NCBI RefSeq assembly: GCF_000003815.2
Contig: NC_049983.1
Span: forward strand, 22,466,063 to 22,530,062
Source: Branchiostoma floridae
Lineage: Eukaryota > Chordata > Leptocardii > Amphioxiformes > Branchiostomatidae
Length of the DNA: 64,000 nt
Direction: 5' to 3'
In this document: piece after piece, positions 1 through 64,000 of the stretch
Layout of the letters: every line of letters begins with the position of its first letter
Numbering within the stretch: the first letter of the stretch is position 1
Notes under the pieces: model-generated
Seen by the model: only the letters and a program-made list of their open reading frames with translations
The model's database searches: none
What the model was told of the DNA's origin: nothing
Program-made: the position numbers and the translations under genes

Positions 1-88
1 ACGCCCCGTACTTGGACCACGGCCCCCAGCCACCGTCGATCGCCTTCAGCTTCGACCGCGTAGACACGCAGTCGCCCTGGAGACAGAA
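1..88 (-). CDS. ADAMTS-like metalloprotease, internal exon (partial)
   Basis: Partial exon cut off by the window edge. On the minus strand a pyrimidine-rich stretch and CAG acceptor (89-91) precede an open frame of 29 codons reading FCLQGDCVSTRSK, then IDGGWGPWSKYGA. The CxxGxCV segment followed by DGGWGxWS is the junction between the disintegrin-like domain and the first thrombospondin type-1 repeat of ADAMTS proteases, which are secreted extracellular-matrix enzymes. The expected next residues (CSRTCG) would lie off the window. The exact family member cannot be told from 29 residues; ADAMTS-like or papilin-type proteins are alternatives. No other exon of this gene is visible in the window, so upstream exons on this strand must lie beyond a long intron or be unrecognised. 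Confidence 0.8.
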
Positions 89-300
89 CTGTGGGGGGGA
101 AAGGGCAAAGTTCATCTGTTAACGCTATTGGTTAAGATGAAAAAAGTTTTTACAGGACAATATTCTTCAAGAACAGTTCAAATATTGTAATTGACTACTC
201 TCTGGGAATGCAATAGTCTTAAAGCCTGTTCCATTAATATATTAAATTATAATAAAATAATAAATCATTGTACTTGGTTATGTAAGTGTTTTTATGGACT

Positions 301-893
301 ATATCAACAAAATTGTTTAAAGTTTTGAAATGAGTCAAACATTCTTCTGGGTTAATGGCATTATCATCCTTCTGTTGAACATTATCTTCCTGTCACAGTG
401 ATTTGATTTCCCTCCAAGATTATATTTTTGTGGATTTTCCTTACTAAGTTTTCTGAGATTGTTTAATTGTATTTCTTTGAAGAGTCTTTTCTCTGTCTTG
501 ATTTTCTTCTTGTACAATTTCAGATTGCAGAAGTATACGTGGCGAACATCAAGTTTCCACAGGCACTTAGAAAACGGAGTGGCTAATTGTTTTATTTTGT
601 GTTTAAGAGATGCACATGAATGGTTGAACCATGGTTTACTTTTCTTCTTTCTTTTCTTGTTATTGTTGTGGGTAATTTTACGCAGACATTTATCAGCTAC
701 ATGTGTGATTATGTCAGAAAATTCTTTTACTGCATTGTCTACGTCACAAAATGACTTAGCAGTAAACTTTTGTAAGATTTTTTTTTATATCGGAGGATCC
801 TGTAATGCCTCTGTAAATTTGAGTTTGGAGTTATCATCCCAAATGTACTTAGTTGGTAATGGGTTTGTTGGGGCTTTAGCTTGTTTTACATAA
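301..893 (-). mobile_element. Decayed non-LTR retrotransposon (LINE) ORF2 fragment
   Basis: The minus strand reads, in several frames, like the linker between the endonuclease and reverse transcriptase of a LINE ORF2: KPWFNHSCASLKHKIKQLA, then NLKLYKKKIKTEKRLFKE and LRKLSKENPQKY, then in another frame INPEECLTHFKTLNNF. This basic, Trp/Tyr-studded pattern (KPWF, LYKKxxK, NPxKFW, HFKxLN) is typical of such linkers. Stops and frame changes show that it is dead. The fragment ends before the reverse transcriptase motifs. Its family differs from the intact LINE at 2131-6935. Confidence 0.6.
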
Positions 894-931
894 GGTGAAT
901 AGTTAGTTGAGATAGAGCATCAATTAAACAG

Positions 932-1107
932 TAGTCTGTTGGTTTAGTATTGTTTGTGATTGATTGAAAAACAAAGGAGCATTGGTCAAAACATTAGTCA
1001 TAATCCCTTACCACCCAAGCCACAAAGCACAACATTGGGAAGCAGTGAAATTTTCTTGCATACAGTCTGTTGGTTTAGTATTGTTTGTGAGTGATTGAAA
1101 AACAAGC
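932..1107. repeat. Pair of direct repeats, about 43 bp, 132 bp apart
   Basis: The segment starting AGTCTGTTGGTTTAGTATTG at about 932 recurs at about 1064 with one substitution, ending in GATTGAAAAACAA both times. It looks like a local tandem duplication. No coding content was seen between the copies. Confidence 0.7.
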
Positions 1108-2138
1108 TTGGCCTTTTCTGGCTGGGAAAGTTCGTCTTGTCATTGAAGGGAAACTTGAGAATTCTCACCTACCTGTATAGGCCCAATTTCTGACAAGAAA
1201 GACTTCAGACAGTGTAACGATCTCAATCGTTGAATTATTGAGAGAGTTTATTTTAGCAATAGAAGGGAGAGTTGAATCCAATGAGCTTTTATAAAACTTT
1301 AAAAGCTTTTATAAAAGCTCCTTGCTAGAAAAACCTCACGGCCCACTGAATAATATCAACATACGTGTGGCTTCTTTGCTGCGTGGGACACTTTACACTA
1401 CCACTGGCCGTTACGGTGAAAACGTCCTCTAATGGGTGAATTGTAGTGAAAGTACGGTTAAAATCGGTACTATGATTGTTCTGAGTCAAAGTCACCCCTT
1501 TTATGTTTACTTTGCAAGGGGTTAATTTTGAGCAATTATCACATATTTTGAGTAGATTATGCAAGGATGGGGTGAAATGCCAAGTGTTTACTTTGCACCA
1601 GAACACAATAGAAAATTCACCGTGTTTCACCCCGCTGAAATTAACACCTCCGGTGAAAGGTGTCATCGTACGGGCGCACGCAACTCCATAGACAAAGAAA
1701 CATACCATCGGTAGCTCGCCGCTTTCTAGCCGGTGCTGGGAGTGTAGAACGCCCGCCCAGTTCATCAGCACAAGCTGGGGAAATTTTACCGCTGTTGGTT
1801 GGTATTAGACCCTATCCACACTATTAAAAAAAATCAATCGAAAACCGTGGTGACATCGTGGGGAGTTTTGCTACCAGAGTGTTTCTTTTCCCGAAAAATG
1901 ACGGTAAAAAACTAAAACCAGCATGGCATGCATACAATGTCCTTGGGCATACCATACCATGAGGTACCGGACTGGGCTGGCGGTCATGCAGCTTCTACCC
2001 GGCCCGAATCATCCATGCAGGAAAATCTTCCAATAACTCATAGTTTTACAGCATGTGCAACACTAGGAAATAACGTTATATTCTACGTCTTTTTTAGATC
2101 CTCTGAGTAAGTTTTGTTGTTGTTGATAAAAGAGAGAT

Positions 2139-2152
2139 CCAAGATGGCGGCG
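2139..2152 (+). promoter_or_regulatory. YY1-like site at the LINE 5' end
   Basis: CCAAGATGGCGGCG matches the YY1 core (AAGATGGCGGC). In mammalian L1, a YY1 site at the extreme 5' end sets the transcription start. The position at the inferred element start suggests a similar internal promoter role, which is inference only. Confidence 0.4.
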
Positions 2153-2884
2153 AGTAGCAGGTTTTCAGAACAGCTCTCCAGGAATTGTCAAATTTAGTGT
2201 CCAATTTATCGTTTCTAGGTATCAAAAACTTCACAAGTTTAACAGAGAAGTAAACCAACGTTGGACTACAAGATTCCGAACGTCGACCGAGACAGGATTA
2301 CGAAGATACTCGTTGGATTACTGGTGGAAAATAAGAGGATTTCGGATTGAGTTCGAAAGCGTGCCCCCCTCCCCAGCTTTCGGCGTAGTGAGTTCAGAAC
2401 TCCGGAAGAAGTCTCTGAAGTGGAACGAAGATTCCGAACGTCACATTAGTTACAAGAAACCGTCCGGATTTTTCTTTCGTACTCGGAAAAACAAGAAAAG
2501 AGCAGACGGCAACCTTCGAGTGTCACGAGCGCCCCCCTCCCCACTGAGACTACATGAAGACGCAAGTCCAGACGCGCAACCATGTGGCCATAACGAAGTC
2601 GTAAGCTCAAAGACGGATTGGATTCAGCACCGACCACAGAGAGAACCGTCCACGGAGTTGACTCCCTACGACGAGGACAGAGGTTTTTTGTGCTTCCTTT
2701 TCTTCGGGGCGAACTTTGAATTTCAACAAGGCAACACGCAAGTTGGGAACCCCCCTCCCTGCCTGGAAATCTTCGGCATTCCACACGAGTTACATCACAC
2801 ACGAGCGGTCATTCTGTCCTTGATCTGAGGGATAACAAACAAGAAGAAACAAGGCATTTCATCTTCCACCAAAAAAAAAAAAAA

Positions 2885-3937
2885 ATGGCGGAAGGTGCCA
2901 AGAACGACCCCAGCAGGACGAAGCTGCGAAGCTCAAATGTGAGTACAAATATACCTGAACTTAACGGAAAAAAACAAACAGTGTCTAGCAGCAAGAAAAG
3001 CTCTGACAGAGATAATGTACATAAATCTAGCGAAGTATACAACTGTGGCGACTGTGGCAGATTAGTCAAAGACACAGATAAGGCAGTAGAGTGCGAAATC
3101 TGTGTCATATGGTTCCATGCAAGATGTGCCAAAGTTTCTGACAGTTTATACCAAGTTATCACAGAGGAGCCTGACAACTGTCACTGGTTTTGCCAATACT
3201 GTAAACGTGGAGCAAAGAAACTGTATCTAAGTGTGGTAGCACTGACAAGTGAAATTCAAAGCATACATGAGAAACTAGACACTGTCACACAAGAGCTAAC
3301 AGAGGTCAAGTCAGGAATAGAAAAACAAACACAGCAGTTAAGAAGCAAGGACAATATATTGGAAACGAGAATACAGAACTTAGAAGAATTAAGTCAAAAG
3401 GGAATACCCCCACAGCAGATCGAGCTTGGCAACCTCACAGAGGATGAACTGCTAGAGAAGATTGTAAATGCAACAACAGACAAAGTAACCAGATCGGTAA
3501 CAGAAGAAGTAAACCAGAAATTGAGCGAGAAAGAGGACCAGGAAGCAAGAAAATTAAACCTCATTGTTCACAATCTACCCGAAACTGGTTCCAAGCAAGG
3601 AGACATAGATAGTGTTACAGAGCTCTTCCAAGAAGAATTCAGGCTGAAAATGAATGTTGTGAACGCACAGAGGATGGGCCGACCCAACAACGATAACACA
3701 AGACTAGTAAAGGTAACCATGAACAATGTAAGTGACAAAAAGCAGATCTTGGCCTTAGCCAAAGACCTACGAGAAAGTACACATGCAGTCCACAGTAAGA
3801 TATACATTAGACCCGACCTAACCAAGCTACAACTAGAAGAGTCAAAAAACCTGAGAGAAACCTTGAAGACCCAGCGAGAAAAGGAACCAGACAAAAGATG
3901 GATGATAAGAAGAGGAAGGGTGGTAGAAATCAAGTAA
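2885..3937 (+). CDS. LINE ORF1 protein with PHD-type zinc finger
   Basis: 350 aa nucleic-acid-binding ORF1 of the LINE. A Cys/His-rich PHD-like finger runs from about residue 54 to 107 (YNCGDCGRL, VECEICVIWFHARC, CHWFCQYCKRG). A Gln/Glu-rich coiled coil follows at about 110-175, and then a region beginning ARKLNLIVHNLPE that resembles the RRM-type core of L1 ORF1 proteins. PHD fingers in ORF1 are known from CR1-clade elements. It probably coats the element RNA and helps form the ribonucleoprotein. The start follows an A-rich stretch (ATG at 2885). The stop overlaps the start of ORF2 by 40 nt, in a different frame, which suggests coupled reinitiation. No internal stops. Confidence 0.88.
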   Translation: MAEGAKNDPSRTKLRSSNVSTNIPELNGKKQTVSSSKKSSDRDNVHKSSEVYNCGDCGRLVKDTDKAVECEICVIWFHARCAKVSDSLYQVITEEPDNCHWFCQYCKRGAKKLYLSVVALTSEIQSIHEKLDTVTQELTEVKSGIEKQTQQLRSKDNILETRIQNLEELSQKGIPPQQIELGNLTEDELLEKIVNATTDKVTRSVTEEVNQKLSEKEDQEARKLNLIVHNLPETGSKQGDIDSVTELFQEEFRLKMNVVNAQRMGRPNNDNTRLVKVTMNNVSDKKQILALAKDLRESTHAVHSKIYIRPDLTKLQLEESKNLRETLKTQREKEPDKRWMIRRGRVVEIK

Positions 3938-6858
3938 AGAAATGTGATATCCACGATTTACAAGTTCTATACACCAATGTTGACAATTCACTTCTGAGTA
4001 AATATGACGAACTATGTACTCTACTGGCGAACAAACATTACGATATTATATCACTTGTCGAAATCAAACCCAAACAAGGGCAAACTCCCGATACAGCTGT
4101 GATGCAGATAAAAGGCTATGATTTGTTCATAGGGGACCTAATGGCACAAGATACAAGAGGCACATGTGTATATGTGAATTCCAAGTTTTCCGCCAAGCAA
4201 GTGAAGCCACCTGTGGTGTTTCCAGATAGTACATGGGTAGTAATCAATGGTAAAGAAGACACATGTGTACTTATTGGAACTATCTACAGGTCCGGCACTC
4301 CGGGTCTAGCAATCACACGAGACCCAGCGCTGCACGAGATGCTGAAATGGGCTTCAAATATGAACACAACACATCTGCTTATTATGGGGGACTTCAATCA
4401 CCCAAGCATTGCATGGACCCCAGAACCGCACATGTGGACAACACACAGAGACAGTACCGACAATCCGGCATCTCGTTTTGTTGAGTGCATACGCGATAAC
4501 TACCTACAACAGCACGTGACAGAGCCAACGAGATTTAGAGGGGACCATACTCCTACACTTGATGATCTAATACTTACTAACGAACCAGGGATGGTGGAAC
4601 AACTATTGCACGAGGATCCACTAGGCGCTAGCGATCACGTGAAACTGGTGTTCAGAGCCAGGTTTGCGACGGCTCCCCCTGTGAACGACAGGAAACAGCT
4701 GAACTATGAAAAAGCTGACTACAGCAAGATGAAAGAGAACATGGACTTAGACTGGACAAAAGTACTAGAAGGCATGACGACACAGGAGGCCTTCAACACA
4801 CTGCAAGAGAAAGTAATGAAGGTGGTAGAAGAGAATGTACCGACGAAGAGAACGGGAAATACAACAAAGAAAAGCAAACCGAAGTGGATGACACATGAGG
4901 CTCAACGTAAAGCCAGAAAGAAATTCCATGCATGGTTAAGGTACCTCAACACGAAAAGCAAGGAAGACTGGAAAACTTACAAAGAATGTAGAAATGCCGC
5001 AACACATGCTGCAAGACAAGCACGTAGAGACTTTGAACGATCACTCGCCAAGGAAGCTAAGACAAATAACAAAGCTTTTTGGAGTTATGTGAACTCCCGC
5101 AGATCAGTAAAATCACAGGTGGGTGACTTGAAGGACACGAAGGGTAACTTTGCTACCAAAGACAAGGACAAAGCAGAAATACTAAATGATCAGTACCATA
5201 AGACCTTCACACGCGAGATCTACGACAACATGCCAGTATTCGATCCCAAACCTCTACAGACTCCGGTCCTGGACAAAATAGAAGTCACTGAGGAAATGGT
5301 TATGGACCAATTATCCCAGCTGCGTCCGGACAAGTCCCCAGGTAATGACGGACTTCACCCGAGAATTCTTAGAGAACTGTCACACGAAATTGTGGTCCCA
5401 CTAACCAAGGTTTATCAACTCAGCTTAAGTAATGCAGTACTTCCAGAGCAGTGGACGGAAGCAAGTATCACTCCTATCTTCAAAAAGGGTGAGAAGTCAG
5501 ACCCAGCAAACTACCGCCCCGTCTCGCTAACGTCAGTGCCCTGCAAGATGCTGGAAAGAATAATTTCAGATAAGGTGATTGAACACATGAGGATAAACAA
5601 TTTCACATGTGAGCAACAGCACGGTTTTTCCAAGGGGAAATCAACAGTGACTAACCTACTCGAGGCACTTGACGTGTGGACCGAAGCCTTAAGTCACGGA
5701 CTACAAGTGGATGTTATATTTTTAGACTATGCTAAGGCTTTTGACACGGTCCCACACGAAAGGCTCCTTAGAAAGGTCGAATCCTTTGGCATTAGAGGAA
5801 AGCTGTTAGAGTGGGTACGAGGCTTCCTAACCCAACGAAGACAAAGAGTCTCGGTAAACGGAGCTACATCGTCCTGGAAGAGGGTAGAAAGCGGAGTCCC
5901 ACAAGGGAGTGTACTGGGTCCCTTACTATTCATGATTTTCGTGAGCGATATACCGGACACACTGCAGAACTTTGTATCTCTCTTTGCGGATGACACAAAG
6001 ATCTATGCAACCGTCGAGGACTGCGCAAGAGAAGGTCATACGACCTGCCTTCAGGCCGATCTAGACCAACTACAAGAATGGTCGAGAAAAATGCAGATGA
6101 GATTCCACCCTGATAAGTGTAAGCCGATGCACCTTGGGAAGGGTAATCCCGGACACAAATACACAATGATCAAGACAGACGGATCAGTACATACCCTACA
6201 GTGTACAACGGAAGAGAAAGACCTAGGAGTACTCATAGACAGTAAGCTGAGCTTCAGCAGTCATGTACAGAACCAGGTCAACAAAGCCAACAAGGTGCTC
6301 GGTGCTATAAGACACACTTTCAAATATCTGGACATAGACTCATTTGTGTTGCTGTACAAAAGCCTGATACGTCCCCACCTAGAGTATGCAACGGTCATTT
6401 GGGATCCAAAAACAAAGAGAGACAAAGACATGGTGGAGAGGGTACAGAGAAGAGCTACAAAGCTGGTTCCTTCAATCTCCCACCTTCCCTACGCACAGAG
6501 ACTAAGGGCTCTGGGACTACCCACACTTCTCTTCAGAAGGAAAAGAGCAGACATAATTCTTCTCTACAAGATAACACATGGGTTAGTCACATGCAGAACC
6601 AGTAACCACTGCAACCTCTGTAGCAGAGCTATGCTCACGCCTAGCCTGGCAACCTCCACAAGAGGCCACTCGTACAAGTACCAGATACAGTGCTCCAAGG
6701 GTCTAAGGGCCAATTTTTACCCAGCAAGAGTGATACCCATGTGGAATAAGCTCTCCGAACAGACGGTGACCAGCAAATCAGTGAACTTGTTCAAATCAAG
6801 GTTGTCGGCTGAGTGGAACACACACAAGGACCTGTACGAATACGAGTTCTCCTACTGA
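3898..6858 (+). CDS. LINE ORF2: AP-type endonuclease and reverse transcriptase
   Basis: 986 aa, uninterrupted. The N-terminal third is an exonuclease/endonuclease/phosphatase domain: the catalytic Glu lies in SLVEIKPK, then GDFNHPSIAW and the terminal LGASDHVKL. The reverse transcriptase follows: PDKSPGNDGLHPRIL, FKKGEKSDPANYRPVSL, VDVIFLDYAKAFDTVPHE, SGVPQGSVLGPLLF, and the catalytic FADD at residues 696-699. A C-terminal thumb and Cys-containing region follows (CRTSNHCNLC). The domain order is that of the CR1/jockey group: target-site nicking and primed reverse transcription. The annotated start overlaps the ORF1 end; the true start could be a later Met. All catalytic motifs appear intact. 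Confidence 0.92.
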   Translation: MDDKKRKGGRNQVKKCDIHDLQVLYTNVDNSLLSKYDELCTLLANKHYDIISLVEIKPKQGQTPDTAVMQIKGYDLFIGDLMAQDTRGTCVYVNSKFSAKQVKPPVVFPDSTWVVINGKEDTCVLIGTIYRSGTPGLAITRDPALHEMLKWASNMNTTHLLIMGDFNHPSIAWTPEPHMWTTHRDSTDNPASRFVECIRDNYLQQHVTEPTRFRGDHTPTLDDLILTNEPGMVEQLLHEDPLGASDHVKLVFRARFATAPPVNDRKQLNYEKADYSKMKENMDLDWTKVLEGMTTQEAFNTLQEKVMKVVEENVPTKRTGNTTKKSKPKWMTHEAQRKARKKFHAWLRYLNTKSKEDWKTYKECRNAATHAARQARRDFERSLAKEAKTNNKAFWSYVNSRRSVKSQVGDLKDTKGNFATKDKDKAEILNDQYHKTFTREIYDNMPVFDPKPLQTPVLDKIEVTEEMVMDQLSQLRPDKSPGNDGLHPRILRELSHEIVVPLTKVYQLSLSNAVLPEQWTEASITPIFKKGEKSDPANYRPVSLTSVPCKMLERIISDKVIEHMRINNFTCEQQHGFSKGKSTVTNLLEALDVWTEALSHGLQVDVIFLDYAKAFDTVPHERLLRKVESFGIRGKLLEWVRGFLTQRRQRVSVNGATSSWKRVESGVPQGSVLGPLLFMIFVSDIPDTLQNFVSLFADDTKIYATVEDCAREGHTTCLQADLDQLQEWSRKMQMRFHPDKCKPMHLGKGNPGHKYTMIKTDGSVHTLQCTTEEKDLGVLIDSKLSFSSHVQNQVNKANKVLGAIRHTFKYLDIDSFVLLYKSLIRPHLEYATVIWDPKTKRDKDMVERVQRRATKLVPSISHLPYAQRLRALGLPTLLFRRKRADIILLYKITHGLVTCRTSNHCNLCSRAMLTPSLATSTRGHSYKYQIQCSKGLRANFYPARVIPMWNKLSEQTVTSKSVNLFKSRLSAEWNTHKDLYEYEFSY

Positions 6859-8106
6859 ACCAGTAGGTTGCAGTGAAGAAAGAACGAAGGAAGGAAGGAA
6901 GGAAGGTAGGAGAGAAGGAAGGAAGGAAGGAAGACCAGATGCTACAGCCCCGCAGTTTAACTATGTACAGCCTCATTACTCTAACGGGTACCTACTGGCT
7001 GTCGCTCAAGGTGAATACTCAAGGTGAATTGTCGGGAGCCGTAATTTTCCGTGGCCGTATCTTGACATTCCCAGCTTAAATTCTCCCATAAATGCGGATA
7101 TAAATGCATACTTTCTCGAAAGACTATTGTAATTGTGTATTTCTTTACGAGAATATTGCAATGTAATTGTGGAATATAGCGTTTTTGTGCGTAGAAATGT
7201 AGCATTTTTCATACAAAGAAATTTTGTTTGACGCGCGGGTGGGCGCAAGGCATCATGGGGCAGCAAAGAAAGAATTCTGCAGCTTGACCAATCAGAGCGC
7301 AGATCATAGAGGGGAACCCCCTACAGCCGTAGGATCAACCAATCAGAGGTGCGTATTCCGGTCACGTGCACGTCTTGCAGACGCTGAGCGGGCGTCATGG
7401 CGGTCGGAGTCGATTTAGCGCCGTATTTGACTGGTAAAACGCCCGGACACGATGTTTTATCATGTTTTAAAATGTCTTTTATAAGTTTATTAGACGCGCT
7501 TAGATGTCTGAGCTCTCGATACAAAAGAGGGTTAGTTTCCTTGTCAGATACAAGTCCTGTCATGGCGCTCTCGATTTCAGAATGAAAAATTAATTACTTG
7601 CAACAAGGAGGTGCTTGCAAGCACGCGGCAAATCAAACTTTGGTTCCGACCCATAAATATGTGACTGGGTCGCAAGCGTAAAAAAATCCTGGAACTAGGC
7701 GGGCAGTCTTCAGTCCCAGTGCCGTTACAGATAGCGCCGAGCTGTAACCGTTAAAATTTGCCCGGCGTGCGGAGGGAGCGTAAAAAATCCCCGGCTTGCG
7801 CTGAGGAACTGGGCGGGCAGTCTTCTGTCCCAGTGCCGTAGACTGGACCGTCGGCGCCGGGCACGTCGCTAGCGCTCGTGAAACAACGCACACAATAACG
7901 TAATTGCTGTTTGTTTTACTAGGGGTGAAACCTTCATTTCACCATGTTTTACTCTTTTGTCACGTAGGTGCAAGATTCGCTTTCACCCCTCCATATTTAC
8001 ATGGGAACAATGCGAATCCGGGTGACACATTTTCACCGTAGTTCACCGTGTTTCACCAACATTCACCCATTATAGGACGTTTTCACCGTAACGGCCAGTG
8101 GTAGTG

Positions 8107-8656
8107 TTAGTGATCATGGGACCCCGGGACTAAATGGGCAGCCATAAGCATATCGTTAGTTTATTTACGCATTTTGATCGCAAGGTATACTAGTGCCCAA
8201 AATTTTAATAGCATATAACGACAAGAATGGTGTCGCTTATATCTTTTCGATGATAAAACTGTCCTAATTAGTCTACCATCGATATTTCAAAACAGGGCTA
8301 ATCTGGTACACATATTGAATTCCTAATTTACCATATTGTTCGCTACTTTTGAGTAACATATGTCTGCATATTAAGAGGGAATTTCGTTTGTGAACAAAAA
8401 TCTTCAGCATGTGACTGAAAACAAAGGAACAAAATGGCACCCAAGCTATCCCATCAGTCATTGCGGTAGTGGGTGGTATTAAAGATTTGAGTGATTTTTA
8501 TGTATGTGTATGTAAGTTTTAAATTTTAGAAATGATTCCGGCCATGCAATTCATCAAGCCTCTGTTAAATCCATCCCTGTGGAGAGACTAAAAATTAAAA
8601 AATTTGATGACATAGAGATCATTAATTAACCTAAGTAGTAAAATCCAAGACTGTAT
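8107..8656. other. Non-coding stretch, nothing recognised
   Basis: AT-rich sequence between the CACTA-type element and the satellite array. No exon, repeat or RNA gene was recognised. Confidence 0.5.
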
Positions 8657-9744
8657 CGATGAATCCCACGGCCGATCGCCAGTATAAGGGACGGAAGTGG
8701 CGTTGGATTCATCAGTAGATCGATGAATCCCACGGCCGATCGCCAGTATTAGGGACGGAAGTGGCGTTGGATTCATCAGTAGATCGATGAATCCCACGGC
8801 CGATCGCCAGTATTAGGGACGGAAGTGGCGTTGGATTCATCAGTAGATCGATGAATCTCACGGCCGATCGCCAGTATAAGGGACGGAAGTGGCGTTGGAT
8901 TCATCAGTAGATCGATGAATCCCACGGCCGATCGCCAGTATTAGGGACGGAAGTGGCGTTGGATTTATCAGTAGATCGATGAATCTCACGGCCGATCGCC
9001 AGTATAAGGGACGGAAGTGGCGTTGGATTCATCAGTAGATCGATGAATCCCACGGCCGATCGCCAGTATTAGGGACGGAAGTGGCGTTGGATTCATCAGT
9101 AGATCGATGAATCTCACGGCCGATCGCCAGTATAAGGGGCGGAAGTGGCGTTGGATTCATCAGTAGATCGATGAATCTCACGGCCGATCGCCAGTATAAG
9201 GGACGGAAGTGGCGTTGGGTTCATCAGTAGATCGATGAATCCCACGGCCGATCGCCAGTATAAGGGACGGAAGTGGCGTTGGATTCATCAGTAGATCGAT
9301 GAATCCCACGGCCGATCGCCAGTATAAGGGACGGAAGTGGCGTTGGATTCATCAGTAGATCGATGAATCCCACGGCCGATCGCCAGTATAAGGGACGGAA
9401 GTGGCGTTGGGTTCATCAGTAGATCGATGAATCTCACGGCCGATCGCCAGTATTAGGGACGGAAGTGGCGTTGGATTCATCAGTAGATCGATGAATCTCA
9501 CGGCCGATCCCCAGTATAAGGGACGGAAGTGGCGTTGGATTCATCAGTAGATCGATGAATCCCACGGCCGATCGCCAGTATAAGGGACGGAAGTGGCGTT
9601 GGATTCATCAGTAGATCGATGAATCTCACGGCCAATCGCCAGTATAAGGGGCGGAAGTGGCGTTGGATTCATCAGTAGATCGATGAATCCCACGGCCGAT
9701 CGCCAGTATAAGGGACGGAAGTGGCGTTGGATTCATCAGTAGAT
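8657..9744. repeat. Satellite array: 17 units of exactly 64 bp
   Basis: The unit start CGATGAATC recurs at exact 64-bp steps from 8657 through 9745, giving 17 complete units with no indels and only a few recurrent substitutions (C/T in AATCYCACGG, TAAG/TTAG in CCAGTATWAGGGACGG). Unit boundaries carry the inverted repeat GGATTCATC-8 bp-GATGAATCC, and each unit also contains CGGCCGATCG. The units are contiguous with no spacers, so this is a minisatellite and not a CRISPR array. The very high identity points to recent homogenisation. Confidence 0.95.
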
Positions 9745-9864
9745 CGATGAATCTCACAGCACTATTGATGATTCCACAGCTGTGGAATTCATCATCTGAT
9801 GAATATCACAGCTGTGGAATTCATCATCTAAGTGATGAATATCACAGCTGTGGAATTCATCAAT
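9745..9864. repeat. Three near-perfect palindromes at the satellite edge
   Basis: After the last 64-bp unit, three copies of a 27-28 bp palindrome (9767-9793, 9798-9825, 9834-9861) centre on CACAGCTGTG and are bounded by GATGAAT and ATTCATC. They reuse the GATGAATC/GATTCATC arms of the satellite, so they look related by descent or by a shared hairpin-driven mechanism. Confidence 0.85.
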
Positions 9865-10103
9865 CCACGGTCTTCAGATATAGCTCTCAGATGTCAGTTG
9901 CATTTTGGCTCCATTTTGGAGATGGAGCCAGCCAGGGTAAGATGTCTGCTTGTCTCTCTGTGTGTAAACTTGATCTATAAAAACTCCAAGACAGTTTTGA
10001 AGTTAATGGTAATGAAGATTATGGTAAAAATGAAAAGGAGATGCTGTGAAGATTATAGCAAAACATAAAGGTAGGAAAATTTAGCAAAAAAGTAAGTTAC
10101 TTC

Positions 10104-10550
10104 AAAGTTTAATACCCCCCCCCCCCCAGCCAGTGTCAATTGAAATCAGACATCAATTAATGATTGTTTGGACAAATTGATACATGACATGTAACATATA
10201 CTGTAACAATGAGACTATTTCTGCCCACCCACCCCCCTCCCCTCAGAGTGACCTTGAAGTTCATACACAGTAACAATGAGTCCACTTCTGCCCCCTCCCC
10301 CCAGAATGACCTTGAAGTCCATATACTGTAACAATGAGTCCACTTCTGCCCCCCTCCCCCATGCATGCCTGACCTTGAGCAGGTTGTTGCAGAGAGTGTC
10401 TCCAGGTTGGTGAGAATTGTTGGATGTGACAGGCAGCTTCTGCACCTGGTTGGTGCCCAGGTTCTGTTTCACCAGTTCAAAGTTTATACCCCCTCCCCAG
10501 CCAGTGTTAATTGAATCAGACATTGATTGTTTCTACAAATTTATAATTAC
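10104..10550. repeat. Nested tandem duplications with C-rich tracts
   Basis: Three units of about 60-66 bp (about 10195-10376) share AACAATGAG, a C-rich tract and GACCTTGA. They are flanked by a longer pair: a C-tract plus AGCCAGTGT and ATTGAATCAGACAT-like sequence at about 10110-10188 and again at 10485-10550. A third decayed copy follows the assembly gap at about 10768. Confidence 0.65.
10377..10480 (-). CDS. Possible exon, unrecognised protein
   Basis: The minus strand reads FELVKQNLGTNQVQKL, then PVTSNNSHQPGDTLCNN, ending LLK before a GTCAGG donor-like site. The composition looks coding, but no clear acceptor precedes it and the donor-like edge (TCAAGGTCA) is itself duplicated in the neighbouring tandem repeat. 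It could be a decayed exon copied by the repeat. No family recognised. Confidence 0.25.
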
Positions 10551-10562
10551 ATGTATCATTGT

Positions 10563-10728
10563 NNNNNNNNNNNNNNNNNNNNNNNNNNNNNNNNNNNNNN
10601 NNNNNNNNNNNNNNNNNNNNNNNNNNNNNNNNNNNNNNNNNNNNNNNNNNNNNNNNNNNNNNNNNNNNNNNNNNNNNNNNNNNNNNNNNNNNNNNNNNNN
10701 NNNNNNNNNNNNNNNNNNNNNNNNNNNN
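10563..10728. other. Assembly gap (166 N)
   Basis: Run of N inside a C-rich repeat region. The true length is unknown. Confidence 0.99.
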
Positions 10729-11006
10729 ACAGCATGTATCAGAGAGAGTAAAATGATTGACTGACTGTTTACCCCCCATTCTTTAAGCCAAAGTCAATTT
10801 GATATTGTATCAAGCATGGATTATTTGAACATTATACTTAGTATCTTATCAATGTGCATACATGTAACACTTGATAAGAAATTACTTCTTAAGTTAAATG
10901 ATGTAATTACTGCTAATGTCCATTTTCTGCTTTTGTGCTGAGTACTTGCACATGTTCTGTGTTCTCCATGAATGCTTGAGGGTCATATTGTTTACAATTC
11001 TTGGAT

Positions 11007-11219
11007 TTACTGTGTGTCAGTAGATATTTCGTAGTCAGTGTCAGTAGATATTTACTATGTGTCAGTGGATATTTAGTAGTTATCTACTATGTGTCAGTAG
11101 ATATTTAGTAGTCATCTACTGTGTGTCAGTAGATATTTAGTAGTCATCTACTGTGTGTCAGTAGATATTTAGTAGTCATCTACTGTGTGTCAGTAGATAT
11201 TTAGTAGTCATCTACTGTT
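11007..11219. repeat. 32-bp minisatellite (CAGTAGATATTTAGTAG type)
   Basis: About six tandem copies of a 32-bp unit containing GTCAGTAGATATTTAGTAG and ATCTACTGTG. The last four units are nearly identical and the earlier ones more diverged. CAGTAG and CTACTG make each unit partly self-complementary. Confidence 0.85.
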
Positions 11220-11269
11220 TCCCCAATAAGTATCTACTGATCATTTACTGATTTTCCACTGAGTATTTA

Positions 11270-11432
11270 CTGTTTTTCTACTACGTCAGTACTGGAAATT
11301 TGCATAAAGTGTGAATAATTAGTAGATATTGACAGTACTAGATAGTTACTATTCAGTAGATAGACAGTAGATTTTTCAGTACTAAACAGTAGTCGGCCAG
11401 TACTTAACAGTAGATTTTCAGTACTGGTGGTT
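11270..11432. repeat. CAGTA/TACTG-rich decayed repeat beside the minisatellite
   Basis: Many interleaved CAGTAC, GTACTG, CAGTAG and CTACTG words continue the theme of the neighbouring 32-bp array. This could be the diverged end of a foldback element with the minisatellite inside it; no matching terminus was found. Confidence 0.4.
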
Positions 11433-13872
11433 TCCCAAGGGCAACAGCGCCCCTTGCGACAATTTCTCGCTCTCCAGTGCACCAAGCTTTAACGGGCAAG
11501 TCACGTGATGCAACATGGCGTTCGAAAACTACCCGCTCGGCGAGAACAGTCACTTGTTTTTATGCAGTTTATAAGAGTTTCCTTGGACAACATACATAAA
11601 ATCACCATGCATTCTTGAGATAAGAACTCCAGGTTTGGTTTGAGGTGATGTTTCAATTCATAAAGAGTTTGTTGGATTTTAAAGAGGGGACGAAAATAGC
11701 CGTCTAGAATTACGATCAGAACCGGGTCATCTGTAATAGTGTTGTGCGCACTCAAGCGTAAATGTAAATTGTTGTCGGACTTTTCAGACGTGATTTGCTG
11801 GATGCAAAGTTATAGGATAAATAAGGCAAGACACATAGATGATATAAACGTACTTCTTTCCTACTCAAGAGAATTTTCTTTTTTACAATTGACCTCGAAG
11901 TCTGCATCCACCAATAAGTGACCGTAAACTGGTCCTGCACGTAAACTGGTAACCTTACGTTACATGTCAGCACAGTTGACATTCTCCAATTCCTCTGGGT
12001 TCATTACTTCACCCAGTTGTACTTCCTAATTCTCTACTCCGATTCAGATGTCTTTAAAAGTTGAATGTCAGCAAAGTTAACTTTCTCCATCCCATTTCAT
12101 GGGTTCATTATTTTAGCCAGTTTAACTTTCTTGAGATGGTATCTATCACCAGAACAGTAACTGATCCCAGATAAAACCAACATGGGAAAAAGAGCTGCTG
12201 ACTTTTGAACAAATCCAGCTGCAGATTAAATCAGACCGATGACAGCAGAAATTTTTGAGTAAACTGCTGACTTCAACGATATCAAACATGGGAGCTTGAT
12301 CTTAAAAGTGAAGCTTTTTGCTAACTAAACTACTCTATAGTATGACATCTTCTTCCTCTTAAAAACAAAACTTCTGACTTCATGACTTCCCAGGATCAAA
12401 TAGAATTTCACTGTACAGAGAGGTACCCTGGGTTCCATCCTTAGTGCTGAACACATTTCCAAACCATGGAACCCTAAGCTTGTAGTACATTTCACAGATA
12501 TTGAATACATAGTAACGCCAACAGCATTAGGAAATTTGACAGTATGAAAATTTGTTCAGGTCTCTTGACTATGTACAAGACTGAAAGCAAAGGGCAAGAG
12601 TAGTCCAATTAGATACACAAACTTGTACATGCCATGTGTACATTCATGCACTTAAGCCTTTCAATTTCATCTGACACTAGTGTAACTAAGGCTGTACCTG
12701 GTACAAAGGACAATCTGCATGTCTACTGTTGAAGAGGATTATTAATGTCCTGAACAGCAAAACAAACACATCCATCCGGTCTGTTTTTCATATCAAAATC
12801 ATTAAACGCTATTTGACATGCTTTATCACAAATTCTGGATAGTATTACTGACGTTGTCTTAAGGATCACTAAAATCGCTGAATATATGTACATGTACACA
12901 ATGAATAAAGACCAACCAACATTTAATCAGAAGAAATATGTCTTAGATAAAAACAACTCTGTACAAGTAAGGATCCCTGTGAAGCATTCTAAGTTGCTTT
13001 CCTCTTTTTAAAGACCTGTGAAAAGCCAAATAATATTTGCTTGGAACTGCTAAAATACTTCCATTCGAGCCACAATTCTCTAATCAGTTTACATTATAGC
13101 TCAACCATGTCCAATTAACAACCTTAACTTCTTAACCACACTGGTTGATATGCAGTTCAAACATTATTTGTAACCTGCCTTTGAATTAGGCCTTTTTATC
13201 ACCCAAGATTAACAACCTACACCTACAATGCAGGATACAAGTTGGCATTATGCCATGGCACCACAATCAGGTGTATGTTTACTCTTCTGGTGATCATCAA
13301 CGTACCAGGTACTGTAGCCATGGTGACCAAACGCAAACGTCACCGCTATCCACACAATGGCTTTTATACTGCTCACACAACCTTGTACATGTAGACTGAC
13401 TGTTGTGATCAACTTTTACTAAGGAGAGTGTTTTGAGAGCTGAAAGAAATGAGCAGAAATTGGCAAAACAGAATAAATTTGCTACTAGTATGAAAGAAGG
13501 AGTTAGCTGGACTCACAGGATTCTTTAGTCCCTTGGCCAGGTCAAACAATAACCAGTATTTGGAACATTTTTCCAAATCTAAGACTAAGAGCCCCCAAAA
13601 GTCTGGTGGCAACTTAGTACTAGTACAGTAGTTCAAGTTCAGTGCCATGAGAAACAAACCAAAGGATTTTAACAAATGAGATACACGTAGAGGCAGTTAT
13701 TTTGTGAAACAACATGTACAGTCACCTCTAGAACATTTTTTCTTGGATTACTTCCTCATGATATGCATGAGTGCAGCTTCTTAAGGGTCAGGAAGCAATA
13801 GAGGTCAAAGTAATTTAAGACAGGCGCTTTTTATTTATCATTTATTATCATGATTTTTAATTAGACCATCAA
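11433..13872. other. Non-coding stretch, nothing recognised
   Basis: Moderately AT-rich DNA. Only short frames without domain signatures or convincing splice sites were seen. Confidence 0.5.
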
Positions 13873-13977
13873 TTGAGTGAGTGAGTGAGTGAGTGAGTGA
13901 GTGAGTGAGTGAGTGAGTGAGTGAGTGAGTGAGTGAGTGAGTGAGTGAGTGAGTGAGTGAGTGAGTGAGTTAGTGAG
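13873..13977. repeat. (GAGT)n microsatellite
   Basis: About 25 near-perfect GAGT units. Confidence 0.97.
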
Positions 13978-15030
13978 AACAGCAGAGTGCTTAAATGATA
14001 TAAAATTTATTTGTTGCCACCGTTACCCTGTTTTCACTCAGACCAAAACATTAACACTCCTACCAAGATGAGATTGATCTTTTGTTGGCCAAATGTCATA
14101 CCTATTAGTGCCTAAGATCAGCTTTAGTGATTCACTGCTAACTTGGATTCATTCCAATTCTCACTACCAAGGGCATGACTAACAGAAATGTAGCTTAGAG
14201 TTGCTGTTTTTTTCTCAGGAATAAATTTTGATATAGTAAGTAGTAACCAAGCAGGGTTATGGCATGAAGGGGTGAGGGTGGGGGGAAGGTCCCCCCTTCC
14301 TTAGCGTAGAGTTGTAGAGAATAAGAAAGGGCAAATGGGGCATTCTTATGTTGAAACTGAAGGGCAAAACGCGACACAGTTGAAGACTGTGGCCACATGT
14401 GACATAATACTAAATAGCATCTCTGGTCAATGAGAATTTTAAGCATTTCGGCAGATCTGCTGGGCACATGGTCAGGGCATGGGGGTGTGGTGCCCTTGTT
14501 CATCATTATCATCTTTAGTCATCCCCTCTTTCGAAAAAACCAACAACAGCAAAATACGTCTAAGGAGAACCTCAGCTTCCTTTTCTTTATTGCAGACATC
14601 CTCTTCCTCTTAAAAACAAAACGTCTGAACTACCGGTACATGAAGAGATGGGGAAGTGTTTATAGCATAAAAGACGATGTGACTGCAACTCAACTTCTGT
14701 TCTGCTGAGACGACATTATTACACACTTCCCGCCCTGAGTTCTCTCCAAACATAACAAGTGTTCCAGTTCCTGTAGCAATAACGCACCATGTTACCTAAC
14801 CCTCTCCTGATACAGGCCAACAACAAACACTGCAGGATTTCTGCGCATGTAACCTTCAATTTTCTGGAAGGGGACAACGTCCACAAAATTGACACTTGTG
14901 AGTTGTCAGCAATAAATTGGTCAAGCAAAGGGTATAATTACTTTGTTTTACTTATCAGTTCTATAGGTTCTTACGTGTGTCTTTCTGTGTTTGATTTACG
15001 TGCCATGCATGTGTTTGTATGTGACTCTTT
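13978..15030. other. Non-coding stretch, nothing recognised
   Basis: No supported gene or repeat. Short frames near 14195-14928 lack any family signature. Confidence 0.45.
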
Positions 15031-15165
15031 TATAATAATAATAATAATAATAATCATCTGGTGTATTTTGCCAGCCAGTAGGTACCCCAAGTATGAGTAA
15101 TGAGGCTGTTTAACGTGGTCGAGGCACCTCCTCGAGCACGGGACCCCCGTTTTACTTTTCTTTGA
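15031..15165. repeat. (ATA)n tract and interspersed repeat end
   Basis: A short TAA/ATA tract (15031-15053) is followed by sequence ending CGGGACCCCCGTTTTAC at 15139-15155. The same 17-mer occurs at 35018-35034, so this is part of a dispersed repeat of unknown class. Confidence 0.5.
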
Positions 15166-15217
15166 AAATAAATAAAAATCATCTTAAAAAAAAGGGTATA
15201 ATATCAGAGGCACAATA

Positions 15218-15429
15218 CTGTAAATGCATTTAAGTTTGTGGGGACTTAATTATTTTGCGGTTGCGGAAAAATGACTGTTAGCGGTGGTTTCAAGTTTGAG
15301 GTAGCACCTGAGGCACTGTAGTCTCTTGCTGCCATGGAAAAAATGTTCGCAGTGGTTTCAAGTTTGCGGTAAATTTGCAACATGAAAACCGCGAACATAA
15401 AACCACCGTGAAAATTTCTGCGTTTACAG
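15218..15429. mobile_element. Tc1/mariner-type MITE
   Basis: Terminal inverted repeats CTGTAAATGCA and TGCGTTTACAG are flanked by TA on both sides (15216-15217, 15430-15431). The interior holds GCGGTGGTTT/AAACCACCG-type inverted segments. A second, less complete copy in the opposite orientation lies at 62397-62626. Confidence 0.7.
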
Positions 15430-16285
15430 TATCTTCTGTGTGATTTTATGGAGCATCATCGAAAAGATTTCAAAAACAGAAGGCTGTCCAAACCCTGAAC
15501 CTATAAACTGGGGCCTAACATGTCATAAATCTAATTGATAGGAATTAACAAGGCTAGCAAAATGATATATCACTCCCAAGGACAACTGCAAAGTTAAGAT
15601 TTTTGAGCGACGACGTTTCCTTGTTAGAAATAATACACCGCATCTTCTATGTCAGAGTCATGCTCATGTTGCCTTTCATCAAAGTCTAGCTCAGGTTACG
15701 ATTGACACAACAAGACAGTCATGGGACTCAGGTATCATGTTCACCTGAGGTATTGACACGAACAATCGCCATGCACGCAACAAGAAAAATCTGCCACACC
15801 TGCCCAACTTTAAACTGTATCTGGACATTTAAGTACTCTTAAGAGAAAGACATGCACGAAAGAAGAGGTCTACACCCCAAAGATTTGCACTTTGCTGTGA
15901 CTTTTTCGGTAGACGATCTTTGTTCACACGGTTCGGGCGAGTGAAGTTCGATTGAACGTAAGACAGGTATGCACACCTTGACGTCCAACGCCCACCCTTA
16001 AGGTTGCAGCAGACCATGACTAGACCATGACGATCGTCTAAAACATGACGATAACACTTAATTTCCTACCATAGTCAGTTTCATGACTAGCATATCGGTT
16101 GACAATTGCAGTAACCTAAGTCCTTAGTGGAAAAACACTGTAAATAGGCTACTGGAGTACCGCCCCAGGCGATCGTCCACTGTGTTTCGAGACCGAACTT
16201 TTCCTGGTTGCACCGCGTGACCCTACGTGCTCTAAAATGCAAAGCACGGCCACTTTTTCATATCTATCGTAGTGTGTACACCCAC

Positions 16286-16399
16286 CTTGAAGTTGCACGC
16301 CTGCAGACACCGCAGATCGAGTCCTTGTTCCCCCGGAACCGCCGACAGAACAGCGGTGAGTTGGAGAAACAGTCCCCAAAGTTTCCCCCTCGCCGCCAT
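16286..16399 (-). CDS. Putative first coding exon of a secreted protein
   Basis: The minus-strand ATG at 16399-16397 opens a 38-codon frame beginning MAARGKLWGLFLQLTAVLSA, a textbook signal peptide, with likely cleavage near AVPGEQG. It continues LDLRCLQACNFK and ends exactly at a GTGGGT donor (16285-16284). The two closely spaced Cys suggest a small secreted or extracellular module. Further exons on the minus strand below 16284 could not be identified, so the product is unknown. The frame is shorter than a typical ORF cut-off. Confidence 0.5.
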
Positions 16400-16914
16400 T
16401 ACGTCCCGTGTGTGGGCTCCAAGTATCTAAGACCCCAAACTTGCCAGTCGTTTTACCGAGTGAGAAAGTAACTTGCGGAGTTTTCTCGGCGTATTTCGTA
16501 GGTATGAATCTCAACTATTTATACGTTCAAACCTACAGAATCTATGTCCTTCAACATTAACATGATGTGTTATACTTTACAGCAGGAAACGGACATTTGA
16601 AGCCAACATCGTGCATACTCTTGCAAACCTATGGGGTCGTGTTAAGTGCAAACAAGTGGGCAGAGGAGCGGACGAGTTTCCTGGAAAAGCTGAGGTCATC
16701 CGGTCAGCAGGGATGGCGCGATCACCATGGTTACCAGGTTTCGGACGGGATTTCTCAGTTATGCTAGACTCCAAGCAGATGTTAACGTTAGATCGGGATC
16801 GTCTACATGTGTTTATTCGGTAATAAACTTTCTGATATTTGGGCTCGGCACGCTAATAACATAAATGATTAATTGATAGCTGACCACACCTGTTGCTATG
16901 TATTTCCCTTTCTC

Positions 16915-16920
16915 TCTCAC

Positions 16921-16994
<74 letters not shown>
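16915..16994. repeat. (CT)n microsatellite
   Basis: Nearly uninterrupted CT repeat directly abutting the MITE at 16995. Confidence 0.97.
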
Positions 16995-17116
16995 ATCTCC
17001 AAGCAGATGTTAGGGAGGCTGAATCGTTACATTTTCCGTATCACCTACAGGTTTGTCATAGACAGGGCCAGCTGAACAACCGTAACGCTCCAGCCACCCA
17101 ACATCTGCTTGGAGAT
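16995..17116. mobile_element. 122-bp MITE with ATCTCCAAGCAGATGTT termini
   Basis: The left end ATCTCCAAGCAGATGTTAGG is matched by its inverted copy CCAACATCTGCTTGGAGAT on the right, and similarity continues inward through GGCTG and CGTTAC. The same terminal word recurs alone at about 16769 (+), 50740 (inverted) and 61669 (+), so it is a dispersed family. No target duplication is evident because the left flank is the CT microsatellite. Confidence 0.75.
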
Positions 17117-17504
17117 GATACAACTTACAGAGTTTGTACCCCGATTTTAAGGGGTACAAATGATATATCCATAAATGTGCTGTATGTGAACTTCGATTTA
17201 ACTGTCATTATTGAGCTTTGATGAAGGTTAGGCATCAAGGTAAACAGTGTCTGATTCATAAACCTTCTTCGAACCTTCAGATGAATAGTGATGGTTGCCA
17301 CTCGAAATGTCCGGTTAGCCGTTAAGTAAATTTCTTGATTTTATCGGCTGGAGAGGTTGAATTGCCTTATCAATCGTTCGCATTATAATTGCCTTACAAT
17401 AAATGTAATTTTATATGGCAGTTACGAATTGACAGTGACAAGTCATAAAAGACGAGATGTACATTCACAACAGTAGAAGTTGTATTGAAATATTCCATCT
17501 TGAT

Positions 17505-18560
17505 AATGCGCAAAAATATTTTCACTTGGTTACAACAATCATATTTGCCAAAATCCTTTGAAGAATATACTCTTTCCCTTAATTGCGAAAGCCACGTTTC
17601 ACATAATCTGAAGAAACTATACTTTCACTTAGTTACACGTCACATAATTCTTTCAAAAATTCACTTTCACGTCGATGCACGTCACAATTGAAATGACATG
17701 TTGAATAATACGCACTTTCACTCTATTAAAAGAATCAACTTGGTTGGAATAGTCCTTTGAATAATATAATATGCACCGTCAGATAGTTACAACGGTCACC
17801 GCTAAGATAATTCGGTGAAGAATATACAATTTCACTTCGTTACAACAGTCACAAAATTTCACATAATCCTTTCACTTACACAGTCACAATTGACATCATT
17901 TTTTTTTAGAATTATATAGTATAAACTTTCACTTACGTACAACAATTACATAATCCGTTGAAGAAATATACTTTCACTTAGTTACAAGAGGCATAATTGA
18001 CATAATCATTTCAAAATGCTGAACTTTTGCTTTCTTACACGTCACAATATGCGTAATATGGTGAAGAATATACATTTAAAGATATAGCAACAAGATTCAC
18101 CATTCAAATAATCTGTTGACGTATAGACTTTCACTTGGTTACAACAGTAAACATTTACATAATCTTATTACGAATTGAAGACTTATATACATGTAATATA
18201 AACTTCCACTTACATCAACAAACTATTTACATAATCTGTTGAAGAATAAATTATACACTTTCACTTGGATTCAGCAATCAAATCGGCATAATCCCTTGAA
18301 GAAAAAAAACAATTGATACAATTGTTTTTAAAATGCACTGTCACATCGTTCCACGTCACAATCTGCAAAATGCGTTGAAGAATTTACATTCAAATATAGT
18401 CATAACATTAATCATTTACATAATCTGCTAAAGAATTTCACTTGGTTACAGCAGTCAAAATGGACAATCCCTTGACGAATTGAAGAATTAAATACTTGTG
18501 TAAACTTTCACTTACTTACAACAATTATAATTTACATCATCCGTTAAAAAATATATACCT
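17505..18560. repeat. Decayed satellite (TTTCACTTGGTTACAAC type)
   Basis: At least a dozen diverged copies of a unit made of CTTTCACTTGGTTACAAC, CACAATTTACATAAT and CCGTTGAAGAATATA, spaced irregularly by about 40-100 bp. The units are AT-rich and full of indels, so this is an old array in contrast to the perfect array at 8657. It lies downstream of receptor gene A. Confidence 0.7.
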
Positions 18561-18609
18561 GCACTGATAAAGCTATAAATCTGCTTGGAGAATAAGTCTA
18601 TATGCAACA

Positions 18610-18898
18610 GCCGTGAACTTTGAGCTGTCCACGATGTTCTATCATGTCGTGACAAGCTCAGGTTGCCTGCTGGACACCATGCATCTGGTTAGCTGTCATC
18701 TGATAGAATGAATGATTCGGTTTCAATGTGCGGTCTCGGAATCTGTCTTGAAGGCTTTTATAAGGTTTAAGTTGCCCACGATTCTCTACTATGCCCAGGA
18801 TTATGTTGTCCTTTGGACGTCTTACCAGTACTAGATGTTCATTTGATAGAATGGTTCGGGTTAAGTGTCCGGTCTGGGAAAAACAACCTTTATATGGT
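18610..18898 (-). pseudogene. Two decayed tandem copies of the gene A C-terminal module beyond its stop
   Basis: The last 40 or so codons of gene A plus adjacent sequence recur twice after its stop codon at about 130-bp spacing. Shared plus-strand words are CCACGATTCTCTACKATRCCC, TTACCAGT and TTGATAGAATG. In the minus-strand reading the first copy resembles the tail (STGKTSKGQHNPGHSREWAT against ETGKIPSGKHESGYRRESWIT) but is interrupted by stops, and the second is more diverged. They could be former tail repeats cut off by a newer stop, or module duplications in the 3' UTR. Confidence 0.6.
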
Positions 18899-21490
18899 CT
18901 AAGTTATCCACGATTCTCTACGATACCCAGACTCATGTTTTCCGCTGGGTATTTTACCAGTTTCAGGTTTCAGTTGATAGAATGGGATGTCGTCAGCTTC
19001 CTCCTCGGTCTGTATATCTGAGCCGCAGTTATAAGGAGCAGTTTCTCCGTGATCGCTTCCCGCATCTCCATTGTCCACATTCGTTGAATTGGAATATGTG
19101 TCATCTTTTTCTTCATTTCCCATGCCATAAAAAGGTTGGGTTTCGATTTCTGACTTAACCGTGCTAGATTCAGCTTCTTCCTGATCCCAAGGTGTGTTTT
19201 GAGGTTCCAAGCTCCCTCCACCATCATCTACTTCAGTGATAACTTGTTCGTTGTCATAGATGTTCATGCGGTCCTCCTCGTCTTCGTCTGGGTTTTCATA
19301 GTTCGACGCTGCGTAAGGCTGCGTCGCGTAATGGATATTGTATGATACCGTTGCGCACACTGTTCCTTTGCGAACCGTGTTGTCGGCACGATTACTTGAT
19401 TGCTGGAGGCGCCTTCCGTTCCGTCTTTGCGAGAACAGTGCCTTGCTGAGCCCCAGAGCGAGCAATGCGATAGCGGCAATCACCGCACCCGCTACAGGAA
19501 CCCAGTAGCGAAAACCCTGCGATGATGCGCTCTCTTCTGATGGCGATGGCTCGGTTTTTTCGGGAGCCATCGTGCTGGCATTCATGTAACCCCGAGTGGT
19601 GCTAACGAGAGTTGATGTTACAATCTGTGGGCTTGTAAAGGTCGTATTCGACAAACTCCACGGCGTGGTATGCGTCGTGGCAACATCGTTGTCGGCGCGA
19701 GAGAAAGAAACGGCATCTGACGAATTCCCTGCCACAGATGATGCCGCACAGCTACATCGCCCAAGCGAAAGTAGCAGAGAACGACTGAGGGATAGAGACA
19801 ACGTCGTCTTCGCTACATAGTTTGAGCAACGTGTATCTGTGCGGCATTCCTGTGGGCTTAGCTCCCACCCACCCGGTGTCATGGACTGCGTCAGGGTTAC
19901 GGTAAGATTGGCGTGTCGCGAGCCTGTCTCGATTCTGTGGTCTTCCCCTATCCTCATCGCATGAGAGAACACAGGCTTACCGGCCAACGCAAACGTCACG
20001 AGAGGAGGCGCTTCCCAATAAACGTCACACGTTATTTGGATGACGTCATATTCAGACGACAGTTCAACAGTTCGGTTCGTTTGGCGGGAAAGCACGCCTA
20101 ACTTCGCAACAGGTTTAGGACAGATGGCGTTGCCCAGTGCTATGTTTGACACCGGGGTGTTTCGGAGAGGAGGAGGATGCTCGCACAACAGCTGAAAGTA
20201 ATCATCAATGTCTTCCCGTTGGTGGACTAGCCACGTCAGGGCACAAGTACATCTCAAAGGGTTTCCTACCAGGTGCACCTTAGCTGTCATCGCATCCAAC
20301 ACAGCGATTCTGTTATTCTGTAGGAAAATTTTTCGAAGCGATTCGAGACCCTCGAACCAGTCCTTTCTGACATATCTGAGCTTGTTCCCCGTCAGGTTTA
20401 TCGTCATTAGATCGGTTAGTCCAGAGAATGCGTGGTCTTGTATTCGTGTAATATTGTTGTCGGATAAATCAACAATATATAGATCCGGCATCCCGTGGAA
20501 ATGACCGTTTCTGATTTCTGTCAGTGAATTCGAGCTCAAAATCAGCTTTGTTAAGCCGGATCCACTAAAAGCACCGACCGGCATATCTGCAATGACATTT
20601 TCCTCTAGCCGAAGCTCTCTCAGCGAAGTCAGATTACGAAAATGATTAGCGTTGATAACTGCCAACGAACCGTAACCAATATACAATCTTTTCAACTTTT
20701 GCATCTGAGCGAACGGGCTCTCTTTAGCCATAGCGTTTCCTATGTGAAACAAAGGATTCGATTCTATTTCCAGTTTGGTCAACATTTCTGCGCCACGGAA
20801 CCAGGCCGCCTGAACGCTCTCAATCCTGTTATACGTCAAACTAAGGTACTCGAGTTTAGGAAGGTGTTCAAATGCGCCGTCTTCGATATTCGATATTTCG
20901 TTGTGGCCGAGATCAAGGGTCTTGAGGTGCTCTAGTCCCACGAACCAACTCCTTTCGACACAAACGATACAGCTTCTCCAAACAATCAGACGAATAACGT
21001 TGGGGACCCTCTCGAATGCTCCTACCGAAAACTTTGCCACGTCCCCGCTGAGTCTCAGCCCCGTTATCTGTAATACAGTGAAATTGAATTTTCCTACGGT
21101 CTAAATGGGATGAAATCTAAACTTGAAATTTAAGGATTATTCTGTTTTGCAAGAACGTACCTCAGTATCCTCTGGTAGATCGGCGAGGAACGTTGCCATG
21201 AGTTTGGAGGTCACAAGCACCCGTCGATGGTTGGATCTGCATCGCCAGTGTGCATGGAATCGGCGGTGTCCGTCCGTGCCACGACTGGCGTCGACATTTC
21301 CTTCAACTACCTGTACGGTCGAGCAGAGGGCGTTCACCGAGAAGTCGCCAACTCTCTCGCCGTACCACACCTTGCGAACGTCGATGGCGGAAGAATTTTG
21401 GCAGAGAGCCGGCCCGTTGCAACCAGCCTGAACTTCAAGAGTGCGAGAAAGGAGAGACACTACAACCCCGAAACAAAATGTGATCAACAT
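18899..21490 (-). CDS. LRR-Ig transmembrane receptor A, with YxN and PFYxM/L tail
   Basis: Two exons: 21490-21161 and 21067-18899, with a 93-bp intron (GTACGT donor, TTACAG acceptor, phase 0); 832 aa. Start chosen at the Met preceding a signal peptide (MLITFCFGVVVSLLSRTLEV); an upstream in-frame Met exists. Exon 1 encodes a Cys-rich cap (CNGPALC). Exon 2 has about nine to ten leucine-rich repeats (for example LKTLDLGHNEISNIEDGAF), the LRRCT cap NPLRCTCALTWL, an Ig-like domain (ITCDVYW to GRCSCAAS), a membrane segment (WVPVAGAVIAAIALLALGL) and a tail of about 180 aa. The tail holds NYENP, IYDNEQV and TYSNST (YxN, Grb2-SH2-like) and PFYGM and PFYQL. Likely a cell-surface recognition receptor; the ligand is unknown. 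First of four tandem paralogs on this strand. Confidence 0.88.
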
Positions 21491-22021
21491 TTCAACTTTT
21501 CTCTCCGAGATACAACGACTGCTAAGTTTTTCTCTGCTATCTGACCGAAAAGAATGCGAACAAAGTTGGCGCTTTTTCAATATTTTCTTCTAGATCAAGG
21601 GAAAGAGCTACTACCTCTCCTTCCTGACTAAAGACTCAGACGCGGAATGAGAGCTAAGGCATTACGGGAGCACTATAAAGCTATATCCTGATGTTTTATT
21701 CACACACGTTGTCGTCAGCAACAGGTAGGCATGTATTGTGCAAGACTGTGGAAAAAAACAAGACGGTCCTACACTGTGTCGGAATGTGTGTGGGCATGCA
21801 GACAGACGGAAATTGCCTATGGCAACTAGACCAATTTGTATCCACGCAGGTAATGCCGTTACCAACATGTGGAAATGGTATGGCAGAGAGACAGACCAAT
21901 GTTTGTGGTTTGATGTGGAAAATAACAACACCCAACAGCGCTGTCTGCGCGGGTTTACAAACATACCCCATGGCTTCTAGAGTCTAGACCAATTCGTGCC
22001 CACACACCTACGTAATGCCGC

Positions 22022-22152
22022 AACCAACGGGTAGCAAGGTTCTCAGATTGTCTGGCAAACGGAGTGTTTGTTTCCGTCTGCGCTCCTTCACCGCCAGACC
22101 GGAGATTGCTTCACCCACGGAGGCACCCTTCGGCACATAGACTAATCTGTTA
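22022..22152 (-). promoter_or_regulatory. Conserved upstream block of receptor gene A
   Basis: Contains TTTCCGTCTG, CTCCTTCACC, CCAGACCGGAGATTG, CTTCACCCACGGAGGCA and ACATAGACTAAT. Closely similar blocks lie upstream of B (25935-26066), C (29127-29272) and, diverged, D (33470-33565). Here it starts 532 bp from the start codon. TCTGG and CCAGA arms give a short hairpin. It may be a shared control element or simply part of the duplication unit. Confidence 0.5.
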
Positions 22153-22714
22153 CTTTTCGGGCCATTAGACCATTTGTAAGTCAGTTGTTTAAAGGCAGCC
22201 TAAGCAATTTTAGAGCTTTAAAAGTGGAAATGATATGGATGGGGCAATTTGTATGAAATTGATATCTACTGCACTATATTTCCACATTTACATCATTATT
22301 TCATACTTTAAGCGGTCACAAACGGTGCAGAAACAAGCGGCACGGGGATTCCCTAAATATTGGAACAAAAAAAATAGGCCTTGATCCTGCCAGTCACTCT
22401 TTTCCAGCTTTTCCGCGACAGAGTTTCATCAGCTTATGCTCTTTAAATGTCAGTATGAAATAAGATAGAGTTGTTTCACTTTATTACGTAGAAATGTACC
22501 AGTAAATGACTTTGAAAATTGAAGCTCCATCAGTCCTGAGTCCGGCTAATATTGCTCAGGTTCCCTTTAAAAGTTTTAAGCAGCTTTACAATGTTTTTTT
22601 ACGATTGATTACGCCTCTCCCCTCGTATGCTCTTTCAGGTGTTTTGCTGTGAATGATTTTCAAAAGTGTTTCAGCAGGGTCTACATGATTTGCACTCCCC
22701 ATATCTTTGCTTTG
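22153..22714. other. Intergenic stretch between receptor genes A and B
   Basis: AT-rich; no exon, repeat or promoter signature recognised. Confidence 0.5.
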
Positions 22715-25619
22715 CTAGCTTGTGCGCACAATTCCAATGCCTTTGGGAGTTGTGCCACCTCTTTGCCCTGGTTGTTGAAGGCGTATTTTCTTCTTTCTCG
22801 AGAACATGAATGCAGTGCTCACACCGATTCCGAGCACTGCAAGGACACAGACCACAGCACCTGCTACGAGAACCCATAAAGTATAATCGTGCGGTGTCGG
22901 AACCTCTTTTTGCTGCGAAGTGTTGTCTTGGTCAATGGATGATGTTCGCACTTGCAAGCCAGTCAAGGCAGGGTACGGTAAGGTTGAAATGAACGATATC
23001 GCATTCATGGACTTCACCACTTCCCCTAAAGGTATCTTAGTAGGTACAGCACAATCAGAAAGGGCGAACGAAATATTGTCTGTCGAATGTCCACTCGCAT
23101 ATGATGCGTCACAGCCACACTGTCCGTACGACAGAAGCATTAACCGACTGATGGCGAGTGACAACGTTGTCTTTGCCAAGTAGTTTGAACCATTTTCCCC
23201 CGCGTCAGACCCAAGGGGACTTTGCCACCCAGTAGTGTTAACGGATTGCGTCAGGGTCAACGTGAAGTTTTCTGACTGGGAGACGGTCACAACACTGTCA
23301 TCTTCCCCTAAACTCACTGCATGAGAAAATACGGACTTGCCTGCCAACGCGAGTCTAACTAGGGGAGGGACTTCCCAATATATTTCGCATTTCAAGTACA
23401 CAACATCGTTTTTAGGCGAAAGCTTTTCTCCATGTTTGCAGATGTTTTCTTTGTTTATCAGAGTCGTTTTGCCGGACGACACGCCAAGCTTCACGACAGG
23501 TTTAGGACAAGTGGCGTTATTCAGTGTTACGTTCGACACCAAAGTGTTTCGGAGAGGAGGAGGGTGCTTGCACATCAGACGGTTGTAGTCGGTAACGTCG
23601 TCTTTTTGGGCGCGGAGCCAAGCTAAGGCACATGTGCATCTCAAAGGGTTATTTGACAGTGTCACATTAAACGTCAGACCATCCAATGCTAGGATGTTAT
23701 TATTCTGTAGGTAGACTTTGGAAAAATGTCCCAACCCTTTGAACCAGTCATTAATGATGACTTTCAGCTTATTCTCTCTCAGGTCTACCTCGGACAAATC
23801 TGGTAGCCCAAAGAATGAGCCGGCTTCAATTCGTGTAATTTTGTTGCCTGATAAATCGACAAGACGCAGACCCGGTATCCCGATGAAATAGTCTTTTTGT
23901 ATCTTTGTCAGTGAATTTGAACCCAACATTAGATATTGTAGACCGGTGCCACGAAAGGCACCGGTCGGTAAGTCCGCTATGACATTGTCACCCAAGTCAA
24001 GTTCTTTCAAGTCTGGCATGTTTTGAAATTGGTTGGCGTCGATATTTATGAGTGAACTCTCACTAAGAGACAACCACGAGAGTTTGGGCAAATGATAGAA
24101 AGGGCTTTGTCTGACCAGGGGGTTCCCTATTTTCACTAGAGGATTGTTTTCTATTTCCAGCCACGTCAGCTTGTCAGCGCCGCGGAACCAGGCCCCGCGG
24201 ATACTCTTAATCTCGTTCTGATTTAAACTGAGCATCTCGAGTTTAGGAAGACGTTCAAACGCACCGTCTTCGATGTTGGAAATCCCGTTTTGACTGAGGT
24301 CCAGGTCTGTCAACAGGTCCAGCCCCACAAACCAAGTCCCCTTGACGCAAACGATACAGCTTTTCACGATAGACAAGCTAGTCAGGTTGGGCGTCTTCTC
24401 GAATGCTTTTCCTGACACCTCTGCAATGTCACCGATTAGTCTCAGTGTCCCCAACTGAAATGCATCGAACAAAATCATTTTTCTTCCACTTAGTCCTTTC
24501 AGGTAGACTTCAAATTTGTAGTTGGGAACAAGGATAATTTTTTATGCCTTTGCAGCATTTTTCGATCTAACACTAGTTCACCTTTATCCGTAGGGTAACT
24601 TATATTCGTTACTTTTAGAAACCGGGTAGTTGTAATGTCAAGTCGACGGACGTTGGCTTTAAACTGATTTGCAACAGATATTGTAACTTGAAACAACCAA
24701 CCGTTGCCTTGAAGTCCCTAAGTGAATACCTTTTTTTAACGGATAAAGGTTACCCCGCGGATAAAGGTGAACTATCGTTACGATTTTGACATTGAGATGA
24801 ATTCAACAATCATGTTGCAATACCTCACTGATACAAGACAGACTGGAAATAGCTGCGGTCATATGCATGTCAATGTTGATAGTAGTTTATATTTTTTTCA
24901 TAGTTTCCGTACTTTAACAGCTGGCCTAAACTCAACATTGATTTTAGTTTGAAGTAAACAGAGCTGTCCATATGTCTTGATTAACCCTTGTCCTGCTGAG
25001 GATTTGTTTTCTACAATTAACCCCCCCCCCCCTAAGCTAGTTAATCAATCTGACCAGTAAAACTTGACCTATTCTGTGATACTGCTGCAGATTAACTTCC
25101 CCAATCGATGCAGTTTGCTGCGTCATGTCGCATTTATGTGAGAAATGCACCAAACCCGTATAGATACTGGACCCACATGCATGCATTGTATATGTCCACC
25201 TTGTATATACCCACATGTATATACATTGTATACGGGCTCAGCAAGACAAGGGTTTTAAATCAATTTCCTAAAACAGAATCCAAGAAGAACAGAAAACTGT
25301 CAGAACGCACCTTTTCTATCCCTTCGAAATCGAAGAGAGACATGTTCATGACGTCATGTGTCAGTCGCAGCCGTCGATGCTTGGACTTACAGCTGTCCAT
25401 CTCTTGGCCGAGCCGGACGCCCAGCCCCACCAGATGTGCGTCGACCGTCCAGCACGAGAAACTTATGGATATGGACCCCAGTCTCCGCCGGCTGTCCCGT
25501 ACGTCGATGTTGGAAGGTTTCGCACAAAGGGCCGGCCTGTTACAATTTGCCTGAACTTCACCAATACAGACGGCTAAGTATACTGCAAGCTGCAGTCCAA
25601 AATAGAACTTCATCCACAT
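22715..25619 (-). CDS. LRR-Ig transmembrane receptor B, almost tail-less
   Basis: Two exons: 25619-25311 and 24454-22715, with an 856-bp intron (GTGCGT donor, CATTTCAG acceptor, phase 0); 682 aa. Signal peptide MWMKFYFGLQLAVYLAVCIG, then CNRPALC cap, LRRs (LLTDLDLSQNGISNIEDGAF, LEMLSLNQNEIKSI), LRRCT cap NPLRCTCALAWL, Ig-like domain (LKCEIYW to GQCGCDAS) and membrane segment LWVLVAGAVVCVLAVLGIGV. The cytoplasmic tail is only about 28 aa (RKKKIRLQQPGQRGGTTPKG), with no tyrosine. It may act as a decoy or co-receptor. The intron holds a MITE (24573-24774). The ectodomain is clearly paralogous to A, C and D. Confidence 0.88.
24573..24774. mobile_element. MITE with GTTCACCTTTATCCG termini, in the intron of gene B
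   Basis: GTTCACCTTTATCCGTAGGG at the left is matched by inverted CGGATAAAGGTGAAC on the right, with an inner inverted CGGATAAAGGTTACC copy. The same terminal word and the internal TCAAGTCGACG recur at 51057-51275. Confidence 0.65.
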
Positions 25620-25934
25620 CTTGCCTTTTTACGGAAATGCTAGGAACAGGTGTTCGAAACTACTTGCCTACAAAGGTGTGGAAACTGCTGAAACTTTTAA
25701 GGCTAAAGTGGCCACGAAAGATGATAATTCAAGATGTTTCTGTAAATTCAAACACATCAACACGATGTGAAACCCAGGCAAAACCTAAGATACACGGAGT
25801 TTTATCCAACACAGGTTACCGTCGGCGACAAACAAGCCGATAGCTCGTGGACCTATGGCGACAAATACGTCTGTGTGGGTTTTCAGACAGCACCCCTGGC
25901 TTCTAGACCGATTCGAACCCACACAGACAACAAT

Positions 25935-26066
25935 TTAACCAACGGGTAGCAAGTTTGTAAGATTGTCTGGTAAACAGATTGTTTGTTTCCGTCTGGGCTC
26001 CTTCACCACCAGACCGGAGATTGCTTCACCCACGGAGGCAGCCTTAGGCATACAGACTAATAAGAA
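25935..26066 (-). promoter_or_regulatory. Conserved upstream block of receptor gene B
   Basis: Same block as upstream of A and C (TTTCCGTCTGGGCTCCTTCA, CCAGACCGGAGATTGC, CACCCACGGAGGCAGCC), starting 316 bp from the start codon. Its distal half (GGAGGCAGCCTTAGGCATAC) is duplicated again at about 26180-26215. Confidence 0.5.
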
Positions 26067-26330
26067 TAACATCAGACCAGACATCGGACGAAGGAAAATA
26101 TCAGGTGTTCATCAATACCAATGATAAACAATTATGCTTTTAGATGCACCATTGGCCAGGTTTTAGCTGCCTCACCCATAGAGGCAGCTTTAGGCATACA
26201 GATTAATAAGAATAATATCAGACATCGACAAACATCTGTCAGCCGAAAAGTGTCCATCATGACTGATGATGGGCACTTACGCTTTTAGACGTACCATTGG
26301 CCAGATTTTAGATGCTCTGATACAAATTGT
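26067..26330. repeat. Local duplications upstream of gene B
   Basis: GAGGCAGCYTTAGGCATACA followed by TAATAAGAATAA occurs at 26034 and about 26181. CTTTTAGAYGYACCATTGGCC occurs at about 26136 and 26281. These are partial tandem copies of the upstream block. Confidence 0.6.
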
Positions 26331-26574
26331 TCGTTCCTATTTGCATGTCCTGCGATTGCCCCATGATTGCTTAGTCGCTAGATTACGAAAATGTTGTCAG
26401 TGATGCTTGGTTCCCCTTCATCGATGTTCATGAGATGAAATTCAGTGTCACCTTCAGAATGTGCATTTAAACCGACGTGATTTCCATGTCATTGTACATC
26501 TGTGCAATGTGCGTCAGCATAAGGCTGTATTGTATATATATATATGAATTGTCTGTCCTTCGGCATTTGTGTCA

Positions 26575-28812
26575 TTACATTTGTCCGTGTGTTGGCATTG
26601 CGTCGTGTTTATTTTTTTGGAACAGACATGCAATGCCTAGACATTGTCCAAGCACGGCAAGAACTGAGACCAGAACGCCAATTGCGAGAACCCAATAACT
26701 TACGGTATGGCCATCTTCATTGATTGTCTCTGTATGATGCAATGATTTCCAAGGCATGGTGGCATATGTCTGCATGGAACTGACATTAGTTGACTTAACA
26801 GCATGTGGGCGTAATCGAGGTGCTAATGTCGACTTGTCAGAAAGAGGGAAAGACACGTTGTCAGTTGACTGTCCAATTGTGGATGATGCGGTGCAGCCAA
26901 AATATCCAAAAGTAAGTAGCGCCAAACGACTGACGGCCAGTGATAAGGTGGTCCTCGCTGCGAAGTTTGAACGATTTGCACCTGTAAGAAACTCACTGGG
27001 ACTTTGCCACCCGTCTGGTCTCAGGGACTGCGCTATGGTAATCGTAAGATTCTCTGGTTTTGAGACTGTCTCAGTTCTATTACCTTCCCCTAGTCTCACA
27101 GCATGTGAAAATACAGTCTTGCCGGACAACTTCAACGTTACCAGATGAAGCACTTCCCAGTAAACGTCACATGTTAAGTACATGACGTCATCTTTAGAGG
27201 AGTGCCCTTTTACGGGCTTATATATTCTTGCTTTGCTTTGCAACACTCCCATTTTCACTCCAGGATTAGGGCAAGTGGTGTTAGCCAGGGTTGCGTTTGA
27301 CACCAACACGTTTCGGAGAGAAGGGGGGTACATGCACGTCAGACGATTGTAGTCGGTGACGTAGTCCTTCTGATCATGGAGCTCGAGCCAGGATAATGCA
27401 CATGTGCACCTCAGAGGGTTACCTGCTAGGTTCACTTTAAATGTCAGGGCGTCCAATGCAACAATGTCATTATTCTGTAGGTATATTTTTCGAAGACGTT
27501 TAAGTCCTGCAAACCAATCTTTTCTAACATATTTCAGCTTGTTCTGATTCAGATTTATTTCTAACAAATCTGGCAGCCCAAAGAATGAATGCTCTTGTAT
27601 TTCTGCAATTTGATTGTTTGATAAGTAGAGGATCATGAGTTTTGGTATTCCAGAGAAATGACCACTTCTTATTTCTGTCAACGAATTTGAGTTCAAATCT
27701 ATCTTTCTTAGACCAGTACCACTGAAGGCACCGAGTGGTATGTCTGCTATGGAATTATTAATTAACCGTATATCTTTTAAAGATGTAAGATTCCGAAAAG
27801 TATTGGTATTGATAATTGTTAAGGAACCAAAAGCAAGACTCAGCGTTGCCAGTTTGGGCGAGTGGACAAAGGGGCTCTCTTGGGTCATGATATTACCTAG
27901 GTTCATTAAAGGATTTTTTTCTATTTCCAGTGTCTTCAGATTGACAGCACCCCGAAACCAGCCTCCTTGAATACTCACAATCCTATTATAGTTCAAATCT
28001 AGGAGCTCTAATTCCGGGAGATGTTCAAATGCTCCATCTTCGATGTTGGATATTTCATTAAAGTCGAGATAAAGGCTCTTTAGAAGGTCTAGTCCCACAA
28101 ACCAAATCTTTTCAACACAAACCATGCAGCTTCTGAAGACAGACAAGCTAACCAGATCGGGTATCTTCTCGAAGGCGTGCTTTGAGAACCCTGCGATGGC
28201 ACCGCTTACTGTCATCCTGTCCAGCTGTAATGTTACGACGAAAATCATTTTGCAATCTTTTCAAATAGATGTAATATTGTGATTGGGATTAAAGAAAGCT
28301 TTCTTCATCCGCAATAAGCACACACATTTTTACTTTTATGTTGGCTTCGGCAAGCATATTGTCACTCTTCAATGATATATACATGGATGGTTGGTTAATC
28401 ATCAACCGGTATGTTGTGCCTGTGTGTCATACCCCCTTTCCATGTGTATTTCCAAATCCCATTATTTACAAACAATGTAAGAACGTACCTTTGCAATTCC
28501 TTTCAAATTGAAGAAGGACATATTCATGACTTCTCGAGTCAGTCGCAGCCGTCGATGCTTGGATGCGCAGCGCCTTTCCTGCGTTCTTCCGTGGCCGTCA
28601 TCCTCGCCAGCTCGCAAGTCCAGTTCTAGTTTGCTTTTATATACCGGGCAGGCGAACCTCACGAATACGTCACCCCATGTCTGCCGTCTGTCACGAACGT
28701 CGATGGAGGGAGTTACGCAAAGAGCTGGTCCGTTACAACTTTCCTGAACTTCTCCGATACAAGGGATTAGACAAACTATCAATCCTACGCAAAACGCGAT
28801 CCACATTTTCAC
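26575..28812 (-). CDS. LRR-Ig transmembrane receptor C, almost tail-less
   Basis: Two exons: 28812-28489 and 28224-26575, with a 264-bp intron (GTACGT donor, CATTACAG acceptor, phase 0); 657 aa. Signal peptide MKMWIAFCVGLIVCLIPCIG, cap CNGPALC, LRRs (LKSLYLDFNEISNIEDGAF), LRRCT cap NPLRCTCALSWL, Ig-like domain (LTCDVYW to GYFGCTAS), membrane segment WVLAIGVLVSVLAVLGQCLG, then a tail of roughly 14 aa (QKNKHDAMPTHGQM) without tyrosine. Its ectodomain is especially close to that of D (shared GSLTIINTN, AGNPLRCTC, VTDYNRLTCMYPPSLR), which suggests a recent duplication or gene conversion. Like B, it lacks its own signalling tail. Confidence 0.88.
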
Positions 28813-29126
28813 CCCTCTATTAAGAAGGCTTCGAATAAATCTTCCCTACTGCTTGCCTACAAAGGCGCTGACGCTGTTGGAAATTTTACGGTTAACTTGA
28901 CCCCAAAGATGATGATAGTCTTTGAATAGGGGACTTCTTTTCGCCAAAGACCGAGGAAAAGGTAAGAAATATAAAGCGACGTCTCGTTGTTTTATTCACA
29001 CGCGTTGTAACACGTGTTTGCCGCACGTTGAAGAGTGCAGAATGGAGATTTACATGTGCGTGTGCGGGCAAGGTAGACAGGGCCTACCTGTGGCGCCTAT
29101 GCTAATTCGTACCCACACGGGTGATG

Positions 29127-29272
29127 CCGTAACCATTAGGTAATGGCGAACTTGTCCAAATGTGTAAGTGTCTGGTAAACAAGTTGTTTCCGTCTGGGCT
29201 CCTTGCCATCCAGACCGGAGATTGTTTCACTCGCGGAGGCAGCCTTCGGTACATAGACAAATCTGTTACGCA
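29127..29272 (-). promoter_or_regulatory. Conserved upstream block of receptor gene C
   Basis: Third copy of the A/B block (TTTCCGTCTGGGCTCCTTG, CCAGACCGGAGATTGTTTCA, GGAGGCAGCCTTCGGTACAT), starting 315 bp from the start codon, nearly the same distance as for B. Confidence 0.5.
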
Positions 29273-29344
29273 AGGGTAGAACCGGATACTCAGCTTAGAT
29301 ATGCCCACAATGGACAATGAATTTATCATTGTCATGGTAAATGT

Positions 29345-29655
29345 TCTTTAATGTTGAATTCAAAGATGTCTGTCTGTCTCTTCGGTTGTCCTTTTCAGTA
29401 TATTATGTTCTGTTTTGTGGAAAACTGTTTTCTTATCACGCTTCTTGACGTCTGTTCAAGCCTGGCCTATATGCTCTTACCAACGAGAAGAAGTTGAACC
29501 TGTGCATACTAGTATACTTTAGACTTTATGTTCTTAGTCATGTATCACGTCCTACGCAAATTGTACCTCACTAGGAGATGTATCTATTCACCTTGACCTG
29601 TACTTAGCTTGTTAGAAAGCAAAAACGTACAATAAAGGTCTTCATTCATTCAGTA
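29345..29655 (+). mobile_element. Probable LINE 3' end with ATTC-type tail
   Basis: Non-coding sequence ending AATAAAGGTCTTCATTCATT, the type of short-repeat tail left by 5'-truncated CR1/L2-like LINE copies. No coding remnant is recognisable, so the left boundary is a guess. Confidence 0.35.
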
Positions 29656-29797
29656 ATAATAATACTATGAGCGGGAACGACTTTTAATGACAGTCATGTT
29701 GACACTGTCACATGTTCGTGAATTGTCTCTGAACTCTTATATAATCCACGTCAGTTATCTTAAGCATTTCTTATCAGTTTATACCTTGTACAGGCTA

Positions 29798-32700
29798 CTA
29801 TTGTCCAGTAAGCGTAGCTGAGATGGAATTGCCTGACGCAGTTTTCCCGTGATTGCTTCGTGCAAGCTGTTTGTCCATTGGCAGGTACCTTAAACTAGGG
29901 CGCATCTTCTCGGTACTAGTCTTCGTCATTTGTTGATTTTTCATGAGGGAAACTGGCTCGGCTTCTTGTCCTGTGTCTTTATCTGAGACCACCTCATATT
30001 CATTTAATTTTGTAAGACGTTTGTCCGCTGGTAGGTGCCCTAATCCAGAACACCTCTTATCATGGCTAACTTTTACCTCTTTTTGATTTTTCATGAGGTA
30101 GAATGGATCGGATTCAACCTCTTGCTTTGGCAGTGTATCTGAGGCCACCTCACATCCATCAAGATTTGTAAGATGTTTGTCCATTGGTAGGTACCGTAAT
30201 TCAGGGCACTTTTTATTATCATTATTGGTAGCTTTTACGTCCTCTTGATTTTTCATGGGGGAACATGGCTGGGCTTCGGCCTCTTGTTCTGTCTTGGTAC
30301 CTGAGACTGCCTTACATTCATTTAAATGTTTGCTCATTGGTAGGTACCGAAGTCCAGGGAACTTATTTTCCTTACTAGCTTTTACCTCCTCTTGATTCTT
30401 CTTGAGAAAAGATGGCTCGGCTCCCGCCTCTTGTCCCTTCTGGACATCTGGGATCACCTCATATTCATTGAACTCTGTAGAATTTACAACAGCGTAAGGC
30501 TCTATCGTGTAGACGTCGTCGTTATTGTCCCTTGTGATGACGTCCATCTGTCTCATTGGAATCGCATTAGTGTTCCGCTGCATTTGCTGATGTCGTCTCT
30601 TCTTCAGGAACAAGTATGTGGCGGTAAGACATAGTCCAAGCACTGCAAAAGCAGAAACGGCAGCACCCACCACGGGAACCCAATAACGAAAACTGTCCGG
30701 TACCGACGGTTTGGATAGTGAAGGTTCGGTTTTGTCTAGGGCGGTCGTAACAGCATAGTTCTGTGTGGGGCAGGCATCACTAAACCTTACATGGTGTGGT
30801 ATTGGTGTTGTTGTCAAATGCAACAACTCAGAAGAAAGGCCGGTCTGTGTCGAGTTTCCTACCATAGAGGATGCGTCACAGCGACAGTGTCCAAACACAA
30901 GCAACGCAGACCGGCTAACAAGCACGGACAGCGTTGTCTTCGCTACATAGTTTAAAGGACAGTTATTACCGAAACACTCGCGGGGACCTTGCCACCCACC
31001 AGTTTTTATAGATTGCGTTATGACAAATGTAAGATTCTCTGGTCCTGAGAAGGTCTCGGTTCTGTCCCCTATTGTTGCTGCGTGGGAGAATGCTGTCCTG
31101 TTGCCCAGCGTAAACGTCACTAGAGGAGGCACTTCCCAGTAGACGTCACATGTGACGTACACGACCTCATCTTCAGAAGAAGAATGCCCTTTTAAGGGTC
31201 TATAGTTTTCCGCGTTGGCGGATGAAACGCTTAGCTGCAATGCAGGTTTAGGGCAAGTGGTGTTAGACAGAGTTACGTTTGACACCAACACGTATCGGAG
31301 AGAAGGGGGGTACATGCACGTCAGACGATTGTAGTCGGTGACGTAGTCCTTCTGATCATCGAGCTCGAGCCAGGATAATGTACATGTGCACCTCAGAGGG
31401 TTACCTGCTAGGTCCACTTTAAATGTCAGACCGTCCATCGCAACAATGTCATTGTTCTGTAGGTAGATTTTTCGAAGACGTTTAAGTCCTTTAAACCAGT
31501 CCCTTCTAACGTATTTCAGCTTGTTTTTACTCAGATCTATTTCGAACAACTCTGGCAGCCCAACAAATGCGCCCTCTTGTATTTGGGTAATTCTATTGTT
31601 TGATAAACAAACTATCATGAGTTTTGGTGTTCCATGGAAATGGCCACTTCTTATTTCTGTCAATGAATTTGAGTTCAAATCTATCTTTCTTAGACCAGTA
31701 CCGCTGAAGGCACCGATAGGGATGTCTTCTATGGAATTATTTGTTAACCGTAGGTCATCTAAAGATGTCAGATTCCGAAAACTATTGGTATTGATAATTG
31801 TTAAGGAACCAAAAGCAAGACTCAGCGTTGCCAGTTTGGGCAAGTGGACAAAGGGGCTCTCTTGGACCATAATGTTGCCAATATTCATCAAAGGATTAAA
31901 TTGTATTTCCAGTGTCTTCAGATTGACAGCACCCCGAAACCAGCCTCCTTGAATACTCGAAATCCTGTTAAAGTTCAAATCTAGGAGCTCGAGTTTCGGA
32001 AGATGTTCAAATGCTCCGTCTTCAATGTTAGAAATTTCATTATGAGTGAGATAGAGGCTCTTGAGGACTGGGTCTAGTCCCACAAACCACGTCTTTTCAA
32101 CACAAACTATGCAACTTCTAAATACAGACAAGCTAATCAGATCGGGTGTTTTCTCGAATGCATCCTTTGAGAACCCTGCGATGGCACCGCTTAGTGTCAG
32201 CTTGTCCAACTGTAAGATATCAAACAAAAAATTTTATGTAATTCTTTGAATTTCCACCCGAATGACTGCCTTACCTCCCAGCGGAAATAACTTGAAGGGG
32301 CAAGCTAGGTAAAAAAAAAACCTGTTAATTTGTGTGCAGAGTCACTGTCTTTAACGTTGTGGGAACAACCACCCAAGGCAAAAACCGACCACTGTCTTAC
32401 AGATACATGTAGTCAACGTTTTAGTACCTTTCTTGTATATTTCTATTCACATGGACATTTATTTTCAGTGTCCTTAGTTTCCTTTCCTCAATAGCTGGGC
32501 TAGATCTAGGGCACACCTCACTTTGAGCAATGGCATAATCTTGACTTCATGAAATTAATGATATATATAAAAACTAGCACAAATAAAAATAAGCGCATGG
32601 GGAATATATAACTCAGAAAACACAGACATACCAAAAGCAGTATACCTCCACGTGTATTCACTTCCATTGACCCAAATGGCCTCGACTGTTATGTCTTATA

Positions 32701-33114
32701 TACGACTAGCTCTACAGACCCCGAGCTCAGGTTTAAACTGATAGCTGGAAAAACTTGGACACAGACAGTGACAAACACACATGAAGCATAGAATCCGTAC
32801 AAGAGTCAACGAAATATCCAAATAGATGGTACCTGTTGAACGTCTGGCACCTTCGAGAGAATCAGACGCATCACCTCATTTGTCACATTCAAGCGTTGAT
32901 GCCGGGATTTACAACTCTGTGGACCTTCGCGATCGTCCGGTTCCTCTTCATCCCCGTCACCCTTACAGGAAGACCTCACGTATACGGTACCCAACCTGTC
33001 ACGAACGTTGATTTTGGGAGCTACGCAAAGGGCTGGCCCGTTGCAATTTGCCTGAACTTGGCCAATGTGCGGGAGCAGACAAACTATCGAAACGAAACAA
33101 AGAGATATCCACAT
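29798..33114 (-). CDS. LRR-Ig transmembrane receptor D, tail with repeated YxxM modules
   Basis: Two exons: 33114-32833 and 32209-29798, with a 623-bp intron (GTACCA donor, TCTTACAG acceptor, phase 0); 897 aa. Start chosen at the Met of signal peptide MWISLCFVSIVCLLPHIG; a longer in-frame start lies 26 codons upstream. Ectodomain as in C: CNGPALC cap, LRRs, NPLRCTCTLSWL cap, Ig-like domain (VTCDVYW to GHCRCDAS). Membrane segment WVPVVGAAVSAFAVLGLCL. The tail of about 270 aa has four tandem modules of about 51 aa, each with [P/x]xxxMKNQxxxK and LRYLPM-like parts. YLPM occurs three times (29876-29887, 30182-30193, 30335-30346); the remaining module has HLPA. One module has PFYLM. YxxM is the PI3K p85 SH2 consensus. 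Confidence 0.88.
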
Positions 33115-33469
33115 TTTCACCAAGTTCTTCAACAATGGGATTTTCCCACTACTTGCCTGAAGAGGCACGAACTTTCTTGACCTCTTTTTCATGCCAATTA
33201 AGTTCCAAATGCAATCGATTTTGAATGCGTGATTTCTTTATATCCAAAAGCTGAACACGAGATAAGATCCAGCCGACAAATGTGCTGGACATATAAAGCT
33301 TCGTCCTTTTATTTTTATTCACACACATCACGAGCAGACCAACGTGTGTCGTTACAGGAAAAGGGGCCCTTCTACCAGGAAGGTGTGCGTGGGTTTGCTG
33401 GAAATCCCTTAGCAACAGAACAAACATGAACACACGGAAGCAAAACCGTATCTAAAGAAAGAAAACCAT

Positions 33470-33565
33470 TTTGATAAAAATGTCTGGTACGCACATGAGG
33501 TGCTTGTTTCCGTCTTCTTCAACACCAATCGGTGATTGTCTCTTTTTTTCAAGCAGACTAATTCC
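33470..33565 (-). promoter_or_regulatory. Diverged upstream block of receptor gene D
   Basis: Keeps ATGTCTGGTA, TGTTTCCGTCT, CGGTGATTGTCTC and AGCAGACTAAT in the same order as the A-C blocks, 356 bp from the start codon, but has lost the CCAGACC arm. Confidence 0.35.
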
Positions 33566-33843
33566 TGGCGAGTTCCTGGAATTTGGACTCGGACTGGTTT
33601 GGTCCACCATGCTAACAGTGGATAAAATATATACTGATCAGATTGTAAACGTTTTAATCTCTTGTGCGGTGATCGTATCCGTCACATATTCGCTGTCTGC
33701 AAGGAAAAGTGGGGCTCTGCAAGCTTCAACACGTAGAAACTTTCACCTCCAAAATCGCGACACGTGCGAAGTTTACCCTGGGAGCCAGCCAGGACCGGGT
33801 AGCTAGCGAGTTTTGTTCGGGGAGCCAAGGCAGTCAGCCCGCC

Positions 33844-33964
33844 GATCTCACATAAGCGCTCCGGGGAGTTTAAGCCTGAAGTAGTTATGCTACCCTTGTC
33901 CCGTCTGGATAAGGGCAGGTGGACCTCATCGGGCTTAAACTCTCCGGGGCGCTAATATGAGATG
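33844..33964. repeat. Foldback element beside the assembly gap
   Basis: Arms of about 36 bp (33844-33879 and 33929-33964) are imperfect inverted copies: GATCTCACATAAGCGCTCCG and its continuation pair with TCTCCGGGGCGCTAATATGA. The loop is about 50 bp. It resembles a snapback MITE. The adjacent N run may reflect assembly failure over such structure. Confidence 0.65.
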
Positions 33965-33984
33965 GACGGGTCTGATTGTCTTGA

Positions 33985-34084
33985 NNNNNNNNNNNNNNNN
34001 NNNNNNNNNNNNNNNNNNNNNNNNNNNNNNNNNNNNNNNNNNNNNNNNNNNNNNNNNNNNNNNNNNNNNNNNNNNNNNNNNNNN
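33985..34084. other. Assembly gap (100 N)
   Basis: A run of exactly 100 N, a conventional scaffolding gap of unknown size, lying between the divergent receptor genes D and E. Confidence 0.99.
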
Positions 34085-34533
34085 AAGAAATTTCGTCCCC
34101 CTTCCCGTCAGGGTCATGCCTCCTCGTAATTTCGAGCTCGCAGACTCGTCGTCCGATCGAATCGCGCCTAATGTGAGGGGGGTATTAAGACAGGTTCTTT
34201 CTTGGACTAGCGTTTCCTTCATCGTCGATAGCCTTTACATACATGTACATGCTCTGGTCACGTGAAGAGATTTCGTAGAAACTGTTGATGAATAATGATG
34301 AAATAATAAGAAATATTGATATTCATCTTCCCACACCATAAATTAACAGTCATCACACGCAGGCTGCAGTTCCACCGGCAGTCTCATTCGTGCAGGCACT
34401 AAAGAGAGACTCGATTCGCTTACAGGCAGAAACTTCATTTCGCCTTCAGCTTCTTGTATCTATTCTCGAAAAGCTCAACCATTTTTCCGTAACCCTTTCC
34501 CACTCTTTTTGAACAGGCGGCAGAGCTGATAAA

Positions 34534-37500
34534 ATGCGGTTTCTAGCTTGCCTCGTCCTTTTGGCCGCACTTGCCACGGCTGATGCCGGTGACGTTCCCG
34601 GTTGTAGCGGCTTGGCGCTCTGTCCGAGCCCGACTTTTGACATCGGATACCGCGAGCCGAGGCACGGCTTCGTCCGAGCCTATGTTCGGTGCCCCTGGCC
34701 GCTGGACACCCGGCGCGGCAGCCAAGAGGAGGCGTCATGGCAACCCGCATCGCCAAGAAAGCGGGCTTATCGTCTGAAGTGCCTGTCAGAACACACCCGC
34801 ACGACTCTGTCACCGAGCCTGCTGGATGCGATACTCTCCGAACCGCCGACGAGGACCCAGGTAAGGCTAGCGTCACACATCCAAAACGGGGCTTGGCCGG
34901 GATGTTTGTGGAAATGAAATATAGAAATGGATATATAACGGTTAATGCCCACGACTTAGATCATAGATTATACAGTGTTCGTCAGGCCAGATAGGAACGA
35001 CTAGTTTCATTTTAGGCCGGGACCCCCGTTTTACGTCCCCTCCGCAAGACGAAAGCAATCCCTTGTGTAGTTTGGTGTCTTTTATATCATACTTTTTGTT
35101 TCCGAAAGCTGCCCGGCCGGGCCCCAGACGTAGGCCTAAACGATCTGGCAACTTTCTTTCGGCAGCCGCATTACCCCGCAGAGAAAGTGTGTGTAGGTCG
35201 CTTCATTGGTGCCCATGTGCACTTGACGAGTGGACACTACTTCTGGTCCAATTTTGACAGGAATAGAACCCATGACCTCTCTGCCTACCCGTCCCGACTC
35301 GGACCATGGGCTGTACAAGAAATATCCAACTGCCCATTAGACAGTAATCCTCGTCTTATTTTCTACGGCAAACATTCAAGGAATGTTTTACATATTTTAG
35401 ACATTTACTCTCTTTCTGATGGCGAAATCACACATTTACTACTCTGTGGTTCTTTGTAACTTTCCCACAAATTGTGTGATTATGTGCTCAACCCAGCTTT
35501 ACATTGTACAAGAGGACCGTTTCTCGCCTTATAAACCATTCGCTCCAAATTATGCTTTCTCCGTGTCCTACCTAAATTACTGAGGGAGGGGAATTTGGAC
35601 TTGGTCAACAATCTGCCATTTTTATCTTGTTAATAATAGTGGCGCCAATATAAGCTGTTTCAACTTGAGTGGGCCGCCATCTGCATTTTACTTATCTATT
35701 GTTCAATAAAAAATGCAACTTAAAACTTTTATCTATTTATTCGTTTATTCATTATCTATATACATAATTTCCCATTCCTTTTTTGGCTCATCCTCTTCTT
35801 GCATCTTCGTTGTTACCTAATCAATTATTGTGCTATTATTTGTTCCCATTTACTATCGTCGTTGTTCTCTAATCAGTTATCGTTATTACCTGTCATCGTT
35901 TACGATCATTATTATTTTCTGATTAGTTAACTCATTGTATCATCATTTCTAACTTTGATGGATGGAGAACTAGGACAGGCCCAGGTTTTTTTTGTTTTAT
36001 GATATGTAAACTGTATATGGATATGTACATATTCCAGAACCTATGGGTTAATTACACAAGTCCAATTAAGGTCGCAGCCAAGTCACAGCGCGATCGCCGT
36101 CTAGCGGAATGGGGGCCTAACCAATTACTTCCCTGTGAAACTTACCGATAGACGTTTGATTGTGGTTTCAGCTGACGGAGCTGACGATCGCTGTCGGTAT
36201 GGTGGCTGAGATCTCCGAGGGCCTGTTCAACCGAACCCCGAACCTCTGTCGCCTGGCCATACGGGAGAACTGCCTGGACTGTGTGAAGAAAAACTCGTTC
36301 TTGGATCTACCGAACCTACAACACCTCAACTTGGTCGGGAACTACATGTCTCACATCGCTGACGGCGCCTTCGAACATCTACCGAAACTCCAGGAACTTA
36401 ATTTGGCGATGAACAAGCTCCAGAGCGTCCGAGCAGCTTGGTTCCGCGGACTTGCATCGCTGAAGGACCTCGACTTGGACAAGAATCCCCTTCTCAACAT
36501 CAGTGACATGAACGCAGATGACGTGCCTTTTATCAACCTACCACAACTCACTGTTCTTCGTTTGGGATATAGCAACTTGTCCGTTTTGTATCCCGACAGT
36601 TTTCTGAACACGACCTCGCTAAGAGAGCTCTGGTTTATCAAGAGTGTTATCTCGGACATACAGGAGGGCGCCTTTATCGGTGCGACCCGGTTACGGACAC
36701 TTCTTATGAGCGGGAATGCCCTCACCACGATTCGCAAGGGTTACTTCTTTGGGCTTTCGTCCGTCCATTCTGTTGATTTGTGTTCAAACGCAATCACTCG
36801 AATCGAGGAGGATGGTTTCATGGGTCTTAGTGGCGTGTACGACCTACACCTGGCAAACAACAAGCTCACCTTCATCCGAGAAGAGTGGTTCAATGGACTT
36901 GAAAGATTGAGGACTCTGTTTCTGAGCGGAAACAAGATCTACGCGTGGGAGGCCCGGACATGGTCCGTGGAACTAGACAACAACCCGTTGAGATGCACCT
37001 GTGCCCTCGAGTTCTTCCGCAAAAGAAACCTTCGCGATATTATCCGCGACTACGACCAGCTGACGTGCATGTACCCGGCACATCTCCAACATCAAGCCGT
37101 CTCCAGCGTTACCATGAACATGGTCATCTGCCCCAGGCCTGCTGTGGTCTTCGACGTCGGGACAGACGGAAACGAATTAAGCATTCAGGACGACTCGGGC
37201 AAGACTTTCATCGTCAAGCCCTCGATGGCGAGACCGACAGAGCGGTATAGAAATAAGACACTGGCTTCGCGTCTGTTTCAGGAAGGGCAAGACGTCAACC
37301 TCGAGTGCCAAGTGTACTGGGAAGTAGCGCCTCTTGTGAGGGTGACCCTACCAGGAGGGGCTGCGTTCTCTCGAGCTTTCGAACTCGGGGACAACCCAGA
37401 GGTTATAACGGCGACGCAGCCGGTTGAGATCACGATCTTCTTCACACATACCATCAAACCAGAAGGGTTTCAATACCCTTTTGCTAGCAGGACAGTGAAA

Positions 37501-40500
37501 CACCGTGTGAGCTACTTGGGCAGGACCGACGTTGTCCTGACTCTTCACAACTTCACGTCTGAGTCGGTCGGTACGTATAGCTGTACGGCAGCGTCTGCGG
37601 GCAAGAGGAAGTCCGCCAAGCTGTCCGTGTCGCTCTTTAACCAGACTGCGAGCAACTTGGCTGCAGCGGGTTGGAACTCAGCAGCATTCCCCTTTGACTA
37701 TGTGTCGCCGCCTGAAGGGAAAACGTTCGACAGCTCTGACGGAACCACAGAAGCGTCGATAGGAATGAACACTCTGGGTACTGGTGCGCAAAACAACACA
37801 GGGACGAAGTCACGGGTGAAACAAGATGGGAACCAACAACAGGTTGTTGTTATAGCCGTTGGAGTCTTCTGTGCCGTCGTAATCGGTGCAGCTGGACTTT
37901 TTGTCTGTTGGGTGAAGAGGAAGAGGGCGGCCCTGTACGCTAAACGCGGTGGCACAGACGGTACCTCCGGTCGGCAGTCTGCCTGTGTCGCACAAGACAA
38001 CCGCGCATCGGTGATTAGGCCTTACATGGTGCATTACTTCCAAGGCACGCCCGCTCGACCAAAGAGAAAGGAGGCAACAGAAACGCCGTTCTATGAGATG
38101 ACCGAAGAGAGGGGGGCAAACAGCAAAGGAGAGCGTGCAAGAAAAGCATTGTCCAAACTGAGCTCTATCCGAGAAGAATCAATGTCTGGAGAGGGCGGAA
38201 AATCCAGCAACAGCGAACCATTTTATGAAATGCATGGAGCAGAAGCATCGAACCATTATGAAATGATTCCTACAGACGCACGACAGTCAGGAGATGATGG
38301 ACAAGCAGGCCAGGACGAGCCGTTTTATGGGATGCATGGCGCAAATGCGTCTCCTACACCCTCCAGCCGCATGGGAGATGACGCGAAGGAAGACCAGGCA
38401 ATAGCGCCACCTACCGAATGGCTAACAGGCTACTTTGACGGCGGTGATGACTTAATTTACGCCTTCATAGACGACGACAATGCAGAAAGGGAGGCGCCTA
38501 CAGTGGAAAATGCAGGAACCACAGACGACCCGACTGCGTTAGACACTGAAGACCTTCAGGAGAATGACGAAGCTAGGCACCCTGAGAATGTAATCGGCGC
38601 TGAGAAGGACTTCAACTTGACCGAGACCACGCTGTACGAAACCACTGGCGTCGATCCAGTGGAAACCTTACCGAAGAGCCTGAGAGGCATGGACGGTGAT
38701 GGCGATGCTGACAACGTGACGTATGCCGCGATAGACGACGAATCCGAAAGCTGCACACCTGTCGGGCCGGATGGCGGGAACTCCGCGGCTGGGGACGCGA
38801 CTCTCAAGAGCCAATGTCTGACGGAGGATTGCGCAAAAACCAATGACGACACAGACATCGTTGATACTGAGCATCTTTATGAAAGTACAAACGAGGCAAC
38901 AGAGCATTCGACAAGTGTTATTCAGCCTGACCAGGACCAGACCAGCAACAAAGACGGTGTTGATATAGTTCGAACGAAAAGAGACGACGATAGCAATGGT
39001 TCCCAGGAAAGTCTCTCAAAAAGTCGTGAAAACAAGGAAAGCAGAAACGGTCTGAATTATACTACAATAGACGTAGATTCCGACGGCGACGAGGCGCCAG
39101 GTCTTGAGCACACCTGGGCCAAACCAGATGGGTGGAACACCGGAGATGGGTCGCCTCCCAACGAAAACCTGATAGCTGATGATACGATCCCCGACGATGA
39201 CTCTGAACAACCTTTTGGAAATAAGACAATATCACACTCAACTCAGTCGGCTCAAAGCACTAACGAAGAAGTAATCAACATAATTCGAAAGAAAGAGGAT
39301 AAAGACGATAGGATCGATTCGCAGGAAAGCGTCCCAGCGACACCATGTGGAAGAGACAGCATAGCTGACTGTGTGGACCATGTAGCACGTGGCGACGATT
39401 CTAACAGGGACGAGGCACCAGTTCCAAAATGGCAAAATGGCAAGAATGTTGGTGATCAGGAATCTCCAAACCAAACATTGACAGCTGAAGACGCAACAAC
39501 CAAAGACGACACTCGCGACAATGGACTCGTCTATAAAAATGAACATGAGGGAAAAGGAGATTCGCAGTGCTCCGCTCAGTCTGCCCTGGGCAACGACGAA
39601 ATCAACATAAATCAGACGAAAACAGATACATACGAAAGGATGAATCAAACCAAAAGAGTCTCAACGAGTCAAAGAGACAGCATATGTGACTATGTGACAC
39701 CTGCTATGACAGACGACGATTTCGATAGCGAAGACGCACTGGGTGAAAAGACAACAGATGGTCAGAATACTGAGGAAGAGATGCACCAGTCGTCGACGTC
39801 GGATGCAACAAACCATGGCGATCCAGATACAGCCGATGGTGAACACCCATACGAAAATGATAAGGAAGTAGGGATGATAACCAGTCAGTTTGAGCAGAAC
39901 ATGGCAGAAGACGACATCGCGAAGCTGAAAACGGATGAGTCACGAGAAACCTCATCGCAGAGTCCAGGAGACAATTCAAATGACTACGTAACGACTCCTG
40001 TAAGAACAGACGATGTCGAAAGCGACGAGGCGTCCGGCAGACGGTACACATGGACGAAGCCGGAAGGCTGGGACGCTCTACATGGACCGCAGCAAACCCA
40101 AACGTTGACAGCGAAAGATGCAAAAGCCCACGGCGATTTGGAAGCTGAAAACATTTACGAGAATGAGAATGAGGCTAAAAAACAGCCAATAAGTGTCATC
40201 CCATCTGACCAGGGAACTAGAGAGGATGAAATCGACGTAATTCAGGAGAGTAACACAAAGAAAGGCTTCACAAAGACTCACACAGACTGTGAAGACAATG
40301 CCGTAACTTTTCAACCAAACGAAGACCTTGGCGGTGACCAGACCGAAGGACGGAGGTACACGTGGACACCGCCGGACGGATGGAACCCCGAAGACGGGCC
40401 TCGCCAAAAGCAAGACCGAACATTCAAAGAGGTCAAAGCTAATGAAGATCCGGACACATACGATGATGAACATTTGTATGAAAATGAAAATGAGATACAA

Positions 40501-40527
40501 GGAGGTCCAATGACAAAATTGAAATGA
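34534..40527 (+). CDS. LRR-Ig transmembrane receptor E with ITIM-bearing seven-module tail
   Basis: Two exons: 34534-34860 and 36172-40527, with a 1311-bp intron (GTAAGG donor, GTTTCAG acceptor, phase 0); 1560 aa. Signal peptide MRFLACLVLLAALATADA, cap CSGLALC, LRRs (LQHLNLVGNYMSHIADGAF), LRRCT cap NPLRCTCALEFF, Ig-like domain (LECQVYW to VGTYSCTAAS), membrane segment at about 667-690 (VVVIAVGVFCAVVIGAAGLF), then an acidic tail of about 870 aa. The tail has PFYEM, PFYEM and PFYGM at Tyr750, 794 and 828, then seven degenerate modules of about 105 aa. ITIMs LIYAFI (Tyr872), VTYAAI (Tyr960) and LNYTTI (Tyr1072) start modules 1-3. YENxNE-type YxN motifs recur. ITIMs recruit SHP phosphatases, so an inhibitory receptor is inferred. 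Same gene plan as A-D, opposite strand. Confidence 0.88.
35016..35330. repeat. Dispersed repeat in the gene E intron
   Basis: Starts with the CGGGACCCCCGTTTTAC word shared with 15139-15155. It ends with a tRNA-like degenerate segment (GGAATAGAACCCATGACC) resembling a decayed box B on the minus strand. Probably SINE-related; the family is unknown. Confidence 0.4.
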
Positions 40528-40726
40528 TTCTGACAAAATATGATGGTAAAACCACAGGGACGGACACTAATGCTCATTAAAAAGTAGAATGCCATGTGGA
40601 ATTTGTATAGAGTTGGATTGTGGTTGTAAAAAAAGATGCTAATTAAATCGGTGATACTTTTTGTATCTGAAAGTAAAGATAAAGGTAGTTCCATTTAAGG
40701 CTGTAGGGGAAGTGGATTGTTATCTA

Positions 40727-40950
40727 TTGTGTCTAGGACGCCTCTTAACCCCCTTTCCCCCCCCCCCCTTTTCATAGCCAGGTACCCATTTTGACACTTG
40801 GGTGGAGTGAGGAAAGTCATGTTAAGTGCCTTTCCCAAACTGGCTGTTTAAGATCGGTAGCATGTCAGGATTCGAACCAAGGACCTCTTGGTTATGGGCC
40901 TAGCACCTAGCAGTTAAGACACACGTGCACTACACCACTATTGTATTTTT
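40727..40950 (-). mobile_element. tRNA-derived SINE
   Basis: The minus strand holds a perfect Pol III box B (GGTTCGAATCC, plus-strand 40868-40878) and an A-box-like GTGGTGTAGTGCACG upstream (about 40930-40945), followed by a tRNA-unrelated body. This arrangement is a tRNA-derived SINE rather than a functional tRNA, since no cloverleaf could be formed by eye. Confidence 0.6.
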
Positions 40951-41032
40951 TAACTCTTTGTATCTATCTCATGAAAGAAATAGACACTTAACAAAGAACT
41001 CAGACGATATGTATTTTTCATTGATGAAGACC

Positions 41033-41108
41033 AATTTGAGCAATATTTGTTAATTTGAGCAATATTTGTCAATTTGAGCAATATTTGTCAATTTGAGCAA
41101 TATTTGTA
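41033..41108. repeat. 19-bp tandem repeat, four units
   Basis: AATTTGAGCAATATTTGTC repeated four times with one substitution. Confidence 0.95.
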
Positions 41109-42761
41109 CGTCAGAATATCTGCACATTACTTCTGTGTTAGACATGTTACCTGAGGTCAAGTTGGAAAAGTGAGGACCAATTTTCTTCTTTAATACTTTT
41201 TTGACGGAGGATAATCGATGGAGATGTCGTTCAAGATATTGTACATATATAGGATCTACCAACATCGTCTGAATATCAGAAGAGAAACCGCCACTAGTAT
41301 ATTTTGCACACAAGTCAGGTTATCTGCAAGTACTAGTATTTGTTTTATAACTAAATTTAGTTGAATGCTGAAAAATCAATATTTAGGATGTATCTAATGC
41401 CAACGAGGATTCCAGTGACAACGTAATTAGTAGTTGTAAAAGTAGACAGTCATGTAATACAACAAATGTACTGTGGTTCTTTTGTAGATTATTGTGACTA
41501 ATTATAATAAGCGCGGAAGGCGTGCTCTTAAGGGTGGCTGGGGACATTTATTTGTATATGAATGTATATATTCATTTTAAGATGAGTCCAAATGACGTGT
41601 TCCTTAAAGAGATTTGGCTATGATACAATGACATTATGTATTGCGACATCATGATGGACATCGTGAATAAACATCTGGGTAGAGCGTTTGAGTCTACTGT
41701 CTGTTCATTCATTTATTAAGAAACCTTAAGTATGTTAAGCATGTTAATTGTAATTCATATATCTATATGTTGGTCAAATTATGTACAACGGCTTGCAAAA
41801 GTGAGACCATGCCAGACTTTTTTAAGCAGCATACTGTTATCAATATGTTTGAATTTCTTTTGTAAAATCATGCCCGAGGGCGAATTGTATGAACATTCTC
41901 CAGGCAAGAGAAAAGTAATGCAGCTTATAAGATAAATGTCTAATCAACTATAATGTGCATCTATTGTTGGATTTGACTTCGTTGAAAGCTAGTACAAGTT
42001 ACCATACGTTGTACCTGTAACAATTGCCGCCAATATAGTTCTTCTAAAGTTCTCTGGATTTAGTAGCCCAACAAATATCCACCAAGGTGGTAGGCAAAAC
42101 TTGTCCAACGCATTCGTTGCCATGTACAAACCACCACACAAGTGGCAATTTGAAAAGATCCTTAACGTTTCTTGTGGAAAGGGTTGTACGATCAGTCCAT
42201 CAGGTGAGAGACTCTCTCATACCTCCTCCCACTCAGTTCGCATTTCCTGGAGATTTCCATTGGTGACCCCGTCACGTCGGATAGACCAAGCTCGGTAAGC
42301 ACTTAGAACAAAAAAAGATACACTCAGTGCGTTATAAAAAAGGAAAAAAAAAACAGGTTACAATTACATATCATGTAGTGGCACTATATGGCGACTTACA
42401 TTTCTCTTTACGTTTGTTTCGTAACTGTATTTACCAAATTGTTATTTTTATCAGTATTGTATTCCCGTGTATACTTACAATTAACCTTCGGGCATGCATT
42501 TGCAATAAAGTTATGATTATAGCCTTGGCCTTTGGGGTGCCTCAGAATTACTAAAGCCTCAAGCAATATTATTTCCCTAAACCAAACACCTTTAACTATA
42601 TTCAACATTTTTGTCACTCGGTAACAAAGGGCAACGAGAGCTCACTGTGCACGTGAAATCCCTATACAATTTTGGGTTCATAATCTGTCGTCGACAGAGC
42701 AAGACATCAAGTTGCTCGACGGGGCTCATTAAAAGGCCAAACCAAGCATAAAGTGACTCAC
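41109..42761. other. Non-coding stretch, nothing recognised
   Basis: AT-rich. An AATAAA at about 41664 could end a long gene E 3' UTR. No exon recognised. Confidence 0.4.
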
Positions 42762-43155
42762 CTTGTTTTGTAGTGTTATAATCGGGCACTGATCTATTTG
42801 GATTGATCCCAGGGCCCAGGCGAAGACTAGCCGCGCGTTTCAGCGCAGTTCGGTGATCGTTGAGACGATAGACCGCCCGCGCCAAAGAGACGAACCGGTC
42901 ACCGAAGTCTCCCCTCGACTCGTGGGCGCGCAGGTCTTCCTCCACGGACCACATCGCCCGGTTGACCTCCAGCAGGGGCGCCCACTCCTCGACGGTCTCC
43001 ATATCGACCAGTCCGTGCTCGGACCAAGTCTGAGTAAGCGCCTCGAGCTCTCTCTTCACATTCGCGACCTTGTCGGGGTCGTATATCCGTTCCGCCTTGA
43101 TTTGCAAGATGCTGGCTTTGTCAACGATTTCACCGAATGAGAGCTTGATTTTCAT
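42762..43155 (-). CDS. DUF6165-like protein 1 (first coding exon)
   Basis: Start chosen at the ATG giving MKIKLSFGEIVDKASILQIK; nine upstream codons are also open. The 131-codon exon matches what I recall of DUF6165, a small family best known from bacteria and phages: GEIVDKxxILxIKxERIxDP, DKVANVKRELEAL, VNRAMWSVEEDLRAHE, DFGDRFVSLARAVYRLNDHR and ALKRAASLRLG. The exon ends at a GTGAGT donor (42761-42756); reading through it stays open to 42592, so an unspliced 187-aa form is also possible. The family-typical EEKSY end is missing. Function unknown. Head to head with the paralog at 44016. Confidence 0.65.
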
Positions 43156-43194
43156 GATGTAGTGTCGCACGGTCTTCAACAAGAAGTTTCAGCA

Positions 43195-43340
43195 ATCCTT
43201 CTGCTGCCTTGAATAGCAAGGTTGCGAGTTCGAGTCCCAAACTGGCTCCCCTTCATCAACTCAGGCTTGCCCGGTGCTTGTCGGAGTTGCAGTCCGGTTA
43301 GAGGGGGCGTTGACCTCTTGCTTGTTTGAGAAGAGCCACG
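43195..43340 (+). mobile_element. Truncated tRNA-derived SINE
   Basis: A box B-like GAGTTCGAGTCCC lies at about 43217-43230, preceded by CCTTGAATAGCAAGGTTGC and followed by a tRNA-unrelated body. No good A box was found, so it is probably truncated. It lies just upstream of the DUF6165-like gene 1. Confidence 0.45.
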
Positions 43341-43699
43341 CCTTGTTACAAATAACTTAATGACACTAATGACACTCATCAATGACAGCAGGGGTTAGCA
43401 AGTGACGCTTAACGTTTTGTCCGACAGCCCCAATGGCACGACATAGTATAAATTATTCAAGTTAAGATGTGTCTGTGTACCTGTGAATAACAAAACCTTT
43501 GACCCAAAAAATCCGGTTTAGCAACCTAAGACGTCGTCAGATGATGATATCAGGCGTGTGAACCAATAGTTGCTCCAATGACACATTGTATGCCGTTGGT
43601 TGTTCGCACTTCTTTTGGTGTCTGTAGAACAACTCTGTACATGTTAACGTTGTTTTGTTGAAGCCTGTCGTCCTTGCTTTAAGCCCGTGGTCCCACCTA

Positions 43700-43775
43700 C
43701 AACCTTCGTCACAGTCGCTTACTCTTCACTTACCCTTGACGTCGTGCAACCAACACTGTGTCTGACTGTTTACAG
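43700..43775 (+). other. Putative 5' UTR exon of DUF6165-like gene 2
   Basis: TTTACAG followed by GTGAGT (43776) is a strong donor, and GTTTAG at 43990-43995 a plausible acceptor 20 bp before the start codon. This suggests a short non-coding first exon and an intron of 220 bp. The transcription start is a guess. Confidence 0.4.
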
Positions 43776-44015
43776 GTGAGTTTGAATACAGAAATCTATC
43801 TTGAGACAACAAAAGCACAGCGTACATGTATGACGTTAACGATACTGTCATAAATTTTATATATAAACAAGTGGATACGAATGGAGTGACTAGCAGTCAT
43901 ATAAATATTAAATAACGGGGGCCGCCCTAAGATGCTTCCTGCCCTAAGATGCCACGGATTATAACCCTCTTGTTGTGTTTTGGAATGTCGTTTAGGTGCG
44001 CCAGATTCAAAGCTC

Positions 44016-44492
44016 ATGGAAGTGGAGCAAGCTCTCGGTGAAGTCGTGGACAGGGCGATCATTTTGCGCATCTCGACCAAACGACTCAGCGACCCGCAAC
44101 AAGCCTCCGAGGCCGAGAGAAACCTGTCGGCGCTGATGACATCATGGTCCGAACACGGTCACGTCGCCATGGAGACGCTGGAAGAGTTCGCGCCACTGAC
44201 GGAGGTCAACAACAACCTTTGGACGGTGGAGACGGAACTTCGCCGGCACGAGTCCCGCCGAGACTTCGGAGAACGCTTCGTGGCCCTGGCGAGGTCGGTG
44301 TACCGACTGAACGACCGACGAGCCGCCCTGAAACGCGCGATCAGTCTGCGGCTCGGCTCCAGACTGATCGAGGAAAAGTCGTACGAAGAGAACACTTACA
44401 GCCGAAGCGACAGAATCGAAAAGGGGAATTCTGATACTATTAAGTCTATCAAGGACATTACATCGGAAGTAACAAAATGCACCCATGTTTAA
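44016..44492 (+). CDS. DUF6165-like protein 2
   Basis: 158 aa, complete. Start at ATG 44016 (MEVEQALGEVVDRAIILRIS); in-frame sequence further upstream has no ATG and runs into a probable splice acceptor. It is paralogous to the minus-strand neighbour across the whole core: SWSEHGHVAMETLEEFAPL, VNNNLWTVETELRRHE, DFGERFVALARSVYRLNDR, AALKRAISLRLG. Unlike gene 1 it keeps the family-typical LIEEKSYEEN end. A Ser/Thr/Lys-rich tail of about 35 residues follows. The family is mainly bacterial and phage-borne and often sits near glycosyltransferases; its biochemical role is unknown. Transfer followed by duplication and intron gain is a plausible origin. Confidence 0.7.
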   Translation: MEVEQALGEVVDRAIILRISTKRLSDPQQASEAERNLSALMTSWSEHGHVAMETLEEFAPLTEVNNNLWTVETELRRHESRRDFGERFVALARSVYRLNDRRAALKRAISLRLGSRLIEEKSYEENTYSRSDRIEKGNSDTIKSIKDITSEVTKCTHV

Positions 44493-46180
44493 AAACAAAA
44501 CAACAACAATAAGACAAGCCATATCTAGTTGCTTGAGCATTTCTTTTTGGCATATCTTATCATCTGGATGTCTAACAGTCGTCGACGCAACAAGACAAGC
44601 ATGTTAACTAGTTCTAATGGTGACGGCAAGCAGCAGTAGACCCACAATCGATTTAAGGTCTGTCCGTTGTTCAAGAAACGCTTACACCTATGAATGATAC
44701 TGTTGCGTTTTGTGAGCATTTTAAACTGTTTGAAGACTTTGAACTTGTCCCAGTCTATAATACATTGACCGACAGATGGTTTATAATCTAGGCTTTAGAT
44801 TTGTAGGAAGAAAAGGGACCGCAAAACTCATCTCACGCAAACTTTATGTGAGGGGAGAGAGAGGACCATCCAACTCAGGTGTACGTTAGGGGTTGGGAGA
44901 GGGGCAGTCCATTTCACGTCAGGTAGAGGAAGTGGGAGAGGAACGGTTCATTTAATACACCAGGTGTACATATGTACAGGGCGTGGTAATGTCATATTGA
45001 AAAAATGTCATTGTATTTGGTAATATTGCGTCGGTTTTACATGGAAAAAAATTTTGTCAGCCTGTATCATATCATACGTTGGACAGTCTACATTCTCAAT
45101 GCCACAACGTCTTGTATGTGAACATTGTAGCCCCTCAGCGCCCCCTATCGGGTGCAAGTGAAACTCCAGCCTACGCATCCAAACATATGAAACTGTCGTT
45201 GTCAAAAACAGTTTGTTTTCGGTACTGTTTCCCACTTGGAAGCTAGCATTGATGAAATTCTGTCTGGCGTGTTTAGTAATGGTAATATTTGTTAACTTCA
45301 GCCGGACCAACAGAAGACATATCGAAGACAAATATATTGTGTATCTTCGTATGGAGTATTTGATGTATTTGTTTGCTTGATTTTACAAGTTAAGTAGATA
45401 TGTACATGTTCATTAATTTTGCACCTCAAATACGGGAGAATATTAAGTGCACTTCGTCATAGATTGTACTAAGTATGACAATGATAGAAATATCCTAGTC
45501 CCTACCAGACTCCCCGGCCAGGCCAACACTCCTATGCCAATAAACTCCTACTTGGCTTTTATTCCTAACTTGGCCAAAGTCCCCAATTACCATATTCGCC
45601 CAGGTGGGAGTGTGGTAGAGACTAGAAATATCGTATTTAGCTATAAAGAACGCAGATTCCCTCACTTTAGACATTAGATAGTAGCACTGAAAAAATCCAT
45701 ACGCTTTGACAATTGGACTAGCATAACTTACCTACACAGTACTACACCAGTAACGTTACACATCCATTCATTCATTCAAGACATGTAGACGTAGACATGT
45801 CCCTGTCAAATTGCCATTAAAATAAGTCTTGTACTCGAGTGCGCTACCTCTTTGTCATATTGTGTTATTGTTTCTTCTTCCTCTTCTTCTGTTCTTATTG
45901 TTTAAATGTTTGACTAAAAAAAATTGCCATTTTGCATTTTGTCACATTTGAACACATAAAATGTCCTGATAAAAGATCTACTAAGCGCTATAGAAACGTG
46001 TACACAAACAAGCCAAAGAACTACACGCACTTCAATGCTGTTCGAAATACTACAAAACCACGTACTGGAAAAAGTCGAAACCATACATCTGCTTGAAGAT
46101 CCACATTTCACTTTCCCCGAACGTACGTCACACGTCAGGCTTGCAAGTGAAAGTGACCGATAAATTATGCAAAGTATCTT
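44493..46180. other. Non-coding stretch with possible LINE scrap
   Basis: A short piece at about 45447-45495 reads HFVIDCTKYDNDRNIL, resembling the C-terminal Cys/His motif of LINE ORF2. A degenerate GA-rich repeat lies at 44820-44980. Nothing else recognised. Confidence 0.35.
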
Positions 46181-46184
46181 GTTC

Positions 46185-46304
46185 GACGTCACGTGATCTA
46201 CTATATACACGGCGCTAGCGCTGTCAAATGGTAGCGGTCTGCTAAGCTGACGACCGGCCCGGCGTCTCGGATTGTTTTCTGCAATTTGCAACCGTTTTCA
46301 GAAG
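46185..46304 (+). promoter_or_regulatory. Putative promoter and first-exon donor
   Basis: GACGTCACGTGA (46185-46196) combines CRE-like and E-box words in a CpG-rich patch. TTTTCAGAAG followed by GTGAGT at 46305 forms a strong donor, as for a non-coding first exon. The downstream gene is not identified. Confidence 0.3.
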
Positions 46305-46443
46305 GTGAGTCTAATTTTTCTCAATGCTGTCCGCTAGATGGTAATATCGGAAGCAAAGCCCGGTGCTGTACAACGTCCGGACGGCTTCCGATAGTGCGGA
46401 AAAATGTGGTGCAGCGCGTCGAGCGCCGCTTCAAGTTTCCATC

Positions 46444-46632
46444 ATGGAGGAGGAGGAGGGTGTGTGTGGTGTCGATTTCCCTCTGCGGCTCTCACAAATT
46501 TGTCGCCGAGATGGACTCTTCGATAAAGAAATATACGAAAACACCAGTTCTCCCGATAGATGTGTGTACATGGTTAGATTTTGTCTGCCAGAGAAAACGC
46601 CGTGTTGTCTTGTTTTGTTTTCCAAGAGCTAA
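46444..46632 (+). CDS. Possible small ORF, unrecognised
   Basis: 62 codons starting MEEEEGVCGVDFPLRLSQIC. It lies shortly after the putative first exon. The overlapping frame (46286-46714) is open too, so the coding frame is uncertain. No family recognised. Confidence 0.2.
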   Translation: MEEEEGVCGVDFPLRLSQICRRDGLFDKEIYENTSSPDRCVYMVRFCLPEKTPCCLVLFSKS

Positions 46633-46714
46633 CGGTCCGAGCTTTTGTGAGGGAAATGTCGCCGGACAGACGACAAATTTGTGTCCCCAGGACCGAAATC
46701 CCTGGGGCAAATGA

Positions 46715-47550
46715 CTCCGTGATGGGTGTTTTACCGTTGTGATACCGAAAACATTTCGTACATTCGTTTTATAACTAGTTTTGTTCGTTTTTTTCTGATT
46801 CCTGGTGATCTAGTTTTCCAGTAAATTCAAATCTGGAAATGTGGGCGGGCGTGTGTAGTGTCGGAATGACGGCATGTGCGGTACAGATATACGGTACAGT
46901 ATAGGGAGGTGGGGCCCCGTGTAAAATTGAACACAACAGCTGCGGTGGGAAACAACTGGGCTAAACGGCGTGCTTCAGTTCCGCATAGACGATGCCATTG
47001 TGATATCTTGCATGGGCCTATTGTAGCTGCTCTTACATGACCCCAAACATTTTTATCACCAAATCGGAATAAGAGGAATATATTGTATCCAGTAGCATGT
47101 GCATGCATGCTGCCGTAATATATTATGTATGCTATGCATTTCTGTGTGTGTAAAGGTCAAGAGAACAAGGCAGAAGGGATGTTTTGAGTTTTACATCAGA
47201 GATTTGATTGCACTCTTGGATGTGGTTGCCACGGTAACGGTGTCATCGCGACTATCTTTTCCTGCACTTTCCTGATACATTTTGAATCCTGTCCTATAGT
47301 CATGATTTATTGTGCCCTGGAGCTATTTTTAGTAGGGCGCTGGGGTTGGCCATTGTCAAGGGACCGGGGAATAGATTTTGCATGACGTACTGCACATGTG
47401 TGCGTGGGCAATATTCATGTTCAAAACTCCATTAGTGGATGTTGAACCAATATTAGGATGCCGATCAATATCACATATGTAATTGTTGTGTCTGGTGTCT
47501 TGCTGTGGTGATGTGATGCGTCATTTGTATGATTGATTGTTTTTGTGAAC
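46715..47550. other. Non-coding stretch, nothing recognised
   Basis: No exon or repeat could be supported. Confidence 0.45.
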
Positions 47551-47554
47551 TTAA

Positions 47555-48526
47555 CCCTCAAGCACCCGACCTTTTTTTGCGACTAAAATGACCGAGTGGG
47601 GTCCTAACGGACCCCAAAATGTTTTGTTCATAAAATCTCAGTTCCAATTCCTATCGGTGATCATTGTACATACATTGCTTCGTCAATATAAGAGGAATAG
47701 TTTGACATGTTAAGGTGTTGCTAATTCCACCTCATTATCATAATTTATGCAAAAGATCAGAAGGACCATCTTTTGCACTAAACCTATTCTGACCAGAGAG
47801 GGGAATTTTGAGGCCCTCAGTAACCTTTATGTCGCATAACTCATGAACGGCTAGTGCTAAAGCTACGAAACTTGGTTATATATCACAAAATATTGTTAGC
47901 AAAATTTTTTTGTCAATAAAGTAAATTTATCATTATTTGGGGTTGCCATGGCAACCGAATTATGACAGGCATATTTTGGTCAAAATTTGCCAATTTCGAT
48001 TTAAACAAGGTTTTCTTGGTAAACAATGCTTGTTTTCTAACAACAATAAAATTCTATGAAATTCAATGCTATTTTCATGATTCAAAATTTATAATTTATG
48101 CTAATTTCATGACGTCATTAGTCAAAATCCAAGATGGCCGCCCTTATTAGCTTAATGACGTCATAATGTCGTCATATTATATGATGATGACACACAAGTT
48201 TTCATGAGGATTTAGTTTTACATGTTTATTATGCTCTGAAAGTTTGGTGGTGATACGATAAATAGTTAGAAAGTTAGACTCAAAAGTTTGTTTCAAAACC
48301 TGCACTTTTTGGCTGGGGTCCGTTTGGACCCCAGACGGACTGATCACGGACTTTCTTTATAGCTTCCACAGTATTGTACCAATCTTCATAAAAACTTAGG
48401 AGAAGGTATAGAAGATGTTGGCTGACAAAGTCACAGAAGGAATTTTTCTTCAGATTAAAAATGTTCAAATGGCACTGCAAAATGTACGCCTGGGGTCCAA
48501 ACGGACCCCACTCGGGTGTTTGAGGG
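47555..48526. mobile_element. piggyBac-type non-autonomous element (TTAA)
   Basis: 972 bp bounded by TTAA on both sides (47551-47554, 48527-48530). The left terminus CCCTCAAGCACCCGA and the right terminus TCGGGTGTTTGAGGG are inverted with one mismatch. Just inside each end, and once more at 48314-48337, a hairpin TGGGGTCC-loop-GGACCCCA occurs. The interior is AT-rich and non-coding, including ATGACGTCAT words. TTAA sites and CCC-starting termini fit piggyBac; Kolobok-type is an alternative. Confidence 0.75.
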
Positions 48527-48530
48527 TTAA

Positions 48531-51056
48531 TGACACTTTTTGTGGTGTTTGGCTGATGTAATATTCAGTATGACATTTGACACTTTTACTTGTTTTACTT
48601 GTCAAACAACATTATGAATTTTGTGCTGGAATATTATTAATATTAGAATGCACTATGGTTCACTTTTACCAATAGATGGTCTGTTTTATGGACGTTTGAA
48701 TATACAATACAGTAGTGCCTACTAGATTTATGTAGTATAAGCATTGTAGTATAAAACTTCACAGATCCTTTGCAGTCTTGTCTTGTTGCTGTGTTCCCCC
48801 AACTGTAAGATCAGTGTGAAGAAAGTATACAGCAGTGGACAGTCCACTTATTGTATCATTCGCAAGACTATACAATACAGGTACGCACTACCGGAAACAA
48901 GTTTGCGCTCTGCGCCGCGCCACAGCGCACAAATTGAATTACCAGTCCAGTCTATGGAGGATGTTTTTCTTGGCCTCCCTCCAGCTCCGTTAGGGAGATT
49001 CCACCCATTGAAGTCCAGAGTACTAGCAGGACAGCAGTCAGAGAGGGGATGAGATATTGAGATATTGGCAGGGAATAACCAAATTAAAGTCCCCAGGGAC
49101 TGAGTCTTTGCTATGGTGCCAATCCTATAAAGAGATCTGCAGTGTGTCATGCTGTCCGCATTGCACCTATTTTACCGGATTTATCAAAGTTGGGTATCAG
49201 TCAAATTAGTTTTTTCTCTGCCTTACTTGAAGTTGGCCTTATCTCTACCAATGATGTCAGTAATACTAATACTATAAATGCTGTCAACTGTAACAAACTT
49301 GCTTAGGTTAGAGTATCAGTTGGATTTATCAAAGTTGGATGCCAGTCAGATGAGTGTATTACACTGTAGTTGTACTTACTGTAGTTTAGTACTTACATGT
49401 AGGTAAGTTTTACAAATCTGGCTAATGCTTTTTCAAGTCACAGAAGGACAGTTTATTGTTACAATCCGCTCAGGCCAATCTTTGCTATGATACCGGTACT
49501 TTGTGGTCTGCCGTCTTCTGCACAGTACATAATGCTTTACAAGGATTTATCTGTGTAAGTTGGGTGTTAAAAAAAAAAAAAAAATGTCCAAGCTTTGATT
49601 CTAAACCTTGAAGACACAGATGGACACTTCGTTTTGTCTACCCTCCTCTCCAAATTTCTTCTATAACACCAAAGCTCTGCTTTGTGGGTTACCAACTGAG
49701 TTTGTCTTCAGTGTATTTATTTTCCGTTTCAGCTGTGAGAGACATCCAGCTAGGTCTGTCCAACTAGTCAATGGCCATTTCAAAGAACTAGTTTTAGGGA
49801 CAGTATCAATCATTGCACAAATTGAAATGCAATGAAAAAATTTCTGTAGCTTCACTATCATCATGGGTTATACTATACTCGTATACTGTTACACCAATTG
49901 GATAGAAGATAGTACCATTGATAATGATGATATCTCCCTATGTTTGTGCCTCATGGCAAACAAACAACTGCAGAAATCTTGGAAATGCATCTTGCATTCG
50001 TAGACTGGCGGTTTGTTTTGAACTGTTTGCCGGAGGTGTTTACCAGTGGAGCCTGTGTTGATAAACCAGGGAGTAAATATTTTGGCAACCATTTTTGCCA
50101 CCCATGTATGAGACAGAGAGCATGGATTCGCATGAGTGTTCCTTTTGACTCCCTACATGTTGGGTAAACTGTGCTAGCAGGCCTGCAGGCATTGTGGCTC
50201 GCCCCTTCTTGGGTCAGTGCAGGTGTTTTTAAACCCAACTGTCCATACTCAGGCTTTCATGGGTATTTAAAGTAACTCAGGCGGAATTGCAACATTTTGT
50301 TACAATGTCGTTACAGAAACTGTAACAGTTTGTCACAATGTAATGTTTGCAAAAAGGTAACTATTTGAAGTAAACTTTTGTCCAAAGCAGTCAATTTCTA
50401 CCAGACTCCATAAGTGGCTGAAAAGGAAGGGTGAATGTCAAATGCCAGTCAAGGAATAAAGGTCTTCATGTCCCTTCTCTACGATGTAAAGGCAGCCTAT
50501 TTTGATTTCCATTAGTTCGAAGGGAAAGTCATTTTATTCACGTAATTCTCAGCGATGTGACCAAATTTTTGGTGATTGCAGGTAATTGCCTTCCTTCATT
50601 TTTGTATTTCTGAATTCAGCATGTCATTGGGACACAGACCCTTAAGAATGCCTACCAGGTAGTTTCTTATTTTTGAAGAAGTTGTTGGTTTGTCTGATTG
50701 GCTGATAGCCATGGGGAAACTTTACATCTTTCCACCAAACATCTGCTTGGAGATGAACAGTTTGTCATTGTCACTCGGATCTTTCTCTGGCGATATATTT
50801 CCACCCTATTTGGGAAAGTTCTGCCGTTTTTCCAGCCACAAAAGGACTGCTGTGGAGGCATACTACAGTCTTATGCAGGCATTTGGTGTTTGGAATGTCA
50901 ACACGATTCCAGGAGCCCCCTTTTGCTTACACAGCCTGTTGGCCATGTGGATTTGCATGGAGTGACATTGACGTACACTGCACATCTGTTTAAATCTAGC
51001 TGGAGACAAGGCACTGAGGTATTCATGTAACGTTTGTTTACCTGTATCTGTTGTTT
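48531..51056. other. Non-coding stretch, nothing firm
   Basis: Contains one inverted AACATCTGCTTGGAGAT word (about 50738) of the MITE family at 16995. Short frames here (for example 48848-49150 and 49951-50238, minus) have no recognisable domain. Confidence 0.4.
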
Positions 51057-51275
51057 AGGGGTATCAAGTCGACGAACAATGGTTTCAAATAGCATTACAA
51101 TAAAGCAATAAGATATTGCAGCACAATATCAATGCTATAAAGTTGGAATTAAGATATTGTAGTTTGAAAAAAAGAACGGTGACCATCCATTGACTTGATA
51201 TCCCTAAAAACATTGTTTTTAAGAACAACTTACTGATATAGGTTGGCCTGCAGATAAAGGTGAACTAGCATAACT
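51057..51275. mobile_element. MITE related to the gene B intron element
   Basis: GGGGTATCAAGTCGACG pairs with inverted TTGACTTGATATCCC at about 51191-51205. The region ends GATAAAGGTGAAC, the terminal word of the MITE at 24573-24774. It is a degraded or rearranged family member. Confidence 0.5.
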
Positions 51276-52455
51276 TGTAGAGTGAATTTAAGTCTCACTG
51301 ACAACCCACACTAGTACTGACCAGGTCTGTGTGGGTATATATCACTGTATCAGTCACACTGAATGTCCTTCCATCTGTTTGTCCAGTCTTGTTTTAAATG
51401 TGGGAGGATCCTTTCTTTCCTTGGCCAACATAAGTATTTAGCTTGGGTTGTCTTGAAATGTGGATGCATACTTGAAAGGGCAAACTCTTCACCCCTTTTC
51501 TGACATTCTGGACCTAAGTCTGTGCTCTGCTTCAATGTATACATTGGCATTCCAAACTTCATGTTGTGGATGATAGCACTGGGAATTTCAAATGATGACA
51601 TTCCATATTTGTTTTCAAGAGATTCACTGTAACATTATTGTTAATTTTGCAGAAGATTGAAAAATAAAGGTCTCATATGCATTATGCTTCTTATCCAAAC
51701 TCTATCTGTGCTATTCTATGCTATGCTATGCTGATTGGGAATAGTTTACTGACACTTTTTATTAGGGTTGATTTTCCTGAATCTTTTGAAGGAACAACAT
51801 TTTGCGGAAGCTGTATTGAAAAATGAACATTCCGAATAACAGCAATACCACAATGTTTTGGCAAAACAAAATTACTGTCTTTGTTCAGGATGGAATGCCA
51901 CTCTTCATTCCTAGCTATTGGTCGATTGTTATTTCAGCCACATCCTTGTTGATCATTTTTCCATTGGGTGATTTGTCCAGCCTTGAGTGATCCATTCTCC
52001 CTCAGATGGAGGACAGATTACCAGGGGCTGGCATGTTTAGAAAACTGGAAACACATGCAGCAGGACCGATCGGTTTGTGTGAGGTAACAGACTGTTACAG
52101 ACATCAACATCCTCCTTAAAGTGTATAAGACACCCCAGTGCATCATTATGGGACTAAATCAAACAAAGGTATCACTATACAATCGATATACACATAATTG
52201 AGAGGTAAACACTGTTCGCCTGTTAAAAACGAAATTTGATCTTCGCGTCACGAGGCTACCGATAGATAGAACGACGCGCCTCTGGGCGCGCCTCAACCGG
52301 GAATGACGTAAGCAGTAGAAGAACGCGGGGGATTCGAGGGATTCCCCGGCGCCATTTTGATTGTTAGTAAACACTGTCCTCAGGAAGACTCCGGCTATTT
52401 CTGAGGGATTTAGTTTGTCCAAGGACGTTATATATAACGCCCTTGGTTTGTCAAC

Positions 52456-55400
52456 ATGCCTACACGGTGTGTCGCAGCGTATTGTTCGAACTACACGTCC
52501 TCTTCGATAAGTCTTCACAAGTTTCCAAACGACGAGAAAGTTCGCGAGAAGTGGGTGCAGAACGTACGGCGGACAAGAGGCCCTGATCGGGAGGGGAGGG
52601 AATGGACGCCGAGCCCGACCTCTCGGCTGTGTTCCGACCATTTTACAGAGGACTGTTTCGACCCTGCCCAGGATTTGAAGAGATCGTTTGGGTTCAATGC
52701 GAAGCACCGTAGGGAGGTGCTGCCCGGTAAAATTCCAACCATCTTTCCCCGAGGCCCGGCCGAGCCGAAGCGTAGGGAATCACAGGCTGTAGCCAAAAGG
52801 CGTCACCAGGAGGTAAATATGATATTTTGAGTTGTCTTCTGTTTTATCTCGTTGGGATATAACATTAACAGGGCAGCATTTACAGGGGTTATAGTTTCGG
52901 AAATTTTCGTTTGTTTGTTCGTTTGTTTCTTCTTGGTAGTTTAAACAAGAAATCTTTTTAAAAAATGCTGTGCCTTGCCGCGTGGTAGGAATATCGTCAG
53001 GAAAAGGTAGGTCGGCAAATTGTAGAAGGCCGCGGTTACAGAAAGAAGTTGTCGTGTTTATTTTCATCAGCAGTGAATGTATTTTTTGTAAGAAATTATG
53101 ACTTATGAATTATATCTTTTGTCAAATAAATATTATTTGGTCAACAAGGCATGGTATTTGGAAAAAAAATTTATGTACAAAACTCATGAACATAAACATC
53201 ACATAACAGAGGTAACACTTGCCAGTAGCCAAGATAATGTCATACAACAAAACACAATATATGCTGTATTTATAAATAGTAGTCATCAGCTGCTTATATT
53301 CTATGGTTATAACATGTACTACATTTCTGTGAGCAGAGGCTATAAAGTACTAGAATAATAGGAAAGTTGTATTTATTCAGGGCATGTAAGTGTATAGTAA
53401 ATAATGAAAGGCTATCTTTTTATTGTTATTAGATACTCCGAGAATGTCTATCTGCTGAGCCTGTAGAAGAGGGAGGATCTGATCATGACATCTGTGCTAC
53501 TGCGGTGTCAACTGCCAGTGGTCCACCTGTTGATGATGATGATGATGGTCCACCTGTTGATGTAAGTATTGACAATAGATCTGTATGTAAGTTTGGTAGA
53601 GCAGATTTATTTCTTAAAATCACATGAATCGAGATAGTGTCATGGCAGCCAGTCATTCTGTTTGCTTTGTGAATGTGACATGTTTTGAATTTTTTTTTCA
53701 TTTTCCATCTTTTTGCTACTGTAGTAAAATATTGGTTGTATGATATAATATAATAAGGTATTGTATATATATTTTGCATTCTTTTATGTATAGGTGACTC
53801 CAACAGAAAACCAGGGGATACAAGTCCAGCCAGACATGAAATCACGGGCTGTGCAGGCCAGACTGCGAGTGGGGACTTGTAAAGGTATTTTATCCTCATT
53901 ATCAGCTTTCAGCTCCCCACTTGCATTTTAAAGTTTTCTTGTATCCACAAAAATGTCATTGGACCACTTCCTTTCATTATGTATATATATCAATAAGGAT
54001 TATCATTCCTTACAAAGAGTTACAGTATTGATGTATAATATATCTGCAGTAAAATGTAGCCCAAAACAAGTATTTTAGACAAACATTTTTTTCTCAGATG
54101 CTATACACAGAAGTTATATGTACAAACCTGCATTGTTACACAGGGCATCTTTCACTCTGGGATGTTTTTTGCTATATTGTATTAACACAGGTGTGCAGAT
54201 CAAGCCTACTGTTACAACTATTGGCATACAGAACAAGCCTTCAGTGAAGACCATCTCCACCCAGACACAGATCACATACAACAACCGGTTGCAGGAGTTA
54301 GATGCCATGTCTGAAGTTTCAGAGCCGGTGGAGGATGCAGCGTACGAGAACGATCCAGACTACGAGCCTATGGAGATATCGGATGATGAGGAGGACCCAC
54401 CCGAGGAGGTGCCAATCCCCGAGGCCACGTCAGATACCCTGCCGGACACACGCATCTTCATGGTGTTCTGGACATGTTTGGTGCAGCTGTTCTCCACGTG
54501 GTGTTGCTGTCCAGCGTGTCCCTCTAGGAAGCTGATTTGGCACTGCAAGGAAGTCGGGACTCACCTGCTGGTGACATTCCTGTGCAGAGATTGCAGCTAT
54601 GAAGATACATGGAGGAGCCAGCCTTCCTATGGCAGGACTGCCGCGGGGAACATTTTGCTGTCATCTGCTATACTGTTCGCTGGAGCCAGTGTGACCAAGG
54701 TGCTTAGAGTCTTGTCACACATGGGCGTGGCCGTTATGTCAACCCGGTCATTCTTCCGCCATCAAGAAAACATCCTGTTCAGGGCCATCCGTACGCTGTG
54801 GAGGGAGCGGCAGTTCTGGATGCTGACAGTCCTGCAAGCCGAGCAAGAGCCCATTGTTTGTGGTGGGGATGGCCGCGCGGATAGCCCAGGACACTCTGCG
54901 AAATATGGAACTTATACAATGATGGAGCTGAAGCAGACAGCTGTGATAGACGTGCAGCTAGTGCAGGTAAATTGTACTCTAACACTGTCTCTTACTTGTA
55001 AAAAGTAAACCATCTGTCATGCTGTTTCATAAGGAACACTAACGCTTGATCCAAAGATAATCTGTGTCTATATGATATCAATATTTGAGGTGACAACTCA
55101 TCATGTATATTAACTTGTAAAGAAATGTTCCAGTGTTATCATGCCCCCCTCCCTTCTTCAGTTGTATATTGTGCTGTAGTGGGTTTCAATTGCCATCTTC
55201 CATGTTACAGTAGTCAACATCACAAGCAATATGTGTTACAGAGCAACGAGGTAGACAGCTCCAACGCCATGGAAAAGGAAGGTCTTCAGCGCTCCCTGCA
55301 AAAAATCCAGGAGTATGCAGAAATAGGCACATTGGTCACTGATCGACATGCAGGAATAAACAAGATGATCCGTGAGCAGCATCCCAACATCCAGCACCTC

Positions 55401-58185
55401 TTTGATGTCTGGCATGTTGCCAAAAGTAAGCCTAACCTATTCATACATATTTACTGCTTTACTACTATATTTAGGAGAGGATATTTCTTTATACACCAAT
55501 TATGATTTAACAGCTTTCCTCGATTTAAAAGAGTTTTTGTTTTGTTTTTCCCCTTTCTTTTAAGTCAGTTTAAGTATTCAAGTGAAACTCCTGGTTCTCG
55601 TGTTATATTAAAGTAATATATGATAAAAATTGAAGAAAAAAAATCATTTTGCACGTCGATGAAGATTAGACATCTAGGCAATAAGATACGCCAAAAAGCA
55701 ATTACTCAAGCAACTGGATTTGATTTTGGAAACGGTCAGACGTTTCAAACAAGATCCGTTGTTTTTTGTCAGTGACACGTTTCATTTACACTTGTTTATT
55801 CAGGCATCAAGAAGAAGCTGAAGAAGCTGAGTAAGACGAAAGGCTGTGAAGACCTCAAGGTATGGATTGCCAGTATCATCAACCACCTTTATTGGGCTGT
55901 GACGTCTACACCTCCTGGCAACGGTGACCTCATTGTCGAGAAGTGGAAGTCTGTGCTTCAGCACATTCACAATCGGCACAGGGGCTTTGGCGGGCTGTTC
56001 CCAAGGTGCGCACACGGGCGACTGAGGGGAAGAGAACGGCGCAAGCCATGGCTCTCTTTTCGTAAGTATAAACTATTTTTATAGTACCCTGTAGTTATAG
56101 TATTTAGCTAAGGTTTATGAGATATAGTTTTGTGTTTGCTTTATTCATTTGCAGGAACTAAGTACACAGGCACATGTTTTCCAGATACGAAGGTCTCTGT
56201 GGAACTGGAGAAGATCGTCTGCAACAAGCAACTATGCAAGGCCTTGAAACGCCTTTCGCCATCCTACCAGACGTCATATCTCGAGGCCTTCCATAGTCTC
56301 ATTCTACATTTTGCGCCCAAAATGTACCACTACTCGTACCAAGGGATGGAGAACAGGTAATCGAACCGTAATCTTCTTAAAGATATAAAAGTTCCCCTGT
56401 TTATAAGCAAGTTTTTATGTGAAATAAGCAGCGGTCAATTTAATGCGAATAATTTTCCCAATAATTCTTACTGTTCTTGTTTCTGGGCCAAATGCAGTAA
56501 TACTTAGTATTTACATGTGGGTAGCTTTATTGTAGAATGATTACACTGTTTGTGGTCTCATTTCAGGGTAATCCTGGCGGCATTACATTTCAACGAGAAC
56601 GCGCACAGGGCGCAGGCACGGACCAGGGATGGAGACGGCATCTTCAGCATCCACTTCCCCAAGTACAAGCAGGGCGGGCACATTGTTAGGAGAGTGCTAG
56701 AGCAACCAACTTTTGGTAAACTATTCAATCTTTTTGCATGCTTCTACGTTTTGACAGTTCATCAGTTTAACAGTTTTTTTAAAATAATCTATATTCATTT
56801 TTCAAAATCAATAGCTGCACATACTGGAATGTACATAGGATTCATAGATTATCAAGTACACTGACAGCCTTAAACACTTAAATCATATGACTTAGATATG
56901 CAGATGGATGTCAAAAATAAAATACCAGTCATTCAAAAATAGTAATTAAGAACAAATTGTGTGTGGGCTTCACTAATACAGGCATAATAAGTCAGTTCAA
57001 CAGTTTGTTTAATTGCTCATTCACGGTTTTCCATGAACCCGGTGTAGTTAGGAGAGGAAAATGCCCTCCTAATGGTAGACACAACACACGCTGGCAGAGG
57101 GACTCTGATCTCCTTGCCCAAGTGCCCGTAGCACCACCGGACAAACTGCCTGTATGCTGTGTATCTCTTCCACCTGAAACAGGAGACAAGCATTTGTAAT
57201 GATACAGGCAATAATCAGAACTCCATTGTTTAACTTTAAGAATATTAGAACCAAAACACACATCTCTCTTACTGGTGCAGAAAACGATATTTTCAATATA
57301 TTGCTCTCATGTTCAACTCATATATCCGTCTACGTAGGTCAGTTTCTTCATAATGTATTCCAAATGCGAGACCAGATTACTCCTACATAACTGTACTGTT
57401 ATCGATAGTGTTTTGCTATTGTTTTGTATGTAGCCTCTTAGTACTATTGTCTGTATAGCTATTAGTTGTTATTGTTTGCCATACATTGTACCCTGTGCGA
57501 TTGTTGAGCAATAAACTCATTCATATTCATATTCATATTGCAGGGAGGGGAAATGCATATAAAAGTGACGATTGAATTTTGGACAAGTGGAAAATTGGTT
57601 CGAGCAAGTAATTTTTTTTTTATATAGTTGCCTGATTAGCAATAGGACTGGTGAATTTTAGAAAACTTGTCCAATCTTGTGTTCTTAGTCATATTTACAA
57701 ATAAATTGAGAATATTTCCTGCCCCAAACTACTTTATACTTACTCATTTCCAAGATTCTCTCCATATTGGTCCTGGTAGTTGATGTGTGCCACCTCCAGA
57801 CCATATTCATTCAAGCACACGGGCTCAAAGCCGGGGTGCTGAACGATACACTGCAGGCCGTCTCTTTTTTCAGACACTCTGTCTTGCTCATGACAGCAAA
57901 TGCTCTCAGTGAGTGTAGGCATCACTTCACAGAGTCCGCAAGTACACCTAGTAGTAAATATGCAACATAACGTTAATTGATTTCATTTAAACTTGGTCTT
58001 TATCAGGTTACGTCATGGAGCTGGTGGGTCTGGTGAAGCGTATGTGTGGTGGAGAGGACTTCGATGGTGACGTCCTGGAACAACAGATTCCAGAGCCGCT
58101 CAGCGCTGCCTGTGACAGGCCAAACAAGGCAGACGCAGTCAGGAGACACACAACACGTTTTGCTGCAAACAATTTGCAGTACTAG
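52456..58185 (+). CDS. THAP-domain transposase (Kolobok-like)
   Basis: Nine exons: 52456-52812, 53433-53561, 53794-53884, 54191-54966, 55242-55425, 55804-56061, 56155-56356, 56567-56715, 58007-58185. All have GT-AG borders and matching phases; total 774 aa plus stop. Exon 1 is a THAP zinc finger (C2CH): CVAAYC, FPNDEKVREKWV, LCSDHF and the closing IPTIF. An acidic linker follows. The catalytic part includes a CxxC pair (CCCPAC), AAGNILLSSAILFAGAS, GDGRADSPGHSAKYG (first candidate Asp), VTDRHAGINKMI (second Asp), FDVWHVAKS, YLEAFHSLILHFAPK (candidate Glu) and AALHFNENAHRAQA. These match, from memory, a widespread metazoan THAP protein family. THAP binds the element ends; the core cuts and inserts at TTAA. 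Assigning the catalytic residues is inference. Confidence 0.85.
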
Positions 58186-59776
58186 TAGTGTTTCATCGTA
58201 GCTTAGGATGACTGGCATGCAGAGAGTGCTAGATAGGTTTTTCCTTAAACAACCAAAAATGGCTGTCAGTATGTCTGTGTCAAAAATCATACTGGTTCAT
58301 TTTGTACTTAGCACAATATCAATGTGCTTCTTCACTGATTTTCACTGTACTTTTATATGTGTCGGCCGAGGATATTGATAAAGACACATGACATGTTTTG
58401 CTGCAAAGATGCAGTGATGTCTGGAACATTGAGATATGTTTACTAGATGACACCTGTCTGAAACCTTTTTTTCATTTTTTTTTCATGTTTCATCCTAGTT
58501 ATGGATGGCTGGCAGATGGTGTTAGGTTGCCTTTTCCTGGAACAACCAAAAATGGCTGTCACTATCTCTGTGTCAAAAGTGATACTAGTTCATTTTGTAC
58601 TTCTTGACGAATTACTAGCAATTGTTGGTATAGAAAAGGACTAGTGTCTATCTTGACCTCAAAACTTCTCACGTTTTAAATATTGTTGCAAGGTTTGACT
58701 ATTATAATATGTTTCACCTAAGGCTAAGCCAAGGATGACTGACTTGCACTAATAGCTTGATGATGAAGTTTTCTTACTAGCAGGCAGTGATTAATATTAG
58801 TAATAGCTAAGCTTGCAAAGAAATGCTATCTGGTCAGTATCTGTAATAAACACAAGCTGTTTTTGAGACCACACAAGTTGTATAAAATGATGGTATTGAA
58901 AAGTTGTTGTGCAACTACAGTCAAGAAACCTATGAAAACGTGGAAACACTGCTCATGTGATTTTTGGCAACTTATCTAATATGAAAAAAAAAAGAATATC
59001 ACCAAAACAAAATACCAAGTGAAAATCCTCGTCTCTTCAAAACATTACAACCTCTATGTTGGATTTGGATTACTCTTAGAGAACACATATTTGACGGTAT
59101 AAGACGTGACCTGATATGTAGCGGCGAAGTTTTGAGCCGAGGGCACCCGTACTATAGGGGAGATACGATCTCACACACACGGACGTAATCACGTAAAATT
59201 TGGACTTGAAGTAAGAAAATCGACGGCAAAGTAAACTATATTAGGTTTAATGTTATTTTTTCCATCGTTCACGCACACACTCCAATTGTTTGTTATGTTT
59301 CAAACGTAGAAGTCTGTCCACGAACAAATGAAACATAGCGCGGCGGCCAAGAAAACAATTTGGCCGCCATCTTTTTTTTCACGACACCATGACCTCTAAG
59401 AGTCTAACGTAAAAATATGCTCTCTCTACAGCCTACTTTTATGTTGTCTATTCTATGTCCATGCTAAAAAATAGAGATATAAACCACAGGAATAACATGA
59501 AAGCCGTTCTTACCATGATTCGACATTTTGTATGTCTCGCGGGATCCCTGCTTCAGCGCCCCCATGTTGAAAACCGGCAGCGCCAGCGCCAAGGTCTTCG
59601 TCACTGCCGGAGCTCGGCTCCTCCGCTGGCGGATCGTCCAGGTAGGGTTCGTACCTATACGGCTCAACAGTGACAATGTCCGCTAGAAACTGATCATGAT
59701 CTGGACCGAAGGGTTCCTGAAACTCATCACTGGAGTCACTGGAGTCAGAGTGCTGAAATTTCTCTTCGTGATCCAT
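57017..59776 (-). CDS. P2X7 C-terminal-like (ballast) domain protein encoded in the transposon
   Basis: Three exons: 59776-59514, 57947-57744, 57173-57017. Junction phases agree (TG|G, GA|G); 207 aa. Exon 1 is acidic and disordered (SDSSDSSDEFQEP, then VEPYRYEPYLDDPP). Exons 2 and 3 encode a Cys/His-rich globular part: WCTCGLCEVMPTLTESICCH, CIVQHPGFEPVCLNEYGLEV, YTAYRQFVRWCYGHLGKEIR and LPACVVSTIRRAFSSPNYTG. This pattern is that of the zinc-binding cytoplasmic C-terminus of the P2X7 receptor, found alone in many invertebrate proteins annotated as P2X7-like. No channel or membrane segment is present. Exons 2 and 3 lie in intron 8 of the transposase gene. The role in transposition is unknown. 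Confidence 0.85.
57199..57540 (+). mobile_element. 5'-truncated LINE insertion inside the Kolobok-like element
   Basis: Reads ILLSCSTHISVYVGQFLHN and FQMRD, resembling the C-terminal end of a LINE ORF2. A short 3' UTR follows, ending GAGCAATAAACTCATTCATA and a (ATTCAT)n tail (about 57510-57538). It has inserted into an intron shared by both transposon genes without disturbing an exon. Confidence 0.55.
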
Positions 59777-60410
59777 CAGTCCGGTTGTTTACTGGTTTGC
59801 TGGTTGTGCAGACGAGCGGGCGGTACGCATGCGTTCTACTGTTTACGTCACGGCGCCACGTGACTTATTTCTGAGACGGTCGCCGGGCTTGGCCTGGCCC
59901 CTCGGGAAAACCACACTTTGAAAGGTCATCAAAACTTTATTCCGCAATCATGGGGTTTACAATTAACTTCAAAGTATTTTATTGTGTGTACATTTTTGAT
60001 ATTCACAGGCTTTTCGACTATTAATGGAGGTGTCTTATGCACTTTAACAGGCCAAAACAATGGAATTGATTGGTTCACTGAGAAACTCTGAAGAAAACAC
60101 CACTTCAACTTGATTGCAGTCTTAGAGTTTTTTCCAAGCTCTAGAATGAAAAATTGTAAAAAATGCTAGTCAAACTTGCAAAAGCTCAATGTTTCTGACT
60201 TAGGGAAAAGAGATACTACTACAATGAGCGTAGTTCACTTGCCTAGAAGTGGTCAATGGCCTTGCACTGAGCAAACTTACATTCTATAAATGTACATGTA
60301 TGCGTGAAAAAACTATATCCAGTATAAGTTAGGCTAGAAGAATGAAATGATGAGTACAACTGATTATGTGGGCGAAGCCACACATTTAGTATTCTCTACA
60401 GATATTCCAA

Positions 60411-60683
60411 CCGGAAATCAGAAAAATGGAAGCTGTAAACATGCACTCCACGTTTCAAGCTTTTGGATTGGCTTACAGTCGCACTTTCTCGGTTTTACGT
60501 CAGAGGTGAACCTATCAAGGGACAGAACACAATCGGCATCGATTTTGATAATAACCAATCAGAACTCAGAAAAAATGGAAGCTGTCAACATATACTCCGC
60601 GTTTCCAGCTTTTTGATTGGGACAAAGTCGCGGACTGTCTCGGGTGTACGCAGAACTGAACCAATCAACGCACAGGACACAAA
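60411..60683. repeat. Tandem duplication of about 140 bp rich in CCAAT boxes
   Basis: AAAATGGAAGCTGT followed by CGTTTC and GATTGG is present at 60421-60475 and again at 60570-60620. Four CCAAT or ATTGG boxes (two per copy) lie before the small ORF at 60684, so it could be a duplicated promoter. Confidence 0.5.
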
Positions 60684-60848
60684 ATGGCATTCGGCATGCA
60701 GTTTGACAATACTTTCGCAGCTGAGACGACCAAACAGGCGCTCAAGGAAGAAGTTGCCCGCCATGGAATGAACGAGATTGATAAATTTTCACACAAAAAC
60801 GTTATCTTCAGAAAATTGGACCTTGGAATCTTGCAAATTCAACGGTGA
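60684..60848 (+). CDS. Possible small ORF or first exon, unrecognised
   Basis: 54 codons starting MAFGMQFDNTFAAETTKQAL and ending KLDLGILQIQR. Composition is coding-like and the upstream region carries duplicated CCAAT boxes. No family recognised. It could be the first exon of a larger gene, but no convincing donor was found. Confidence 0.3.
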   Translation: MAFGMQFDNTFAAETTKQALKEEVARHGMNEIDKFSHKNVIFRKLDLGILQIQR

Positions 60849-60911
60849 ACGGACGTGTTCACGCAACGCAATACATTTGTATACCTGTTAAAACGTGTGC
60901 TTGTAACATGT

Positions 60912-60985
60912 TGTTGCACTGGCTCAGTGGTATTATTCACGCGTGGTAAACCAACGCTCCGGGATCGAATCCGTGGACAGATAAT
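60912..60985 (+). mobile_element. tRNA-derived SINE head
   Basis: A perfect A box (TGGCTCAGTGG, 60920-60930) and a near-perfect B box (GGATCGAATCC, 60962-60972) are correctly spaced, resembling a tRNA-Gly-like head. A poly-T/A low-complexity stretch follows. A functional tRNA is unlikely because the acceptor stem does not pair. Confidence 0.55.
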
Positions 60986-62396
60986 GTTTTTTAATTTTTT
61001 TTTTCTTTTTGCTGCATTTTCGCGAAAATGTTGCCTTTATTGTTGCTTCTTTTCTTGCTATTTTTGCTTTCTTTTCCCTTCGCCCACATCCTGCATTTTT
61101 TTAAAAAAATGTTGCCTTTCTAGGTTAAAAGTTATTTTTTGATTTGGAAAAACTAGGGTTAATTCAGTAAACTATGGGTAACTTGTTAAATTGTATGTCC
61201 TGGTACTTCATTTCAAATTCTGAATACTGGTGTCTAACTAATGAACAGTGGTGTCAAACAGTTTTCCATGTGCATTTATACCAATTGAGATTCTCACAGT
61301 CCATTTGAACATTCCCAGACACCAGTAATGGCATGTTATGATGTCCAAGTCCTGCCTGTGGTTACAGAAATGTGCCGAGGTTGTTATTCTTGTCAGTCAG
61401 CGTGTCATAATGGTGGCAGTTATGGCTTGGATGGGATAGATTGCTACCTTCCAGGGCCATACACATTTTTCCTGGGTCATTCGCTATCGTCCAGCTCTAT
61501 CCTGGATCCTAACCTTTTCCTAAACAATCCAACTCTGAGCCCTAGGGCCAACATGGCCCAATGAAATTCTACAACAGGCCTCCTGAGTAAAACTCTGATA
61601 AATACACTATTGTCTTTGAACAGTTATTGAGATTGGGGGTCTGGCATCCAGGCTGTTATTTGAGAATCTCCAAGCAGATGTTGGGATACAAAATCATTAC
61701 ATTTTTCCTAACTGCCTGCATAGGAAAGTGTAACAGTTTTGCCTCCTCTACTGTTTGTGCCTTTGTCACCCTCATTAATTAGTTATAGTCCGTTCTAAAG
61801 AGCCATCGAAGTGTGTTTTCCTCTAGTTTATTTGGGTACATGGAAAAGTGGATGTAAATAAACAATGTAAAGTTTATGATACTCTATTGTAGTTTACAGT
61901 TGTGGTTTGTGCATTTGACATGGTCAAATGAATGACATGGTCATGATCAATGAACCTAGAGCCATTGGAGTGTTGTGTTATGTATGATTCGGATACAGAT
62001 AGAGGGATCAGAGGATGTAAATAAACTCAAACTCAATGTAAAGTCTATAATATACCATTGTAGTTTAGAGTAGTAGCAGTTTACACGTTTGACACACTCA
62101 TTACTTACCAGCTGTCCTAAAGAGCCACTGTCTGAAGTGAGGTTGTTTGTAAGTGTATTGACTAATTGAGTGGATGTTTGTAGAGGGAAGCTTGGGTACA
62201 CATGGGGGTGGCTGTGGTCCTTTGTGTCCCTTATCTCAGCATGTTGATTACTTCTCACCATAAACAAATCATGGACTCAAGTTTGAAGTGTCTAAAACCA
62301 GAGGAAATGTGAACTAATCCTTCAATACACGGAGTGTTGTCTACTGCTTCTGTTACTGGAGAGTCTGCATGGGGGTTCTGGCAGTGCTTTGCGGTA
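60986..62396. other. Non-coding stretch with one MITE end
   Basis: T-rich low complexity (60990-61140) and an ATCTCCAAGCAGATGTT word at 61669 belonging to the MITE family at 16995. No gene recognised. Confidence 0.4.
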
Positions 62397-62626
62397 CTGT
62401 AAATACAGAAACTTTCGTGGTGATTTTATGATCGCGGTTTTCCCATTGCCAATTCACTGCAGATTTAAAACCACTGCAAACATTTTTTCCCATGGCAGTA
62501 AGAGACTACAGTGCATGGTGCTACCGCGAACTTAAAACCACCGTGAACAGTCCTTTTTCCGCTGCCGCGAAATTGAATCCCCGCGAAAAAAGTTTTAAAG
62601 AAAAAAGGTAAATTTACATGTAAGGT
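62397..62626. mobile_element. Second mariner-type MITE copy (inverted, degraded)
   Basis: Starts CTGTAAATACAGAAAC after TA. It shares GCGGTTTT, AAACCACTGCAAACATTTTT, CCATGGCAGTAAGAGACTAC and AAACCACCGTG with the reverse complement of 15218-15429. The right end is diverged. Confidence 0.65.
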
Positions 62627-63106
62627 GTAAATATCAAGTTGCAGACAATATAGACTAATAGAAAATTCCTAAATGTTATCACTTATGCGCATTACCTCCG
62701 TATGATGGATCTTTACATTGAATTGAAAGGACGCAGTCTTTTATAACAGCTGAATGTGAGATACAAGTGAGGACGTTTTTATGTGTTTTTCCTGCAGTGG
62801 TCTGTGAGTGCTGAGCTGTGATAAGACTACTAATGATGTTCTGTGGGACCATTTCGGCGGGAGCGCTCTCACATTTTATGGCCCAGAGGCATTAAATTCC
62901 TTTGATGTTCTCTGATGTAAAGCATTTCTCTACAGCTGCAGTGGCTTATCAACTGCTTCCTTCAATGAGGCTTTTTTTTCTCAGACCGGTTGGAAATCAA
63001 GATCAAGCAAGAAGTGTTATAACCTTTTGATAGGAATGGTTATAAATCTTTTGAACACCCTTCTTGATAGCATATTTCAAAGCCAACCTAATTTCTTAAC
63101 TTTCTT

Positions 63107-63448
63107 TCATATATTTCTGCTCGGGTATCTTCTTTTCTTGCCCTGGATCGATTTATAAGTTATTTTCACCGTTTTGTCTAGAATTTTTAGGCACTTCATT
63201 CCTTCTTGTTGGACTCGTTTGTGGAAATGCTGGTTATATGTCCAGTTATTTAATGGAATAGCACTGTAGAAGATAGCACCTTGCATTATTGTGTTTGATT
63301 TTTGTTTATTATATAATTCATAATTTAGACAAGAAAGTAAAGCTATAGACTGGAAACTTGATTTTTTTCTGTTCTTGAAAGGTTTCCTCAAAATTTGACT
63401 AACATGGATTGCTCTCCTTTGCATTTCTGCAATGATGTACAGGATCAA
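63107..63448 (-). pseudogene. Possible LINE ORF2 C-terminal fragment
   Basis: An open 113-codon frame with a NKQKSNTIMQGAIFYSAIPL segment, loosely like the conserved GAxxYNxLP motif near LINE ORF2 ends. Weak resemblance only. Confidence 0.25.
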
Positions 63449-63660
63449 ACTTTTTAATGCATTATTCCTTGTTGTAAATGGTAAATGGCGTGACTAATGT
63501 ATGTAATATCGATCCTGTCTCCTGAAACTAGTGAAAGACACACCTCTCCCTTCCCACAAACAGCACTGCCCAATGCAATTATACCTGATAGCTGCGATCA
63601 GTATGCACCACACATGTACCTACACTACTAATTCCTCTGCTCCTACTTCCAGAAGACCAG

Positions 63661-63994
63661 CAGGGCTTGAAATACTTGTTTCTGCATACCTGCACTGGTG
63701 CAGGTAACATTGAAAGTTACCTGCACCAGACAAATTTACCTGCACCACCCTGAATTAAGGAGCTATGGATCATGCTAAAATTGTTCAGGAACCATTACTA
63801 TTTTTTCTTTTATACTTCTTAGGTGGTTACTGACAGCTAATAACAATCCATATACACCTACATTTAGGACATTTATGTATAAAACCCAGTACATGGAACA
63901 GTGCAGGGTTGTTGCATGCAGACACCAGTAATACCTGCGCAGCTCCAAGTTTACCTGCACTAACCTGCATATGCAGGTGGTATTTTGAGCCCTG
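63661..63994. mobile_element. hAT-like MITE (CAGGGCT termini)
   Basis: 334 bp. The left end CAGGGCTTGAAATAC and the right end GTATTTTGAGCCCTG are inverted repeats with two mismatches, and CAGGG starts are typical of hAT. The interior holds at least six ACCTGCA-type words. The 8-bp target duplication cannot be checked because the window ends six bases after the element. Confidence 0.6.
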
Positions 63995-64000
63995 CTGATA

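Follow-up and report, generated by a model that had tools for sequence, protein, structure and literature searches.

How do the genes for a transposase and for a protein resembling the P2X7 C-terminus come to be threaded through each other's introns, and does the second gene belong to the transposon? The two genes lie on C5 of Branchiostoma floridae, within a stretch of 64,000 nt, analysed as a whole and called the window here; the genome searched comprised 513,431,437 bases in 431 contigs. Proteins of the second kind, built around the ballast domain of P2X7, have been named KolX, and one has been argued to be the donor of the P2X7 tail, KolX being also the proposed source of Nanor (Kojima & Bao 2022, PMC9587614, in the parts seen). 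The spread of the domain is described as wide and patchy in the sections seen of Rump 2020 (PMC7016195).

Two genes nested in each other's introns

An earlier note on this DNA had put exons 2 and 3 of the minus-strand gene inside transposase intron 8, and transposase exon 9 (58007-58185) inside intron 1 of the minus-strand gene. Both nestings were recovered in our gene models, for which GT/AG junctions alone were considered. The region that the note had assigned to the minus-strand gene, 57017 to 59776, is its exact span, while the element around it is larger (52116-60047). The features are as follows.

52116..52119, left TTAA target-site duplication
52120..52134, plus strand, left terminal inverted repeat of 15 bp, beginning 5'-AG
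52456..58185, plus strand, transposase gene of nine exons, with THAP and Mutator-like domains
52456-52812, 53433-53561, 53794-53884, 54191-54966, 55242-55425, plus strand, transposase exons 1-5
55804-56061, 56155-56356, 56567-56715, 58007-58185, plus strand, transposase exons 6-9
56716..58006, plus strand, transposase intron 8, holding KolX exons 2 and 3
57017..57173, minus strand, KolX exon 3, with the last zinc cysteine (C185) and the ballast helices
57229..57536, SINE-like dispersed repeat of about 308 bp with ATTG duplicated, in the intron space common to both genes
57744..57947, minus strand, KolX exon 2, with zinc cysteines C89-C121 (protein numbering)
57948..59513, minus strand, KolX intron 1, holding transposase exon 9
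59514..59776, minus strand, KolX exon 1, with the acidic N-terminus and the motif PYRYEP
60029..60043, minus strand, right terminal inverted repeat
60044..60047, right TTAA target-site duplication

The two genes have 0 bp of coding exon in common. The closest poly(A)-type hexamers past the stops, at 58845 (plus) and 57008 (minus), each lie in an intron of the partner, so that the mature messages, judged from these signals, need not overlap.

The transposase model allows four open splice variants of 770-774 aa. Pfam found in it a THAP domain (E 2.1e-16, 60.9 bits against a cut-off of 23.9) and a Mutator-like transposase domain (E 5.7e-13, 49 bits against 26.5). Its last exon decides whether there is an interlock at all: were the placement of exon 9 a gene-model error, the genes would be merely convergent. 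Such an error would fit with models built from sequence alone and with an exon 8 whose frame stays open on read-through as far as 56864. Against it, relatives of the family have homologues of exon 9 (46% identity, E 2e-12; 38%, E 4e-5); in families B and C these come after the counterparts of exon 8 or of exon 7. In addition, the acceptor of exon 9 is preceded by TCTTTATCAG, and the exon is 100% identical in all three copies of family A, the family of the window. We consider a wrong placement highly improbable.

KolX has a ballast domain without a channel

Of eight junction combinations tried for the minus-strand gene, two stay open and one of these ends in a stop, giving a product of 207 aa. 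As the earlier note had proposed, this protein has the P2X7 C-terminal domain and no channel: P2RX7_C (E 4.8e-16, 59.7 bits against a curated cut-off of 23.5) is its sole Pfam match at E up to 1, and no P2X channel domain was found. All seven zinc cysteines are present, which suggests that KolX would bind zinc. The motif for the third cluster has a single match in the window, at KolX, and none in 100 shuffled windows. The second-cluster pattern is uninformative (13 in the window against 3.5 per shuffle), and that for the first cluster has one match, inside the transposase; the first cluster of KolX has its W divided by a splice junction and is therefore invisible at the level of unspliced DNA.

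Because a single-sequence structure model was useless (mean pLDDT 39.5), the model used was built from a 12-row alignment. It predicts the ballast fold for the C-terminal part, with low confidence in the first zinc cluster (about residues 85-120). The predicted fold supports the comparison with the P2X7 ballast that had been suggested; the model gave no Foldseek match at E 0.001 or better. KolX shares with the P2X7 ballast domain (P2RX7_C, PF20478; solved for example in 6u9v and 9e3m) the seven cysteines and the equivalents of R546 and R578; unlike P2X7, it matches two of the five GDP-contact residues, leaving three unmatched, and has a long acidic N-terminus in place of the channel.

This N-terminus (22 D/E and 3 K/R in 84 residues) is probably disordered. 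All five readable KolX N-termini (families A, B, D, F and G) contain the motif [PA]Yx[FY][EQH]P, which both H N-termini examined lack; a right-end remnant on C18 has C at the fourth place. Shuffles of the five N-termini gave the motif in 0.01-0.07% of cases, a figure that flatters it because the pattern was written after the sequences were seen. The seven cysteines, AYRQ and IR are conserved throughout families A-G.

ZCD/NANOR-like animal proteins are likewise short and non-membrane, with a C-terminal ballast domain (Rump 2020, PMC7016195); they are host genes in that paper's reading, and a word search of its main text found no 'transpos'. Close-relative searches confirmed no KolX relatives in viral_contigs, genome_contigs or phages and found none in PHROGs, nor any transposase relatives in viral_contigs; these collections are mainly prokaryotic or viral and have little bearing on animals.

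The element is a Kolobok, probably of the Kol0 type

The element extends from TTAA to TTAA over 7,932 bp, both TTAA included. Its terminal repeats agree at 14 of 15 positions, and their inverted similarity is gone beyond about 15-20 bp. The pattern of terminal repeat with TTAA has two matches in the window against 0.04 expected (mean of shuffles). Assignment to Kolobok follows from the TTAA duplication, found at three copies with different flanks, from the ends AG...CT, which conform to the 5'-RR / YY-3' rule given in the available text of PMC9587614, and from the THAP and transposase domains; Pfam gave no Kolobok model by name. By eye, and not from alignment to published sequences, the transposase shows DVWH after a TDRH stretch and H-x2-H-x9-C-x-H, possible counterparts of the DDD/E residues with C/DxxH and of the H2CH zinc finger of Kolobok.

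The encoded KolX, with its predicted ballast fold and seven cysteines, points to Kol0. In the portions seen of PMC9587614, the KolX of Kol0 elements is likewise the second protein of a TTAA-targeting Kolobok, with the ballast fold and seven conserved cysteines; here, in contrast, each gene has exons lying within an intron of the other, and exons, strand and interlocking do not figure in that description. KolobokP, as described there, also has an accessory protein downstream of the transposase on the complementary strand, but this is a His-Me finger nuclease and the element has long terminal direct repeats. No pair of such repeats of at least 60 bp joins the ends of the present element.

Copies of the element and deletion derivatives

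A search of the genome with the element, in which 40 of 5,160 candidates were scored so that counts are lower bounds, gave at least two further family-A copies. Both have TTAA at either side and differ from the window in their outer flanks. The copy at C2:13626584-13633775 has an identity of 98-99% for the greater part of its length; every transposase exon is there, with no stop, a 3-base gap in exon 2, and three synonymous and three replacement changes in 773 codons. Its KolX exons 2-3 are present and open, and the place of exon 1 is taken by a 100-N assembly gap. The copy at C1:921893-926346 retains element positions 1-1170, 4333-5113 and 5422-7932; transposase exons 2-7 are gone, and KolX is complete and open, with four synonymous and three replacement changes in 208 codons. 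Searching other Kolobok copies for the minus-strand gene, as the earlier note had advised, thus found it in full in one and in part in the other. The dispersed repeat at 57229-57536 is absent from both.

These copies bear on whether the minus-strand gene was a ballast gene of the host that received the transposase by chance insertion, the pairing being accidental. The reading of ballast genes as host genes with ancestral linkage in the pages seen of Rump 2020 (PMC7016195) would favour it. KolX, however, lies inside the terminal inverted repeats and is carried by copies with different flanks, and opposite-strand pairs recur across several families; the independent copies already contradict an accident, and we give this explanation almost no credence.

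It had further been claimed that a simple deletion could not remove one gene without damaging the other. This proved wrong, because deletion derivatives keep KolX, and KolX exon 1 in any case lies outside the transposase. KolX can survive transposase loss, as the C1 copy without exons 2-7 keeps it open. Similarly, a copy of family B on C10 has lost everything between a point inside transposase exon 4 and the end of exon 9 and keeps the three KolX exon matches; TTAA is present at its right end, and its left end was not found. Another family-B copy, C1:7912199-7919320, is TTAA-flanked with ends matching at 12 of 15.

Between paired places, synonymous and replacement changes number 1 and 1 in 210 codons for family B, 1 and 0 in 111 for C, 3 and 1 in 130 for G and 0 and 0 in 49 for E, and some of the pairs may be assembly duplicates. 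The counts between copies are too few for a firm selection test, and dN/dS values come from very few changes.

Ballast domains and Kolobok elements across the genome

The P2RX7_C search (16 places, family A not among them) and the KolX search (27 matches) together gave 21 ballast places. Seventeen of these lie within Kolobok elements or remnants, the remaining four being seen with short flanks only. A Kolobok transposase core, searched for separately (26 matches, 22 places), lies within 12 kb at 12 of the 21, and all 12 pairs are on opposite strands and tail-to-tail, against 0.02 expected. Four more ballast places (C1:921k, C3, C6:3959k and C17) have Kolobok transposase pieces outside the core matches, the C17 piece being weak (E 2.4e-4, with stops), and the C18 remnant has a TIR-like end with TTAA. 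Conversely, 10 of the 22 core places, several of them fragments, have no ballast match within 12 kb. The proposal that the transposon carries the domain is therefore upheld by the window copy, the two further copies and the 17 places, and qualified by these ten.

The interlock is seen in one of four families compared

Both nestings are visible in the C5 and C1 copies. In the C2 copy, the order KolX 3, KolX 2, exon 9 is unchanged; an automatic order check scored it as 'outside' because KolX exon 1 is unassembled. Family B lacks the interlock: transposase exons 7, 8 and 9 come first and are followed by KolX 3, 2 and 1. Likewise, KolX 3 comes after exon 9 in family C (C19, C202). In H elements (C3, C6:3959k), a conserved ORF that we take by its position as the last transposase exon, although it is unmatched to exon 9, lies outside KolX. 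The last transposase exon was placed in four families, and of these that of the window alone has the interlock; in families D, E, F and G this exon was not located. Families F and G have the KolX N-terminus and ballast in a single open frame, without intron 1.

In a domain tree, A stands beside B and C (support 0.65) while D/E and F/G fall outside, which makes a derived change of order in family A the simplest account of the interlock. A tandem duplication of the segment comprising exon 9, KolX 3 and KolX 2, followed by complementary loss, would produce it without any inversion, and we infer this as the simplest rearrangement. No exon 9 pieces were found in 56716-57016 and no KolX exon 2 or 3 pieces in 58186-59513 (nothing below E 0.2); because these remnants of the lost halves were not found, the duplication origin is proposed conditionally. 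Just after exon 9, a direct repeat of 121 columns (58189-58309 and 58486-58602) is identical at 98 of 121, with a score of 74.1 against 15.4 for the best of 200 shuffles.

The interlock indicates that exons of two convergent transposon genes can change order and nest in each other's introns, and its absence from related families opens that step to study.

Proposed role of KolX

We think it probable that the minus-strand gene encodes KolX as second protein of a Kolobok of the Kol0 type, and that this protein serves as an accessory transposition factor with a zinc-binding ballast domain. This reading draws on the gene model, the domain with its seven cysteines, the predicted C-terminal fold, copies with different flanks, diverged families and the constant tail-to-tail order; expression, zinc binding and a role in transposition are inferred. 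KolX is encoded opposite the transposase, from a start close to the right terminus of the element, and consists of the acidic N-terminus with its motif followed by the predicted zinc-binding domain. It may assist the transposase as an adaptor while the element moves, by binding to that enzyme, to DNA at the ends flanked by TTAA, or to both; the link to TTAA is speculation. By analogy, an accessory role is favoured because other Kolobok lineages encode opposite-strand accessory proteins, namely a His-Me nuclease in KolobokP and RecQ in one red-algal element (PMC9587614, in the parts seen).

Observations that count against an accessory factor are the ten core places without ballast, the null result in Foldseek, the low-confidence first cluster and the two matched GDP residues of five; the few changes available for dN/dS, the weak C17 piece and the missing duplication remnants also count against our explanation as a whole.

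Alternatively, KolX may stand outside the transposition machinery and target the host or gene regulation, for example by countering silencing or titrating the transposase. Such a factor could act in trans and might therefore persist in deletion derivatives, and KolX was kept in two of these, from two families, after most of the transposase was lost. Acidic N-termini are common to many regulators, and that of KolX resembles them. Both derivatives, however, emerged from KolX or ballast searches, so that preferential retention lacks support, and transposase-core places without a ballast match occur too. We regard this alternative as unlikely, though worth keeping in view.

KolX might also be a captured fragment of a host gene, a passenger without function. 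The few substitutions on which selection could be seen and the mostly missing GDP contacts would agree with this. It is hard to reconcile with seven cysteines, AYRQ and IR kept in families A-G at 33-66% identity to the window KolX over aligned parts, with an N-terminal motif kept in the five readable families, and with a frame open in the window and C1 copies and, over exons 2-3, in C2. Moreover, KolX is tied to Kol0 elements of diverse animals (PMC9587614, in the sections available). A passenger thus appears improbable, and we retain the accessory factor as the preferred reading.

Relationship to the P2X7 tail

The earlier note had also suggested a transposon as a possible source of the P2X7 tail. 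This link between ballast domain, Kolobok and P2X7 is already published (PMC9587614, as far as its text was available), and the TTAA-ended copies in one genome support it; on a short segment, another KolX type of this genome (H) is closer to human P2X7 than the window's family is. The job of KolX would bear on the original job of the ballast domain. New here are the genome-wide association of ballast and Kolobok, the interlock, seen in one of the four families compared, the deletion derivatives that keep KolX and the closer H type. In the open-licence literature we met no report of such an interlock, of its confinement to a single family or of KolX kept in deletion derivatives, and none of a closer H-type lineage or the N-terminal motif, neither of which was queried by name.

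The exon-3 segment scored 59-75 against human P2X7 for families A-G and 106-118 for three of four H-type places; the fourth, with a shorter segment, scored 80. No Kolobok piece was seen in the flanks of one of the three higher-scoring places, C6:27768k. Because H segments score higher, an H-like Kolobok is a better donor candidate than the window's family. That the H-type lineage supplied the KolX that became the P2X7 tail, and that the window's interlock arose by tandem duplication and complementary exon loss, we offer jointly as a tentative pair, with the odds against both holding. As a narrower candidate lineage, the H type would render the origin of this drug-target domain easier to test. 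In the domain tree, P2X7 joins an H row (0.76), the H rows being partial and the P2X7 branch long, and the H type has the RH and/or PSCC letters of P2X7 in common.

KolX N-termini and H-type ballast genes

The N-termini of KolX, the ballast-domain protein whose minus-strand gene in the window is interlocked with the Kolobok transposase gene, have in common the short motif [PA]Yx[FY][EQH]P, found in the window (59776-59514) and at L065, L012, L003 and L001 elsewhere in the genome; their remainder is acidic and variable outside this motif. A second KolX type, the H-type, comprises ballast genes L004 (contig C3), L005 and L006 (both C6) and L007 (C17), which share RH and/or PSCC letters with P2X7, the receptor with a ballast domain in its cytoplasmic tail. 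Divergent Kolobok transposase pieces adjoin the H-type genes on the opposite strand at C3 and C6:3959k, and a weakly matching piece lies alongside the C17 gene, also on the opposite strand.

Repeats within the element

57229-57536: dispersed repeat of ~308 bp, inserted in intron space common to both genes
58189-58309 and 58486-58602: direct repeat of ~120 bp (98/121 columns identical)

The dispersed repeat, which ends in ATTCAT-like units, occurs at 90-98% in at least 33 further places among the matches listed in a DNA search of the genome. ATTG was duplicated at its insertion, and the empty site was seen in the C2 copy of the window's element; the C1 copy likewise lacks the repeat. The direct repeat lies immediately downstream of transposase exon 9.

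Other content of the window

2720-6858: LINE-like element with domains for an endonuclease and a reverse transcriptase (ORF 3811-6858 matches RVT_1 at E 7.6e-37)
8527-9850 and 11011-11218: tandem arrays of 64-bp and 32-bp units, respectively
18899-40527: cluster of related leucine-rich-repeat genes
42592-43188 (minus) and 43965-44492 (plus): two ORFs, similar by eye

Segments of the leucine-rich-repeat cluster are repeated at a spacing of ~3.4-4 kb, and one of the three ORFs scanned from it gave weak immunoglobulin matches. Transfer is a possible origin of the minus-strand ORF, since it matched DUF6165 (E 7.3e-7), a mainly bacterial family.
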